A DNA stretch of 53,468 nucleotides. It comes from Solirubrobacterales bacterium. Its GTDB lineage: Bacteria > Actinomycetota > Thermoleophilia > Solirubrobacterales > Solirubrobacteraceae. The notes beneath the pieces were generated by a model, which saw only the letters and a list, made by a program, of their open reading frames with translations, did no database searches and was not told the DNA's origin. This document shows positions 1 to 53,468 of this stretch, piece after piece; position 1 is the stretch's first letter, and each line of letters begins with the position of its first letter. A program made the position numbers and the translations under genes. The stretch lies in assembly GCA_019241635.1 (NCBI GenBank), contig JAFAWR010000171.1, forward strand, positions 1 to 53,468, given 5' to 3'.

Positions 1-573
1 GACGCGGACCTCGACATCTCACCGGCTGTGATCGTCGATGCCGTGCGTCGCTTGGAGGAGCACAGCGTGGACGCCGTCATCGGCAGCAAGCGCCATCCGG
101 ACAGCCAGGTTCACTACCCAGTGAAGCGCCGCATCATGTCCTCGGGCTTCCAGATGCTCGTGCGCCTGCTGTTTCGCATCAGCGTCCGCGACACGCAGGT
201 GGGGGCCAAGGTGTTCCGCGGCGAGATGCTCAGAACGGTCGTGCCGCTGCTGCTGATCAAGCAGTACGCATTCGACCTCGAGGTGCTGGCGGTTGGGGCC
301 GAGTTCGGCTTCGACCGGATCGAAGAGGCGCCGATCGCGCTCCAGTACCGGTTCACGGGCACCGGCATCACCAAAGACACCGTGCAGCGGATGTTCCTCG
401 ACACCCTGGCCATCGCCTATCGGATCCACCTCAGGCACTGGTATGTCCGGCAGTTCGCCGCCCTGCAGCGGGCGCGCACCGACATGGCCGCCGACCCCGC
501 CGCGCAGCTTCCGGTTCCGCCGAGCGCGACGTGGTCAGAGATCGTCTCCGAGCTTCTCTCGACGCGACACTAA
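1..573 (+). CDS. Glycosyltransferase family 2 (dolichyl-phosphate mannosyltransferase-like), 5' truncated
   Basis: The frame is open from the first base, so the N-terminal half is missing and the GTG at base 28 is not the true start. What remains opens with DADLDISP, the DxD-type metal/nucleotide-sugar motif of GT-A enzymes. It is followed by DAVIGSKR, an RDTQVGAKVF segment and FDLEVL, the order seen in DPM1/GT2 polyprenyl-phosphate sugar transferases. The family moves a sugar from a nucleotide donor to a lipid or glycan acceptor at the inner membrane. No transmembrane tail is visible at the C-terminus. It heads the polysaccharide gene block and converges on the next gene with a 20-base gap. 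Substrate unknown. Confidence 0.8.
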   Translation, partial: DADLDISPAVIVDAVRRLEEHSVDAVIGSKRHPDSQVHYPVKRRIMSSGFQMLVRLLFRISVRDTQVGAKVFRGEMLRTVVPLLLIKQYAFDLEVLAVGAEFGFDRIEEAPIALQYRFTGTGITKDTVQRMFLDTLAIAYRIHLRHWYVRQFAALQRARTDMAADPAAQLPVPPSATWSEIVSELLSTRH

Positions 574-593
574 CCGTCGCTTGACCGCGTCGG

Positions 594-2747
594 CTACGGC
601 GAGCTCACGAACCGCGGCTCACCCACGCTGATCGAGAGCAGGCGCGGATCGCCGTCCTTGGGCGGGAGTGCCGGGATGTCGGTGGTGAGCAGGAGCCGCG
701 CCTGGCCTCCCACGAGCTTCACGCCCGGGATACGAACGGGTGCCGAACGGTCCGGCGGTATCGGCACTGTCGCCAGTACCTCGCCGGTGCGCCCGTCGGT
801 GACCGTCAGCTTGCGGGGGAGATCCGCGCTGGCGCTCTGGAAGGTCAACACGCCCCAGCAGGAAAGGCAACTGCGTGAGGTGATCGCGAGCACGCCGGTT
901 CCGGTCATCCATCGATATTCGGCGTTCGGCCCACCCTCCACCACTGAGAAGCCCTGTAGTCCGTCGACCCAGGTCTGCGCCGGGCGCGCGTCGTCCTGCC
1001 AGACGCTTCCGTCAGGTCCCGAGAAGCGCAGGACGTAGCCTTGCCGGGTGAGGTTGGCGGGATCGCCGCCGGGCTGCCCCGGATGGACGACGATGTAGCG
1101 GACCCCGAGAGCGGCCAGGCGCGAGGCGGTGCTCGGCTCGCGCAGGTCGACCAGGTCCAGCTTCATCAGCTCGGAGTCGGAATTCGCGTCGTACCCCTGG
1201 AAGATCGGGTGATGGTCGATCATCTGCCAGAGGAGCGGGGCGTAGTTCGGGAACACAGCGGGCTCGAGTGGATAGTCGGCGACGATCCCGCCGGGATGAT
1301 CCTTGAGCCAGGTGTACTCCGCCGGCGCGCTGACCTTGGTCGTGCGGATCGGGGGTCGCGCCCACAGATCGAGCACCAGCACCGCGGCCAGCGCGGCGAT
1401 GACGACAGCGCTGGCCACGCGTCCGCGCCGCGCCAGCAGCGCCGTCGCGGCGAAGGCGAGCAGGATGCAGAGCCCAAGCTCGATCAGCTCGACGAACCGT
1501 GTGTACACCCGCCACGTGCTCGTGACGTGAAACACGAACCACGACGGCATGGGAACCCAGACGCCGAGGAGGTGAACCTTGGGCGGCGCGGAGAACCAGG
1601 CGGCCACCAGCGCCAGCGCGGCACCGCCCGCGACGGCCACACCGCGGATATCGCGCGCCGCGGCCCGCCCGACTCGGCGCAGCTTGACGAGGCCGAGGAA
1701 CACGCCGCCAAGCGCCAGGAGAAGCACGCTGTCGCCGAGGTAGATCGAGCTTTCGGCAAAGTTCGACCCATGGAGGTGCGAGGTCAGGTAGGGCTTGGTG
1801 AGGCCGCCGAAGATCAGGTTGTTCTGGTCCGGCAGCACCCATTCGCGCCATCGTGCGGTATAGGCGTAGAGCTGGGTGATCGACTCGGTGCGCAGCGAGC
1901 CGGTCTCGTCCCCGCCGGCCACCACGGTCAGCACTCCGATCGCCCCGAACACCAAAACGACCACAGCGCCGGCCAGGAACACTCCCCTGACGGTGGCCAA
2001 GAGCTCTCCTCGCGCGACCCCGGTGAGCAGAACGATCACCGCCATCGTGACGAATCCGACGCCCCCGATCAGAACGAAGTACGGGGTCAGGAGCATCGCC
2101 GCGACGGTCGCGGCGCCCGCCAGCAGTCCGTTGCGCACCGTCGGGCGATCGGCCAGCTCGATCATCCTCCAGACCGACAGGACGAGCACCCAGCCCTGCA
2201 TGTAGTCGGCGTGGCCGCTCATGCCCTGCACCGCCCACGGCGAGTAGGCGAAGGCGAACCCGGCCAGCAGCGCCGCCCATGGGTTCCCGAACAGCCGCCG
2301 CGTCAGCAGGAACATGGCCATTCCGGAGGCCACGAAGCCCAGCCACAGGTAAATCGCCGCCCCGGCGACTGGACTGAATATGTAGCCGAACCCGTAGAGC
2401 AGCGTCGTGCCGACCAGGCTTCCCCAGTTAAGAACCCACGCCTGGCTGACGCCCTCCGGCGCGTTCAGCCCATGGAATGTCGCGGGCGCGAACGGGAAGA
2501 CGTGGTGCTGCACGATGTATGCGACGCGCGAGATCGACCCGCCGAGATCCCCGGAGAGCCCCTGCGCCGAGATCAGGCCGCCGGGATCCGTCGGCAGCGG
2601 CCAGGTCAGAAACAGCGCGTAGGCGACGTAGACGGCCAGCGCGATGAGCGTGCTCCGCCTGGCAATGCGGAAGCTCTCCGCTCGCGTGAGCGGGAGAACC
2701 CGCGACCACGCGCGCTCGTGGACGGCTGTGCTGGTATCGAGTGACAA
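594..2747 (-). CDS. Large multi-pass membrane protein, GT-C/YfhO-like
   Basis: The 717-residue protein has many hydrophobic segments from about residue 30 to 490, then a soluble C-terminal region of about 220 residues. The N-terminal hydrophobic part includes TWPL and a segment FHGLNAPEGVSQ followed by a membrane loop, a layout seen in uncharacterised actinobacterial polytopic glycosyltransferase-like (GT39/YfhO-type) proteins. The C-terminal part looks beta-rich and probably extracytoplasmic. The start is TTG at 2747; other starts are possible. A second protein of the same layout is encoded at 29910-31649. Its place in a glycan locus suggests lipid-linked sugar transfer or glycan modification at the outer face of the membrane. 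No catalytic motif was recognised with confidence. Confidence 0.7.
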   Translation of the reverse strand: MSLDTSTAVHERAWSRVLPLTRAESFRIARRSTLIALAVYVAYALFLTWPLPTDPGGLISAQGLSGDLGGSISRVAYIVQHHVFPFAPATFHGLNAPEGVSQAWVLNWGSLVGTTLLYGFGYIFSPVAGAAIYLWLGFVASGMAMFLLTRRLFGNPWAALLAGFAFAYSPWAVQGMSGHADYMQGWVLVLSVWRMIELADRPTVRNGLLAGAATVAAMLLTPYFVLIGGVGFVTMAVIVLLTGVARGELLATVRGVFLAGAVVVLVFGAIGVLTVVAGGDETGSLRTESITQLYAYTARWREWVLPDQNNLIFGGLTKPYLTSHLHGSNFAESSIYLGDSVLLLALGGVFLGLVKLRRVGRAAARDIRGVAVAGGAALALVAAWFSAPPKVHLLGVWVPMPSWFVFHVTSTWRVYTRFVELIELGLCILLAFAATALLARRGRVASAVVIAALAAVLVLDLWARPPIRTTKVSAPAEYTWLKDHPGGIVADYPLEPAVFPNYAPLLWQMIDHHPIFQGYDANSDSELMKLDLVDLREPSTASRLAALGVRYIVVHPGQPGGDPANLTRQGYVLRFSGPDGSVWQDDARPAQTWVDGLQGFSVVEGGPNAEYRWMTGTGVLAITSRSCLSCWGVLTFQSASADLPRKLTVTDGRTGEVLATVPIPPDRSAPVRIPGVKLVGGQARLLLTTDIPALPPKDGDPRLLSISVGEPRFVSSP

Positions 2748-2839
2748 GTGGTTCGGGCGGGTTGGATCGGACCGCCGCTGCCCATCCGCGTCGATCGGCC
2801 CGACCGGCCGGATACGAGGTTACCGGCTGAACTGACGGC

Positions 2840-2856
2840 TAGGATCGCGGGCCGTG
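2840..2856 (+). promoter_or_regulatory. -10 box with probable leaderless start
   Basis: TAGGAT (2840-2845) fits the TANNNT -10 consensus and ends 8 bases before the GTG start at 2854. No Shine-Dalgarno sequence is visible. This arrangement fits transcription starting at or next to the start codon. No convincing -35 box was seen. Confidence 0.4.
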
Positions 2857-3732
2857 CTGCGTCGCCTGCTATCCCGCGTCCGGCGTCAACCCGAGATCAA
2901 CCGGCAGCTCTACGAGGGGATCGGTGGCACCGCGGCCGGCCTCGACGAGCTGCGCACCTGGCTGCACAACAACAACCAGGCACTCGAGGACCTGGCCGAG
3001 CGCATCGCGCCGGTGGAGACATACGTATCCGCGAGCCGCGCCATGCCCGACCCCGCCGGACTCGGCCTGGAGCGGTTCGAGGCCGGGACGGCGGGCCGGG
3101 TGATCGGCTATCGCAGCGGCGGGCCAGGGGTGGCTCCCGAGGAGGATTACGTGGCCTTCGAGGACGTCTTTCGCCTGTCCGAGGAAATCATTCGGGAGCG
3201 TCAGCGTCCTTACCTGAGGCTCCTCGGCTCCCGGCAGCCCGTCCTCGATGTCGGCTGCGGGCGCGGGGAGTTCCTCGAGCTCCTGCGCGAGGCCGAGATC
3301 CCCGCCCGGGGGATCGACCTGGACGCCGGGATGGTGGCGCGAGCGCGCGCCAAGGGCCTCGAGGTCGAGCAGGGCGACGGCGTCGAGCTTCTCGAGCGCC
3401 TGCCGGACCGCTCCCAGGGGGCCGTATTCGCCGCTCAGGTCGTCGAGCATCTCCCCTATGAGGGTTTGCTCGCCTTCCTACGCCAGGCCTTCCGCGTGCT
3501 GGCCCCAGGCGGAATCCTGATCGCGGAGACGGTGAACCCCCACTCGCCGAGCGCGCTCAAAAACTTCTGGTTCGATCCCACCCATCAGCACCCCGTGTTC
3601 CCGGAGGTTCTGCTGACCCTGTGCCGCTCGATCGGCTTCGAGCGCGCCTACGTGTTCCACCCCGGCGGCACCGGCGACGTCGATCGCGACCGCGAGCTGG
3701 CCGGCGATTACGCGCTGATCGCCGAGCGCTGA
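2854..3732 (+). CDS. Class I SAM-dependent methyltransferase with N-terminal helical region
   Basis: The 292-residue protein has a helical N-terminal third of about 75 residues (QPEINRQLYEGIGG...), then a Rossmann methyltransferase domain. Motif I is VLDVGCGRGEF at residues 130-140, the acidic ligand GIDLD follows, and the post-motif region contains AAQVVEHL and LAPGGILI. The N-terminal region resembles those fused to methyltransferases in O-antigen chain-length or capping proteins, so it may modify a sugar of the exported glycan; that role is inference. The start is GTG at 2854. It converges with the glycosyltransferase gene on the other strand, and their 3' ends overlap by 25 bases. Confidence 0.8.
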   Translation: MLRRLLSRVRRQPEINRQLYEGIGGTAAGLDELRTWLHNNNQALEDLAERIAPVETYVSASRAMPDPAGLGLERFEAGTAGRVIGYRSGGPGVAPEEDYVAFEDVFRLSEEIIRERQRPYLRLLGSRQPVLDVGCGRGEFLELLREAEIPARGIDLDAGMVARARAKGLEVEQGDGVELLERLPDRSQGAVFAAQVVEHLPYEGLLAFLRQAFRVLAPGGILIAETVNPHSPSALKNFWFDPTHQHPVFPEVLLTLCRSIGFERAYVFHPGGTGDVDRDRELAGDYALIAER

Positions 3733-4952
3733 GGCGCCACCCGATTTCCGGCCGGATCGCGTGGTTCGATCTCGCCACGCAGCGGCGCTGCGACGGCTGT
3801 CCAGTCGAAGCGCTGCTCGATCTCGCGGCGCACCTCACGAGCTCGGGCGTCGACGACTGAGTCCGGGTCAGACAGCGTAGCCCGGATGGCCGCCGCGAAC
3901 TCCGCCGGTTCGACGACCCGGAGATCCCGCTCGTGATCGAGGTCCAGGCCACGCACCCCCACGGGAGTCGAGACCACCGGCACGCCGGCCGCGAGGTAGT
4001 CGAGCATCTTCATGTTCGTCCCGGAGCCGACCAGCATCGGGTTGAGCGCGACCGCGGCGACTCTGAGCAGCGCCTCCTTCAGATCGTCGGCGACCACCCC
4101 GAACAGCTCGACGTTGTCGGGCCGCGCCTCGGGCTGCAGCGGGATGCCGACGCTGCCGACGATCGCGAAGTGGACCTCGGGGACCTCGCCGGCGAGCCGG
4201 AGAACATCGCGCGCCGCGACCACGTTCGGCTCGTGCCAGCTCCCGATGAACAGGGCCAGGGGACGCTCGAGCCGGAGCCGGAGCCGCAGGGTCCGCCGCT
4301 CGCTGGGGGCGACGAAGCGGATCGCCGAGGTGTCGACGCCGTTCGGGATGACCTTGACCCGCGCCGCCGGCACGCGATAAAGCGCACGGAGCCGCTTCGC
4401 GTCCTCTGCCGAGGAGGCCAGCACGAGCTGCGCCTGCTTACAGCACTCACGTTCAACCGCCCGCGTCCGCGCGAGCAGCCGCTTGCCGGTCGGGGTCCTG
4501 GGGAGTACCGCAGCCTTGAGATCGGCCTCGACGTTGTGCGCGTCATACCACGCGGCCGCCCGCGCGTCGACCGCACGCATGGCCGGCAACGTGTACGGGT
4601 GCGAGGCGACCAGCGCGCATCCTGGGGTCACCGATCGACTGACCGCTTCGGAGAAAGCCGGGGTCAGCGAATGAAGGTCGGGGAACGCCGCGTCGGTCAC
4701 CGAGACCTCGGTGACCCGCAATTCGGCCTCGGCCGCATCGTGCCGCGCCGACTTCGGGATACGGATCTCGGTCAGCCCGGGGGCGAGCACCCGTCGCGAG
4801 GCGGGCTGGTCGCGATCGACCAGCGCGACCACGTCGACGTCACAGTGGCGCGCGAGCTCACGGTATAGGTGAAAGATTCGAAGCTGCCCGCCGGCGCGTG
4901 GCGGATGTACTGCGAACGTGCTGCCGACGACCAGCTTGGTGACGCCACTCAT
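3708..4952 (-). CDS. Glycosyltransferase family 4 (GT-B fold)
   Basis: The protein is 414 residues. The N-terminal half starts with VVGSTFAVHPPRAGGQLRIF, the glycine-rich loop of a GT4 acceptor domain, and the C-terminal half holds LFIGSWHEPN and GSGTNMKMLDYLAAGVPVVS, the donor-binding region. The usual EX7E motif is degenerate here. ATG at 4952 is preferred because it overlaps the TGA of the upstream fkbM-like gene as ATGA; the frame could be extended to 4976. It is the last gene of a four-gene minus-strand run of glycosyltransferases and a methyltransferase. Donor and acceptor sugars cannot be predicted. Confidence 0.85.
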   Translation of the reverse strand: MSGVTKLVVGSTFAVHPPRAGGQLRIFHLYRELARHCDVDVVALVDRDQPASRRVLAPGLTEIRIPKSARHDAAEAELRVTEVSVTDAAFPDLHSLTPAFSEAVSRSVTPGCALVASHPYTLPAMRAVDARAAAWYDAHNVEADLKAAVLPRTPTGKRLLARTRAVERECCKQAQLVLASSAEDAKRLRALYRVPAARVKVIPNGVDTSAIRFVAPSERRTLRLRLRLERPLALFIGSWHEPNVVAARDVLRLAGEVPEVHFAIVGSVGIPLQPEARPDNVELFGVVADDLKEALLRVAAVALNPMLVGSGTNMKMLDYLAAGVPVVSTPVGVRGLDLDHERDLRVVEPAEFAAAIRATLSDPDSVVDARAREVRREIEQRFDWTAVAAPLRGEIEPRDPAGNRVAPQRSAISA

Positions 4953-5629
4953 CCGGGAACGGCGACGAAGTTCCACATCGGCTCGGAGAACACGTCCATG
5001 AATTGCTGACGTCCGTAGGGACCTTGTCCGTCGAAATCGAAGATTCGCATCCCCAGTTCGGCGCAGAGCAGGTCATGGACGTCCTCTGACCCGTACCCGT
5101 AGCGCTCGGATGCCCCGATGCCGTGCTCGAAGATGACCGTGGGCCGGTGCGCTCGCAGTGTTTCGATCGCGCCCCTCATCACGAGCATCTCGGCCCCCTC
5201 CACATCGATCTTGATCAGCGACGGATGAAACCCGGCAGGCAGCGAGTCGTCCAGGCGCTGCATCGGGACCGTAATCGTTTGTCGGGGCGAGTCTTCATAG
5301 CCCGGATAGGCGCGCTGACGCATCCCGCTGAACTCCGGCGCCGCCACCACATGCAGGAAGTTGGTCTCGCCGTTCTCGTCCGACAGCGCGACGTTGCGAA
5401 CGTCCACATGCGGGAACTCGCGGCGGAGATACTCATAGCAGTCGGGCAGCGGCTCGAACGCGATGTGCCGTCCGAGCGGCGCGACGCGCAGGATCTCGCT
5501 GAGCACTCCGCCTCGGTGCGCGCCGATGTCGATCACATTGCCGTCACGCGGCACCGTGGCCGCGATCAGCACATTCATCGCGAGCCGGTCCAGCGTCTCG
5601 CGCTCGATGCGAATATGGTCGTCGCTCAC
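4949..5629 (-). CDS. FkbM family methyltransferase
   Basis: The protein has 226 residues. The SAM-binding motif is VIDIGAHRGGVLSEIL near residue 33, and the FkbM signature is visible in LIKIDVEGAEMLVMRGAIETL near residue 140. FkbM proteins O-methylate hydroxyl groups of polyketides and, in glycan loci, of sugars. The start is GTG at 5629 and overlaps the upstream TGA (GTGA); its own TGA overlaps the next ATG. These overlaps on both sides imply translational coupling and a shared job in building one glycan, probably methylation of a sugar or chain end. Confidence 0.85.
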   Translation of the reverse strand: MSDDHIRIERETLDRLAMNVLIAATVPRDGNVIDIGAHRGGVLSEILRVAPLGRHIAFEPLPDCYEYLRREFPHVDVRNVALSDENGETNFLHVVAAPEFSGMRQRAYPGYEDSPRQTITVPMQRLDDSLPAGFHPSLIKIDVEGAEMLVMRGAIETLRAHRPTVIFEHGIGASERYGYGSEDVHDLLCAELGMRIFDFDGQGPYGRQQFMDVFSEPMWNFVAVPG

Positions 5630-8238
5630 GCCCGCGGTGCTCTCGCGCGCTCGAGCCGCTTTTCCAGGTGCCGCAGCTTCGTACGTGTGCGCGCCCCACG
5701 CGCGCGCTCGCGATCCAAGTCGCCGCGCAGCTCTCGCAACGCGTCGAGCACCGCTCTGTCCAGATTTCGCTCGTGAATCGTGAATGGCAGCATCATGCGC
5801 ATTGCCGCGCGCCGAATCAACCCCGTGGCGGCGCGGCGTGACGGCACACCCTGCCTGAGGTCGAGCTTCAGCTCGGTCTCGATCGCGTTGATCGCATGGG
5901 AGCGCTGCCGCCGGGGACCATCGCGCCGCAGCTCGAGGAGGGTCTCCAGCCGGGCGCGGGCGACCCGACCGGTGACCGATGGCGCGTATTGGCGTTCGAT
6001 GTCCAGACGCGCCCGGATTGCCTTCTCGGCCGCTTCGTCGCGGTGCTGCCAGACGTGGCGCATCAGCTCAGCCGCGTGGTCGAGGTCGGGCTCGGCCCAC
6101 GTTCCTTCGGCCGGATAGACCTCGGAGTCAGGTCCGACCTGCGCGCGCGTCCAATCGACGAGGTAGCTGTTGCGGTCGGTGGTGAAGTCCATGTTCCCCG
6201 AGTACCCGGTGGCGATGACCGGCGTGCCGAGCACCATCGAGTCGGCCAGCGTGAGGCCGAACCCCTCACTGCGGTGCAGAGACACGTAGCAGTCGGCTTT
6301 GGCCACCAGCGCAGCGATCTCGCGCGGTTCGAGGTAGCGCTCGGCGAGCTGGATGTCGGGCCGGCCGTCGATGCTGGCGCGCACCTTAGCGGCGGCCTCC
6401 GAACGGAATCTCTCGTTGATCGTCTTGAGCAGCAGGCGAGGCCCTTCGCCAGGAGCGAATGCGCGCTTGAACGCCTCGATTAGGCCGATCGGGTTCTTTC
6501 GCTGCAACGTACTGAAATAGTCGAACATGAACAGGAAGGTGAATTCGCCGCCGTCGATCAGGTCGATTTCCACACCGCTCGGATCGGCCACCTCGATCGC
6601 CTGCGGCACCACGACCACGGGTACGGGTGAGAGCCGGGACAGGTTGTGGGCGACGAAGTTCGAGTACACCCAGATCTCGTCGACATACTGAAACCCGGGT
6701 TGCCAGCTGGGTGGAATCACATCGGTCTCCCACCCCCAGCTCCCGATCGTGATGCGGTCACCGAGCAGCTCGCCGCCCCCGGCGTGCACGAACGCGGACA
6801 GTTGATCGCCGTTCAGGCAGACCAGGTTGAACGTCGGCTCGAACGGGGCTTGTACCTCCTCGTAGGCATGGTGACCGAACCGGGTGACCGTCTTACCGCG
6901 AGAGAGATCAACCGGAAGGTCGGGCGCCACCGCGGTGGTGGTGACCGGCACGCCCGCGCCTTCGAGCGCCTTGACGTACAGGCGTGCCGCCTCGGCGATG
7001 CCCAGCGTGTCGCGTAGGTACCCGAACACGTTCACGGTCAGGTGCGCATCGCCGGCGGACACGGACCCGTTGCCGGTCTGCGGGAGCAGATCGGCCAGCA
7101 ATCCCAGCTCCTCGCGGCCCTGCTCCCAGGCCCACGAAATCAGCCCGTCTGAGTCCGCGTCGAGATTCGGAAACGCGCTCTGGAGGTCGGCGCGGCGCTC
7201 GTATACGGCATACAGGTAACGGTTGAGGCCGGCGGCGGCTCCCTGCGGGGCGGGCTCGCGCAGCCAGCTCGTGAACGCCGCGGTGGCCAGCGAGGAAGAC
7301 TGATCTCCGAGGCCGACACCGGCCAGGTTCGCCTCGGTCCACAGCGCGCTCAGGAGCGGGTCGGTCGGCACTCCGTTCGAGAGGCGCTGATAGCCGTTGA
7401 GGCGATCGGGCTCGGGCGCGCGCCAGCCGGACGCGCGCACCCGCTCGGCGTATTCGCCGCACACCTCGGCCAGCACGGTGTCATCGACCGGAGTGACCCG
7501 GGTGGCGACGTCACTTAGCACGTACGGACGATCCGGGCGAAAGCCTGAGAAGTCGATGAACCGCAGCGGATGACCCCCTGCGGCCAGGCCGTCTCCGCGG
7601 CGCTCGAGCGGTCGCTCGTGCAGATTCCAGAAGCTCACGCCCGACCCCGGATCCTCCAGCCAGGCGGCCGTGGGAAACACGGAGGGCGCCATCCCGAGCC
7701 ACCGGGCCGGCGAACCGGCGCGAGCGATGCCGCGGCCCCACCAGCGCGCGAACCGAGCACCCTCCGATCCGTTCGTGGCCACGAACGCCGGGTTCACCTC
7801 GCCAGCGACCAGCAGGTCCGCGTGGTCGGGACGCTTCCCATCCTCGGGAAGTCGCGTCACCCTGCGTAGGAGCGCCACGCTGTGCTCGCGGGCCAGCGCG
7901 AGCGCCGGTTCGAGCGTCCCGTACACGCAGATCTGCGGGGCCAGGTAAACCGCGGTGTCGGCGCCGCTTCCGTGGGCCCATAGGAGCAGTCGCGCCGGCA
8001 GCGTCTCGGGATTCGCCGTGAGCGGATAGCCGCCCTCGCCGTCGTCCGCGTTCGCGTCCTCGACGTTCAGCTCCTCGGGTTTCAGCGCCTCGAATTCGTC
8101 GCGTGCCGCGAGCTGGCCGTGGCCGCCGAAGACGCACACCGCCACCTGTGCACCGGGATCGTGCGCGCGGAGGGTCGCCGCCAGCACCCGGGCCTGGGCC
8201 AGCGTTTCCGGGGTCGCGTACGTGCAAAAGCGGACCAT
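5626..8238 (-). CDS. Two-domain glycosyltransferase: N-terminal GT-A-like domain plus C-terminal GT4 domain
   Basis: This protein of about 870 residues carries two glycosyltransferase-like halves. Residues 1 to about 270 (RFCTYATPETLAQARVLAAT... FIDFSGF) look like a nucleotide-sugar transferase-type alpha/beta domain. From about residue 400 a GT4 enzyme begins with VNVFGYLRDTLGIAEAAR and carries SEGFGLTLADSMVLGTPVIA; the second Glu of the EX7E motif is Asp here. The C-terminal 80 residues are Arg/Glu-rich and helical. ATG at 8238 gives the natural domain start MVRFCTYA; an in-frame ATG at 8256, three bases after the upstream stop, would add six residues. It may add two sugars in sequence; acceptor unknown. 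Confidence 0.8.
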   Translation of the reverse strand: MVRFCTYATPETLAQARVLAATLRAHDPGAQVAVCVFGGHGQLAARDEFEALKPEELNVEDANADDGEGGYPLTANPETLPARLLLWAHGSGADTAVYLAPQICVYGTLEPALALAREHSVALLRRVTRLPEDGKRPDHADLLVAGEVNPAFVATNGSEGARFARWWGRGIARAGSPARWLGMAPSVFPTAAWLEDPGSGVSFWNLHERPLERRGDGLAAGGHPLRFIDFSGFRPDRPYVLSDVATRVTPVDDTVLAEVCGEYAERVRASGWRAPEPDRLNGYQRLSNGVPTDPLLSALWTEANLAGVGLGDQSSSLATAAFTSWLREPAPQGAAAGLNRYLYAVYERRADLQSAFPNLDADSDGLISWAWEQGREELGLLADLLPQTGNGSVSAGDAHLTVNVFGYLRDTLGIAEAARLYVKALEGAGVPVTTTAVAPDLPVDLSRGKTVTRFGHHAYEEVQAPFEPTFNLVCLNGDQLSAFVHAGGGELLGDRITIGSWGWETDVIPPSWQPGFQYVDEIWVYSNFVAHNLSRLSPVPVVVVPQAIEVADPSGVEIDLIDGGEFTFLFMFDYFSTLQRKNPIGLIEAFKRAFAPGEGPRLLLKTINERFRSEAAAKVRASIDGRPDIQLAERYLEPREIAALVAKADCYVSLHRSEGFGLTLADSMVLGTPVIATGYSGNMDFTTDRNSYLVDWTRAQVGPDSEVYPAEGTWAEPDLDHAAELMRHVWQHRDEAAEKAIRARLDIERQYAPSVTGRVARARLETLLELRRDGPRRQRSHAINAIETELKLDLRQGVPSRRAATGLIRRAAMRMMLPFTIHERNLDRAVLDALRELRGDLDRERARGARTRTKLRHLEKRLERARAPRA

Positions 8239-8258
8239 CGGGCCATCGTGCCACATAG

Positions 8259-9437
8259 CTATCGGTCGAGTCCGTCGAGCAGAACGGCGCAGACGCGCTC
8301 CCAGGTCACCTCGGTCGCTCGGTCACGAGCCCGCTCGCCCATCGTCTTCGCCAGCGCGGGATCGCGGTGGAGGGTGGCCATGGCCCGGGCGATCGCGTCG
8401 GGGTTGGGATCGGTGATCAGCCCGGTCTGGCCATCGGTCACGAGCTCGCTTGCCCCGCCGGAATCGGTCGCGGTGACGACCGGTTTGGCCGCCCGCATCG
8501 CCTCGAGCGTGACCAGACCGAAGTCCTCCTCAAAGGGCACGAACAGCACGGCGCGAGCGTCGGCGTAGAGATCCAGGAGAGCGTCGTCTCCGACGAAACC
8601 CAGGAACCGGATCCTCGGGTCCGACCCGGCGAGTTCGCGCAGGCGGCCTCCGTCCGGGCCGGTGCCGGCGATGCGGAGCTCCGCGTCCGCGCCCAGCTGC
8701 TTGGTCGCCTCGATCAGCAGGTCGATGCGCTTCGGCGCGTCGAGACGACTCACGGTGAAGAAGTAGGCACCCTCGCGCGGGGGATGAAACACCGACAGGT
8801 TCGGCGCCGGATGCACGGCGGTCACCTCGGCCCCCGGCGGGAAATAGCCAGGGCGACTGGCCACCGACTCGGAGATCGCGGCAAACCGGCGCACCGAGCT
8901 CATGCCGATCCGGTCGCAGAAGTGGACGATCTCCCGGATCAGGGGTCCGGGGAACGCGTACGCGTCACCCGGCACCGGAAGGCCCAAACGGCGCCGGCGG
9001 CCGCGACCGGTCAGGCGGCCGACGCGCGCGAAGCATTCGGCCAGCGCGTCCCGGCTCTGATCACTTCCCCGGAGCAGTCCGAGCAGCGCCCGGATCTCGG
9101 GATGCCGGGTTTCGTACTCGGGCGGGAGGTGCCGGGGGTAGGTGTCATAGAGACCCCGCAGCGGGTGCAGCATGTAGCAGACGTGATTCGGATGGTCGGT
9201 CATCCAGCCCGGATACTTGCTCGAGATGACCAGCTCGTAGTTACGCAGATCGAGTTCCGAGAACCGTCTGTAGCTGTCCACCACCTCGACGAAGTTCCGC
9301 TCGGCCCCAGGCAGCTTGATGATGTCCGCCACGTGTGGCGTGTTGCGGTTGAGGTGGTCGAGCAGGCCTGACCACAGGCGCTCGGCGCCGCCGATGACCA
9401 GGGGGACCGGGCACGGGGCAACGATGATGATCTCCAC
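8259..9437 (-). CDS. Glycosyltransferase family 4
   Basis: The protein has 392 residues in a GT-B arrangement. The N-terminus IIIVAPCPVPLVIGGAERLW holds the glycine-rich acceptor loop; the C-terminal domain has FFTVSRLDAPKRIDLLIEA and a complete EX7E motif (EEDFGLVTLEAM), followed by SGGASELV and TGLI. These are standard retaining GT4 donor-site features. The start is GTG at 9437. It is the first gene of the minus-strand run and is divergent from the Wzt gene across a 67-base promoter region. It likely adds a hexose during assembly of the exported glycan. Confidence 0.88.
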   Translation of the reverse strand: MEIIIVAPCPVPLVIGGAERLWSGLLDHLNRNTPHVADIIKLPGAERNFVEVVDSYRRFSELDLRNYELVISSKYPGWMTDHPNHVCYMLHPLRGLYDTYPRHLPPEYETRHPEIRALLGLLRGSDQSRDALAECFARVGRLTGRGRRRRLGLPVPGDAYAFPGPLIREIVHFCDRIGMSSVRRFAAISESVASRPGYFPPGAEVTAVHPAPNLSVFHPPREGAYFFTVSRLDAPKRIDLLIEATKQLGADAELRIAGTGPDGGRLRELAGSDPRIRFLGFVGDDALLDLYADARAVLFVPFEEDFGLVTLEAMRAAKPVVTATDSGGASELVTDGQTGLITDPNPDAIARAMATLHRDPALAKTMGERARDRATEVTWERVCAVLLDGLDR

Positions 9438-9504
9438 GCCAGATATCAGAGCACAGACGGCGTTCGGGCCGATGAGGCGCTGCTACTGTTGCCGTGCTGT
9501 GGCC

Positions 9505-10761
9505 ATGGTCGTCAGCGAAGCGAACCCTCGCGCCGCATCCGCAGGCCCAGACGGTCCCCCGGCGATCCATGTGCACAACGTCTCCAAGACGTTTCGCCTG
9601 CCCCATCTCCGGTATCACACCCTCAAGGAGCGGGTGATCCATCCCCGTCGCTTTCGCGGCTACGACGAGCTGCGAGCGGTGCAGAACGTTTCCTTCGACG
9701 TGCAGCCCGGCGAGTTCTTCGGCATCGTGGGGCGCAACGGAAGCGGCAAGAGCACGCTGCTGAAATGCCTCGCCGGCATCTACCGGGTCGATCAGGATGA
9801 CTCGACCGAGCTGGACATCGAGGGGCGGCTCTCGCCGTTCATCGAACTCGGCGTCGGCTTCAATCCCGATCTCACCGCCCGGGACAACGTGATCATCAAC
9901 GCGATCATGCTCGGCCTCTCGCAGAAGGAGGCACGGGCTCGCTTCGACGACGTCATCGCGTTCGCCGGGCTGGAGGAGTTCATCGATCTCAAGCTGAAGA
10001 ACTACTCGTCGGGCATGTACGTCCGACTGGCGTTCTCCGTGGCCATCCAGGTCGATGCCGACGTCGTGTTGATCGACGAGGTCCTGGCGGTCGGCGACTC
10101 GGCCTTCCAGCAGAAGTGCTACGACGAGTTCCTGCGGCTCAAGGCCGAGGGCAAGACGATCGTGTTCGTCACCCATGACATGAACGCGGTCGAGCGGTTC
10201 TGCGACCGCGCGATGCTCCTCGAGCGAGGCGAGATGGTGGCGCTCGGAGACCCTGATCGCGTCGCGCGTCAGTACCGCGAGCTCAACTTCGGCCGCTCCG
10301 TGAAGGGCCTGAGCGAGGAAAACAGGGCCGGAGATCGGGGCGCGGAGATCCTCGATGCCTGGGTCGAGGATCGCGCGGGCGACCGGATCACGGCGTCAGG
10401 TCAGGGCGAGCGAATCTCGCTGTGCTTCGAGGTGGCGTTCAACGAGGACATCGAAAATCCCGTGTTCGGCTATCGAATCCGCAACGAGTGGCGTCAGATC
10501 GCCCTCGCCGGACGCTCGGACTGGAGCCATGGCTCCTCGGGCAAGTTCCTCACCGGGACCCGGGTCGTGGTCAAGCTGCGGATGGACAACCTCCTGGCCC
10601 GGGGCAACTACACCTACACGCCGATGCTGCTGCGCGCCGGCCTCGGCGACAACGCCCTGGACATCCGGGAGGACTACACGGGTCTGATCGTGCACAGCTC
10701 GATGGTCACCGGAGGTCAGGTCGACCTCCCCTACGACCTCGAGATAACCCCGGCGCCCTGA
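9505..10761 (+). CDS. wzt: Polysaccharide ABC exporter ATP-binding protein (Wzt/TagH family)
   Basis: The protein has 418 residues from ATG 9505; an in-frame GTG at 9499 is possible, since a TACTGT -10 box lies at 9484-9489. The ATPase domain shows Walker A GRNGSGKST near residue 76, signature NYSSGMYVRLAFS, Walker B VVLIDEVLAVGD and the switch His in VFVTHDMN. After about residue 270 there is a beta-rich domain of the Wzt C-terminal type, which in O9a-like systems binds the chain terminus of the glycan. The permease gene follows after 5 bases. Together they would export an undecaprenyl-linked glycan completed in the cytoplasm. Confidence 0.92.
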   Translation: MVVSEANPRAASAGPDGPPAIHVHNVSKTFRLPHLRYHTLKERVIHPRRFRGYDELRAVQNVSFDVQPGEFFGIVGRNGSGKSTLLKCLAGIYRVDQDDSTELDIEGRLSPFIELGVGFNPDLTARDNVIINAIMLGLSQKEARARFDDVIAFAGLEEFIDLKLKNYSSGMYVRLAFSVAIQVDADVVLIDEVLAVGDSAFQQKCYDEFLRLKAEGKTIVFVTHDMNAVERFCDRAMLLERGEMVALGDPDRVARQYRELNFGRSVKGLSEENRAGDRGAEILDAWVEDRAGDRITASGQGERISLCFEVAFNEDIENPVFGYRIRNEWRQIALAGRSDWSHGSSGKFLTGTRVVVKLRMDNLLARGNYTYTPMLLRAGLGDNALDIREDYTGLIVHSSMVTGGQVDLPYDLEITPAP

Positions 10762-10766
10762 CCCTG

Positions 10767-11645
10767 ATGTCGACCGGAACGGCATACGCACATGGTCCAT
10801 CGGCGTTCGGCGGCGGCCTGCGGCGATTCGTGGAGCTGACCGTGATCCTGGCCCGAACCGATTTCAAGCTTCGTTTCTTCGGCTCGGTGCTCGGCTACCT
10901 GTGGTCGCTGATGCGGCCGCTGATGTTCTTCGGCGTCCTGTACGTCGTGTTCAGCAACGTGTTCAAGCTGGGCAAGGGGATCCCGCACTACCCGGTCTAC
11001 CTGCTCGCTTCGATCGTGATGTGGAGCTATTTCATCGAGGTGACCACGAACTGCGTTCCTTCCCTGGTCGGTCGTGAGTCGATGCTCCGCAAGGTCCGCT
11101 TCCCGCGGATGGTGATCCCGCTCTCGATCTCGCTGGCGGCGGTGTTCAACCTCGGAATGAACTTCCTCGCGGTGTTCGCCTTCGCCCTCGCCAACGGTGT
11201 CGACCCACAACTTTCATGGCTCGAGCTGATCCCGCTCATCGCGGTCTGGATCGTGCTCGCCAGCGGCGTCGGAATGCTGCTCTCAGCCCTCTACGTGCGC
11301 TACCGCGACGTCCAGCCGATCTGGGACGTCCTCTCGCAGATCCTCTTCTACGGATCGCCGATCATCTACATCGTCGCCTACTTCAATCGCCTCCATCTCC
11401 AGCACGTGGCGATGTTGAGCCCGATCGCCGCCCTGAACGCTCAGATGGGGCACGCCTTGATCGGCAACGTGCCGCTGTCCGGTGCTGCCGCCGCCAGCTA
11501 CGGCCCCTACGCGTTCCCGAACGCCGCCTACGCGGCGGGCAGCTCGCTCCAGCTGCTCGTGCCCCTAGCGATCGTCGCCGCCGTGTTTGCCCTCGGCTAC
11601 TGGGTGTTCACCCGCGAGGCGCCGGTCGTCGCCGAGTACCTGTAG
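10767..11645 (+). CDS. wzm: Polysaccharide ABC exporter permease (Wzm/TagG family)
   Basis: The protein has 292 residues with about six membrane segments (around residues 33-60, 68-92, 110-140, 145-180, 195-215 and 255-280). The family marker near the N-terminus is DFKLRFFGSVLGYLWSLMRPL, the conserved amphipathic and first-helix region of ABC-2 polysaccharide permeases. ATG at 10767 lies 5 bases after the stop of the ATPase gene, so the two are surely co-transcribed. The pair forms the ABC-dependent exporter of the locus and implies that chain growth ends on the cytoplasmic side. It converges with galE (11-base gap). Confidence 0.92.
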   Translation: MSTGTAYAHGPSAFGGGLRRFVELTVILARTDFKLRFFGSVLGYLWSLMRPLMFFGVLYVVFSNVFKLGKGIPHYPVYLLASIVMWSYFIEVTTNCVPSLVGRESMLRKVRFPRMVIPLSISLAAVFNLGMNFLAVFAFALANGVDPQLSWLELIPLIAVWIVLASGVGMLLSALYVRYRDVQPIWDVLSQILFYGSPIIYIVAYFNRLHLQHVAMLSPIAALNAQMGHALIGNVPLSGAAAASYGPYAFPNAAYAAGSSLQLLVPLAIVAAVFALGYWVFTREAPVVAEYL

Positions 11646-11656
11646 CCACGCCCGGG

Positions 11657-12595
11657 CTACAGCTCGGCCAGGATCCGGCGGAGCCCGTCTTCGAGCCCGA
11701 CCTGGGCCTCCCACCCCAGCACTTCCCGCGCCCGCTTCACGTCCAGGCAGCTGCGCTGCACCTCGCCCGCCCGCGCCGGCGCGAACTCCGGCTCGACGGC
11801 ACCGGCGAAGCCGCCCACGTCGGTCAGCGTCCCCAGGACGTCGATAACCGAGATCTCGCGGCCGGTTCCGATATTCACTGCTCCACTCACCCCGGCACCG
11901 GCGCCCGCGGCCAGGAGGTTGGCCCGCGCCACATCGCTGACCTCGACCCAGTCGCGCGTCTGCGTCCCGTCGCCGAACACGGTCGGCCGTGCGCGCGAGG
12001 CCATGCGACCGCAGAAGATCGCGATCACTCCGGCCTCACCGTGAACGTCCTGGCGGGGGCCGTACACGTTGCCATAACGCAGCGACACGGTCGAGAGACC
12101 GTGCAGCCGTGTGTACAGCTCACAATAGCCCTCGGCCGCATACTTGGACTGCCCGTAGGGGGCGAGTGGGCGGATTGGGTGGTCCTCCGGGGTGGGGATC
12201 ACCGAGGCGTCTCCGTACAGGCCGCCTCCGGTCGACGTGTTGACCACGCGCCGTGCTCCGGCCGCACGAGCCGCCTCCAGCACCCTGATCGTGCCGAGCA
12301 CGTTGGCCTCGGAGTCATAGGCCGGGTCCTCCACCGAGCGGCGCACGTCGATCTGGGCCGCGAGGTGGAACACCACTTCGGGCCTTGCGGCGGCGAAGAT
12401 CGACGCCAGGGCACCGGCGTCGCGCACGTCGGCCTCGTGGAAGGTCACAGCTCCCGAAGCCTCTGCGCCGGCAAGATTTGAACGTCTCCCGCTCAAAAGA
12501 TTGTCGACAACGGCAACGCGATCGCCCCGGGCCACCAGCGCATCGACAACGTGAGATCCAATGAAGCCGGCGCCGCCGGTCACGAGGCAATTCAT
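11657..12595 (-). CDS. galE: NAD-dependent sugar epimerase (UDP-glucose 4-epimerase, GalE-like)
   Basis: The protein has 312 residues. It is an extended short-chain dehydrogenase with the NAD motif GGAGFIG at residues 7-13, the acidic residue after strand 2 (VVDNLLSG), the catalytic YGQSK (YxxxK) and STGGG just before it. The length and NLLSGRRSNL segment fit GalE-type UDP-hexose 4-epimerases; closely related enzymes act on UDP-GlcNAc or UDP-glucuronate, so the exact substrate is uncertain. ATG at 12595 is preceded directly by an 8-bp hairpin. It would supply UDP-galactose-type donors to the neighbouring transferases. Confidence 0.85.
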   Translation of the reverse strand: MNCLVTGGAGFIGSHVVDALVARGDRVAVVDNLLSGRRSNLAGAEASGAVTFHEADVRDAGALASIFAAARPEVVFHLAAQIDVRRSVEDPAYDSEANVLGTIRVLEAARAAGARRVVNTSTGGGLYGDASVIPTPEDHPIRPLAPYGQSKYAAEGYCELYTRLHGLSTVSLRYGNVYGPRQDVHGEAGVIAIFCGRMASRARPTVFGDGTQTRDWVEVSDVARANLLAAGAGAGVSGAVNIGTGREISVIDVLGTLTDVGGFAGAVEPEFAPARAGEVQRSCLDVKRAREVLGWEAQVGLEDGLRRILAEL

Positions 12596-12624
12596 GGGAG
12601 CGCGAGGTTAGACGCTGCGCTCCC
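12596..12624 (-). promoter_or_regulatory. Hairpin abutting the galE start codon
   Basis: On the minus strand GGGAGCGC pairs perfectly with GCGCTCCC across a 13-base loop, and the ATG of galE follows at once. Within the loop and 3' arm a TAACCT box lies 9 bases before the ATG, so the site may instead be a -10 element for near-leaderless transcription. If transcribed as a leader, the hairpin would occlude ribosome entry. Confidence 0.4.
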
Positions 12625-12649
12625 GGCCACCCTTCCAAGCCCACTCGAA

Positions 12650-12779
12650 AGATGGCGGGCCCGCACCGCGAAGGCGGTACGGGCCCGACCGAAGGACGAC
12701 CCTGGTAGGGCTGGGGGCCGTCCGAAGACCCGCGAGAAAGGGGGCGATGCTCGCGGGCCCGTCCGACTTCCGTGTCGGA
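12650..12779 (-). ncRNA. 6C-like small RNA: hairpins with C-rich loops
   Basis: Read on the minus strand, four hairpins follow one another. Hairpin 1 is GTCCGAC/GTCGGAC (12760-12779). Hairpin 2 has an 8-bp stem CCCGCGAG/CTCGCGGG (12728-12756) with loop CATCGCCCCCTTT. Hairpin 3 is GGACG/CGTCC (12693-12722) with a loop containing GCCCCCAGCCC. Hairpin 4 is a long terminator-like stem (12656-12685). A promoter-like pair lies directly upstream. Two stem-loops with runs of cytosines in the loops are the defining feature of the actinobacterial 6C RNA (B11 in mycobacteria), a trans-acting small RNA that binds G-rich mRNA sites. The family match is by eye; an untranslated leader of galE is the alternative. 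Confidence 0.6.
12656..12685 (-). terminator. Intrinsic-terminator-like hairpin of the small RNA
   Basis: GGGCCCG pairs with CGGGCCC and, after one mismatch, ACCGC pairs with GCGGT around a 4-base loop, giving a 12-bp GC-rich stem. On the minus strand it is followed by GCCATCTTT, a weak T-rich tail. It would end the small RNA before galE. Confidence 0.5.
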
Positions 12780-12782
12780 CCC

Positions 12783-12813
12783 AAGCATAGCGCCGTGGAT
12801 ACGCCCGCCGTCA
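12783..12813 (-). promoter_or_regulatory. Promoter of the small RNA
   Basis: Minus-strand TTGACG (12808-12813) and TATGCT (12783-12788) match -35 and -10 boxes with a 19-base spacer, one or two bases longer than ideal. The predicted start, about 6-8 bases downstream, falls at the first hairpin of the small RNA. Confidence 0.5.
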
Positions 12814-12956
12814 AGCAGCTTGGACATAATTGGACACTCCCACCCGCCGCGGCGGTGCACCAACCGCGCAACCTCCGGGGCTTTGACTCGTTACAGCAGT
12901 GGAGATTCGTGCGCGCCCGTCCGGTTTGACTTCGGGACCGCGCGGCTAGGCAGGCA

Positions 12957-13793
12957 ATGGTGATGCGCCCGGACAGCCCCGTTCAGTCTTACGCCGCGCC
13001 GGTCGCGCGCCCGGCCACGGTCGACGTCGTCGACGTGCCGATCGCCGTGATCGACTACGAGCGGACGCTCCGGTGGATCGACGCGATGGTCGCCGAGCGC
13101 GAGCGCGGCTATGTGTGCGTGTGCAATGTGCATACCGTGATGGCGTCCCAGGAGGACCCTGGGCTGCGTACGGCGCTCCTGTCCTCCTCGCTCAACGTGC
13201 CCGATGGCCAGCCAATCGTTTGGGCGCTGGGCGCGCTCGGCCACCGGCTACCCGATCGGGTCTATGGCCCGGAGTTGATGGCTCGGGCGTGCGCCCGCGC
13301 CGCGATCAGCGGCCAGCGCTTCTACCTCTATGGCGGCCGCGATCAGGACGCGCTGATCCAGCTCGGGACGACCCTCCGCCGGCGCTTTCCTGGGATCAAC
13401 ATCGTGGGCGGGTACGCACCCCCGTTCCGCACGCTGAGCGAGGAGGAGCGAGTCGCGGTGGCCGAGGCCATCAACGAATCCGAGGCCGACGTCGTCTGGG
13501 TCGGGATCGGCGTGCCCAAGCAGGAGAAATGGATGGCTTCGCTTCGCCCCCACCTGGAGGCTCCGGTCCTGGTCGGGGTGGGCGCCGCATTCGACTTCCT
13601 GGCCGACCTGGTTCCCCAGGCGCCGCCGATGCTCCAAAAAGCGGGCCTCGAATGGGCTTTCCGGCTGGCCCAGGAGCCGCGCCGGCTGTGGCGGCGCTAC
13701 TTGCGCTACAACCCCCGCTTCGTGGCCGCGTTCGCGCGCCAGCTCGCCGCCCACCGGGCAGCCAGTGAGAAGCCCCGATTCCCCAACCCGTAG
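12957..13793 (+). CDS. WecG/TagA/CpsF family glycosyltransferase (GT26)
   Basis: The protein has 278 residues. Family marks include VCNVHTVMASQEDP, PDGQPIVWALG, YLYGG and, in the C-terminal part, VWVGIGVPKQEKW and GVGAAFDFLADLVPQAPPMLQKAGLEW, ending in the basic amphipathic RRLWRRYLRYNP. Enzymes of this family transfer N-acetylmannosamine(uronate) or related sugars to a polyprenyl-linked GlcNAc at the membrane, an early step of enterobacterial common antigen or wall teichoic acid linkage-unit synthesis. ATG at 12957 has AGGCAGG just upstream. It leads a plus-strand run of four genes with overlapping ends, so it may start the same glycan these enzymes extend. Confidence 0.88.
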   Translation: MVMRPDSPVQSYAAPVARPATVDVVDVPIAVIDYERTLRWIDAMVAERERGYVCVCNVHTVMASQEDPGLRTALLSSSLNVPDGQPIVWALGALGHRLPDRVYGPELMARACARAAISGQRFYLYGGRDQDALIQLGTTLRRRFPGINIVGGYAPPFRTLSEEERVAVAEAINESEADVVWVGIGVPKQEKWMASLRPHLEAPVLVGVGAAFDFLADLVPQAPPMLQKAGLEWAFRLAQEPRRLWRRYLRYNPRFVAAFARQLAAHRAASEKPRFPNP

Positions 13794-14592
13794 AGCGGCG
13801 AACCAGCCGACGCAACCGTCCCGCGGCGAGCCGGCCGGGGCCGATCGGCGGCGTCCGAAGCTGAGGCTCCCCGGTCGCGACCTCAAGGAACTGCTCGGCG
13901 ACATCGTGCCGTTCGACCACGCTCGTCAGACGCTGGCCGACCGCTATGTCGAGCGGGAGCTCGGGCGCCCTGCCGACGGCCCGTGGCGGGTGCTCGATCT
14001 CGGGTGCGGCGCCGGCAACTCGGTCGACGTGTTCCGGGCCCGGGACCCGGAGGTGCAGTGGGTCGGTCTGGATGTTCCCGGATCGCCCGAGGGACAGCTG
14101 CGCACCCGCACCGACGCGCGCTTCGAGACCTTCGACGGCCTGGCCATGCCGTTCGAGGACGGCGCCTTCGACCTCGTCTACTGCAAGCAGGTGCTCGAGC
14201 ACGTACGCCGCCCGGAGCCACTCCTCGCCGAGGTCCACCGAGTGCTGCGACCAGGCGGATGGTTCGCCGGCTCGACGTCTCAGCTCGAGCCCTATCACTC
14301 GCTTAGCCTGTGGAACTACACCCCCATCGGGTTCGTCGCGCTCCTCGAGCACGCGCACCTCGAGCCGATCGAGCTGCGGCCGGGCATCGACGGCCTGACG
14401 CTGATCGCCTGGCGGCTGGCCGGCAACCACCACTACTTTCATCGGTGGTGGGGCCGGGAATCGCCGTTCAACCGCGTCCTGAACGTCTGCGCTCGCCTGC
14501 TCCAGACTGACGAGCGCGCGCTCAACGCCACCAAGCTGCTGTTCTGCGGCCAGTTCGCGTTCCTGGCCCGGCGCGATAGCACCCCGCGATGA
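13765..14592 (+). CDS. Class I SAM-dependent methyltransferase
   Basis: The protein has 275 residues from GTG 13765, overlapping the end of the upstream transferase gene by 29 bases. After about 60 Arg/Pro-rich residues comes motif I VLDLGCGAGNSVDVF, then WVGLDVPGS (acidic ligand) and a UbiE-like segment MPFEDGAFDLVYCKQVLEHV followed by LRPGGWFAGSTSQLEPYHS. The target is unknown; its place between glycosyltransferases suggests a sugar or lipid-linked intermediate. The true start may be further in, because the first 40 residues look disordered. Its TGA overlaps the next ATG. Confidence 0.8.
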   Translation: MRSPDSPTRRAANQPTQPSRGEPAGADRRRPKLRLPGRDLKELLGDIVPFDHARQTLADRYVERELGRPADGPWRVLDLGCGAGNSVDVFRARDPEVQWVGLDVPGSPEGQLRTRTDARFETFDGLAMPFEDGAFDLVYCKQVLEHVRRPEPLLAEVHRVLRPGGWFAGSTSQLEPYHSLSLWNYTPIGFVALLEHAHLEPIELRPGIDGLTLIAWRLAGNHHYFHRWWGRESPFNRVLNVCARLLQTDERALNATKLLFCGQFAFLARRDSTPR

Positions 14593-15332
14593 CGATCTCA
14601 CACGAACCCCAGGCCGGCTGCGCGCCGCACGACCCGGACAACCTGCTCGATCGTTTGAGCCGCGAGGGGACGCTCGAGGCGCACTACGAGCGCTTGGTCG
14701 AGCGCGAGCGACGGCTGCTTGCCGAGAACCTCGATATCTCGAGCGGCGCGGTTCTCTCCGTGGGCTCCGGCTGGCACCCCGGCCGGCACCTGTTCTCGCC
14801 GCCCGCTTTTCGCCTCACGGCGGTTGACTCCGATCCCGAACGCGTGGCCGGCGTCGAGCGCCTGAACCGTGCTGACGAGGTCCATCTCGGCTATGCCGGC
14901 CAGCTCGATTTCCCGCCCGGGTCCTTTGACGTCGTCCTCTACCGCCTGGTGCTGCACCACATCGCCTATCAGGGCCCACTTGGCCCATGCTTCGCCGAGG
15001 CCGCTCGCCTGCTCCGGCCCGGTGGCGCGATGGTCGCGATCGAGCCGGGACTGTGGCATCCGGTCGGCCTCGGGCTGGCCCTGGCGAACCGAGCCGGTCT
15101 GGCCACCGCCCTGCACGGAACGCCCGACGATATTCCGCTCTCGCCGCGGCGTCTGCGCGCCGAGGCGCGCGCCGCGGGATTCGAGCCCGAGCTCTATGCG
15201 GTGACCTACGGCTGGCGGCGCTTGCCCCCGCGCCTCCAGCGGGCGCTGGCGCCGCTCGACGCCCTCGGCTCTCGACCCCGCGCAGCCTCGCTCGGCCACA
15301 CGCTGATGCTGATCGCTCGGAGAGGCGGTTGA
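14589..15332 (+). CDS. Class I SAM-dependent methyltransferase
   Basis: The protein has 247 residues. Motif I is LSVGSGWHPGRHLF, less canonical than in its neighbour, followed by LTAVDSDPERVAGVERLN, DFPPGSFDVVLYRLVLHHI and LLRPGGAMVAIEPGLWHPVG. The His pair after DVVLYRLVLHH is typical of methyltransferase family 11. The start overlaps the upstream stop (ATGA) and its own stop overlaps the next start (TTGA), so translation of the four genes is coupled. Substrate unknown; sugar or aglycone methylation is inferred from context. Confidence 0.78.
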   Translation: MTISHEPQAGCAPHDPDNLLDRLSREGTLEAHYERLVERERRLLAENLDISSGAVLSVGSGWHPGRHLFSPPAFRLTAVDSDPERVAGVERLNRADEVHLGYAGQLDFPPGSFDVVLYRLVLHHIAYQGPLGPCFAEAARLLRPGGAMVAIEPGLWHPVGLGLALANRAGLATALHGTPDDIPLSPRRLRAEARAAGFEPELYAVTYGWRRLPPRLQRALAPLDALGSRPRAASLGHTLMLIARRGG

Positions 15333-17176
15333 CCGCTCCGGGGCCGGGCGACGTCATCGTCTGCGTCCTCGGAGCCGGCAGTGATGAGCAGCTCCGCGAA
15401 CGCACGCCTCCCGGCGTTCCAATCCTCGAGGTCGACTCGCCTGCTGACGCCTTCGCGCGCGCCGTTCGAGCGGACGTGGTCCTACTCCACCCCGGAACCC
15501 TCGTTCCATCGGGATGGCTCGAGGGAATGCGTGAGGCGGCCTACGCGGCCGCGACCACGGCCAGCGCCAGCGCCCTCACCCAGCCCGAGCTCGCCCCGGA
15601 GCGCTTGGAACAAGCCGCTGCCGCAGTCCGTACCGGCTCTCTGCGGCTCCGGCCCCGGATCGAAGCTCCCGCCGGCGCCTGCGTCTACGTGCGCCGTAGC
15701 GCGATCGATCTGATCGGCAGCGCCGGCGGGGACTTCGAGGCACGCTGCGTCGAGCGAGGCCTGGCCCACGTTCTCGCCGACGACGTGCTGGTCTTCGCTC
15801 CTGCCCCCGCTACGCCGCTGCGGCACCAGCCGAGCCCGCCCGAGGCCCGCGCCACCGCCGCGGCCCGCCGCGCGCTGCGTGGCGTCTCGGCCACGATCGA
15901 CGCCCGCATCCTCTACGGGCCCACCACCGGCACCCACGTCCATGTGCTCGAGCTGATCGCGGCGCTGGCCCGCACCGAGCAGGTGCACCTCACCGCGATC
16001 CTCCCCGACCAGCCCAGCGAGGACGCGCTCTCGCGCCTGCGCGCCGTCCCGCGCCTCACTCTCGTCACCTACCGGGATGCCCCGCGCACCGACTCCGCCG
16101 ACATCGTCCACCGCCCGTTTCAGCTCTCGAACGCCGGCGATCTCGGCTTCCTGCAGGCCCTCGGGGATCGCGTGATCCTCACCCAGCAGGACCTCATCGC
16201 CTTCCACAACCCGGCCTACTTCCCGGCCACCGCCGCCTGGCAGGACTATCGCGGGTTGACGCGCCTCTCCCTGGCTACCGCCGACCGAGTGCTGTTCTTC
16301 TCCGACCACGTGCGCGACGACGCGCTGGCCGAGGAGCTCGTGGACCGCGACCGCGCGAGCGTCGTCCATCTCGGTGTGGACCACCCCTCGGCGTCGACCG
16401 ACGCCGCGCCGCCCGCCGCTGCGGACGCGATCCAGTCGCGCCCGTACCTCCTCTGCCTCGGCACGGACTTCCTGCACAAGAACCGGCCCTTCGCGTTGCG
16501 GCTGCTGAGCGCACTGGTCGGGCGGGGAACCGATGTCGGGCTGGTGCTGGCGGGCCCCTCTGTCGCTCACGGCTCCTCCCGCTCCGAAGAGGCGCGGTTT
16601 CTCGCCGCCCATCCCGAGCTGGCGGGACGCGTGAGGGATCTCGGCCCGGTGGCCGAGGCCGAGAAACGATGGCTCTACGACCATGCGGCGCTGGTGGTCT
16701 ACCCGTCGGTCGTCGAGGGCTTCGGGCTCGTTCCGTTCGAGGCGGCGGCCCATCGCGTCGCCTGCCTGTGGGCATCCGGCAGCTCGCTCAGCGAGCTCCT
16801 CCCCGACGAGGCCGCCGGCATCGTCGCCTGGGACGAACAGCGCACGGCGGAGAACGCGCTTGCGCTGATGCGTGCCGGCGATGCCCGCGAGCGGAATCTG
16901 AACGCGATCGGCGCGGCCGCGGCCGGCCTCACCTGGGACGCCACCGCCCAGCGGATGATCGAGGTCTACCGCGAGACCGCAGCGGCGCCCGCCCGACCAC
17001 GGAGCGCCGGCGGGATGGTGCTCAGCGAAGACGCCGCGCGGCTGGTCGGCCCCGGTGGCGAGCTTCCCGCCGATGTCCACCGCCCTCTGCTCGCGCTGGC
17101 CACCCGGCCAAAGATCGCCCGGCCGGTCTACGCCGCGCTCAAGCTCGGCTATCGCCTGCGTCACAGACGCAGGTAA
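15329..17176 (+). CDS. Glycosyltransferase, GT2-like N-terminal remnant fused to a GT4 domain
   Basis: The protein has 615 residues from TTG 15329. That start overlaps the upstream TGA and has GGAGAGG at 15319-15325 as a ribosome site; the frame is open further upstream but overlaps the methyltransferase. Residues 1 to about 165 (VIVCVLGAG... VVLLHPGTLVPSGW... VYVRRSAIDLIG) resemble part of a GT2 GT-A domain. From about residue 180 a GT4 protein follows: DARILYGPTTGTHVHVLELIAAL, PYLLCLGTDFLHKNRPFAL and EX7E in VEGFGLVPFEAAAH. A two-headed sugar transferase is a reasonable guess. The last 16 bases overlap the converging GT2 gene. Confidence 0.8.
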   Translation: MTAPGPGDVIVCVLGAGSDEQLRERTPPGVPILEVDSPADAFARAVRADVVLLHPGTLVPSGWLEGMREAAYAAATTASASALTQPELAPERLEQAAAAVRTGSLRLRPRIEAPAGACVYVRRSAIDLIGSAGGDFEARCVERGLAHVLADDVLVFAPAPATPLRHQPSPPEARATAAARRALRGVSATIDARILYGPTTGTHVHVLELIAALARTEQVHLTAILPDQPSEDALSRLRAVPRLTLVTYRDAPRTDSADIVHRPFQLSNAGDLGFLQALGDRVILTQQDLIAFHNPAYFPATAAWQDYRGLTRLSLATADRVLFFSDHVRDDALAEELVDRDRASVVHLGVDHPSASTDAAPPAAADAIQSRPYLLCLGTDFLHKNRPFALRLLSALVGRGTDVGLVLAGPSVAHGSSRSEEARFLAAHPELAGRVRDLGPVAEAEKRWLYDHAALVVYPSVVEGFGLVPFEAAAHRVACLWASGSSLSELLPDEAAGIVAWDEQRTAENALALMRAGDARERNLNAIGAAAAGLTWDATAQRMIEVYRETAAAPARPRSAGGMVLSEDAARLVGPGGELPADVHRPLLALATRPKIARPVYAALKLGYRLRHRRR

Positions 17177-17952
17177 GCGAGTGTCTGGTGCGCGGCGGCA
17201 AACGCCCGCCGCGAGCGCCGGCCCGCGAAGTGCTTGGCGAAGTAGTAGCGCGCCGCGCCGGCCAGCTCGGAATCGCGATCGGCCACCACCGATCCGTGAT
17301 GACACATGGCCACGCCCGGGTCGTACACGACCATTCCGCCCGCCCCGCGCAGACGCAGGCACAGGTCCTCGTCCTCCTTGTAGAGGAACAGCTTCTCGTC
17401 GAAGCCGCCGACGGCCTCGAACGAGGCCCGCTTGACCACCATCGCCGCCCCCGACACCCATGCCACCTCCTGGCGCACGGTAGTCGCGCGCCAGTAGCTG
17501 TGACCGCCCTTGAGCGCGATTGCGGCGCGCGCGCCGTGCAGGCGCCCGTGGTCGTAGGGCTGGGGTTTCCCGTCGGCCATGACCAGCCGCGGGCCGGCGG
17601 CCGACACCCGGGGATCCCCCGCCACGACATCGAGCAGCCGCGCCACCGTCCCGCGAGCCCGCACCTCGACGTCGGGGTTCAGGATCAGCAGATAGGGCGC
17701 CCGGGTCTCGCGCGCGAGCCGGTTGTGCCCCCCACCGAAACCCAGGTTCTCGGCCGAGGCGAACGCGCGGGCACCGGCGAACCGCTCCGCGACCGGCCCC
17801 ATGTCCTCCCCGGAGGCGTTGTCGAGCAGGTTGATCTCGTGCGGCAGCCCGCTCGAGTCCAAATCCGCAACCACGGTCTCCACGCATCGTTCTAGATACC
17901 GCCGTGTGCGGAAGTTCACGACCTGGACCGCGAGCATCGTCGGATCCGGCAT
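17161..17952 (-). CDS. Glycosyltransferase family 2, rhamnosyltransferase-like
   Basis: The protein has 263 residues with a compact GT-A fold. The N-terminus AVQVVNFRTRRYLERCVETV, then LLDNASGED, ASAENLGFGGGHN and the metal-binding LILNPDVEV are the WbbL-type markers. The acceptor side shows VSGAAMVVKRASFEAVGGFDE and FLYKEDEDLCLRLR (ED catalytic region). WbbL-like enzymes add rhamnose or related sugars to lipid-linked glycans. ATG at 17952 or at 17937 could start the protein. It lies between two plus-strand genes and is probably transcribed alone. Confidence 0.87.
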   Translation of the reverse strand: MPDPTMLAVQVVNFRTRRYLERCVETVVADLDSSGLPHEINLLDNASGEDMGPVAERFAGARAFASAENLGFGGGHNRLARETRAPYLLILNPDVEVRARGTVARLLDVVAGDPRVSAAGPRLVMADGKPQPYDHGRLHGARAAIALKGGHSYWRATTVRQEVAWVSGAAMVVKRASFEAVGGFDEKLFLYKEDEDLCLRLRGAGGMVVYDPGVAMCHHGSVVADRDSELAGAARYYFAKHFAGRRSRRAFAAAHQTLAYLRL

Positions 17953-18016
17953 GGCGACGACGATATCCGAGCGCCCACGGGCCTCAGCCGGTGCTGTCTC
18001 CCGCCCGGCGCGTTGC

Positions 18017-18031
18017 TACGCTCGCCGCGTG
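18017..18031 (+). promoter_or_regulatory. -10 box with leaderless GTG start
   Basis: TACGCT (18017-18022) is followed after exactly 6 bases by GTG at 18029, the likely start of the O-antigen-ligase-like gene, with no Shine-Dalgarno sequence. Transcription and translation would begin at the same base. No clear -35 box is visible. Confidence 0.45.
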
Positions 18032-20092
18032 TCGTCACTCGCCACGGCGCCTCCGCGCGCCACGACCGCGCCGGCCGGGGCGACGCCCGTGAACCGCATT
18101 CGCGGGCTCGGGATGACCGTCGACGCCGCGCTCGCCGCGCTGTTGACCGTCGCCTTCGGCGTGGTCGTGTTCGTGGCCACGGGCGGAACCGACCTCGGCC
18201 CCAACACGTGGGTGCAGATCGCTCTGCTCGTCGCCGGCGCGGGTTCGGTGGCCGCGCTCGTGTTCTTGCGGGGAGCCGCCGGTCGGCCAAGCCACGGCGT
18301 CGCCGCGTTCGCGCTGTTTGCCGCCCTGGCCGCGCTCAGCTACCTGTCGATCGCCTGGTCGGTGCAGCCGGCCACCTCTTGGCTCGAGGCCGATCGCACG
18401 CTCTCCTACCTGGCGGCGTTCGGCGCGGCCATGGCCCTGGCCCGCCTGGCTCCGCGCCGCTGGCCCGCGATCACCGGCGCGATCGCGGCGACCACCGCCA
18501 TCGTGTGCGCCTACGCGCTCCTGGCCAAGGTCTTCCCGGCCACGATCAACGCCGCCGACACGCTCGGCCGCCTGCGCGTCCCGTTCGGCTACTGGAATGC
18601 CACCGGGCTGATGTCCGCCCTCGGCCTCCCGGCATGCCTGTGGGCCGGGACGCGTCCGGCCACCGGCCGGCTCCTGCGCTCGCTGACCGTGCCCGCCCTC
18701 GCGGTGCTCATCACCACGCTCGTCCTCTCGTATTCGCGCGGCGCCGTCCTCGCCGCGGTGATCGGCCTGGGATGCTGGTTCGCGCTGGTCCCGCTGCGTC
18801 TGCGCGCCACGCTGCTGCTCGCGCTCGGCGCGGTGGGCGGCGGGATCGCCGCCCTGTGGGCCCTCGCCCATCACGCGATCAGCCACGACAACGCCGCGCT
18901 CAGCGCCCGCACGAGCGCCGGGCACACCTACGGCCTGGTCCTCCTCGCGGTCGTGATCCTCACCGCGGTGGCCGGGTTCTTCGCCGCCGGCGCCATGGAC
19001 CGGGTCGCCCTCCCGGCGTCGCTGCGCCGGCGGATCGGCACCGCGCTGCTGATCTGCGTGGCGCTCGTGCCGGTGGTCGCGGTCGCCGGCGCCACCGCCT
19101 CCTCACGCGGGCTGACCGGCGAGGTCTCCCACGTGTGGAGCGAGCTGACCAGCACCACTCCGTCGACCGGGGTCGGCAACAACCCCGGACGCCTGGCCCA
19201 GCTCTCGAACAGCCGGCCGCTCTACTGGCGCGAAGGCCTCAAGGTGGGCGAGCACTCGCTGCTGGCCGGCGTGGGCGCCGGCGGCTTCGACACCGCTCGC
19301 ACGCGTTATACGACCAGTCCGCTCGTGGTGGCCCATGCCCACAGCTATGCGATCGAGACGTTTGCCGACTTCGGGCTGATCGGGATCGCGCTCAGCCTCG
19401 CCCTGCTCATCGCCTGGAGTGCCGCGGTCAGGCGCACGCTCGGCATAGGCCGGGTCGACGCCGAGGGCGCGCCCGAGCGGATCGGCCTGATCACCATGCT
19501 CGCGATCGTCGTGACCTACGGGGTGTCCTCGGTGATCGACTGGACGTGGTTCATCCCGGGGGTCACCGTGCCGGCGCTGGTCTGCGCCGGGTGGCTCGCC
19601 GGCCGCGGGCCGCTGATTGAGGCCAGTGCGATGCCGGGGGCACGCCGCACCGGCCCGCTACCGCTCAGCCGCGTCGCCGCAGCCATCGGGATCGTCGCCG
19701 CCACCCTGATCGCCGCTTGGTTCGTCTGGCAGCCCCTGCACTCCTCAGACCAGGTCACCGCGGCGATCGGCGCGCTGACTCGCGGCGACGCGCCGGCCGC
19801 TCTGGCCGACGCTCGAGGGGCCGCCGAAAGCGACCCGCTCTCGCTCGATCCGCTGTGGGAGCTCTCGGCGATCTACTCGGCGCTCGGGAACTCGTCGTCG
19901 AGCCGCGCCGAGCTGGTCAAGGCGACGCAGATCCAGCCCGCCAACGCGCAGGCCTGGCAGCAGCTCGGCTCGTTCGACCTGCAGGGCCATCACCCGAAGC
20001 TCGCGACCTCCGAGCTCCAGCGCGCGCTCCAGCTCGACCGCACCTCCACCCTCACCGCCCAGCTCCTGAACCAGGCGCAGAACGCGCTCTAA
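18029..20092 (+). CDS. O-antigen ligase/polymerase-like membrane protein with C-terminal TPR
   Basis: The protein has 687 residues, starting at GTG 18029; the frame is open upstream, but the -10 box and composition favour this start. About a dozen hydrophobic segments span residues 30-560. The Wzy_C/WaaL signature region is visible as the loop SNSRPLYWREGLKVGEHSLLAGVGAGGF..ARTRY followed by VVAHAHSYAIETFADFGLIG, with the conserved His-containing HS motif. The last 110 residues are TPR-like (PLSLDPLWELSAIYSALG, NAQAWQQLGSFDLQGHH). Such proteins join or polymerise lipid-linked glycan on the outer face of the membrane. Its stop overlaps that of the converging methyltransferase. Confidence 0.85.
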   Translation: MSSLATAPPRATTAPAGATPVNRIRGLGMTVDAALAALLTVAFGVVVFVATGGTDLGPNTWVQIALLVAGAGSVAALVFLRGAAGRPSHGVAAFALFAALAALSYLSIAWSVQPATSWLEADRTLSYLAAFGAAMALARLAPRRWPAITGAIAATTAIVCAYALLAKVFPATINAADTLGRLRVPFGYWNATGLMSALGLPACLWAGTRPATGRLLRSLTVPALAVLITTLVLSYSRGAVLAAVIGLGCWFALVPLRLRATLLLALGAVGGGIAALWALAHHAISHDNAALSARTSAGHTYGLVLLAVVILTAVAGFFAAGAMDRVALPASLRRRIGTALLICVALVPVVAVAGATASSRGLTGEVSHVWSELTSTTPSTGVGNNPGRLAQLSNSRPLYWREGLKVGEHSLLAGVGAGGFDTARTRYTTSPLVVAHAHSYAIETFADFGLIGIALSLALLIAWSAAVRRTLGIGRVDAEGAPERIGLITMLAIVVTYGVSSVIDWTWFIPGVTVPALVCAGWLAGRGPLIEASAMPGARRTGPLPLSRVAAAIGIVAATLIAAWFVWQPLHSSDQVTAAIGALTRGDAPAALADARGAAESDPLSLDPLWELSAIYSALGNSSSSRAELVKATQIQPANAQAWQQLGSFDLQGHHPKLATSELQRALQLDRTSTLTAQLLNQAQNAL

Positions 20093-20733
20093 CGCATCGC
20101 GCGGGCGAACAGGCTCCGCCGGAGCAGCGGCGGCCCCTCCACCGAGCGCACCTCCACGTCGGCGAAGCCGAACTCGTCGAGCAGCATGCGCAGCGACCGC
20201 TGCGTGTACAGGTGTAGGTGATCTCCGAGTGGCTCGGAGTAGCGCTCGACGCCGCCGAGCGCCACCCGCAGCCGGCCGTGCGAGGGCGTGGTCACGAGCA
20301 GCCGGCCCGCGGGCGCCAGCACCCGTCGGACCTCCGAGAGCCAGCGCGCGGTGTCGGTCACGTGCTCGATCACCTCGCTGGCCCAGACCAGCGCGAACGC
20401 GCCGTCCTCGAACGGCAGCGGTCCTTCGAGCGGCACGAGCCGGAAGTCGAGCCCGGGATGGCGAGCGCGGGCACGCTCGAGCGCCGCCTCCGCGACCTCG
20501 ACCCCGATCGCATCAGCGCCCGCCTCAGCCAAGGCCGCGGTGAATTCGCCGGTCCCGCAGCCGACGTCCAGCACCCGCTCGCCGCTTCGCACCTCCTCGC
20601 GCAGAAACGCCAGCCGGCGCTCGAACGAAGGCGGCTCGAGCTCATCGGGCAGGCGCTCCCACAATTCCTCGTAATAGTCCTTGATCGATCGACCGTACCG
20701 GGCTCGGCGTTCCGTCCGCCCGCTGCGTGACAT
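20089..20733 (-). CDS. Class I SAM-dependent methyltransferase (UbiG/family 11 type)
   Basis: The protein has 214 residues. Motif I is VLDVGCGTGEFTAALAEAG, the ribose ligand follows in IGVEVAEAALERAR, and LPFEDGAFALVWASEVIEHV plus LAPAGRLLVTTPSHGR complete the fold. The C-terminal HLHLYTQRSLRMLLDEFGFADV is common in glycan-locus methyltransferases. ATG at 20733 faces the next glycosyltransferase across a 50-base divergent gap. It probably modifies a sugar or lipid intermediate. Confidence 0.85.
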   Translation of the reverse strand: MSRSGRTERRARYGRSIKDYYEELWERLPDELEPPSFERRLAFLREEVRSGERVLDVGCGTGEFTAALAEAGADAIGVEVAEAALERARARHPGLDFRLVPLEGPLPFEDGAFALVWASEVIEHVTDTARWLSEVRRVLAPAGRLLVTTPSHGRLRVALGGVERYSEPLGDHLHLYTQRSLRMLLDEFGFADVEVRSVEGPPLLRRSLFARAMR

Positions 20734-20783
20734 TTCCGGTTAGAGTGCGCGCACCGGACTAGCGTGCGGAATCCGGACGAGCA

Positions 20784-21758
20784 GTGAAAGTCGCATTCGA
20801 CAGCCGCCCCGCGAAAAGCACCCACGGTGTCGGTCGTTACGCGCGCTGCCTGCTTGGCGCGCTGCGCGACCTCGGCGCATGCGAGGTGGTGGAGACCCAC
20901 CAGCCGCGACGGTGCGAGGTGTTCCACTCCCCGTGGATCGACGGCGCCATGCTCCGCTGCCCGGTGCCGATGGTGGTCACGCTGCACGACCTCGCGCCGC
21001 TCAAGCGCCACGGCCAGTACCTGCGCTCGACGCTTCGCTTCAAGCTGCGCTACCTGGCCGTCCAGCGGGCCGCCCGCGTGATCGTCCCCACCTGCGCGGT
21101 CGCCGACGACGTCGAGTCCGTGCTCGAGGTCCCTCGGGAGCGGATCGCCGTGATCCCGGAGGCGGCGGCCGCACCGCTCCATGCCCGCCCCGCGGCGGAG
21201 GTGAGTGCGGTGCGCGCTCGCTACGAACTGCCCGAGCGCTACCTCGTGTGGGTGGGCGCCATGCAGCGCCCCGACCCGCGCAAGCGCGTGGCCGCCCTGG
21301 CCCGCGCCACCCGCTCGATGCCCCTCGTGCTGGTCGGCCCGACCGGGCCATGGGCCCACGAGCTGCCCGGGGTCACGCTGACCGGCGCCGTCTCCGACGA
21401 CGAGCTGGCCGCGATCTACACCGGCGCCCACGCCCTGGTCTTCCCGTCCGATGACGAGGGCTTCGGACTGCCCCCGGTCGAGGCGCTGGCCTGCGGCACG
21501 CCGGTGGCCGCGTCCGACGTCCCCGCCCTGCGCGAGGTGCTCGACGGCCGCGCCGTCCTCAGAGACGTGGCCGACCTCGACGGCCTCGTCGCCGCGGCCG
21601 AATCGGCCGAGCGCCCCGCACCCCCGCCCCCCGCCTGGACCTGGGAGGACGCCGCCCAGGCAACCTGGCAGGTCTACACCGAGGCCGCCGGGGAGACGGG
21701 TTGCAGCCAGATCGCCCGACCGAAACATCGGGCGGCCGCGCTGGTTAAAGACGCGTGA
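20784..21758 (+). CDS. Glycosyltransferase family 4
   Basis: The protein has 324 residues. The N-terminus VAFDSRPAKSTHGVGRYARCLLGAL carries the glycine-rich acceptor loop; VTLHDLAPLKRHG, VIVPTCAVADDV and VWVGAMQRPDPRKRVAAL follow. The donor site shows a full EX7E motif (DEGFGLPPVEALACGTPVAASDVPALREV). These fit mannosyltransferase B-like GT4 enzymes. The start is GTG at 20784, and its TGA overlaps the GTG of the epimerase-like gene, so the two are coupled. It is the last transferase of the polysaccharide block. Confidence 0.9.
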   Translation: MKVAFDSRPAKSTHGVGRYARCLLGALRDLGACEVVETHQPRRCEVFHSPWIDGAMLRCPVPMVVTLHDLAPLKRHGQYLRSTLRFKLRYLAVQRAARVIVPTCAVADDVESVLEVPRERIAVIPEAAAAPLHARPAAEVSAVRARYELPERYLVWVGAMQRPDPRKRVAALARATRSMPLVLVGPTGPWAHELPGVTLTGAVSDDELAAIYTGAHALVFPSDDEGFGLPPVEALACGTPVAASDVPALREVLDGRAVLRDVADLDGLVAAAESAERPAPPPPAWTWEDAAQATWQVYTEAAGETGCSQIARPKHRAAALVKDA

Positions 21759-22981
21759 CGTCGATCCACCGTCGCAGGTTGCGCGCAGGGGCCGCGCCGG
21801 TTTTCGCTGTGCTCGCTCTGGTCCTGACGCTGCCGAGCCACGCCGGCGCTGCGCCCGTGCTGATCATGGGCCAAGGCGGTCACATCACGCGCTCCCAGGA
21901 CCCGTTCGTCCCGAGCGCCGCCGCCACACCCGAGCCCGACCTCGGCCCGGCCGCCGCCACCCCCCCCGGTGCCCCCACCGCCCACGCCCCGACCGCCCAC
22001 GCGGCGACCGCCAAGCCCAAGCCGAAGCGCAAGCCGCAGAAAACGGTCTCGAGCGAGCTGGTCCGCCTGCTCAGGGCGGGCGCGATCACCTCCTCGGAGT
22101 ACGGCACCGACAACGCCGACTGGAACGCCGCCCTGCGCACCCAGCGTCACCTCCGCGGCACGCCGGCCCACGAGCTCGAGGCGGTGATCGAGAACCTCCA
22201 CAACATCGCCGCCGCCGGCAAGCTCACTCCCGACCGCCTCCCGGCGCTCTTCCTCACGCTCCACTACAACCGCCAGTGGTGGGCCGCCGGAACCGTGCCC
22301 AGCTCCGGCAGCTACGTCGAGTTCGCCGGCTCGCAGCTGCTCTGGGAGTACTACCCCGGCCAGGGGATCGAGCTCCAGGTGCTGGGGACGTTCGGCCGGG
22401 CCGACGGCATGTATACGGCCGGACCCTCGGACTACTCGCAGATGGAGTCACTGCTCGCGCAGATGATTCCCCTGGCGGTCAACCGCGGCGGCAGCCTCAC
22501 CTGGGAGTACGACTTCCAGTTCGGGGGCGGCACCCCGCCCTGGACTAGCGCGATGTCGCAGGGCACGGCGATCGAGGCGCTCACCCGCGCCTACCAGGCG
22601 TCGAACAACGCCACCTACCTCCAGCTCGCCCACGAGGCGCTGCCGCTGTTCACCGCGCCGCCGCCGATCGGCGTCCGCGTGCCCACGCCGCGAGGCGCCC
22701 GCTACGTCCAGTACACGTTCACCCCGGGCACCTCGATCATCAACGCCTTCCTGCAGTCGCTGATCGGGCTCTACGACTACGCCCACGTGTCGGGTGACGC
22801 GCTCGCCGAGCAGCTGTTCGCCGCCGGCAACGCCGAGGCCGAGGCCGAGGTGCCGCATTTCGACACCGGCGCCTGGTCGCTCTATCAGCCCGGCGTCGAG
22901 GACAACCTGAGCTACCACGACCTGGTCACCGGCTTCCTCCAGCAGCTCTGCCAGCGCACCTCGCACCCGTCTACTGCGTGA
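21755..22981 (+). CDS. Secreted D-glucuronyl C5-epimerase family protein, frame broken near C-terminus
   Basis: A signal peptide is clear (HRRRLRAGAAPVFAVLALVLTLPSHAGA). A Pro/Ala-rich linker with a basic KPKPKRKPQK stretch follows. Then comes a catalytic-type domain with LHYNRQWWAAGTVPSSGSYV, LLWEYYPGQGIELQVLGTFG and the C-terminal signature INAFLQSLIGLYDYAHVSGD, FDTGAWSLYQP and SYHDLVTGFLQQL. These match the glucuronyl C5-epimerase C-terminal family, which turns glucuronate into iduronate within a polysaccharide chain. The frame stops at 22981, and its natural continuation lies in the -1 frame (22978-23283). GTG 21755 overlaps the upstream stop. It would act outside the cell on the exported glycan. 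Confidence 0.72.
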   Translation: MTSIHRRRLRAGAAPVFAVLALVLTLPSHAGAAPVLIMGQGGHITRSQDPFVPSAAATPEPDLGPAAATPPGAPTAHAPTAHAATAKPKPKRKPQKTVSSELVRLLRAGAITSSEYGTDNADWNAALRTQRHLRGTPAHELEAVIENLHNIAAAGKLTPDRLPALFLTLHYNRQWWAAGTVPSSGSYVEFAGSQLLWEYYPGQGIELQVLGTFGRADGMYTAGPSDYSQMESLLAQMIPLAVNRGGSLTWEYDFQFGGGTPPWTSAMSQGTAIEALTRAYQASNNATYLQLAHEALPLFTAPPPIGVRVPTPRGARYVQYTFTPGTSIINAFLQSLIGLYDYAHVSGDALAEQLFAAGNAEAEAEVPHFDTGAWSLYQPGVEDNLSYHDLVTGFLQQLCQRTSHPSTA

Positions 22982-23283
22982 CCGCCCAGCATTTCGCGAG
23001 CTACCTGACCACGCCGCCAGCCCTGACCCTCCTCACCCAGCACGCCCGCCGGCACCGGTCGTTCTCGCTCATGTTCACCTTGTCCAAGTACTCCCACGTG
23101 GGGATCGTCGTCACCGGCCCGGGCGGCCACACGCTGTTCGAGACCAGCGCGAGCTTCGGCTACGGCACGCGCTCGTTCGCCGTGCCGGCGCTCAGGCGCA
23201 AGGGGACCTACACGATCGCCCTCACCGGAACCGACCTGGCCGGCAACTTCAACCGGATCACCGGGACGATTCGGGTGTCCTAA
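22978..23283 (+). CDS. C-terminal part of the epimerase-like protein in another frame
   Basis: The 101-residue frame begins GTG-ACC with a GTGA overlap on the epimerase-like stop. It continues upstream without a stop as APVYC, and the text VYCVTAQHFASYLTTPP reads as a direct continuation of SYHDLVTGFLQQLC. The rest (SKYSHVGIVVTGPGG, FETSASFGYGTRSFAVP, KGTYTIALTGTDLAGNFNRITG) is a beta-sandwich tail typical of secreted proteins. It has no signal peptide of its own, so a separate protein would stay in the cytoplasm. The likeliest reading is one 500-residue protein split by a -1 frameshift near 22951, either a real mutation or an assembly indel. Confidence 0.55.
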   Translation: MTAQHFASYLTTPPALTLLTQHARRHRSFSLMFTLSKYSHVGIVVTGPGGHTLFETSASFGYGTRSFAVPALRRKGTYTIALTGTDLAGNFNRITGTIRVS

Positions 23284-23701
23284 CCGGGCTCTCGACCATC
23301 AGGGTCACCGGCCCGTCGTTGACCAGCTCGACGGCCATCATCGCCCCGAACACCCCACGCTCGGCGCCGATCCGCTCGCAGAAGCGCTGGTAGAGCTTCT
23401 CCGCCCGCTCGGGCTCGGCCGCGGCCACGTAGCTGGGGCGGTTCCCGCGTCGCGTATCCCCGTACAGGGTGAACTGACTCACGCACAGCACCTGGTGGTC
23501 GCCCAGCGGCTCGTTCATGCGCCCATCGGAGTCGGGAAACACGCGGAGCGCGCGCACCTTGTCGGCCAGCCAGTCGGCGTCGCGCTCCTCATCGCCCCGG
23601 CCCACACCGAGCAGCACGAGCAGTCCGGACCCGATTTCCGAGACCGGGCGGCCGTCGACCGACACCGACGCCCGGCTGACCCTCTGTACCAGCGCCCTCA
23701 C
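23258..23701 (-). CDS. dtd: D-aminoacyl-tRNA deacylase
   Basis: The protein has 147 residues, the usual length. RALVQRVSRASVSVDG opens it. The catalytic SQFTLYGD motif and the cross-subunit NDGPVTLMVESP motif are both intact. The enzyme removes D-amino acids (and glycine mischarged on tRNA-Ala) from tRNA as a homodimer. GTG 23701 is chosen because it gives the family N-terminus and overlaps the upstream TGA (GTGA); the longer open frame upstream overlaps galT. It is the last gene of a three-gene minus-strand run (GNAT, galT-like, dtd). Its 3' end overlaps the end of the epimerase tail by 26 bases. Confidence 0.95.
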   Translation of the reverse strand: MRALVQRVSRASVSVDGRPVSEIGSGLLVLLGVGRGDEERDADWLADKVRALRVFPDSDGRMNEPLGDHQVLCVSQFTLYGDTRRGNRPSYVAAAEPERAEKLYQRFCERIGAERGVFGAMMAVELVNDGPVTLMVESPVRTPESSR

Positions 23702-24681
23702 TTGGGATCGCGCAGCTCCGCGGCGACCAGCTCGGGCGCCACGATGTTCAGGTGAACCCCGGCCCCGAGCTCGAGCCCGGCCAGGTGGGTGAGACGGGGC
23801 ACGATGTCGATCCGCCAGCAGAAGTGCTCCGAGCCCCGCGGCGCCGTGCGGACCCACAGGTTCAGCGGTGGGCTGGCACCGAGGCGCCGGGCCAGCCGCG
23901 TCAGCGCGTCGTGCAGCAGGTGAGCGGCGAGCGGCCCGTCGTCCTCGAAGCGCTGACGGGGCACCCGCGGGGCGATCATCAGCTGGAACGGGAGCCGCGC
24001 GCCGAACGGCGCCATCAGCACCGCCTCCTCGTCGATGGCCACGATCCGCTCGCGCCGGCGCACCTCCTCCTGGACGAGATCGCCCAGCAGGTTGCCGCCC
24101 ATCGTCCGCGTGGCGTAGGCCCCGAAGCGCTCCCGCTCGCGCGCGATCTGGGCCGGGACGAAATCCAGGGCGTAGAGCTGGGCGTGAGTGTGGGGCAGCG
24201 AGGCGCCGGCCGTGCGCTGCTCGTTGACGATCAGGTGTACATAGGCGGCGTCGCGGTGCGCCCGTATGCGCTCGCGCCACACCTCCATCGCCGCCACCAC
24301 CTGCTCGGGGGTCAGGTCCGAGAGCGAGGTGACCGGGTCGGGCGCGTTGATGATCACCTCGTGGCCTCCGTGGGCGGGACCGGCCCAGAACAGGTCGGGG
24401 TTGGCCTCGGGCTCGGGCGCCGGCGAGTCCGCGCTGAGCGCCGGGTACAGGTTCGGCACCACCCGCACCGTCCACCCTGGCGTATCCGGTTCGCCACCGC
24501 GCGGACGCACGGCGTACACCTCGGGCGGGGTGCGATCCTCGTGGCCCTCGGCGAACGGGTCGGTCTCGGCGTCGAGCGGCGGCGCCTCCGGCGCGCGCAA
24601 CTCCCCGCCGGGCCGGCGCGCCCGGTCACCGGCGACGATGGCCCGGAGGCCCGTCAGCGGGTCGATCCGGACCTCGGCCAC
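23698..24681 (-). CDS. galT: Galactose-1-phosphate uridylyltransferase-like protein (HIT superfamily)
   Basis: The protein has 327 residues. It opens with VRIDPLTGLRAIVAGDRARRP, the family N-terminus, and has VVPNLYPAL, GGHEVIINAPDP and the nucleophile motif SLPHTHAQLYAL (HxHxQ). The C-terminal half repeats the HIT fold (PFGARLPFQLMIAPRV ... FCWRIDIVPRLTHLAGLELG). Such enzymes exchange UMP between UDP-glucose and galactose-1-phosphate; some relatives act on ADP-glucose or ATP, so the donor is not certain. The start is GTG 24681, sharing one base with the upstream TAG. With galE it could supply activated hexoses for the glycan locus. Confidence 0.85.
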   Translation of the reverse strand: MAEVRIDPLTGLRAIVAGDRARRPGGELRAPEAPPLDAETDPFAEGHEDRTPPEVYAVRPRGGEPDTPGWTVRVVPNLYPALSADSPAPEPEANPDLFWAGPAHGGHEVIINAPDPVTSLSDLTPEQVVAAMEVWRERIRAHRDAAYVHLIVNEQRTAGASLPHTHAQLYALDFVPAQIARERERFGAYATRTMGGNLLGDLVQEEVRRRERIVAIDEEAVLMAPFGARLPFQLMIAPRVPRQRFEDDGPLAAHLLHDALTRLARRLGASPPLNLWVRTAPRGSEHFCWRIDIVPRLTHLAGLELGAGVHLNIVAPELVAAELRDPK

Positions 24682-25124
24682 TAACCGAGCAGCTTTTCCA
24701 TGGCCACGTGCTCGATCCCGGCCTCCCAGAACACCCGGCCCCGCGGCCGGTACCCCGCGGTCTCATACAGCGCGCGGGCGTAGGTCTGGGCGTGGAGCAC
24801 GATCCGCCTCGCCCCGCCGGCGCGCGACTCCTCGTCGGCCGCGGCGAGCATGGCGGTGGCGATTCCCTGCCGCCGGGCCGAGCGGCGCACGGCCAGCCGG
24901 CTGAACTGAGAGGTCGGGCCGACCAGCAGGATCCGGCAGGTGGCCAGCAGCTCGCCCTCGCGCACGGCGACCAGGTGGATCCCCTCGGGGTCGCGGCCGT
25001 CGACCTCGTCGCGCTCGGGCACGCCCTGCTCGACGCAGAACACGTCGTGGCGCAACTCGAGCGCGGCGGCCAGTTCCTCCCGGCTTCGGGCCCGGCGGAT
25101 CTCGTACACCGCGGTGCCGGTCAT
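24681..25124 (-). CDS. GNAT family N-acetyltransferase (ElaA-like)
   Basis: The protein has 147 residues. AALELRHDVFCVEQGVPERDEVDGRD opens it in the way ElaA-type GNAT proteins do. The acetyl-CoA loop is FSRLAVRRSARRQGIATAML (R-x-x-G-x-A region), and the C-terminal LHAQTYARALYETAGYRPRG completes the fold. The substrate is unknown. ATG 25124 is preceded on the minus strand by a hairpin (GCTGCGC/GCGCAGC, 25143-25159). It heads the run leading to galT-like and dtd. Confidence 0.85.
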   Translation of the reverse strand: MTGTAVYEIRRARSREELAAALELRHDVFCVEQGVPERDEVDGRDPEGIHLVAVREGELLATCRILLVGPTSQFSRLAVRRSARRQGIATAMLAAADEESRAGGARRIVLHAQTYARALYETAGYRPRGRVFWEAGIEHVAMEKLLG

Positions 25125-25552
25125 CTCACTCGAAGATTACGGGCTGCGCTTCGCGCAGCATCCCTGGGGCCGGCGTACCCCATCCTGACACTGACCATCG
25201 GCCCTCGACGGCTCGGTGAGCGAGGCAGGAACGCCAACCGCGTCCGACGGAGCGAGGCGACCGCCCCGCTTCGGCGGCACTCGCGTTCGCGACGGTACCG
25301 CCCGACGATCCGATCCGAAAAGCGCGTGCCGCCAAAGGGGGGCCGAGCCGAAGCACCCGACCTGCGCGGCATCGACGTTCAGTCGAAGCCGAACCTGCTT
25401 TAATGGTTCCTGCAATTCCTCCTAGCCGTGGGCGGCGAGGGGGCATCCGCTTCTGAGGGTAGTTCCTCCCGCGCACGGTCTTACGCGAGCACGCCTGGCC
25501 GCCACGCTGTACCTCCGCGGCTCGCATTTCGAAACGCAACCTTCCGATCCGT
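25125..25552. other. Divergent intergenic region with inverted repeats
   Basis: These 428 bases separate the GNAT and helicase genes and hold no convincing gene. A hairpin (GCTGCGC/GCGCAGC) lies at 25143-25159. CTTCGGCGGCAC and GTGCCGCCAAAG, one mismatch apart from perfect complementarity, lie about 50 bases apart near 25279-25338 and could fold as a large stem. Near the helicase, GAACC and GGTTC flank a TTTAAT-like -10 region around 25392-25411. Short open frames here have no recognisable family features. Confidence 0.4.
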
Positions 25553-28279
25553 ATGGGTGATTCCACCCCTTTTCCTGAACCTGCCGCGATCGCGCGGGCC
25601 GAGCTGTTCACGCGAGAGCAGTTCGTCTACGAGGGCGAGACCCTCGAGGATGCCCTGTCCCCCGGAACGGCCCGCCGGGCCGCGCTCGACGCCGCGCTGA
25701 CCGAGGTCGAGGCCGGCGCTGAGAAGCCCTCGATCGAGTGGCGCCGCACGTTCTCGCTCATGCTCGGCCTCGAGCGGATGCTCTCCGAGGAGGAGCCGCA
25801 CCTGGTCGACGGCACGGTCCTTTCCGCTCACCAGGTCGACGCGCTCTCGGGCACGCTGACCGCGCTGCTGGCCGAGGCCCAGCGCAACGGCAACGGCGCC
25901 GTCAACGGGTCCGCGCCGGCCGCCCCCCCGCCCGAGCCACCGCCGCTCGCCACGGCGGCGATTCCGGGCGAGGAGGACGAGTCGGACGAGCTCGAGGACG
26001 GCGAACTCGAGGACGGCGAGGGCGAGGACGAGGAGCCCCAGGACTGGCAGGACGAGGGCGACGAGCTCGACGAGGATGTTCAGCTCGGCGAGGCCCCCGA
26101 CGATCCCAACGCCGACCGGCGCTTCTGGTTCGAGCACGCCACCGGCGCCGGCAAGACGGTCGCCGCACTCGGCTTCGTCGAGGCCTCGCGCACCGGCGGC
26201 GTCCTGATCCTCACCCACCGCCGCAATCTGGTCGACCAGTTCAACGGCGAGCTGCGCGACCGCGGCTACCGCGACCGGATCCACGCGCCGCTGCTTCAGG
26301 GCCGGGATGCCGCCAACGGCCCGGTGACCGTGGAGACCTATCAGTGGTTCGTGCGCAACGCGGGCAAGATCTCCGACGCCTACACGATCGTCATCTGCGA
26401 CGAGGCGCACACCGCGCTGGGCGAGAAGACCTCGGGCGCCATCCGGGCCTGGGCCGGTCCGATCTTCATCGGCATGACCGCCACCGGCGCACTGATCGCC
26501 CGGCACGTCACCGACCTCTTCCCCACCCAGACCTCGCGCTTCGACCTCGCCCAGGCGGCCCGGCGCGGAGTGATCGCGCCGCTGCGCTGCATCCGTATCC
26601 CGCCGGGGCCCGGCGTGCGCACGATCGCCAAGGTGCCGCTGCGTCGCGGCGAGGTGGACACCGAGTTCGACCAGGAGATGCTGGCCGAGCTGCTGGACCA
26701 GACGCCGTTCAACATGGCGATCGCCGACCTGTACAAGACCCGGTTCAACAACGTCCCCGGCGTGGTCTACGCCGCCGGCGTCCGGCACGCCTACAACGTG
26801 GCCAAGGCCTTCCAGGACATGGGCATGAAGGCCAAGGGGGTCTCCGGCGAGACGCCCAAGCGCCAGCTGGCCCGGATCCTGGCCGACTACGAGTCGGGCA
26901 AGATCGACGTGCTGGTCAACGCTCAGCTGCTCGCCGAGGGATGGAACAGCCCCCGGGCGACGATCTGCATGCACCTGGCGCCGACCGCGTCCAAGCGCAT
27001 CTACCAGCAGCGCGTCGGGCGCGTGACCCGCCGCCACCCGGGCAAGGAGGCCGGCATCGTCGTCGATTTCGTCCACCCGGCGACCAAGCACGACGACCCG
27101 GTGGTCACCCTGCACTCGCTGCTCGACCGCGACGTCTACCGCGGCGGCGCAATCGTCGTCGGCCCGGTCCGGCGTGGCCGCGGCCGGCGCGTCCGGGTCG
27201 AGCGCCGCGTCCTGCCCGTTACGCCGGATCCCGACCGCCGCGCACAGGTCTTCGAGCGCGAGCTCTGGCGGATCGCGGTCGAGCACCTCGACTACGGCGA
27301 GCAACATGTGTGGGCCGCGCTGGCCGGCGCGCGGGTAGCCGCCAACGGCTGGCGCCGGGCCAAGGCCATGCTCCACTTCGACCGCGGCGGCGAGCTCAAG
27401 CGGCGCTTCCTGTTGACCGCGGTCCAGCGCAACCGCAACGCCCAGCTCAGGCTGCGGGCGCTCCAGGAGATCGCCTCGAGTCGCGATGCCGAGGCCTTCG
27501 ACACCGCGATCGACATCATGGCCGGCTGGCCCCGCGACGAGCGCCGCGAGGGCGTGAAGATCATGCTCCAGGCCCTGGCCGAGCGGCGCATCGGCCGCCG
27601 CGACCAGGCCAACGCCTGGATCTGGCGCATGGCCGAGTACACCCGCGAGGTGCATGAGGAGTACGCCGTGCAGCGCTGGCCGGAGACCAAGCGCCTGCTC
27701 GGCCTGCTGGTCAACTCCTCGGGTGCCGCCCACGCCCGGAACGCCCGCCGCCTGGTCCACGCCGCGCGCAAGGAGGACCGCCGGCTATCCGCTGCGTTGC
27801 TGGCCGCCGCCCTGGCCCACACCCCCGAGGCCGAGGAGGCGCTGCGCGGCGCCCGCACCCGCATGGCCCGCAAGCCGGCCGCCCTGGCCCGCGAGCTGTT
27901 GCGCAACTTCCCCAAGGGCCGGCGCGGCAAGAGCCGGCGCAAGCGCAAGTCGGCCGCCGGCGCCGGCACCGGCGCGACCGGCGCGGAGGAGGCCGTCGCC
28001 ACTGCGACCGTCGAGACCGACGAGCCCGAGGAGGACGAGGCGCTGGCCGGCGACGACGCCGCGATCGAGGATGACGACTCCGACGACGAGCTCGATTCGC
28101 CGGTCGACGACTACTCGGACGACGACTCCGACGACGCCGACGACGGCCCAGACCTCGACGACGACGACGGCCCAGACCTCGAGGACGAGGGCGGCCCAGG
28201 CCTCGACGACGGCCCAGACGTCGACGACGAGGTCCCCAGCCCACTGCGCCGCGACGAGCATGGCGAAGCCGCCGCGTAG
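25553..28279 (+). CDS. DEAD/DEAH-box SF2 helicase-like protein with acidic linker and tail
   Basis: The protein has 908 residues. Residues 1-110 form a helical domain (STPFPEPAAIARAELFTREQFVYEGETLEDAL...) of unknown function. A Glu/Asp-rich linker (about 138-185) precedes the helicase core: Walker A ATGAGKT near 203, LTHRRNLVDQF, DEAH near 283, GMTATG, AEGWNSPRA and QQRVGRVTRR. From about 560 to 790 the protein is helical and repeat-like (RRDQANAWIWRMAEYTREV...), then a basic segment (KGRRGKSRRKRK) and a tail of repeated acidic units (GPDLDDDDGPDLEDE). The motifs fit ATP-dependent duplex remodelling of nucleic acid. No nuclease or methylase partner lies beside it. Confidence 0.8.
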   Translation: MGDSTPFPEPAAIARAELFTREQFVYEGETLEDALSPGTARRAALDAALTEVEAGAEKPSIEWRRTFSLMLGLERMLSEEEPHLVDGTVLSAHQVDALSGTLTALLAEAQRNGNGAVNGSAPAAPPPEPPPLATAAIPGEEDESDELEDGELEDGEGEDEEPQDWQDEGDELDEDVQLGEAPDDPNADRRFWFEHATGAGKTVAALGFVEASRTGGVLILTHRRNLVDQFNGELRDRGYRDRIHAPLLQGRDAANGPVTVETYQWFVRNAGKISDAYTIVICDEAHTALGEKTSGAIRAWAGPIFIGMTATGALIARHVTDLFPTQTSRFDLAQAARRGVIAPLRCIRIPPGPGVRTIAKVPLRRGEVDTEFDQEMLAELLDQTPFNMAIADLYKTRFNNVPGVVYAAGVRHAYNVAKAFQDMGMKAKGVSGETPKRQLARILADYESGKIDVLVNAQLLAEGWNSPRATICMHLAPTASKRIYQQRVGRVTRRHPGKEAGIVVDFVHPATKHDDPVVTLHSLLDRDVYRGGAIVVGPVRRGRGRRVRVERRVLPVTPDPDRRAQVFERELWRIAVEHLDYGEQHVWAALAGARVAANGWRRAKAMLHFDRGGELKRRFLLTAVQRNRNAQLRLRALQEIASSRDAEAFDTAIDIMAGWPRDERREGVKIMLQALAERRIGRRDQANAWIWRMAEYTREVHEEYAVQRWPETKRLLGLLVNSSGAAHARNARRLVHAARKEDRRLSAALLAAALAHTPEAEEALRGARTRMARKPAALARELLRNFPKGRRGKSRRKRKSAAGAGTGATGAEEAVATATVETDEPEEDEALAGDDAAIEDDDSDDELDSPVDDYSDDDSDDADDGPDLDDDDGPDLEDEGGPGLDDGPDVDDEVPSPLRRDEHGEAAA

Positions 28280-28291
28280 GCGGTGCATTTC

Positions 28292-28386
28292 GCGCAAAAC
28301 TCCGCACAGCCGCGTCCCCTCGGCCACATAAGCGCCTCGGAGGCGCTTATGTGGCAGGCGACCCGGAGCCGAGGGCGGTTTTGCGC
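28292..28386. repeat. Nested inverted repeat with a 33-bp palindrome between convergent genes
   Basis: The centre (28323-28355) has arms GCCACATAAGCGCCTC and GAGGCGCTTATGTGGC, perfectly complementary around a single base. CCCTCGG/CCGAGGG and then GCGCAAAAC (28292-28300)/GTTTTGCGC (28378-28386) flank it in order. The whole can fold as one long stem on either strand. It lies between the helicase and birA 3' ends, so a bidirectional terminator is the simplest role; the extra outer arms make it larger than most terminators. Confidence 0.7.
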
Positions 28387-28390
28387 AAAA

Positions 28391-28416
28391 GGCACCCCGG
28401 CCGGCCGCAGGGTGCC
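28391..28416. terminator. Hairpin downstream of birA
   Basis: GGCACCC pairs with GGGTGCC around a 12-base GC-rich loop. It lies 7 bases beyond the birA stop and next to the large inverted repeat, so it probably helps end transcription from the minus strand. Confidence 0.5.
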
Positions 28417-28422
28417 GCGCCG

Positions 28423-29106
28423 TCAGGCGTCGATCATCAAGTGCACCTCGCCGGCGTCGAGCGCGACGTCCCCACGTTCGGTGCGCACGACCAACCGCCC
28501 TGACGCGTCGATGCCGGCACCCACTCCGTGCCCGCCGGCCCACCGCACCGGACGCCCCAGCAATGCATCCCGCGCGCGCACGGCGTCGACCACCTCCGCG
28601 GCATCCGCCGCCAGCCACGTCTCAAGCCGCGCCAGCAACGCCTGGAGCATCATCTCGATCGCGTCGGGCGACTGCCCCAGCGTCCCCGCCGTCGAGCGCA
28701 GCTCGGCCGGGAGGTCCTCCAGCCGGACCGCCACGTTCACCCCGATCCCGGCCACCGCCCAGCCCTCCTGGGGGCGCCCCTCGACCAGGATCCCCGCCAC
28801 CTTGCGCCCCGACACGAGCACGTCGTTGGGCCATTTCAACGCGGCGTCCGGCCCGACCGTCTCGGCCACCGAGACCCCGGCGGCCAGCGGCAACAACGAC
28901 GGCGGGTCGCGGACAACCACCGAGCACAGCAGCGCCCGCCCGGCCGCCGCGCTCCACGTCCGCCCCTGCCGACCTCGCCCGGCCGACTGTTCGTCCGCCG
29001 TGACCACCGTGCCATGCGGCGCGCCGGCGCCGGCCAGCTCGCGCGCGCGGGCGTTGGTCGAGCCGATCACCCGGTAGTGGGCGCGCGGATGCCCGAGCGG
29101 GCTCAC
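28423..29106 (-). CDS. birA: Biotin--[acetyl-CoA-carboxylase] ligase, no DNA-binding domain
   Basis: The protein has 227 residues. The sequence YRVIGSTNARARELA, then TADEQSAGRGRQGRTW (the biotinyl-AMP GRGRxGR loop), LKWPNDVLVSGRKVAGILVEG and GIGVNVAV are the catalytic BPL landmarks. It lacks the N-terminal helix-turn-helix of E. coli BirA, so it is a group I ligase: it biotinylates the BCCP of acetyl-CoA carboxylase but should not repress transcription. GTG 29106 is chosen since it gives the correct N-terminus and overlaps the upstream TGA (GTGA). A longer upstream frame overlaps the SAM hydrolase gene. Confidence 0.93.
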   Translation of the reverse strand: MSPLGHPRAHYRVIGSTNARARELAGAGAPHGTVVTADEQSAGRGRQGRTWSAAAGRALLCSVVVRDPPSLLPLAAGVSVAETVGPDAALKWPNDVLVSGRKVAGILVEGRPQEGWAVAGIGVNVAVRLEDLPAELRSTAGTLGQSPDAIEMMLQALLARLETWLAADAAEVVDAVRARDALLGRPVRWAGGHGVGAGIDASGRLVVRTERGDVALDAGEVHLMIDA

Positions 29107-29909
29107 TCCGGAGCGATCCGGATCGAGTCGCCGATCGACACGCCCAGCCTGACCACCGCGCTGCCCTGGTTGACCGCCACCGCCAACCGGCGCTCGGCGT
29201 CCTCGTAGACGACCAGCTCGCCGGGGGGAACATCGGTGAACGTGCGCCCATAGACGCCCGGCCAACTCTCGCCGCGCGCCGCGATGACCACCCGCTCACC
29301 CGCGCGCAACCCCGCCGCCGCCCCGTCCGCGCCCGACGCCTCCAGCTGGACATTGCCGAAGTGGTCCACGTAGACGGCGTGAGCCAGCAGGCCCGCGTCC
29401 TGCACCACCGCCCGAGGCAACTCCAGCCGCACCAGGCCCTCCGGATCACACGACGAGCCGATGTCGCCGAGTGCGGCCCCCGCGGCCAGCCTCGCCGCCA
29501 CCGGGGCGAAGATGTCGCGCCCGTGGAAGGTCGCCGACGTCGGCGACAACACGAACGGCGAGCTCCCGATGTCAACCGCCTCGACCACCCCGCCAGCCGG
29601 CTCGAAGCACAGCGACAGCAGCCCGTTGTCGGGCCCCACGAACCGGCGACCGTCCCCCGTGGCGAGCGCCACCGCCCGCCGCGGGCTCCCCACGCCCGGG
29701 TCGACGACGGCCAGATGCACCCCGACCGGCAGGTACGGCAGCGCGCCGCGCAGCATCAACGCCCCGGCGCCGATGTCGCCCCGTGGCACACCGTGAGACA
29801 GGTCGACGACGCGCGCGTCGGGACACACGCCCGCGATCACCGCGTGGCACACCCCGACGAAGCCGTCGGCGAGCCCGTAGTCAGTTACGAACGTGATGAG
29901 CGCAGTCAC
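29103..29909 (-). CDS. SAM hydrolase / SAM hydroxide adenosyltransferase (DUF62)
   Basis: The protein has 268 residues. The N-terminus LITFVTDYGLADGFVG, then VDLSHGVPRGDI, AVVDPGVGSPRRAV, FVGPDNGLLS, TFHGRDIFAPVAARLA and VYVDHFGNVQL are the full set of family motifs, including the active-site Asp, Arg and His residues. The enzyme splits S-adenosylmethionine to adenosine and methionine using water; its cellular role is unclear. Starts at GTG 29909, directly abutting the TAA of the upstream membrane protein gene (no gap). Expression is therefore coupled to that membrane protein and to birA. Confidence 0.92.
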   Translation of the reverse strand: MTALITFVTDYGLADGFVGVCHAVIAGVCPDARVVDLSHGVPRGDIGAGALMLRGALPYLPVGVHLAVVDPGVGSPRRAVALATGDGRRFVGPDNGLLSLCFEPAGGVVEAVDIGSSPFVLSPTSATFHGRDIFAPVAARLAAGAALGDIGSSCDPEGLVRLELPRAVVQDAGLLAHAVYVDHFGNVQLEASGADGAAAGLRAGERVVIAARGESWPGVYGRTFTDVPPGELVVYEDAERRLAVAVNQGSAVVRLGVSIGDSIRIAPE

Positions 29910-31649
29910 TTAGGTGGGATCGAGACTCGGCGGAACCCGGTAGACCAGCACGCCGCCGACGTCAGTCGGATCGAGCCCGATGGCGGCCAGGACGCCGGGC
30001 CAGTGCTGCCGGTCCGCGGCATCCAGCACCACCTCCTCCACGTCGTGACGCCTGAGGAATCCCGCGAGGTCTGCGGGTCGCGGCACGATTTGAGGATTGT
30101 TGAACGCCGCGAGGATGGGCTCGTGCTGGTAGTCAGGGGGTGTTAGCGCGCCGAGATACCCACCGGCCAGACGGAAGCTCATCTTGGTCTCCGCCTGCCA
30201 AAGCATGCTTGATCCATTGACACCCCAAGGCAGCGCCAAGACCGTGTCGCCGGGGCTCAGGAACCTTCGATACTGATTGGTGGCGAAGAAGCTCGCCGTG
30301 GGCTCCCGAGTTCGCCATAGGCCGGAGCCGAAATTGGGGATCAGGAGAACGATCGCCAGGACGGCAACGCCCCATTTCGCGAAGCGTGTCCGGCCCGACC
30401 GATGCCGAGAAAGCCATAAGGCAAACACAACGGCGACGATCAAGAACATGTACACACCGAGGCGAACGGGTACTACCTGGTTGAACGGGGCCACGTGTTC
30501 GAGCGCGGCCCAGGGGAGGGGGATCGTCGCGTACCCGGCGATGTGCAGGTGCGCGCCCAGCATCAGCACGATCAGCACGGCGAACGTCCCCATCATCACC
30601 CGGGTCGCGGCCTCACGCCACCGGGCCACCGCGTAACGCCCGAGGATCAGCGCGAGCGGCAGGCCGAGATACACCCCGTCCTCGGCAAGATTGCCGGTGT
30701 ACGCGGCCGCCACCGGCGCAAACCATTCGCGACCGAAACGGGTGATGTGCGTCGGGACAATGAAACCGGTGGCGTCGGCCACATAGGTGTCGCCGAAGTG
30801 CGCGAAAAAGCCCGGCGTGACGTCGCCGACCAGCGCGTAATACACAAACGGACTCGTAACCAGCAGGGCGAGCGCGCCCGCCGCGACGATGTCTCGGGTG
30901 ACCGCGACGATCCTCGCCCGGAGCCACGGCATAAGCGCCACCGCGAACATGAGGGCAATCGCGCCGGTCACGACGAGCGTGAACGCGAGCTCGGTAGAGA
31001 ACAGGAACAGCGCTCCCAGCGACAGCGCCATCAGCACGATGAACCGCCCGCGGCCGATGTCCTTGTTGATCAGCTTCAGCGTCAGCAGCACCGCGGCCGG
31101 AATCGGAAACGTCAGCACGAGCGTGAGGTGTCCACGCATGTGCCCGAGCATGTAGCTCGAGAACCCGAACACGTAGCCGCCAAGCAGGCCGGCCGCGAAG
31201 TTCCGGGTCACGTAGCGACACAGCATGAACGCGAAAAACGCGGCCAGTACGGGACTGGCAAGCGCAAGCAGGTTGTAGGTGACGATCGGACCCCAGAGCA
31301 TCGTCAAAGGCATGGTCAGGATCGCCGCCCCGGGCGCGAGGGTGAGCGCACCGAGGTTCACATGATCCGGCGCGAACAGGGCCGTGCTCAGGAATGGGTT
31401 TTGCCCGTGCAGGAGCGCGTGCTGCCACCACACCAGGAACCACATCTGGACTTCTGCGTCGCCGTGTATGCAGGCGCATTCCCGGCCCATGTGCGGAACT
31501 ACTCGCAGCCCGAAGTAGACGACCGAAATCGCCGCGTAAAGCACGAGCGCGATCACCGCCTGCAACGAGCCTGACGTGATCCAGGCACGCGCAGCATCCC
31601 GCACCGAGGTGCGCGGCCCGTCCCACATCCTCGCTCGTTCGACGACCAC
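29910..31649 (-). CDS. Multi-pass membrane protein, GT-C-like, paralogous layout to 594-2747
   Basis: The protein has 579 residues with about 12 hydrophobic segments between residues 28 and 430, then a soluble tail of about 130 residues ending LVYRVPPSLDPT. The first periplasmic-type loop has CACIHGDAEVQMWFLVWWQHALLHGQNPFLS, with an acidic DxE pair at the place where GT-C enzymes keep catalytic acidic residues. The protein at 594-2747 has the same layout. It is probably a lipid-linked sugar transferase or a related polytopic protein of the envelope. The start is GTG 31649. Why it sits with a SAM hydrolase and birA is not clear. Confidence 0.7.
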   Translation of the reverse strand: MVVERARMWDGPRTSVRDAARAWITSGSLQAVIALVLYAAISVVYFGLRVVPHMGRECACIHGDAEVQMWFLVWWQHALLHGQNPFLSTALFAPDHVNLGALTLAPGAAILTMPLTMLWGPIVTYNLLALASPVLAAFFAFMLCRYVTRNFAAGLLGGYVFGFSSYMLGHMRGHLTLVLTFPIPAAVLLTLKLINKDIGRGRFIVLMALSLGALFLFSTELAFTLVVTGAIALMFAVALMPWLRARIVAVTRDIVAAGALALLVTSPFVYYALVGDVTPGFFAHFGDTYVADATGFIVPTHITRFGREWFAPVAAAYTGNLAEDGVYLGLPLALILGRYAVARWREAATRVMMGTFAVLIVLMLGAHLHIAGYATIPLPWAALEHVAPFNQVVPVRLGVYMFLIVAVVFALWLSRHRSGRTRFAKWGVAVLAIVLLIPNFGSGLWRTREPTASFFATNQYRRFLSPGDTVLALPWGVNGSSMLWQAETKMSFRLAGGYLGALTPPDYQHEPILAAFNNPQIVPRPADLAGFLRRHDVEEVVLDAADRQHWPGVLAAIGLDPTDVGGVLVYRVPPSLDPT

Positions 31650-31686
31650 GGCGCGCCGATCGTATCTGGCGCGGGTTTGTCGTGGA

Positions 31687-33180
31687 TCAGCGAGACCGAG
31701 ACGCGGTTACGTCCCGAATCAGCGCCTCGACTAGCCCGTCGATGTCATGCCGCGCCGCCTCGACATCGGGCGACAGCCCGTGCTCTCGGAGCGTCGCGCT
31801 GGTCACCGGCCCGATGCTGACCAGCCGTCCCCGCAGACCGGAGCCGGCACCGTCGCCGCCCAATGACTCGAGCAGGAAGCGCACGGTCGAGGACGATGTG
31901 AAGGTCACGTAGTCGGCGGCCGCCACGGCGGCCAGCTCCACCTCGCCGAGTGGCGACGCCACGGTCTCATACAGCGCGACCACGTCGACCTCCGCGCCCC
32001 GGTCTCGCAGAGCATCGACGAGCACATCCCGCGCCGACGCCGCGCGCGCCACCAGCGCCCGCGACACCGGCAGCTCGGCCAGCGCCTCGATCAAGCCCTC
32101 GGCTACGAAGCGCTCCGGGACGACGTCCGCGATCACCCCGTGCGAGGCCAGCGCCCGCGCCGTGCCCGGGCCGATCGCGGCCACCCGCGCGCCGGCCAGC
32201 GCCCGGGCATCGAGCCCCCGAGCCGACAGGCGAGCGAACAACGTCTCCACCCCGTTGGGGCTGGTCAGGCACACCAGGTCATAGCCCGAGACATCCGGCG
32301 CCGGCCCGTCCAGCGGCACGATCCGGATCGCCGGCGCCTCGACCACGGACGCGCCAAGCTCCCGAAGCCGCGCCGCCAGCCCGCTGGCCTGCGCGCGGGC
32401 CCGCGTGACCGCCACCGACACCCCGGCCAGCGGCCGCGACGCCGACCACCAGTCGAGCCGCTCGCCGAGCGCCACCACCTCGCCGACCACGACGAGCGCG
32501 GGCGCCCGTACGCCCGCCGAGGCGGCCACCCCGGCGATCGTCTCCAGCGTGCCGACGACCACTCGCTGCCCAGGCAGCGTCCCCCGCTCGACCACACAAG
32601 CCGGCTGAGAAGCCACGCGCCCCGAGGCGACCAGCTGCGCGGCGATCGACTCGAGCTGGCGCACCCCCATGTAGAAGACGAGCGTCCCGGGAAACGCCGC
32701 CAGCGCATCCCAATCGACCGCGGACCCGCCGGGCTTGTCCGGATCCTCGTGGCCGGTCACGAAGGCCACCGCGCTGGCCGCGCCGCGATGGGTGACCGGG
32801 ATCCCCGCGTAGGCCGGAGCGGCCACGCCGGCGGTCACCCCCGGCACCACCTCGAACGGCACGCCGGCCGCCCGCAGCGCCTCCGCCTCCTCGCCGCCGC
32901 GCCCGAACACGAACGGGTCGCCTCCCTTCAGCCGGACCACCAAGCCGCCCGACAGACCGCGCGATACGAGTAGCTCGTCGATCTCGGACTGGGGCATCGA
33001 CGGGCCGCCGCCCTCCTTGCCGGCGTAGATCAGCTCAGCCTCGGGCCGCGCCCCGTCCAAGGCGCCTGGCGGGATCAGCCGGTCATAGACGATCACGTCG
33101 GCCGCCGCGATCAGCTCGAGCGCCCGCACGCTCATCAGCCCGGGGTCGCCGGGTCCGGAGCCGACCAGATAGACGGTCAC
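31687..33180 (-). CDS. cobA-hemD: Uroporphyrinogen-III C-methyltransferase / uroporphyrinogen-III synthase fusion
   Basis: The protein has 497 residues. Residues 1 to about 245 form the SUMT domain: [35 protein letters not shown] (SAM site) and [20 protein letters not shown]. Residues about 255-497 form Hem[38 protein letters not shown] and [14 protein letters not shown]. One polypeptide therefore both closes hydroxymethylbilane to uroporphyrinogen III and methylates it to precorrin-2, the branch point between heme and siroheme/cobalamin. GTG 33180 overlaps the hemC TGA (GTGA). It is the last gene of the mog-ccm-hem operon. The sirC gene that uses its product is at 47467-48204. Confidence 0.93.
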
Positions 33181-34016
33181 GAGAGCAGCTCCGCCGCGCC
33201 CGCCGCGAGCAGCCGATCGGCAATCCGCGCACCAAGTCCGGGGGCCGGACCCCGCACACAGTCGCGCACCCACGCTGACCCATCCGGGCGGCCCACCCAC
33301 GCCGTGAGCGACAGGTCGCCGCCATCCAGCACGGTGGCGTGCGCGCCCACGGGCGTGTTGCACGACGCGCCGAGCGCCCGCGTCAGCTCGCGCTCGGCCA
33401 TCACGCAGGCGGTGGCATCCGCGTCGCGGACCCCGGACAGCACCGGTTCCAAGAGCGACCCGGTCAGCGCCTCGACCGCCAGCGCGCCCTGCCCGGCGGC
33501 CGGAACCAGCTCGTCGAGCACGCCGCCGATCGCCTCCGATCGCCCGAGCCGGACGAGGCCGGCCACCGCCAGCACCAGCGCGTCGTACTGCCCGTCCGCG
33601 AGCTTGCGCAGCCGGGTGTCGACGTTGCCGTGTACCTCGAGCACTTCCACGTCCGGACGCAGCGCCCGGATCTGGGCCGCCCGGCGCAGGCTGCTCGTCC
33701 CCACCCTCGCCCCGGAAGCGAGATCGTTCAAGCCCCGGGCGCCGCAGATCGCATCGCGCGGATCCTCGCGCTCCGGAATCGCCACCAGCTCGAGCCCGTC
33801 AGCCAGCTCCGCGGGCACATCCTTGGCCGAGTGGACGGCGACATCGACCGACCCGTCGAGCAACGCGCGCTCGAGCCCCGAGACCCATCGGGACTTGTCG
33901 TCCACGGGACCGGCCGCCTCGATCCTCACCAGCTCGCACTCGGCGCCCAGGCGCTCGCCCACAAAAGCCGCCTGGGTCAGGGCCAGCGCGCTCCCCCGCG
34001 TGCCGACGCGGATCAA
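33177..34016 (-). CDS. hemC: Hydroxymethylbilane synthase (porphobilinogen deaminase)
   Basis: The protein has 279 residues, about 30 shorter than most HemC. It joins four porphobilinogens into hydroxymethylbilane. IRVGTRGSALALTQA, AVHSAKDVP, VGTSSLRRAAQI and ALVLAVAGLVRLG are conserved, and the dipyrromethane-cofactor Cys is present in LGASCNTPVGAHA. Two spots differ: the usual GGKGLF-type segment is replaced by DDKSRWVSGLE, and the Arg of RGNV is His129 (VHGNVDTR). Starts at TTG 34016, overlapping the hemA TGA (TTGA), which implies tight coupling to hemA. Confidence 0.92.
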   Translation of the reverse strand: MIRVGTRGSALALTQAAFVGERLGAECELVRIEAAGPVDDKSRWVSGLERALLDGSVDVAVHSAKDVPAELADGLELVAIPEREDPRDAICGARGLNDLASGARVGTSSLRRAAQIRALRPDVEVLEVHGNVDTRLRKLADGQYDALVLAVAGLVRLGRSEAIGGVLDELVPAAGQGALAVEALTGSLLEPVLSGVRDADATACVMAERELTRALGASCNTPVGAHATVLDGGDLSLTAWVGRPDGSAWVRDCVRGPAPGLGARIADRLLAAGAAELLS

Positions 34017-35362
34017 CGCCGGGGACGCAGCTCGCGCACTTCGGCCAGCGACTCCGCGTCCGAGGCCTTCGACGAACGCCCCTCCGGAGAAGCCTCGACC
34101 TCGAGCCCGAACAGGTCGCGGATCATCGCCATCCGCGCGTGCACGCGGTCATCCCGAAGCTCGCGGAGCCGCGCCGTCGGGTGGTGGAGCAGGCGGTTGA
34201 CGATCGCCTGGGCGATGGCGTCGACGCGGGCGAGATCGCCCGGCGTCGCGCCCTCCCACTTGCCGGTGTTCTCGCCCACCACCTGCGAGGCGATCTCGGT
34301 CGCGTGGACGCGCAGGGCGGTGAGCGTGGGGAGCACCTCGAGGGAGCCGAGCCAGGCGGCGAAGTGCTGGATCTCCTGCTCGATGACCCCCTCGGCCTTG
34401 CGCGCCTCGGCCTGGCGCACGCGGCGGTTGCGGGCGATGACCGCCTGCAGGTCGTCGATGTCAAACAGCGAGACGCCGTCGAGCTCGGCGCACGCCGCGT
34501 CGATGTCGCGAGGCACGGCAAGGTCGATCAACAGCAACGGGCGTGCCCGGCGGGACGCCATCACCTCGGCCAGCTCGACCGCCTCCAGGAGCAGGTGCGG
34601 CGACGCCGTGGCCGCCACGAGCATGTCGGCGCGTTCGAGCGCCTGCGGGAGCTCGTCGAAGATCACGCTCTCGCCGCCGTAGCGCCGGGCCAGCGAGATC
34701 GCCCGGTCGCGCCGCCGGCTGGCCACGAACACCGGGTGCGCGCCGCTGTCGGCGAGCGCCCGCGCGGTCAGCTCGCCGGTCTCACCGGTCCCGACGATCA
34801 CGACCACACGGTCCTGCAGGCCTCCAACCTGCTCGCGAGCCAGGGCCACGGCAACCCCGGGGAGGCTGAGCTGGCGCTCGCCGATCGCGGTCTCGGTCCG
34901 CACGCGCTTGCCGGTGGCCAGCGCCGCCTTGAACAGATGGTTGGTCAGCGGCCCCACGGTCTCGCCGGTGATCGCCGCCTCGTAGGACCGCTTGACCTGC
35001 CCCTGGATCTCGGCCTCGCCGACGATCATCGAGTCGAGGCCCGCGGTCACCCGGTAGAGATGACGGGCGGCGTCGCAGTTGCGCAGCGAATAGATGGACG
35101 CGGCCAGCTCGGTGGGCCGGATGCCCGCCTGGCTGGCCAGCATGGCCAGCGCTCGGCTTTCCGCCTCGACGGGATTGCCGACGACGAGATAGAGCTCGGT
35201 CCGGTTGCAGGTGGAGATCGTGACCGCCTCGTGCACCTCCCCGGTGCCGCGCAGGTCGCGGATGAACTCGGTGCGGCGGCCGCCCTCGGGCAACGCCATC
35301 CGCTCGCGCACCTCGACCGGCGCGGTCTTGTGCGAGACGCCGATGGCGAGCAGCTCGCTCAC
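34013..35362 (-). CDS. hemA: Glutamyl-tRNA reductase
   Basis: The protein has 449 residues. The N-terminal GVSHKTAPVEVRE and the nucleophile motif ISTCNRTELY are intact. The middle has VIVGTGETGELTARALADSG (NADPH site), and the C-terminal helix region EIQHFAAWLGSLEVLPTLTALR forms the dimer stalk. It reduces glutamyl-tRNA to glutamate-1-semialdehyde, the first and usually regulated step of C5 tetrapyrrole synthesis. GTG 35362 gives the family N-terminus; the frame extends to 35407 but that extension looks non-coding. It follows the ccmD-like gene after 10 bases. Confidence 0.95.
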   Translation of the reverse strand: MSELLAIGVSHKTAPVEVRERMALPEGGRRTEFIRDLRGTGEVHEAVTISTCNRTELYLVVGNPVEAESRALAMLASQAGIRPTELAASIYSLRNCDAARHLYRVTAGLDSMIVGEAEIQGQVKRSYEAAITGETVGPLTNHLFKAALATGKRVRTETAIGERQLSLPGVAVALAREQVGGLQDRVVVIVGTGETGELTARALADSGAHPVFVASRRRDRAISLARRYGGESVIFDELPQALERADMLVAATASPHLLLEAVELAEVMASRRARPLLLIDLAVPRDIDAACAELDGVSLFDIDDLQAVIARNRRVRQAEARKAEGVIEQEIQHFAAWLGSLEVLPTLTALRVHATEIASQVVGENTGKWEGATPGDLARVDAIAQAIVNRLLHHPTARLRELRDDRVHARMAMIRDLFGLEVEASPEGRSSKASDAESLAEVRELRPRR

Positions 35363-35372
35363 GCCGCCTCGC

Positions 35373-35594
35373 TCACGCCACCGGCTCTCGCTCGCGGTCC
35401 GCGTCAACCTGGCGCCGCGACTCCACGTCGCGCCGCAGCTCGGTCAGCTCGCGCTCGGTGCGGGCCAGCCGGCTCGCCATGATCGCCACGTACACGAGGA
35501 CCAGCGCGAGGAACACGACGTAGGCGCCGGCCACGTACTTGCCGGCCGTATGGAGCGGCAGCGCCGGGGCCACCGCGACGATGAACGCGCTCAT
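35373..35594 (-). CDS. ccmD: CcmD-like small membrane protein
   Basis: The protein has 73 residues. One membrane helix (AGAYVVFLALVLVYVAIMASRL) is followed by a charged, coiled tail (ARTERELTELRRDVESRRQ). This is the shape of CcmD, which stabilises the CcmABC complex and helps release holo-CcmE. Sequence is poorly conserved in this family, so the call rests on layout and position directly after ccmC. ATG 35594 overlaps the ccmC TGA (ATGA); a longer upstream frame is a shadow. Confidence 0.75.
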   Translation of the reverse strand: MSAFIVAVAPALPLHTAGKYVAGAYVVFLALVLVYVAIMASRLARTERELTELRRDVESRRQVDADREREPVA

Positions 35595-36313
35595 GACGGC
35601 GCCGCGCTCCGCTTCAAGGGCGCCACGGAATCCTCGCCGAGCAGCGTCCGGCGGAGCGCCCGCACCTGCATGCGCGTCGCCTTGGCCGCCATCTCGTACT
35701 TCCACAGGGTCACGTACAGAAGGGCCATCCCGACCAGCGAGATCAGGAAGGTCAGGCGCATCGACCCGGGCAGGTTGCCTCCGGTCAGGGTCAGCACGCG
35801 CGGATGCACGTAACCCTGGGCGGCGCGCACGGCGATGAAATTCAAAGGCACGAACGCACCCGCCACGACCGCGAACACGCCGGCGTAGCGCGACTGGCGC
35901 TCGGGGTCCTCGATCGAGAAGCGCAACGGCTGATAGGTAGCGAACAGCAGCATCACGATCAGGAACGAGGTCAGCGTCGGGTCACTCCATACCCACCAGT
36001 GCCCCCAAGACGCCTTGGCCCAGATCCCCCCGGTGATCAGCGTCCCCACGCCGAAGATCAGCGCCATGTGGATCGCCACGTAGGAGCGGATGTCCCACTT
36101 GCGATCGCCGGTCCGCAGATACAGCCCGCCGAGCAGCCCGCCGAACACGAACCCGCACAGCGCGGTGATGGCCAGCGGCACGTGGACGTAGAAGATCTTC
36201 TGGACGAACCCCTGGTCGGCGTCCAGGGGCGCGTAGAAGAACACCAGCGCAAACGCGGCGGTGATGGTCAGGACAGTCGCGATGGCGAGGCCGCGAAGAC
36301 CCCGCCCATACAT
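35591..36313 (-). CDS. ccmC: Heme exporter protein CcmC (cytochrome c maturation)
   Basis: The protein is about 240 residues with six membrane helices. The heme-binding tryptophan-rich loop is ASWGHWWVWSDPTLTSFLI, and flanking His residues are present in FYVHVPLAI and YVHPRVLTLTGG. CcmC presents heme to the chaperone CcmE on the outer face of the membrane. ATG 36313 is preferred over TTG 36319 because GAAGG lies at a good distance upstream. It sits between ccmB and ccmD. Confidence 0.93.
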   Translation of the reverse strand: MYGRGLRGLAIATVLTITAAFALVFFYAPLDADQGFVQKIFYVHVPLAITALCGFVFGGLLGGLYLRTGDRKWDIRSYVAIHMALIFGVGTLITGGIWAKASWGHWWVWSDPTLTSFLIVMLLFATYQPLRFSIEDPERQSRYAGVFAVVAGAFVPLNFIAVRAAQGYVHPRVLTLTGGNLPGSMRLTFLISLVGMALLYVTLWKYEMAAKATRMQVRALRRTLLGEDSVAPLKRSAAPS

Positions 36314-36324
36314 GCTCAAAACCT

Positions 36325-37023
36325 TCAGTCCTCCAGCAAGAAATCGAAGACGGCGTACGCGAGGAGGGCGAACACCACATCATAAAGAGCCAGGATCAAC
36401 ACCCACCTGCCGGGCGGCCACACCGAGCCGTGCCCCCCCATCAGCGGCCCGACACCCCGGGCCAGCGCGATCAGCGCCGGGAGCAGCAACGGCAGGCCGA
36501 TGATCGGCCCGATCAGGTCGCGCGCCCGGGTGTGGACGGCGATCGCCGAGACCAGCGTTCCGATCACCGCGAGGGCCACGTCGCCCAGCGCCAGCATCGC
36601 GATCAGGCCCGGCAGCACCCGCCCGAGCGGCGCCCCGAGCAGCATCAGCCCGAAGGCCGGGACCGCGATGACCTCGAGCACGGCCAGGAACAGAAACAGC
36701 GCCATCGCCTTGGCCACGAGCAGCGTCGAGCGATCGACCGGGGCGAGCAGGAAGGCGTCGAATCCGCCCTGCTCGCGCTCGGCCACGAACAGCCGGTTGA
36801 TCCCGAGCATGGCCGCGAACAGCAGGGTCACGGTGAGCACCCCGGCGGCCAGCTGCCCATCGACCGTGTCGCGGTTCAGCCCGAAGTGGAACACCACCAG
36901 CGTGGCCAGCGCGAACAGGACCATGGCCGGCACGACCTCCAGGCCGCGCAGCTCGAGCAGCAGGTCCTTGCGCAGGACGGCCAGCACGGTCTCCCACGAC
37001 CCCGGACCGCGGCCCTCACGCAT
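36325..37023 (-). CDS. ccmB: Heme exporter permease CcmB
   Basis: The protein has 232 residues and six hydrophobic segments. The N-terminal AVLRKDLLLELRGLEVVPAM amphipathic region, then GINRLFVAEREQGGFDAFLLAPVDRSTL (the conserved cytoplasmic loop that contacts the ATPase) and LALGDVALAVIGTLVSAIAV fit CcmB closely. With CcmA it forms the ABC transporter whose ATP use frees holo-CcmE. ATG 37023 overlaps the end of ccmA by 8 bases. Confidence 0.92.
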   Translation of the reverse strand: MREGRGPGSWETVLAVLRKDLLLELRGLEVVPAMVLFALATLVVFHFGLNRDTVDGQLAAGVLTVTLLFAAMLGINRLFVAEREQGGFDAFLLAPVDRSTLLVAKAMALFLFLAVLEVIAVPAFGLMLLGAPLGRVLPGLIAMLALGDVALAVIGTLVSAIAVHTRARDLIGPIIGLPLLLPALIALARGVGPLMGGHGSVWPPGRWVLILALYDVVFALLAYAVFDFLLED

Positions 37024-37702
37024 ACAGTCGGGCCACCGCTTCGGCGTCCACCCGGCTTGGCTCGGCCAGGAACGCCGCGCGGCCGCCTTCGAGCCCGAGC
37101 ACCAGGTCGGCCTCGGCCAGCGCGGCCCGCGGATCGTGGCTGGTCAGCACGCGCGTGGCGCCGGACGCCCGGCCGATCAGCGGGGCCACCAGCCCGCCGG
37201 CCGCCGGGTCGAGATTGGCCAGCGGCTCGTCCAGCAGCAGCAGGCTCGGGCGGTGAAGCACCGCCCGGCACACGGCCAGGCGCTGCACCATCCCGCGGGA
37301 GAGCAGGCGCACCGGCTCCTCGGCCCGCTCGCGCATCCCCACCGCCTCGAGCACCTCGTCGACCCGCGCGACCCCAACGCCGTGCAGGCGCGCGTGGTAG
37401 CCGAGATTCTCGCGCCCGCTCAGGTCGCGGTAGAGCAGCGGGTCGTGGCCGAGCAGCCCAAGCCGCCCGCGCACCGCGAAGGCCCGCCGCGGCAGCGCCT
37501 CCCCGAGGACTGCCACCGAGCCCGCGTGGGGGCGCAGGAGCGTGGCCAGGATCCGCAGCAGGGTCGACTTGCCGGCGCCGTTGCGTCCGAGCACGGCCAG
37601 CGTCGCGCCCGCGGGGACGGACACCGACACCTCCCGCAGCACCGTCCGCTCCCCGAAGCGCCGGACCAGGCCGCGCAGCTCAATGGCCGGGGGTTGGTCC
37701 AC
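37016..37702 (-). CDS. ccmA: Heme exporter ATP-binding protein CcmA
   Basis: The protein has 228 residues. It has Walker A GRNGAGKST, the signature LLSRGMVQRLAVCRA, Walker B LLLLDEPLANLD and the switch His in VLTSHDPR. The close LSRGMxQR version of the signature and the ccmB neighbour identify it as CcmA rather than a general ABC ATPase. Starts at GTG 37702, within the last 23 bases of the mog gene. Confidence 0.92.
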   Translation of the reverse strand: MDQPPAIELRGLVRRFGERTVLREVSVSVPAGATLAVLGRNGAGKSTLLRILATLLRPHAGSVAVLGEALPRRAFAVRGRLGLLGHDPLLYRDLSGRENLGYHARLHGVGVARVDEVLEAVGMRERAEEPVRLLSRGMVQRLAVCRAVLHRPSLLLLDEPLANLDPAAGGLVAPLIGRASGATRVLTSHDPRAALAEADLVLGLEGGRAAFLAEPSRVDAEAVARLYA

Positions 37703-38165
37703 CCTCGTGCTGCAGCGTCGTCACCACGTGACCGAGCGTCGGGCCGATGACCGGGAACAGCTCCCCGATCGCCTTGGGGTTCCCGGGGAAGTTGACGATC
37801 AGCGTCCGGCCCGCGATCCCCGACACGCCCCGCGAGAGGATCCCCATCGGGGTGTGCTTGAGCGCCTCGGCGCGCATCGCCTCGGCGAACCCGGGCGCGT
37901 CGCGCTCGATCACCGCGCGGGTCGCCTCCGGGGTCACGTCGTCGTGAGTGAAGCCGGTTCCCCCCGTGGTGAAGATCAGAGCCGCGCCATCGCGTGCGTG
38001 CCGGCGCAGCAGCTTCTCGATCGCCTTGCGGTCGTCGGCCACCACGTCGCGGGCGATGATCTCCGCGCCGGCGGCCTCGGCCAGCTTGGCCAGCGCCTCG
38101 CCCGAGCGATCCTGGGACTTGCCGGCGGCGACCGAGGTCGAGACGGTGATGATCGCGGTCTTCAT
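37680..38165 (-). CDS. mog: Molybdopterin adenylyltransferase-like protein (MogA/MoaB)
   Basis: The protein has 161 residues. KTAIITVSTSVAAGKSQDRSG opens it, and IFTTGGTGFTHDDVTPEAT is the MPT-binding signature, followed by GVSGIAGRTLIVNFPGNPKA. Proteins of this type adenylylate molybdopterin before metal insertion. ATG 38165 gives the family N-terminus; an 18-residue upstream extension is unlikely. It is the first gene of the minus-strand operon that goes on to ccmABCD and hemA-hemC-cobA/hemD. MoaC is encoded at 46982-47470. Confidence 0.9.
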   Translation of the reverse strand: MKTAIITVSTSVAAGKSQDRSGEALAKLAEAAGAEIIARDVVADDRKAIEKLLRRHARDGAALIFTTGGTGFTHDDVTPEATRAVIERDAPGFAEAMRAEALKHTPMGILSRGVSGIAGRTLIVNFPGNPKAIGELFPVIGPTLGHVVTTLQHEGGPTPGH

Positions 38166-38238
38166 GAGGCGACCAAGGGTAGGCCCTCGCCGCGCGGGAA
38201 GAGCCTGATGGTCCGTCACGCACGTACGGAGACGAGCA

Positions 38239-38736
38239 CTAGCGACGATGGCGCAGGCGCTTGATTGCCTCGAGCTCCTCGATGTCGATCAGGTCCTTGG
38301 CCCGTCCAGCCGCCTGCTTCATGGCGATCAGGTCGTCGATCGAAGCGACCGACACATTGAAGCCGCCCAGGTCATAGCGGTCGGCGTTTCTCCGCAGGTC
38401 CGGATAGGCCGGCGCGCCGGGGGGCCGGGCGAGCACATCGAGCTCACCGAGCGTGGTGGTGAGCGTCAGGAGCTCGACCTGGCGCAGCGTGCGCGCGTCG
38501 GCTACGAACGGAACGTCCTCAGCGACGCCTTTCAATCGAGCGCCGAGCGCGGTCAAGACATCACCCAGCGCGGCCAGGTTGGCGTCATCGGACGCGAAGC
38601 AGATGTCCAGGTCGAAGGTGTTGCGGGCCGAGCCGTGGAGAACGCCGGCGATGCCGCCGATGACCACGAAGTCGACACCACGCTCGACGAGCCGCCGGAG
38701 AATCTCATCGGCGCTCAGTGGGGGCCGGTCAGTCAT
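38239..38736 (-). CDS. Nucleotidyltransferase-fold protein, probable toxin of a toxin-antitoxin pair
   Basis: The protein has 165 residues. LVERGVDFVVIGGIAGVLHGSARNTFDLDICF holds the GG...(R/T)xDLDI pattern of the MNT/AbiEii-type nucleotidyltransferase fold (Gly-Gly then D-x-D). DLGGFNVSVASIDDLIAMKQAAGRAKDLIDIEEL at the C-terminus is shared by DUF6036/AbiEii-like proteins. Members can transfer nucleotides to tRNA or to partner proteins. Its start overlaps by 8 bases the end of an Xre-type gene, the usual order of antitoxin followed by toxin. Toxicity is inferred from this arrangement. Confidence 0.78.
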   Translation of the reverse strand: MTDRPPLSADEILRRLVERGVDFVVIGGIAGVLHGSARNTFDLDICFASDDANLAALGDVLTALGARLKGVAEDVPFVADARTLRQVELLTLTTTLGELDVLARPPGAPAYPDLRRNADRYDLGGFNVSVASIDDLIAMKQAAGRAKDLIDIEELEAIKRLRHRR

Positions 38737-39058
38737 CGACGCGCCGTGCGCGTCGCGTCATCGCTCCGAGGTTGCGGCTCGACGCGGTGAAGTTGGCCAG
38801 ACGCTCTGCGGGGGTCAGAGCCAGCCGCTCACGCAGTTGCCCCTCGTCGAACGACGCGCGATGCGGTTCGGCGGCTAGCGCCAGCCGGTGGCCCGTGGCG
38901 GCGATCACGTTCGCGAGCGTGGCGATCGTGGGGTTCGAGTCGCCGCGCTCGAGCCGGGCGATGGCCGACTGGGACAGCCCGGCGCGATGCGCAAGCTCGG
39001 CCTGAGTGAGGCCGGCACCGGTACGGGAGTCGCGGATCAGGAACGCTGCCGATGACAT
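38729..39058 (-). CDS. Xre-type helix-turn-helix protein, probable antitoxin
   Basis: The protein has 109 residues. Its HTH occupies residues 8-60: RDSRTGAGLTQAELAHRAGLSQSAIARLERGDSNPTIATL, followed by ANVIAATGHRLALAAEP, the standard Xre layout. The C-terminal 45 residues (LRERLALTPAERLANFTASSRNLG) are often found in HTH partners of nucleotidyltransferase toxins. ATG 39058 comes 6 bases after a TATATT -10 box. It probably represses its own promoter through the inverted repeat at 39064-39082. Confidence 0.85.
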   Translation of the reverse strand: MSSAAFLIRDSRTGAGLTQAELAHRAGLSQSAIARLERGDSNPTIATLANVIAATGHRLALAAEPHRASFDEGQLRERLALTPAERLANFTASSRNLGAMTRRARRVDD

Positions 39059-39094
39059 AAACGTAATATAGCGCCTGTATTATTCTGGGCGCAA
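39059..39094 (-). promoter_or_regulatory. Promoter and likely operator of the toxin-antitoxin pair
   Basis: On the minus strand TTGCGC (39089-39094), an 18-base spacer and TATATT (39065-39070) form a promoter, and the ATG follows 6 bases later, so the mRNA should be leaderless. TAATA and TATTA arms separated by 9 bases (39064-39082) overlap the spacer and -10 box, a suitable operator for the Xre protein. The region is strikingly AT-rich compared with its surroundings. Confidence 0.55.
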
Positions 39095-39170
39095 ACGCTT
39101 CCCAGGAGCCCGGGACCCCCCATTCGGCGGTTCTATCGTCCCGGGCCACTGGGTCGACGGGGTGACGTCT

Positions 39171-39186
39171 TATGCTGCCGCCGGTG
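39171..39186 (+). promoter_or_regulatory. -10 box with probable leaderless GTG start of the EPSPS-like gene
   Basis: TATGCT (39171-39176) is followed by 7 bases and GTG at 39184. The ATG at 39172 lies inside the -10 box and so is unlikely to be used. With the GTG start the protein numbering matches E. coli EPSP synthase at Lys22 and Arg27. No good -35 box was seen. Confidence 0.5.
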
Positions 39187-40545
39187 CGCCTGCTGGTAGC
39201 CAAGGCCCAGGCCCCGCTCGTAGGGGAGCTGACGATCCCGCCGTCCAAGTACCATGCCCACCGGGCGCTGATGCTGGCCGCGCTGGCCGACGGCGAGTCG
39301 CTGATCACCCAGCGCACGAGCGCTCGCCACGTCACCTTCACCGTGCAGGCGCTCCGCGCGCTGGGCGCGCAGATCGAGTCCGCCGGCGACGGATGGCGGG
39401 TGAGAGGCGGGGCCGGCACGTTCTCGCCGCAGACCGACGAGGTGTCGGTGGGGAGCTCGGGGACCACCCTGTACTTCCTGCTCGGGCTGGCTGCGCTCGG
39501 CGACCGGCCGGTGCGGATCGTCGGCCAGCGCTACTTCCGCCGGCGCCCGATCGGGCCGCTCCTGCGCGCGCTCAAGCGAATGGGCGTGCGCCTGGAGTAC
39601 GAGGGGCAGCATCTGCCGGTGACCGTGTATCCCGGCCGGCCCACCGGCGGCCGGATCCGCATCGACGGCACGCTGTCGCAATGGATCTCGGGCCTGCTGA
39701 TGCTCGCGCCGTACTGCACCGAGCCGACCACGATCGAGGTGCGCGGGGAGCTCAACGAGCGGCCCTACCTCGAGCTGACCCTCGAGATGATGCGCGAGTT
39801 CGGCCTCGAGGTCACCGCACGCGAGGACTGGCGTGAGTTCTACGTGCCGCCCGACCAGTGCCCGACCGCCACGCGCGCCACCCTCCCGGCCGATCTCGGC
39901 TCGGCGATGTTCGGCCTGGCGGCGTGCACCCTTCACCCGTCGAAGGTGACCTTCCGCAGCCCCACGCCGATCGCCGGCCACCCCGAGGCCGCCGTGCTCG
40001 ACAACCTGATGGCCGCCGGCGTCCCCTTCCGGATCGCCGCCGATGAGCACTCGATCTCGATGGACCACGACGGCACCCCTCCGGAGGGCGGCCCGCTCGA
40101 CTGCCGCGACATCCCCGACATGGTCCCGATCCTCTCGGTGCTGGCCGCTCGCGCCAGCGGTCGCAGCGCGCTCGGCCACGTCGCCCACGTGCGCCTCAAG
40201 GAGTCAGACCGCGTCGCCTCGATGCTCCAGCTGCGCAAGATGGGGGCCCGGATCGAGTTCGACGGCAACGACATGACCTTCGAGGGCGTCGCGCAGTTGA
40301 ACGGCGCGGAGCTGTCCTCGTTCAACGACCATCGCGTGCTGATGGCGCTGGCCGTGGCCGGGTCGACCGCCAGCGGCGTGACCGAGCTCTCCTATCCGCA
40401 CGCCTACCGGATCTCCTATCCCGAGTTCCTCGACCACATGAACTCCCTGGGGGTGCCCGCCGCGGTGTCGAGCGGCGTACCGGATCTGGGGGGCCGCTTC
40501 GCGGCATCCCTGGGGCCGGGTGCCCCGTCCGGTCAGGACGCGTGA
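39184..40545 (+). CDS. EPSP-synthase (3-phosphoshikimate 1-carboxyvinyltransferase) family protein, probably a divergent paralogue
   Basis: The protein has 453 residues with the two-domain EPSP-synthase fold. Residues for PEP and catalysis are mostly kept: Lys22 and Arg27 (PPSKYHAHR), GSSGTT, the RRRPIGPLL arginine, SQ (TLSQWISG), Asp in DIPDMVP, LKESDR and NDHR. Several shikimate-site residues are changed: Ser23 is Tyr, the Asn of NSGT/NAGT is Ser, the usual Arg after GTA is lost, and the C-terminal Lys (KTFPD-type) is Ile (RISYPEF). A role outside aromatic amino acid synthesis is therefore likely. It is first in an operon with a CoA ligase, acyl-CoA dehydrogenase and SDR, as in cyclohexanecarboxyl-CoA synthesis from shikimate. 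A true AroA cannot be excluded. Confidence 0.82.
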   Translation: MRLLVAKAQAPLVGELTIPPSKYHAHRALMLAALADGESLITQRTSARHVTFTVQALRALGAQIESAGDGWRVRGGAGTFSPQTDEVSVGSSGTTLYFLLGLAALGDRPVRIVGQRYFRRRPIGPLLRALKRMGVRLEYEGQHLPVTVYPGRPTGGRIRIDGTLSQWISGLLMLAPYCTEPTTIEVRGELNERPYLELTLEMMREFGLEVTAREDWREFYVPPDQCPTATRATLPADLGSAMFGLAACTLHPSKVTFRSPTPIAGHPEAAVLDNLMAAGVPFRIAADEHSISMDHDGTPPEGGPLDCRDIPDMVPILSVLAARASGRSALGHVAHVRLKESDRVASMLQLRKMGARIEFDGNDMTFEGVAQLNGAELSSFNDHRVLMALAVAGSTASGVTELSYPHAYRISYPEFLDHMNSLGVPAAVSSGVPDLGGRFAASLGPGAPSGQDA

Positions 40546-42071
40546 TGATCATCGAAGACGTCGCCCGGCACGCCCGCGAGCGGCCGGACGAGCGCGCCGT
40601 CGTCGCGGTGGCTGCGGACGGCGGCGTCCGGGAGCTCACCTGGAGCGAGCTGCACCGCGAGGCCGAGCGCGTGGCCAATGCGCTGATCGGGTTGGGCGTC
40701 CGGCCCGGCGAGAACGTCGCCTTCCAGCTCCCCAACCGGCTCGAGTTCGTGACCATCGCGCTCGGCACGCTGCTCGCCGGAGCGGTGTGTGAGCCGCTGA
40801 TGCCGATCTTCCGCGAGCGCGAGCTCTCGTTCATGCTCGGTGAGAGCCGCGCCCGGGTGCTGTTCGTGCCGGACATGTTCCGCGGTCGAGACCACAGCGC
40901 GATCGCCGCCGCGGTCCGGCCCTCGCTGCCCGAGCTCGAGCACGTGATCGTGCTGCCCACCGGCTACGGCGAGCTGCTCGACTCGGCCGGCCCCGCCGCG
41001 AAGCGCGCGGTCGCGCCCGATCAGCTCGCGCAGCTGCTCTTCACCTCGGGCACCTCGGGCGAGCCCAAGGGCGCGCTGCACCGCCACGACGTGCTGACGC
41101 GCGCGGCCGATCACCACATCGAGCATTTCGGCCTCGGCGCCGACGACGTGATCTACGTGCCCTCGCCGCTCGCCCACCAGACCGGCTTTCTCTACGGGAT
41201 GTGGATCGCGCTGCGCCTGGGCGTGCCGCAGATCCTCCAGGAGGCCTGGGACGCCGACACGGGACTCGACGCGATGCGCCGCTTCGGCGTGACCTTCGTG
41301 CAGGCTGCCACCCCGTTCCTGGCCGACCTGACCGGGGTGGCCGAGGAACGCGGCGAGGCACCCGAACAGCTGCGCACGTTCGTGGCCACCGGGGCGGCGA
41401 TCCCCCGCGAGCTGGCCCGCCGCGCCCGCGAGGTCCTCGGGGCCGAGGTGGGCGGCGCCTGGGGCACGACCGAGAGCTGCCTGGGCTGCGCGTTCGCGCC
41501 CGGCGACCCACCCGAGCGGGCCTGGGGGACCGACGGGCGGGCGCTGCGCAATGTCCGCCTGCGGATCGTCGACGACGCCGGCCACGAGCTCGCCGCCGGC
41601 CAGGAGGGCAACTTCGAAGTCCACACCGACTGCCTGTTCCAGGGCTATCTGAACCGCCCGGAGCTGACCGCCGAGGCGCTCACCGCCGACGGCTTCTACC
41701 GGACCGGGGACCTGGCCCGGATCGACTCAAGCGGCTACGTCCGCATCACCGGACGGGTCAAGGACGTGATCAACCGGGGCGGCGAGAAGGTGCCGGTGGC
41801 CGAGATCGAGCAGCTCCTGCACGCCCATCCCGCGGTGTCCGACGTGGCGATCGTGGCCATGCCCGACGAGCGCCTGGGCGAACGAGCCTGCGCGTTCGTG
41901 GTTGGCGAGCTGGACTTCGAGACGATGCTCGAGTACCTAGACTGCCATCGCGTTTCCAAGACCTATTGGCCCGAGCGTCTTGAGCTGGTCGAGTCCCTTC
42001 CGCGGACGCCGTCGGGCAAGGTCCAGAAGTTCATGCTGCGCGACCAGGCCCGCGAGCTCGTGACCACGTGA
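40542..42071 (+). CDS. Acyl/carboxylate-CoA ligase (AMP-dependent synthetase, ANL superfamily)
   Basis: The protein has 509 residues. P-loop-like LLFTSGTSGEPKGALHRH, the adenylate motif GGAWGTTES, hinge region YRTGDLARIDSSGYVRITGRVKDVINRGGEKV and catalytic Lys in PRTPSGKVQKFML are complete. Such enzymes activate a carboxylate as acyl-AMP and then as CoA thioester; relatives are often annotated cyclohexanecarboxylate-CoA ligase. GTG 40542 overlaps the upstream TGA (ATG 40545 is the alternative). In this operon it could load a shikimate-derived cyclohexene carboxylate onto CoA. Fatty acids are the alternative substrate. Confidence 0.88.
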   Translation: MMIIEDVARHARERPDERAVVAVAADGGVRELTWSELHREAERVANALIGLGVRPGENVAFQLPNRLEFVTIALGTLLAGAVCEPLMPIFRERELSFMLGESRARVLFVPDMFRGRDHSAIAAAVRPSLPELEHVIVLPTGYGELLDSAGPAAKRAVAPDQLAQLLFTSGTSGEPKGALHRHDVLTRAADHHIEHFGLGADDVIYVPSPLAHQTGFLYGMWIALRLGVPQILQEAWDADTGLDAMRRFGVTFVQAATPFLADLTGVAEERGEAPEQLRTFVATGAAIPRELARRAREVLGAEVGGAWGTTESCLGCAFAPGDPPERAWGTDGRALRNVRLRIVDDAGHELAAGQEGNFEVHTDCLFQGYLNRPELTAEALTADGFYRTGDLARIDSSGYVRITGRVKDVINRGGEKVPVAEIEQLLHAHPAVSDVAIVAMPDERLGERACAFVVGELDFETMLEYLDCHRVSKTYWPERLELVESLPRTPSGKVQKFMLRDQARELVTT

Positions 42072-43207
42072 CCACCGCCACTCCAGTCGACTTCGATGCC
42101 CTGCGCGCCGAGGTGCGCGAATACGTCGAGAACGAGGGCGAGCGCTGGGCCGAGCTGATCGAGCGCGAGCACCGCGTGCCGCTCGAGCTGTGGGACGAGC
42201 TGCGCGACCGCGGCTTCCTGCGCCTGGCCGCGCCCGCCGATTACGGCGGCGCGGGCATGCAGTTCACGCGCTACCTCGAGCTGCTCGAGCTGTTCTCGAT
42301 GTCGCACGCCTCGCTGCGGATGATCGTCCACGTCGCCAACGGCATCTGGCGCCCGATGGATTCCCACGCCAACGACGACCAGCGGGCGCGCTTCATCAAG
42401 CCGGCGGTGGCCGGCGAGATCAAGGTCGCGTTCACGCTGACCGAGCCTGGCGCGGGCAGCGGCGCCGACATCCGGTGCAGCGTCGTGCGCGAGGGCGACA
42501 CGTACTACCTGAGCGGCGAGAAGCACCTGATCACGTTCGGGACGATCGCCGACTACCTGATGACCTTCGCGCGGGTGCAGGGCACTCGCGGGACCGACGG
42601 CACGGTCGCACTGATGGTCCCCTCCCACGGCGAGGGGATCGACAACCGCGAGATGGCCGGGACGATGGGCGTCCGGGGCACCGACCACGGCCACATCGTT
42701 TTCGACCGCGCCCCGGTCCCGGTGGCCGACCGCTTCGGCGAGGAGGGTCAGGGCGTCGAGATCGCCTTGAGTGGCTTCCTCGGCCCGAGCCGGATCTCGC
42801 TGGCCACCACCTGCGTCGGCCTGGCCCAGCGCGCCCTAGATCTGGCCCTCGACTATGCCCAGCGGCGCGAGACGTTCGGCAAGAAGATCGCCGAGCGCCA
42901 GGCCATCGCGTTCAAGCTGGCCGAGATGGCCACCGACCTCGAGGCCGCCCGGCGCCTGGTCCGGCACGCCGCCTCGACCTGGGAGCAGACCGGCCACGCC
43001 CCGATGGAAGCCGCGATGGCCAAGCTGTTCGCCTCCGAGATGCTCCAGCGCGTCACCGACGGCGCCCTGCAGGTCCACGGCGGCCTTGGGTACTGGGAGA
43101 CCAGCCCGATCGAGCGCGTGTACCGTGATGCCCGCGCCCAGCGCTTCGAGGAGGGCACGGCGGAGATCCAGAAGACCACGATCGCGAGGGACCTGTTCAA
43201 GCGATGA
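42068..43207 (+). CDS. Acyl-CoA dehydrogenase family protein
   Basis: The protein has 379 residues, the normal length for this flavoenzyme family. FTLTEPGAGSGADIRC and YYLSGEKHLITFGTIADYLMTFAR are the FAD-binding strands; YAQRRETFGKKIAERQAIAFKLAEM and VHGGLGYWETSPIERVYRDAR follow; the catalytic Glu is in FEEGTAEIQKTTIARDLF. It would oxidise or, in reverse, reduce a CoA-bound ring or acyl chain. GTG 42068 overlaps the ligase TGA (GTGA), and its own stop overlaps the next ATG. In the proposed pathway it acts on cyclohexene- or cyclohexadiene-carboxyl-CoA. Confidence 0.92.
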   Translation: MTTATPVDFDALRAEVREYVENEGERWAELIEREHRVPLELWDELRDRGFLRLAAPADYGGAGMQFTRYLELLELFSMSHASLRMIVHVANGIWRPMDSHANDDQRARFIKPAVAGEIKVAFTLTEPGAGSGADIRCSVVREGDTYYLSGEKHLITFGTIADYLMTFARVQGTRGTDGTVALMVPSHGEGIDNREMAGTMGVRGTDHGHIVFDRAPVPVADRFGEEGQGVEIALSGFLGPSRISLATTCVGLAQRALDLALDYAQRRETFGKKIAERQAIAFKLAEMATDLEAARRLVRHAASTWEQTGHAPMEAAMAKLFASEMLQRVTDGALQVHGGLGYWETSPIERVYRDARAQRFEEGTAEIQKTTIARDLFKR

Positions 43208-44058
43208 GCGACCCACTTCTTCCTGACCCCCGGGCCGGCTTTGAGGGCAAGGTCGCGCTGATCACCGGCGCCTCGCGCGGGATCGGCAAGGCGCTCGCGC
43301 TCCGGCTGGCCGCCCGCGGCACCCAGGTCGTCGTGAACTACAAGCAGAATGAGGAGCTGGCCCGCGAGGTGGTGAGCGAGGTCGAGCGCCTCGGATCATC
43401 CGGGCTCGCCGTCCGGGCCGACCTCGAGAGCCTCGAGCAGATCGAGGCCATGTTCGACCAGGTGCAGGAACGCTTCGGCCGCGTGGACTTCTTCGTCTCG
43501 AACGCCTCGGCCTCGAACTTCCACCACTTCATGGATCTGAAGCCCCACCACCTGGAGCGCACCTTCAACCTCAACGTGCGCGCGTTCGTGGTCGGGACCC
43601 AGCGCGCCGTGCGGCTGATGCCCGATGGCGGCCGGGTCGTGGTCCTATCCAGCTACGGGAGCATCCGCTCGTTCCCCACCTACGCCAACCTCGGCTCGGC
43701 CAAGGCATCGATCGAGACCTGGGCGCGCTACATGGCGGTCGAGCTCGCCCCTCGCGGCGTCAACGTCAACGCGGTCAACGGCGGGATCATCGAGACCGAC
43801 TCCTCGAGCTACTTCTATGCCACCGGCCGTGTCTCCTCGCTCGAGACCGTGCTGCCGAAGATCCCCAAGCGCCGGATGGGCACCGCCGTCGAGGTGGCCG
43901 AGTGCGTGCTGTTCCTCCTCTCCCCAGGTGCGGAGTACGTGACCGGCACCACCCTGCTCGTCGACGGCGGCCTGACCGCCATCGCCCCGCCCTTCCACGC
44001 CGACATGGCGGGCGAATCCGGCGCCCTGGACGCGCTGTCGGAGGCCCTCCGCTTCTAG
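43204..44058 (+). CDS. SDR-family enoyl reductase, FabL/ChcA-like
   Basis: The protein has 284 residues. NAD(P) motif TGASRGIG near residue 24 follows KVALI; NASASNFHHFMDL takes the place of NNAG; the catalytic part is SSYGSIRSFPTYANLGSAKASIE. The downstream segment VNAVNGGIIETDSSSYF and GRMGTAVEVAECVLFLLSPGAEYVTGTTLLVDGG resembles the enoyl-ACP reductase FabL and 1-cyclohexenylcarbonyl-CoA reductase ChcA more than ketoreductases. ChcA reduces double bonds in the ring on the way to cyclohexanecarboxyl-CoA. The C-terminal 25 residues extend beyond the core. ATG 43204 overlaps the upstream stop (ATGA), and the gene ends 8 bases before a strong hairpin. Confidence 0.85.
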   Translation: MSDPLLPDPRAGFEGKVALITGASRGIGKALALRLAARGTQVVVNYKQNEELAREVVSEVERLGSSGLAVRADLESLEQIEAMFDQVQERFGRVDFFVSNASASNFHHFMDLKPHHLERTFNLNVRAFVVGTQRAVRLMPDGGRVVVLSSYGSIRSFPTYANLGSAKASIETWARYMAVELAPRGVNVNAVNGGIIETDSSSYFYATGRVSSLETVLPKIPKRRMGTAVEVAECVLFLLSPGAEYVTGTTLLVDGGLTAIAPPFHADMAGESGALDALSEALRF

Positions 44059-44066
44059 CCGCGCCC

Positions 44067-44115
44067 GGCCGATGGCGATGCAGCTACGCATATGACAGCT
44101 GCTTCGCCATCGGCC
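44067..44115 (+). terminator. Strong terminator hairpin after the four-gene operon
   Basis: GGCCGATGGCGA pairs with TCGCCATCGGCC (12 bp), then after a T-T mismatch GCAGCT pairs with AGCTGC, leaving an 11-base loop. There is no T-run afterwards, common for terminators in GC-rich actinobacteria. It separates the operon from the arabinofuranosidase promoter. Confidence 0.7.
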
Positions 44116-44138
44116 GCCCTGCCGCCGCAAATTTAGGT

Positions 44139-44178
44139 TTGCCGCCGCTTGTTCGGGCAAATAATGTGAGCGCTAACA
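44139..44178 (+). promoter_or_regulatory. Promoter with LacI-family operator upstream of the arabinofuranosidase gene
   Basis: TTGCCG (44139-44144), a 17-base spacer and TAATGT (44162-44167) form a promoter. TGTGAGCGCTAACA (44165-44178) overlaps the -10 and start region and is a near-perfect palindrome with the central AGCGCT of LacI/GalR-family operators. A sugar-responsive LacI-type repressor would block transcription here; no such gene lies in the window. Confidence 0.65.
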
Positions 44179-44230
44179 ACGCCCGCCGGGTCGGGGGGAG
44201 CGGGCGCACGTCCGAGACGGAGGAGATCCC

Positions 44231-46972
44231 ATGCAGATCCGCATGCCCACGCGGCTGTTCACCAGCGCCGCGCGGTGGCTACTTGCGACAGCGCTCCTGG
44301 CGGGAGCGTCCATGCTCGCGAGCGGGGTGGCCCAGGCACGACCCGCGCAGGTTGGCGCCGCCGCCCAGCCGGCTGCCCTCAGCGGCCACTGGACCTTCGA
44401 CGAGGGGAGCGGCACAACCGCGGCCGACAGCTCCGGCGGCGACCATCCGCTCACGCTGACCAACGGCGCGGGCTGGGGGCCCGGCCTGATCGGCCCGCAC
44501 TCACTGTCTCTGAACGGCAACGGGCAGTACGCGCAGGCGGCGGGCCCGGTCATCGACACCACGCAGAGCTTCAGCGTGTCGGCCTGGGTCAACCTGTCGA
44601 ACACCAACGGCTACCAGACCTTCGTCAGCCAGGACGGCACCAACGTGAGCGGCTTCTACCTCCAGCTGCGCGGCGACACCCACCGCTTCGTTTTCACCCG
44701 GATCGCCTACGACTCGACCCAGGCGCTCGGGATCATCGCCTCGGCCGACTCGATCATCCCCCAGCCCGGCGTCTGGTACCACCTCACCGGCGTCTACGAC
44801 GCGCAGTCGCAGACGATCTCGCTGTACGTCAACGGGACGCTCCAGCAGACCCAGTCGTTCGTGCCCAACTGGAGCGCGGGCGGCGCGCTGGCCGTCGGCC
44901 GCTCGCTGTATGGCGGAAACCACGTCGACTTCGTCTCCGGGCTGATTGACGACGTGCGCACCTATTCCGGCGTCCTCACCGCCGGTCAGGTCGCGGCGCT
45001 GGCCGGCCCGGGCCGCCTCACCGTGGACGCCGCCCAGCCCGGCGCCACGATCAACCCGACCCAATTCGGCGAGTTCCTCGAGGAGATCAACCACTCCGCC
45101 GACGGCGGCCTTTATGCCGAGCTGATCCGCAACCGCGACCTCAAGGAGGACCCGAGCCAGCCTGTGGCCTATTCGCCCGTCGCCGACGGGGGCGCCCAGG
45201 CCGCGATGAGCCTCGACAGCACTCAGCCCCTGAACTCCGCCAACCCGGTCAGCCTCAGGCTCCAGATCACCAAGCTGCCCGCCGGCGGGCGAGCCGGCGT
45301 GGCCAACGCCGGTTACTGGGGGATTCCGGTGCGCCCGGACACGACGTATCGCGTCTCGCTGTTCGCCAGGAGCGCGGCCGCGACCAGCGCCCCGCTGACC
45401 GTCGATCTCGAGAGCACCTCGGGACACGTCTGGGCGAGCGCGCCGGTCGGCCCGGTAAGCACGACCTGGAAGCAGTACCAGGTCACCCTGCACACCCCCG
45501 CGTGGATCCCGGCCACGCTGACCAACCGCTTCGTGGTCTCCACGTCCGACCCCGCGGCGGCCGGACAGACCTTCTGGCTGACCTTCGTATCGCTGTTCCC
45601 GCCCACCTACGACAACCTGGCGAACGGGTTCCGCGTCGACCTGATGGAGAAGCTCGCCGCGCTCCGCCCCGGGTACCTGCGCGTCCCCGGGGGCAACTAC
45701 CTCGAGGGCGAGACGATCGCCACCCGGTTTGACTGGAGCACGACGATCGCCCCGGTGCAGAACCGCCCCGGCCACTTCGACAGCGCGTGGGGCTACTGGT
45801 CCCAGGATGGGATGGGCCTGCTCGAGTACCTCGAGCTCGCCGAGGAGCTCCACGCCCAGCCGGTGCTCGCGGTGTGGGCGGGCTACACGCTGAACGGCAC
45901 CGTCGTGCCGCAGAGCCAGCTCGCGCCCTACGTGCAGTCGGCGCTCGACGAGATCCAGTACGCGATCGGCCCGACCACCACCCCGTTCGGCGCCATGCGC
46001 GCCGCCGACGGACACCCGGCCCCGTTCGACCTGAGGATGGTCGAGATCGGCAACGAGGACTTCTTCGACTCGACCGGGAGCTACAACGCCTACCGCTACC
46101 CGATGTTCTACGACGCGATCAAGGCGGCCTACCCGCAGCTCAAGCTGATCGCCACCACCACCGTGACCAGCCGGCCGATGGACGTCATCGACGAGCACTT
46201 CTACAACAACGACCCGAACTACTTCGCCGAGAACGCCCACCTGTTCGATGGCGTCAGCCGCACCGGGCCCAAGGTGCTGGTCGGCGAGTACGCCACCACC
46301 CAGGGCGTGCCGACCGGAACCCTGGCCGGAGCGCTGGGCGAGTCGGCCTTCCTCACCGGCGTCGAGCGAAACGCGGATCTCGTGCTGGGGGCGTCCTACG
46401 CGCCGCTGCTGGTCAACGTCAATGCGCCGAGCTGGCCGACCAACCTGATCGGCTACGACGCGCTGCACAGCTACGGCTCACCGTCGTACTGGGCACAGCG
46501 GATGCTCTCCGCCGGTCACGGGACCCAGGTGATCGGCTCCCAGCTCGTCGCCGGCGCCGGAACGCTGTTCGTGGTGAGCAGCCGGTCGGCCGGCCACACG
46601 TACCTCGACGTCGTCAACGACGGATCCACGGCGGCTCGCACCGAGATCTCGCTGGTCGGTGAGGGCGGCGCGACCCGCGGGGTCGCCACCGTCCTCACCG
46701 GCGATCCAGCGGCGATGAACTCCCTGAGCGACCCACGTGCCGTCGCACCGCGATCGCACCCGCTGTTCGGGCTCGGCAGCACGTTCTCCTACACGTTCGC
46801 GCCGAACTCGGTGACCGTGCTCGACCTCGGCACCGCCGCTGGGACGGAGTCCGCCGCCCCGCTGGCCATTCCCGCACAGTCGCGGGCGCGCCTCCCGCGC
46901 CCCGGCAGCGCCGGCGCGCTCAAGCCGGTCGGCGGCCGCGGACACCGGCGCCGCCACCGCGGAAGGTCGTAG
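44231..46972 (+). CDS. Secreted LamG-GH51 alpha-L-arabinofuranosidase
   Basis: The protein has 913 residues; GGAGGAG at 44219-44225 sets the ATG. A signal peptide (LLATALLAGASMLASGVAQA) is followed by a concanavalin-like LamG domain (about 48-255: SGHWTFDEGSGTTAADSSGG, FSVSAWVN, LIDDVRTYSGVLTAGQVAAL), which usually binds carbohydrate. From about 262 a GH51 domain begins with INPTQFGEFLEEINHSADGG; the acid/base Glu609 is in VEIGNED and the nucleophile Glu686 in VLVGEYAT. The C-terminus is Pro/Arg-rich (RGHRRRHRGRS). It would release L-arabinofuranose from plant arabinan, arabinoxylan or arabinogalactan outside the cell. The LacI-type operator upstream suggests induction by the sugar. Confidence 0.9.
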   Translation: MQIRMPTRLFTSAARWLLATALLAGASMLASGVAQARPAQVGAAAQPAALSGHWTFDEGSGTTAADSSGGDHPLTLTNGAGWGPGLIGPHSLSLNGNGQYAQAAGPVIDTTQSFSVSAWVNLSNTNGYQTFVSQDGTNVSGFYLQLRGDTHRFVFTRIAYDSTQALGIIASADSIIPQPGVWYHLTGVYDAQSQTISLYVNGTLQQTQSFVPNWSAGGALAVGRSLYGGNHVDFVSGLIDDVRTYSGVLTAGQVAALAGPGRLTVDAAQPGATINPTQFGEFLEEINHSADGGLYAELIRNRDLKEDPSQPVAYSPVADGGAQAAMSLDSTQPLNSANPVSLRLQITKLPAGGRAGVANAGYWGIPVRPDTTYRVSLFARSAAATSAPLTVDLESTSGHVWASAPVGPVSTTWKQYQVTLHTPAWIPATLTNRFVVSTSDPAAAGQTFWLTFVSLFPPTYDNLANGFRVDLMEKLAALRPGYLRVPGGNYLEGETIATRFDWSTTIAPVQNRPGHFDSAWGYWSQDGMGLLEYLELAEELHAQPVLAVWAGYTLNGTVVPQSQLAPYVQSALDEIQYAIGPTTTPFGAMRAADGHPAPFDLRMVEIGNEDFFDSTGSYNAYRYPMFYDAIKAAYPQLKLIATTTVTSRPMDVIDEHFYNNDPNYFAENAHLFDGVSRTGPKVLVGEYATTQGVPTGTLAGALGESAFLTGVERNADLVLGASYAPLLVNVNAPSWPTNLIGYDALHSYGSPSYWAQRMLSAGHGTQVIGSQLVAGAGTLFVVSSRSAGHTYLDVVNDGSTAARTEISLVGEGGATRGVATVLTGDPAAMNSLSDPRAVAPRSHPLFGLGSTFSYTFAPNSVTVLDLGTAAGTESAAPLAIPAQSRARLPRPGSAGALKPVGGRGHRRRHRGRS

Positions 46973-46981
46973 TCGGCCGGG

Positions 46982-47470
46982 TCAGGAGTGTGCCGCTCGG
47001 GTCCAGTGACCCGAGCGGCCGCCTGACTTCTCGAGCAGCACGACCTCGGCGATCTCGGCGCCGCGCTCGATTCCCTTGACCATGTCGTACACGGTCAAGG
47101 CGGCCACGCTGGCCGCGGTCATCGCCTCCATCTCCACGCCGGTCGGTCCTGTCGTCCGCGCCTCGGCTCTCAGCACGATCGTGCCCGCGTCGGTGTCGAC
47201 CGATCCCTCCACGCCGACGAAGCTCAGCGCCAGCGGGTGACAGAGCGGGATCAGCTCGGAGGTGCGCTTGGCCGCCAGGATCCCGGCGATCCGGGCCACG
47301 CCGAGCACGTCGCCCTTGGGCGTGTCACCGGCCATGACCGCCCAGGCGGTCTCGCGCGAGACGCGCAGCGTCGCCTGCGCGACCGCCCGGCGCTCGGTCG
47401 CCGGCTTCTCGCCGACGTCGACCATGCGCGCCTGCCCGGCATCGTCCAGGTGCGTGAGCTTCGAGCTCAC
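46982..47470 (-). CDS. moaC: Cyclic pyranopterin monophosphate synthase
   Basis: The protein has 162 residues. [20 protein letters not shown] opens it. The active-site regions are [16 protein letters not shown] and [27 protein letters not shown]. With MoaA it makes the pyranopterin ring from GTP in the first step of molybdenum-cofactor synthesis. GTG 47470 is chosen because it gives the normal N-terminus and overlaps the TGA of the upstream sirC-like gene (GTGA); the longer open frame belongs to sirC overlap. Downstream it runs toward the arabinofuranosidase end with a 9-base gap. Confidence 0.95.
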
Positions 47471-48204
47471 ACCGGGGCGGCGCGCTGCGCGTCGGCGATC
47501 AGATCCCGGACCGCGTCGACCTCGCCCGCTCGCAGCAGCTCGATCGGGTCGGGGTCGCCGTTGACGATCGACTCGAAGAACACCTTGCGGTCCTGATAGG
47601 TCGGCAGCGTGGCCTTGGCCCAGCCGCGGGCCTCGTTGAGCAGGACGGCCAGGTTGGCGTAGGGCTCGCCGAACATCTCGCCGATCTCGCGCTTCATGCG
47701 CTTGGCCAGGGCGGGCGAGGCGCCGGCGGTCGAAATGGCCACGGCCAGCGGCCCGGTCCGGACGATCGCCGGGAGGATGAAGTTGCACAGCGGCGGCACG
47801 TCGACCACGTTGACCAGCATGGCCCGCGCCTCCGCGTCCTCGAACACCCGGATGTTCAGCGCGGTGTCGTCGGTGGCGGCGATCGCGATCAGCGCGCCCT
47901 CGAGATCGGCGGCGCCGGCGTACTCCCGCCGATGCCACCGGATCGAGCCCTCGAGGGCGAGCTGAGTCAATTCCGCGTGCGCCTCCGGGGCGATCAGGGT
48001 CACGTCAGCGTCGCAGGCCAGGAGCCCTTCGACCTTCTCGAGCCCCACATCGCCACCCCCCACCACCACGCACCGGCGCCCGGTCAGGCGCAGGCAGGCG
48101 ATGTAGAACGGGGTCTCGAGCATGCCCTGCACGCACGACTGGTCGCAGATCCCGCGACGCAGCTGACAGACGCACTCCTTACCGCGATAGGCCTGGGCCG
48201 GCAT
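47467..48204 (-). CDS. Precorrin-2 dehydrogenase/sirohydrochlorin ferrochelatase-like protein (SirC/CysG-N)
   Basis: The protein has 245 residues. [23 protein letters not shown] is the NAD-binding motif; [67 protein letters not shown] are the family landmarks with the active Asp and Ser/Ala tail. It oxidises precorrin-2 from CobA to sirohydrochlorin and may insert iron to make siroheme. ATG 48204 gives a 27-residue leader with four Cys ([15 protein letters not shown]), which would be lost if translation began at ATG 48123. It is coupled to moaC (GTGA). Confidence 0.88.
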
Positions 48205-49774
48205 CGATTACGAGGGTATCGCGACGGCCCGAGGAGGTCAGCGTGTAGCGCCCCGGGCGGAGACGGTGCCGCTGCGCCGTGACCACGAACTGCCCGCGCC
48301 GGCCGGCCAGCCTCACGCCGGTGGCGTACGTGACGCCGCCCCGCGAGATCTTCACGTCGGCGGCCGATCCCGACGTCGTGAACGTGACCACGCCGGAGAT
48401 CAGCTTCGCGGTGCAGTGCTCGCGCGAGACGCGAACGTGGTGGCCGTGCCGAACCTCCGCCGCCGTGACCATGCTGCACGTGACCAGCTCCACCTGGCCG
48501 TTCGCCCCCGCCGGCCCAGCCGGCCCAGCCGGCCCGGCCGGCCCCGGCACGCCCTGGGCCGCCGGCCCGCCGCTTCCGGCGAGCGTCACCACGACCGGGG
48601 CATCCGAGCCGTCGCTGAGGATGGTCAGCGTGGCCGCGCGGGCGCCCTGCACCTGGGGGGCGAAGCGCACGCCGATCTGGCAGCTCTGCCCGAAGTCGAC
48701 CGGTTGCTGGCAGCGGTTGCCGATCAGGTAGTCGCCGGGCGCGGCGCCGCCGAGCAGCACGCCTGAGACGGTCAGCGGAGCGCCACCGTGGTTGGCGATG
48801 GTCAGCACCTGCTCGGAGCCGATCGTGCCCTGCGACTGGGTCGGGAAGTTCAGCGCGCTCGCGCTCACCACGGCCTGCGGCCCGGCATACGTGAAAGTCA
48901 CCACCGGAGCGGCGGAGATGCTGTCCGAGGCGGACACCGCCGTTGCGGCCGGCGCGAAGTAGCTCGAGCCGCCGCCGCCGCTGCCGGCCGGGAAGGCCCC
49001 GGTGCCGCCGCCACCACCGCCGCCACCGTAGTAGCCGCCGCCACCGCCACCGCCGCCCGCCGAGACCCCATCCGGATATCCGGCGCCGCCGGCGCCACCG
49101 GCGCCAAACGATCCGGCCGCGCCGGCCGATGCCGGGGCCGGGTTTTCCGGATGCGAGCCGACCGCGCCGTTGCCGCCACTCCCGCCGGCCGCGGCCGCTC
49201 CCGCGCCGCCTCCGCCTCCGGCGGTGCCGTCCGACGGCGGGCCCGCCTGGCCCGGCGAGTCGGCATTGCCGCCCGGCAGCTGCACCGCGGCGCCGCCGCC
49301 TCCCGCGGCGAACACGACCGGCTGGGGGCGCAGGTCCTCAGCGCTCAGGTCGAGGGCCACCGAGGATGCGCCGCCACCACCCGCGCCGCTGGCCGCCGCA
49401 CTTCCGCCGACGCCGCCCGCGCCCGCTCCACCGAACACACCCGCCCCGCTCGCCGGGGCACCGCACCCCGCCGCGCCCGGCGAGCCAACCGTGACCAGCA
49501 GATTCGCTCCCGGCGTGACCGGCACGGTCGCCACGATGCCAGCGCCGGCGCCGCCGGCGGCGGCCCCGCAGCTGCCCCCGGCGCCGCCGATGGCGGATAT
49601 GCCGAGGGACGTGACGCCGTTCGGCACCGTGAACGAGTATTTGCCGGGCGTGCTGAACGAGGTCGTGACGTCCGCCGCGCGGGCATCGCGCGCCGACGCG
49701 ACGAGCCCGATCACGGTCAGGACGAGCAGGGCAAGCAGCGAGTGGGGCCGTAGGGCCGGGCCGCGATGAGGCAT
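48179..49774 (-). CDS. Secreted glycine-rich protein with HYDIN-type and collagen-like segments
   Basis: The protein has about 531 residues. ATG 49774 (AAGGG upstream) gives a signal peptide ([26 protein letters not shown]). Residues about 35-290 form a very Gly/Ala-rich region beginning [28 protein letters not shown], like PE-PGRS or glycine-rich adhesins. Residues about 300-400 look like an ASH/HYDIN (choice-of-anchor D) domain ([41 protein letters not shown]). A collagen-like [13 protein letters not shown] stretch follows, then a beta-rich C-terminus. It probably lies on the cell surface. Its 3' end overlaps the sirC start by 26 bases. Confidence 0.78.
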
Positions 49775-49815
49775 CGAATTCCCTTCGTGTCGGAGAGCGC
49801 AGAGCACGAAGAGAA

Positions 49816-49885
49816 CTCTGAGGCTGAGCTAGGCCCCCGCACATCGGGCGCCGGCCGTATCTTTGGCCCGGCACCTACCTCAGAG
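49816..49885 (-). promoter_or_regulatory. Branched structured leader of the glycine-rich protein gene
   Basis: Minus-strand CTCTGAGG (49878-49885) pairs with CCTCAGAG (49816-49823) to close a domain. Inside are GGCC-AAAGATAC-GGCC with GCCGG/CCGGC support, and GGCGCCCG-ATGTG-CGGGGGCC, so the RNA can form a three-way junction. The start codon is 41 bases downstream. It matches no riboswitch class that was recognised. It may be a regulatory leader or a DNA-binding site. Confidence 0.4.
49836..49848 (-). repeat. 13-base hairpin element, copy 1
   Basis: CCCGATGTGCGGG (4-bp stem, 5-base loop) read on the minus strand lies 62 bases before the start of the glycine-rich secreted protein. The same 13 bases recur on the plus strand at 51615-51627, 71 bases before another secreted protein. 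Confidence 0.55.
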
Positions 49886-49911
49886 CGCGCCCGCGGGCGG
49901 CTTATGCCGGG

Positions 49912-49980
49912 CGCTACCGGCGGATCGGGCGGTCCCGGCGGATCGGCGCTACCGGCGGATCGGCGCTATCGGCGGATCGC
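49912..49980. repeat. Four imperfect 17-18 bp tandem repeats at the aldehyde dehydrogenase 3' end
   Basis: The unit CGCTACCGGCGGATCGG occurs at 49912-49928 and 49947-49963, with variants at 49929-49946 (GCGGTCCC start, 18 bases) and 49964-49980. The aldehyde dehydrogenase stop codon (49966-49968) lies inside the last copy, so the repeats form the 3' end and the downstream spacer. Confidence 0.7.
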
Positions 49981-51549
49981 GTCGCGCGCCAGCCGCCCGC
50001 CCAGCCGCGCCAGCGGCACGGCGCCGTCCCGCAGGGCGCGCCCGCGCTCGGCGGCCGAGCCGTAGAGCAGGTTCGCGGTGCTGCGCAGCGCGTGGCCCAG
50101 CGTCTCGTCGTACGGGTGCCACCAGGCATCGCGCATGGCCGAGCCCTCCCACACGCGCAGCTTCACGTTCACGCACTCGTACATGCCGAACTTGGAGTGG
50201 GTGCGCCCCAGGCCCGAGTCCTTGACCCCGCCCCACGCGCACTGGCAGGCCCCGTGGCTGAACATGTGGTCGTTGATCCAGACCATCCCGGCCTCGAGCT
50301 GGCCGCTCAGGCGTTCCCCTCGCGCCCGGTCTGACGTCCACACCGAAGCGCCGAGGCCGAAGTCCGAGTCGTTGGCCAGCGCCACCGCTTCCGCCTCGGA
50401 GTCGACGGTGACGATCGGCAGGACCGGACCGAAGATCTCCTCGCGCATGATCCGCATGTCGGGCGTGACCCCGGTGAGAACGGCCGGGGCATAGAAGGCG
50501 CCGTTCAGCCCGGCCGGCGCGTCGATCGGCCCACCGCAGTGCAGCGTCGCCCCCGACGCCACCGCGTCGTCGACCAGCTCCCGGACGAGCGCGTGCTGCT
50601 CCTCGGAGACCATCGGGCCGATCTCGGTGTCCCAGCTCATCGGATCGCCGATCCGCAGCCGGCGGGCGCCGTCGATGACGCCCGCGATGAACCGCTCCGA
50701 GACGCCGCGCGCCACGTACACGCGCTCGATCCCCGAGCAGGTCTGCCCGGCGTTGGCGAACCCACCCCACACCGCGCCGGCGATCGCGTGGTTGAGGTGC
50801 GCATCGTCGAGCACGATCATCGGGTCCTTGCCGCCCAGCTCGAGCACCGAGCCGGTCAGCCGGCGGGCGCACGCCTCCGCGACGCTTCGCCCGGTCTCAA
50901 CCGATCCCGTGAAGAACACCTTGCCCACGCTCGACTCGGCGAGGGCCGCGCCCGTGCCCGGGCCGTGCACCACCCGCACCAGTCCCTCGGGGACCCCGGC
51001 GCGCGAAAACACGTCGATGATCCGCTCCCCGATCAGCGGCGTCAGCGAGGCTGGCTTGAGCACCACCCCGTTGCCCGCCATCAGGGCCAGGGCGACCTCG
51101 CCGAACGGGATGCTCCACGGATAGTTCCACGGCGAGATGATCCCGATCACGCCGAGCGGCTCATAGACGAAGGTCGAGCGCTTGGTCTTCAGGAACGCCT
51201 GCGGCATCGGGACCTTCTCGTCGGCCAGGATCTCCGCGCCGGCCTGCGCGATCCAGCCGACCGCGTCGATCGTGGGCAGGATCTCCATCGAGAACGCCTC
51301 GTTGCGCGGCTTGCCCTGCTCGCGCACGATCAGGTCGCGGATGTCGTCGGACCCGTCGAGCACGACCTGAGCAACCCGCTGCAAGACTGCCCCGCGCTCG
51401 GCCAGCGACCGCGCCGCCCAGGCGGGCTGGACCGCCGCGACCGCGTCGACGACCGAGTGCACGTCCTCGGGAGCGGTGGTCGGGACGCTCCCCACGGGCT
51501 CTCCGGTGGCGGGATTCAACGATTCGAGTGTGGCGGTGACGATTGACAT
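49966..51549 (-). CDS. NAD(P)-dependent aldehyde dehydrogenase
   Basis: The protein has 527 residues. NPATGEPVGSVPTTAPEDV opens it; ISPWNYPWSIPFGEVALALMAGNGVVLKPAS is the cofactor region; the general base Glu is in VLELGGKDPMIV, the nucleophile Cys in GQTCSGIERVYV, and EEIFGPVLPIVTVDSEAEAVALAND follows. Beyond the core there is an unusual tail of about 50 residues, partly basic and encoded by the tandem repeats. ATG 51549 is the family start; the open frame extends upstream to 51909 but that part is in the divergent promoter and the neighbour gene. The substrate is not clear: succinate-semialdehyde-like and general aliphatic enzymes share these motifs. Confidence 0.9.
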   Translation of the reverse strand: MSIVTATLESLNPATGEPVGSVPTTAPEDVHSVVDAVAAVQPAWAARSLAERGAVLQRVAQVVLDGSDDIRDLIVREQGKPRNEAFSMEILPTIDAVGWIAQAGAEILADEKVPMPQAFLKTKRSTFVYEPLGVIGIISPWNYPWSIPFGEVALALMAGNGVVLKPASLTPLIGERIIDVFSRAGVPEGLVRVVHGPGTGAALAESSVGKVFFTGSVETGRSVAEACARRLTGSVLELGGKDPMIVLDDAHLNHAIAGAVWGGFANAGQTCSGIERVYVARGVSERFIAGVIDGARRLRIGDPMSWDTEIGPMVSEEQHALVRELVDDAVASGATLHCGGPIDAPAGLNGAFYAPAVLTGVTPDMRIMREEIFGPVLPIVTVDSEAEAVALANDSDFGLGASVWTSDRARGERLSGQLEAGMVWINDHMFSHGACQCAWGGVKDSGLGRTHSKFGMYECVNVKLRVWEGSAMRDAWWHPYDETLGHALRSTANLLYGSAAERGRALRDGAVPLARLGGRLARDAIRR

Positions 51550-51551
51550 GC

Positions 51552-51642
51552 GCCCGACGATATCGGGCCGGCTAAACACACCTAAACGCCCGACGGAAAT
51601 AAATGGTCGTTTGCCCGATGTGCGGGCAGAGCGCCTGCCCGA
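51552..51642. promoter_or_regulatory. Divergent regulatory region with overlapping hairpins
   Basis: GCCCGA/TCGGGC (51552-51568) folds right before the aldehyde dehydrogenase start. TGCCCG (51613-51618), CGGGCA (51624-51629) and TGCCCG (51637-51642) are arranged so the middle arm can pair with either side. The first pair encloses the 13-base repeat CCCGATGTGCGGG (51615-51627). CTAAAC occurs twice near 51571-51586. Promoters for both divergent genes must lie here, but no strong -35/-10 pair was identified. Confidence 0.4.
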
Positions 51643-51697
51643 CACTGCCGAACGTCGGACAAGACGAGGCACTCGAACCAGACGGGGTGATGATCGG

Positions 51698-53468
51698 ATG
51701 GATTGGATTTTGCGGGCGTGGAAGTTGCTGCCGTTGATTGCGGCCGGGCTGCTGGCGCTCCCGGCTGCCGCGAATGCCGCGCCGCAGCCGATCGGCGGTC
51801 TCACCGAGCTGCCCGGAACGGCGGCCTGCGCATCGGCGGACGGCTCCAGCGAGGCCGGCCCGAACACCTGCCAGGTGGCGCGCGGGATCGGGATGCCCGA
51901 GAGCGTCACGATCAGTCCCGACGGCCGCTTCGTCTACGTCGGCAGCTACGCGAGCACGAACGCGCCCGGCCTGATCGCCTTCTCCCGCAATACCTCAACC
52001 GGAGCCCTGACCCAGCTGCCGGGAGCGGCCGGGTGCTACACGCCCGACGGCGCGAGCCAGGCCACGCCGGGCTGCACGAAGGTCGTCGGGCTGGGCAACG
52101 GCGACGGCCTCGACCTGGCGATCACCTCCGACGGCCGCTTCGCCTACTCGGCGAACGAGAACCAGAGCGGCGGGACGCCGCCGGGAGCGATCGTGCTGTT
52201 CGCGCGCGATCCCGCCACCGGCGTGCTGACGCAACTGCCGGGCACCACCGGGTGCATCAGCTCGAACGGCTCGAGCCAGGCCGGCGCGGGCACCTGCCAG
52301 ACGCTGGCCACTCTCGCGGGGGCCCCGTTCAGCGCCACGCTCAGCTCGGATGACCGCTTTCTGTACGTCAACGACGCCGGGTCCACATTTCGGGTCCACG
52401 TCCTCGCCCGCAACACCTCGACCGGGGCGCTGAGCGAAGTCCAGTGCCTGGCCGAGGGCTCATCCCCACCGGCCGGCTGCACCAGCGCCCGCGATGTCGG
52501 CGACAGCCAGACGCTGGTCCTGTCTCCGGACGGAACTCATGCCTACGACGGCGACGACGGCCACGGCCGCGCGATCTCGATCCTCGACCGCGACCCCGCC
52601 ACCGGGCTGCTGACCGAGAAGCCCGGCGTGGCGGGATGTATCAGCGACACCGGCGCGGACGACACCGGGGCGAGCACCTGCAGCATCGGGCGCGCGCTCG
52701 GCTACGGGCGGGCCATCAGCCCCGACGGTCACACCCTGTACGTCAGCTCCGACGAGTCGACCTCCGCCGGCGGCGTGGCGATCCTCCACGTCTACGACGA
52801 CGGGACGGTCAGCCAGCTGCCGGGGACGGCCGGCTGCGTCTCGAACAACGGCGAGGACCAGAACGGCCACGCCACGTGCGCCCCCGGTCGCGGCCTCGAC
52901 GGCTCGTATGGGCTGACGATCTCTCCGGACGGCCGGACGCTCTACGTCGCCGGCGACGCGAACACCGGCGGGCTCGCGGTGCTCTCGGTCGATCCGAGCA
53001 CCGGACAGGCGACCCAGCTGCCGGGACTGGCCGCCTGCTTCACCGCCGACGGCGCGTCGAACGGCGTCGCCGGACAGTGCACCAAGGCTCCGGCGGTGGC
53101 CAACGACTGGATCCCCGCCGTCAGCCCCGACGGGTCCTCGGTCTACCTCGCCGCCTACGGCGAGCAGGCTGTGACCTCGTTCGCCCGGGAGACCGGTCCG
53201 GTGTGCTCGGCTGCGAGCGCGACCACCGCGTACCAAACCCCGGTGACCGTGAGCCTCTCATGCACCGATTCCGACGGAGACCCGCTCACCACGGCGCTCG
53301 TCACCGGACCGGCCCACGGCGCCCTGGGTGCGATCGGATCGACGGTCACCTACACCCCGGCGAACGGCTACAGCGGCACCGACAGCTTCACCTTCGATGC
53401 GTCGGACACCGTCAACGCGAGCACCCCGGTCACCGCGACGATCACGGTCGGCGCGCCACCCGCGCCAA
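51698..53468 (+). CDS. Secreted beta-propeller (lactonase-like repeat) protein, 3' truncated
   Basis: The frame is open from ATG 51698 to the end of the window (590 residues so far). A signal peptide (WILRAWKLLPLIAAGLLALPAAANA) is followed by about seven repeats of 60-75 residues, each with LTQLPGxxGC, then xxDGxSxAxxxC and VTISPDGRFVYV. This is a YVTN-like/lactonase-type propeller with paired Cys residues in each blade. From about residue 510 a cadherin/VCBS-like Ig domain begins (CSAASATTAYQTPVTVSLSCTDSDGD, GAIGSTVTYTPANGYSGTDSFTF). It is likely a cell-surface or secreted binding protein. A shorter overlapping frame from 51703 is a shadow. The true C-terminus lies beyond the window. Confidence 0.82.
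   Translation, partial: MDWILRAWKLLPLIAAGLLALPAAANAAPQPIGGLTELPGTAACASADGSSEAGPNTCQVARGIGMPESVTISPDGRFVYVGSYASTNAPGLIAFSRNTSTGALTQLPGAAGCYTPDGASQATPGCTKVVGLGNGDGLDLAITSDGRFAYSANENQSGGTPPGAIVLFARDPATGVLTQLPGTTGCISSNGSSQAGAGTCQTLATLAGAPFSATLSSDDRFLYVNDAGSTFRVHVLARNTSTGALSEVQCLAEGSSPPAGCTSARDVGDSQTLVLSPDGTHAYDGDDGHGRAISILDRDPATGLLTEKPGVAGCISDTGADDTGASTCSIGRALGYGRAISPDGHTLYVSSDESTSAGGVAILHVYDDGTVSQLPGTAGCVSNNGEDQNGHATCAPGRGLDGSYGLTISPDGRTLYVAGDANTGGLAVLSVDPSTGQATQLPGLAACFTADGASNGVAGQCTKAPAVANDWIPAVSPDGSSVYLAAYGEQAVTSFARETGPVCSAASATTAYQTPVTVSLSCTDSDGDPLTTALVTGPAHGALGAIGSTVTYTPANGYSGTDSFTFDASDTVNASTPVTATITVGAPPAP

Follow-up and report, generated by a model that had tools for sequence, protein, structure and literature searches.

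The window analyzed here is a stretch of 53,468 nucleotides (53 kb) of Solirubrobacterales DNA. Open reading frame calling placed an operon of four genes at positions 39184 to 44058 of its plus strand, with a 4-base overlap at each of the three junctions. The first gene encodes an EPSP synthase (EPSPS) paralogue (39184 to 40545; PF00275, 267 bits), the second an AMP-forming CoA ligase (40542 to 42071; PF00501, AMP-binding, 257 bits), the third an acyl-CoA dehydrogenase (ACAD) family flavoprotein (42068 to 43207; matches to PF00441, PF02770, and PF02771, which together cover the N, middle, and C domains), and the fourth a ChcA/FabL-like SDR of the enoyl-thioester reductase type (43204 to 44058; PF13561, adh_short_C2, 207 bits). 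The original prediction saw here an operon for cyclohexanecarboxyl-CoA (CHC-CoA) or a related alicyclic acyl-CoA, and the reading frames and Pfam matches agree with the four protein families and the 4-base overlaps that it described. For the paralogue, the GTG start at 39184 looks the better choice over an ATG at 39172, since three same-genus homologues (L033, L034, and L037) start at that residue. GC3 was 0.93 to 0.95 across the four frames. On the plus strand 3' of the operon, positions 44066 to 44116 correspond to a long hairpin; the 111-nt stretch was predicted to fold with −55.1 kcal/mol (z −4.2), and 0 of 200 shuffles were as low. The closing terminator that had been predicted is thus matched by a strong hairpin but not by a U-run, the sequence behind the hairpin being CCCUGCCGCC.

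The EPSPS paralogue scored above the cut-off of the aroA model TIGR01356 (307.3 versus 287.25 bits), and it shares fold family and model score with AroA. For comparison, 140 HMM hits were reduced to 125 with a length of at least 340 residues and, after removal of near duplicates, to 72 sequences, in which the E. coli copy from L103 was swapped for the annotated E. coli AroA. In the tree, the window protein fell within one clade of 36 sequences (support 100/99). The alignment revealed that these 36 cassette sequences are consistently altered at five active-site positions of E. coli AroA (S23, R100, S169, S197, and K411), while K22, R27, R124, Q171, D313, E341, R344, and R386 are kept. The positions compared belong to the S3P and PEP sites. 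R100 and K411 were altered in 36/36 cassette sequences and kept in 36 and 35, respectively, of the 36 other rows, a group whose members were not individually confirmed as AroA. Furthermore, fragments of a canonical aroA were found on contigs C383 and C284 of the same genome (assembly 75% complete), so the window gene is not its only EPSP synthase. In line with this, the paralogue and a separate 28 to 32% relative were both present in 8/8 named genomes probed. An ordinary second EPSP synthase that happens to lie beside unrelated acyl-CoA genes would explain the TIGR01356 score, but not the altered R100 and K411, the coexisting canonical aroA, or a linkage to the ligase that is conserved across phyla, and we consider it extremely improbable. 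We propose instead that the paralogue acts on shikimate or a derivative rather than making EPSP. The standard NCBIfam model would label such an EPSPS-fold enzyme aroA despite its rebuilt substrate site.

The best NCBIfam model for the ligase was cyclohexanecarboxylate-CoA ligase TIGR03208 (490.4 bits, below the cut-off of 792.3). In the ligase tree, the window protein shared a branch (44 rows, SH-aLRT 100) with other cassette ligases, among them the Kitasatospora mediocidica and Alicyclobacillus acidocaldarius proteins, the outgroups being 39 to 43% relatives, second ligases, and NRPS domains rather than a curated beta-oxidation set. The label cassette_s400 in this tree covers 49 rows selected by score, 5 of which are non-cassette ligases; the branch of 44 rows is nested within it. 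The ACAD was closest to an acryloyl-CoA reductase model (272 bits versus a cut-off of 640) and the SDR to FabL NF005975 (255.8 bits, below the cut-off of 328). A Y-x6-K pattern, typical of SDRs of the enoyl-reductase type, groups the window SDR with the cassette SDRs, all 26 of which carry it. Neither of the two findings that would have spoken against the original prediction, a sole EPSP synthase in the genome and a grouping of ligase and SDR with beta-oxidation proteins, was encountered in these comparisons. A PDB search with the L107 SDR at 1e-60 led nowhere. Since the best ligase model and some ACAD models come from cyclohexanecarboxylate degradation, a bad/ali-type ring-degrading operon that activates and oxidizes cyclohexanecarboxylate was also considered. 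However, all curated cut-offs were missed, that route has no place for an EPSPS paralogue, and the cassette is accompanied by DAHP synthase in Alicyclobacillaceae and forms part of an antibiotic-type cluster in Kitasatospora (see below), which makes such an operon very unlikely. That the ligase, SDR, and ACAD each score below the curated cut-off of the model that fits them best also weighs against a role in CHC-CoA synthesis and lipid formation.

The same gene set, often with a fifth gene for a FadH-type flavin reductase, was detected in Lentzea, Streptomyces, Kitasatospora, a Rubrobacteraceae MAG, Pullulanibacillus, and Paenibacillus, and the cassette with the EPSPS-like gene was present in 5/41 Alicyclobacillaceae. 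The phylum search sampled 396 genomes and the Bacilli search 398; the contig scan demanded one of two exact peptide patterns, so that relatives can escape it, and it missed the Alicyclobacillaceae copies. The order EPSPS-ligase-dehydrogenase recurs in Actinomycetota, in Bacillota, and in one Chloroflexi-labeled contig. We conclude that the arrangement is not due to chance. FadH was absent from the 53-kb window and from four f20 loci within the stretches examined, and it was present at the same-genus loci L027 and L032. Reductase content differs among same-genus loci, the DBS9H8 locus having neither reductase. A replacement of the SDR by FadH in sister species was considered and dropped, because same-genus loci carry both genes. 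For the same reason, it is simpler to assume a five-gene set from which genes were later lost or relocated. A literature search on Conexibacter S30A1/DBS9H8 led nowhere. When plasmids were searched with the EPSPS-like protein, matches of 27.6 to 31.9% were found in the 15 listed of 24 records. Separately, L107 DNA matched eight plasmid records over approximately the length of a tRNA, and Rfam places a tRNA there.

An EPSPS-like paralogue has a place in published CHC-CoA gene sets, and the set for ansatrienin was reportedly described by Cropp et al. in 2000. The CHC-CoA genes of phoslactomycin/lactomycin are given as plmJK-plmL-chcA-plmM (PMC5852498). According to that source, they specify a ligase, an acyl-CoA dehydrogenase, and a cyclohexenylcarbonyl-CoA reductase, an order matched in the window; they end with an NADH:FMN oxidoreductase gene (plmM) and lie inside a polyketide cluster, both of which the window lacks. 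This comparison concerns gene order and kind, not sequence. In the plm table printed in PMC5852498, no CHC gene is named as an EPSPS, which counts against the CHC-CoA and lipid reading of the window operon. Use of the CHC-CoA cassette in Streptomyces avermitilis, where a bkd mutant that forms doramectin without added CHC reports CHC-CoA, is cited in PMC4581413. We infer that plmJK may be an EPSPS-ligase fusion, because six fused homologues were found.

In K. mediocidica, orthologues of all four window genes are present in the same order (54.6, 57.3, 60.9, and 59.6% identical). There, the cassette is within a manumycin-type cluster: it directly follows two KAS III genes and an ACP gene, and an arylamine-acyltransferase-like gene and ALAS are near, unlike in the window. 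Moreover, EPSPS and ligase share one open frame in K. mediocidica, whereas they are two genes in the window. No cassette-type FadH was found near the K. mediocidica set, the only match being a partial one (33.5%) approximately 28 kb off. CHC-CoA is the starter of asukamycin A1, a manumycin-family compound whose producer forms omega-cyclohexyl fatty acids as well (PMC4147253). The window operon is a stand-alone member of this known cassette, and clade, gene order, and orthologues support the predicted function in making CHC-CoA or a related alicyclic acyl-CoA.

A. acidocaldarius and A. acidoterrestris are listed with omega-cyclohexane fatty acids in PMC5023266. In both species, orthologues of the ligase, ACAD, SDR, and FadH genes occur together with DAHP synthase in a ligase-ACAD-DAHP synthase / FadH-SDR locus that, unlike the window operon, has two divergent gene pairs, and the A. 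acidocaldarius ligase, ACAD, and SDR are 48, 54, and 39% identical to those of the window. The likeness to Alicyclobacillus does not extend to the EPSPS-like gene, which, contrary to expectation, was absent in both species; the original prediction had not foreseen this absence. Among 24 Alicyclobacillaceae genomes with a ligase orthologue, it was present in 5 and absent in 19. Therefore, the EPSPS-like gene is not needed everywhere, and its absence from these genomes argues against the CHC-CoA and lipid reading. We see evenly balanced chances that the EPSPS branch is an eliminating enzyme that diverts shikimate itself from the aromatic pathway to an alicyclic acyl-CoA for the membrane lipids of a Solirubrobacterales genus, and that A. 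acidocaldarius and A. acidoterrestris use the rest of the cassette with a different first-step enzyme.

Because the FadH reductase is missing, a shikimate-fed operon could halt at, or branch off toward, a different alicyclic acyl-CoA (cyclohexene-, hydroxy-, or dihydroxycyclohexane-carboxyl-CoA). The presence of FadH at L027 and L032 and the variable reductase content within the genus would be consistent with this, and the missing FadH and the DBS9H8 locus are points against the CHC-CoA and lipid reading. However, K. mediocidica and the four f20 loci also lack a cassette-type FadH in the regions analyzed, and the gene may sit elsewhere in the organism's own genome; we regard such a diversion as unlikely. 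Irrespective of its further use, the product is very probably CHC-CoA or an alicyclic acyl-CoA very close to it.

No KAS III, ACP, or KS match was detected in the window, in agreement with the original prediction that no polyketide synthase is nearby, and two complete same-genus genomes gave no strong ketosynthase match in a PKS-sized frame. Omega-cyclohexyl membrane lipids are therefore favored as the CHC-CoA sink, and we consider this use reasonably likely. In K. mediocidica the cassette belongs to the manumycin-type cluster, and in two Lentzea species it has NRPS genes as neighbors, which would fit a CHC-CoA that feeds an unrecognized secondary metabolite instead of membrane lipids; this use is improbable in view of the KAS III, ACP, and KS searches of the window and the ketosynthase search of the two complete genomes. 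Considered together, a product of the CHC-CoA type and its use in lipids are probable.

In the proposed pathway, the operon would make CHC-CoA from shikimate. The EPSPS-like protein, having lost S3P- and PEP-contacting residues of AroA, would take shikimate or a derivative and help to eliminate a ring substituent, and the ligase would attach CoA. The ACAD-type flavoprotein and the ChcA-like SDR would then perform redox steps at ring double bonds, and the reduction of cyclohexenyl-CoA intermediates would fall to the SDR. The FadH-type reductase missing at the locus may be encoded elsewhere, replaced, or dispensable. Finally, CHC-CoA would prime ordinary fatty acid synthesis, leading to omega-cyclohexyl membrane lipids.

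Descriptions of omega-cyclohexyl lipids date from the 1970s. In the open-access literature searched, no gene set for them outside antibiotic clusters was found. The loci in A. acidocaldarius, A. acidoterrestris, and Solirubrobacterales are direct targets for knockout and feeding experiments. The distribution of the EPSPS-like gene among the ligase-bearing Alicyclobacillaceae makes its role testable by comparison and prompts one to ask how the initial step proceeds with and without this enzyme. For the lineage of the window organism, in which we know of no alicyclic lipids, the operon predicts that such lipids would be present.

The original prediction of four genes with 4-base overlaps was borne out by open reading frames and domain matches. 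The operon (39184-44058, + strand) encodes, in order, an EPSP synthase (EPSPS)-like protein (EPSP_synthase, PF00275), an AMP-binding ligase, an acyl-CoA dehydrogenase (ACAD) and an SDR, and every junction is a 4-base overlap. The GC3 of the four frames (0.93-0.95) supports all of them as genes. The predicted closing terminator stood in part: a strong hairpin follows the operon (z -4.2), but it lacks a U-run. The neighbors are haem-synthesis genes, an arabinofuranosidase gene, MoaC, a siroheme-type gene and, assigned by eye, cytochrome c maturation genes. The alpha-L-arabinofuranosidase, which has a laminin-G-like domain (44231-46972, + strand), starts 172 bases after the operon on the same strand. 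Divergent from the operon, a helix-turn-helix gene (PF01381) overlaps a nucleotidyltransferase-like gene with weak AbiEii/DUF6036 matches (38239-39058, - strand); the pair is laid out like a toxin-antitoxin system. An ARAGORN tRNA call with a four-base anticodon in the antisense of the helix-turn-helix gene (38875-38952) is probably a false positive. At E 1e-3, the queries used for KAS III, ACP, KS, FadH and DAHP synthase found nothing in the window, in agreement with the prediction that no polyketide synthase is near; at this limit, DAHP synthase does not adjoin the operon either.

The same cassette was found in other genomes. The ligase gene follows the EPSPS-like gene in 13 of the 14 distant loci checked, two of which are cut short (L088 inside the ligase, L096 inside ACAD). 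The order EPSPS-ligase-ACAD-SDR-FadH was found in Lentzea (L087, L089, L091), Streptomyces (L093) and two same-genus loci (L027, L032), and EPSPS-ligase-ACAD-FadH-SDR in Pullulanibacillus (L097, L098), Scopulibacillus (L100), Paenibacillus (L101) and L109. As in the window, Kitasatospora mediocidica (L090), L094 and L095 have EPSPS-ligase-ACAD-SDR with no FadH in the stretch covered. Six same-genus loci, including that of Conexibacter sp. S30A1, have FadH without SDR, and DBS9H8 (L037) has neither; four more loci of the genus (L024, L025, L029 and L035), and likewise L031 and L038, stop before or near this point. In all five Alicyclobacillaceae that carry the EPSPS-like gene, FadH-SDR and EPSPS-ligase-ACAD form divergent units. 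In Lentzea L092, the EPSPS-like gene stands without the rest of the cassette, next to an NRPS-rich stretch. The EPSPS-like genes of L089, L091 and L092 adjoin a TauD-type dioxygenase gene and a large gene cluster, and the large gene scanned in L089 encodes an NRPS; CHC-derived or shikimate-derived peptides are possible products of these loci.

For cyclohexanecarboxyl-CoA (CHC-CoA), the table in PMC5852498 gives, in this order, plmJK as an AMP-dependent synthetase and ligase, plmL as an acyl-CoA dehydrogenase, ChcA as a cyclohexenylcarbonyl-CoA reductase and plmM as an NADH:FMN oxidoreductase, and does not name an EPSPS; the text of the paper attributes CHC-CoA formation to six genes. In all six loci tested from Lentzea, Segeticoccus, Kitasatospora and Streptomyces, a single open frame spans EPSPS and ligase, an arrangement consistent with the label plmJK in that table, and we infer that plmJK is an EPSPS-ligase fusion. 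The original report on the CHC-CoA genes is said to be Cropp et al. 2000. In Streptomyces sp. G-G2, an uninterrupted frame of 1381 codons (L093:8986-13143) comprises EPSPS-like protein, ligase and ACAD.

The window's EPSPS-like protein exceeds the aroA model cut-off (307 versus 287 bits). As looked for, the same genome (4.42 Mb, 394 contigs, 75% complete; the window is contig C376) also holds canonical aroA, in pieces on contigs C383 (302 bits, truncated where the contig stops) and C284 (154 bits). The pieces, which adjoin genes taken by eye for tyrA and cmk, may belong to a single gene or to two and are 29-31% identical to the EPSPS-like protein. The 36 cassette proteins form one side of a branch (support 100/99) in a tree built from 72 sequences; the tool warned that long branches meet, and the branch kept an SH-aLRT of 100 when 17 such rows were removed. 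In E. coli numbering, 35 of the 36 cassette rows have Y in place of S23 (the other has a gap), R100 is replaced by Y or Q, S197 by E and K411 by I in all 36, and S169 is missing from all 36, whereas the 36 other rows retain these residues in 36, 36, 28, 35 and 35 cases, respectively. R124, Q171, D313, E341, R344 and R386 are conserved in all cassette rows, and K22 and R27 in 35 (one gap). N94, N336 and K340 carry little information, since they also vary in the other rows. We take S23, S169 and S197 to contact shikimate-3-phosphate and K411 to contact PEP; with these residues changed, the cassette enzyme, judged from sequence, probably no longer makes EPSP.

Within the window's genus, which also includes Conexibacter sp. 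S30A1 and DBS9H8 (G011, G015; NZ_CP097127.1, NZ_CP097128.1) and MAGs titled Solirubrobacterales, 16 of 28 genomes carry the EPSPS-like gene, its own counted, the other 15 at 69-87% identity. The other 33 relatives searched gave matches of at most 34%. In a sample of 396 genomes from the phylum, four besides its own had matches at 49-50%, the remainder at most 36%. A contig-collection scan with two clade-specific peptide patterns found 29 loci, in Solirubrobacterales and Actinomycetes MAGs, Conexibacter, Lentzea, Segeticoccus, K. mediocidica, Streptomyces sp. G-G2, an 'Actinobacteria' record, a Rubrobacteraceae record, a Chloroflexi-labelled contig and, on the Bacillota side, Pullulanibacillus, Scopulibacillus and Paenibacillus. 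A separate, 28-32% identical relative accompanies the gene in all eight named genomes probed. The EPSPS-like gene is present in 3 of 398 sampled Bacilli genomes (query genome counted) and 5 of 41 Alicyclobacillaceae, the family of genome G682.

Directly 5' of the K. mediocidica cassette are two KAS III genes and an ACP gene, preceded by an arylamine-acyltransferase-like gene. A 5-aminolevulinate synthase gene (539 versus a cut-off of 338.55 bits), flanked on both sides by AMP-binding ligase-like genes, lies approximately 11 kb from the EPSPS-like gene, and this group resembles the C5N triad of manumycin-type clusters as described in PMC4525017. According to PMC4147253, CHC-CoA primes the upper chain of asukamycin A1, a manumycin family member, and also yields omega-cyclohexyl fatty acids (3.1% of the total) in its producer. 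Within 78 kb around the cassette, no cassette-type FadH was detected, just a 33.5% partial match.

The second setting is that of lipids. Of 41 Alicyclobacillaceae, 24 encode an orthologue of the ligase, at 59-72% identity to the G682 protein (no other ligase exceeds 43%); among the 24 are A. acidocaldarius DSM 446 (G518) and A. acidoterrestris DSM 3922 (G762), species for which PMC5023266 lists omega-cyclohexane fatty acids. In these two species, SDR-FadH and ligase-ACAD-DAHP synthase form divergent units. In the suggested comparison with Alicyclobacillus homologues, identity between the window and A. acidocaldarius was 48% for the ligase, 54% for ACAD and 39% for SDR. DAHP synthase is next to ACAD in 8 of 10 family loci read (exceptions, L144 and L164), and 4 of 4 tested scored above the TIGR01361 cut-off; this adjacency ties the family's cassette directly to the shikimate pathway. 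Of greatest interest, the EPSPS-like gene is absent from A. acidocaldarius, whose genome holds a single canonical aroA plus two further members of the protein family taken as MurA, and from A. acidoterrestris at a limit of E 1e-65, which argues against a universal need for the EPSPS-like enzyme. All five EPSPS-less Alicyclobacillaceae loci read (L161, L163 to L166) have, next to the cassette, genes for another ligase, another ACAD and a zinc alcohol dehydrogenase, which may offer an alternative route to the ring or to its hydroxyl chemistry. We draw no conclusion from this set, because Scopulibacillus L100, which has the EPSPS-like gene, and in part L142 share it. In A. acidocaldarius (L140, ~6318-9118), a MurA-type gene is in two parts separated by ~2.8 kb, and a recombinase-like gene (by eye) lies between them; the same split occurs in genome G569.

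One branch of the ligase tree (SH-aLRT 100) unites 44 cassette ligases; five relatives at 39-43% identity and the second ligases fall outside it. The Y-x6-K pattern occurs in each of the 26 cassette SDRs, whereas the 22 other SDRs collected divide into 17 with Y-x3-K and 5 with Y-x6-K. Gene order, orthology and the setting of the cassette in two kinds of known CHC users support the predicted route from shikimate to CHC-CoA. PF00109 ketosynthase matches comprised two strong (415- and 488-aa frames) and one weak in the window's genome, two strong (603 and 426 aa) and two weak in S30A1, and three strong (503, 511 and 435 aa) and two weak, one in an 868-aa frame, in DBS9H8. No modular polyketide synthase was evident among them; therefore, fatty-acid priming would be the simplest use of the predicted CHC-CoA in the window's organism.
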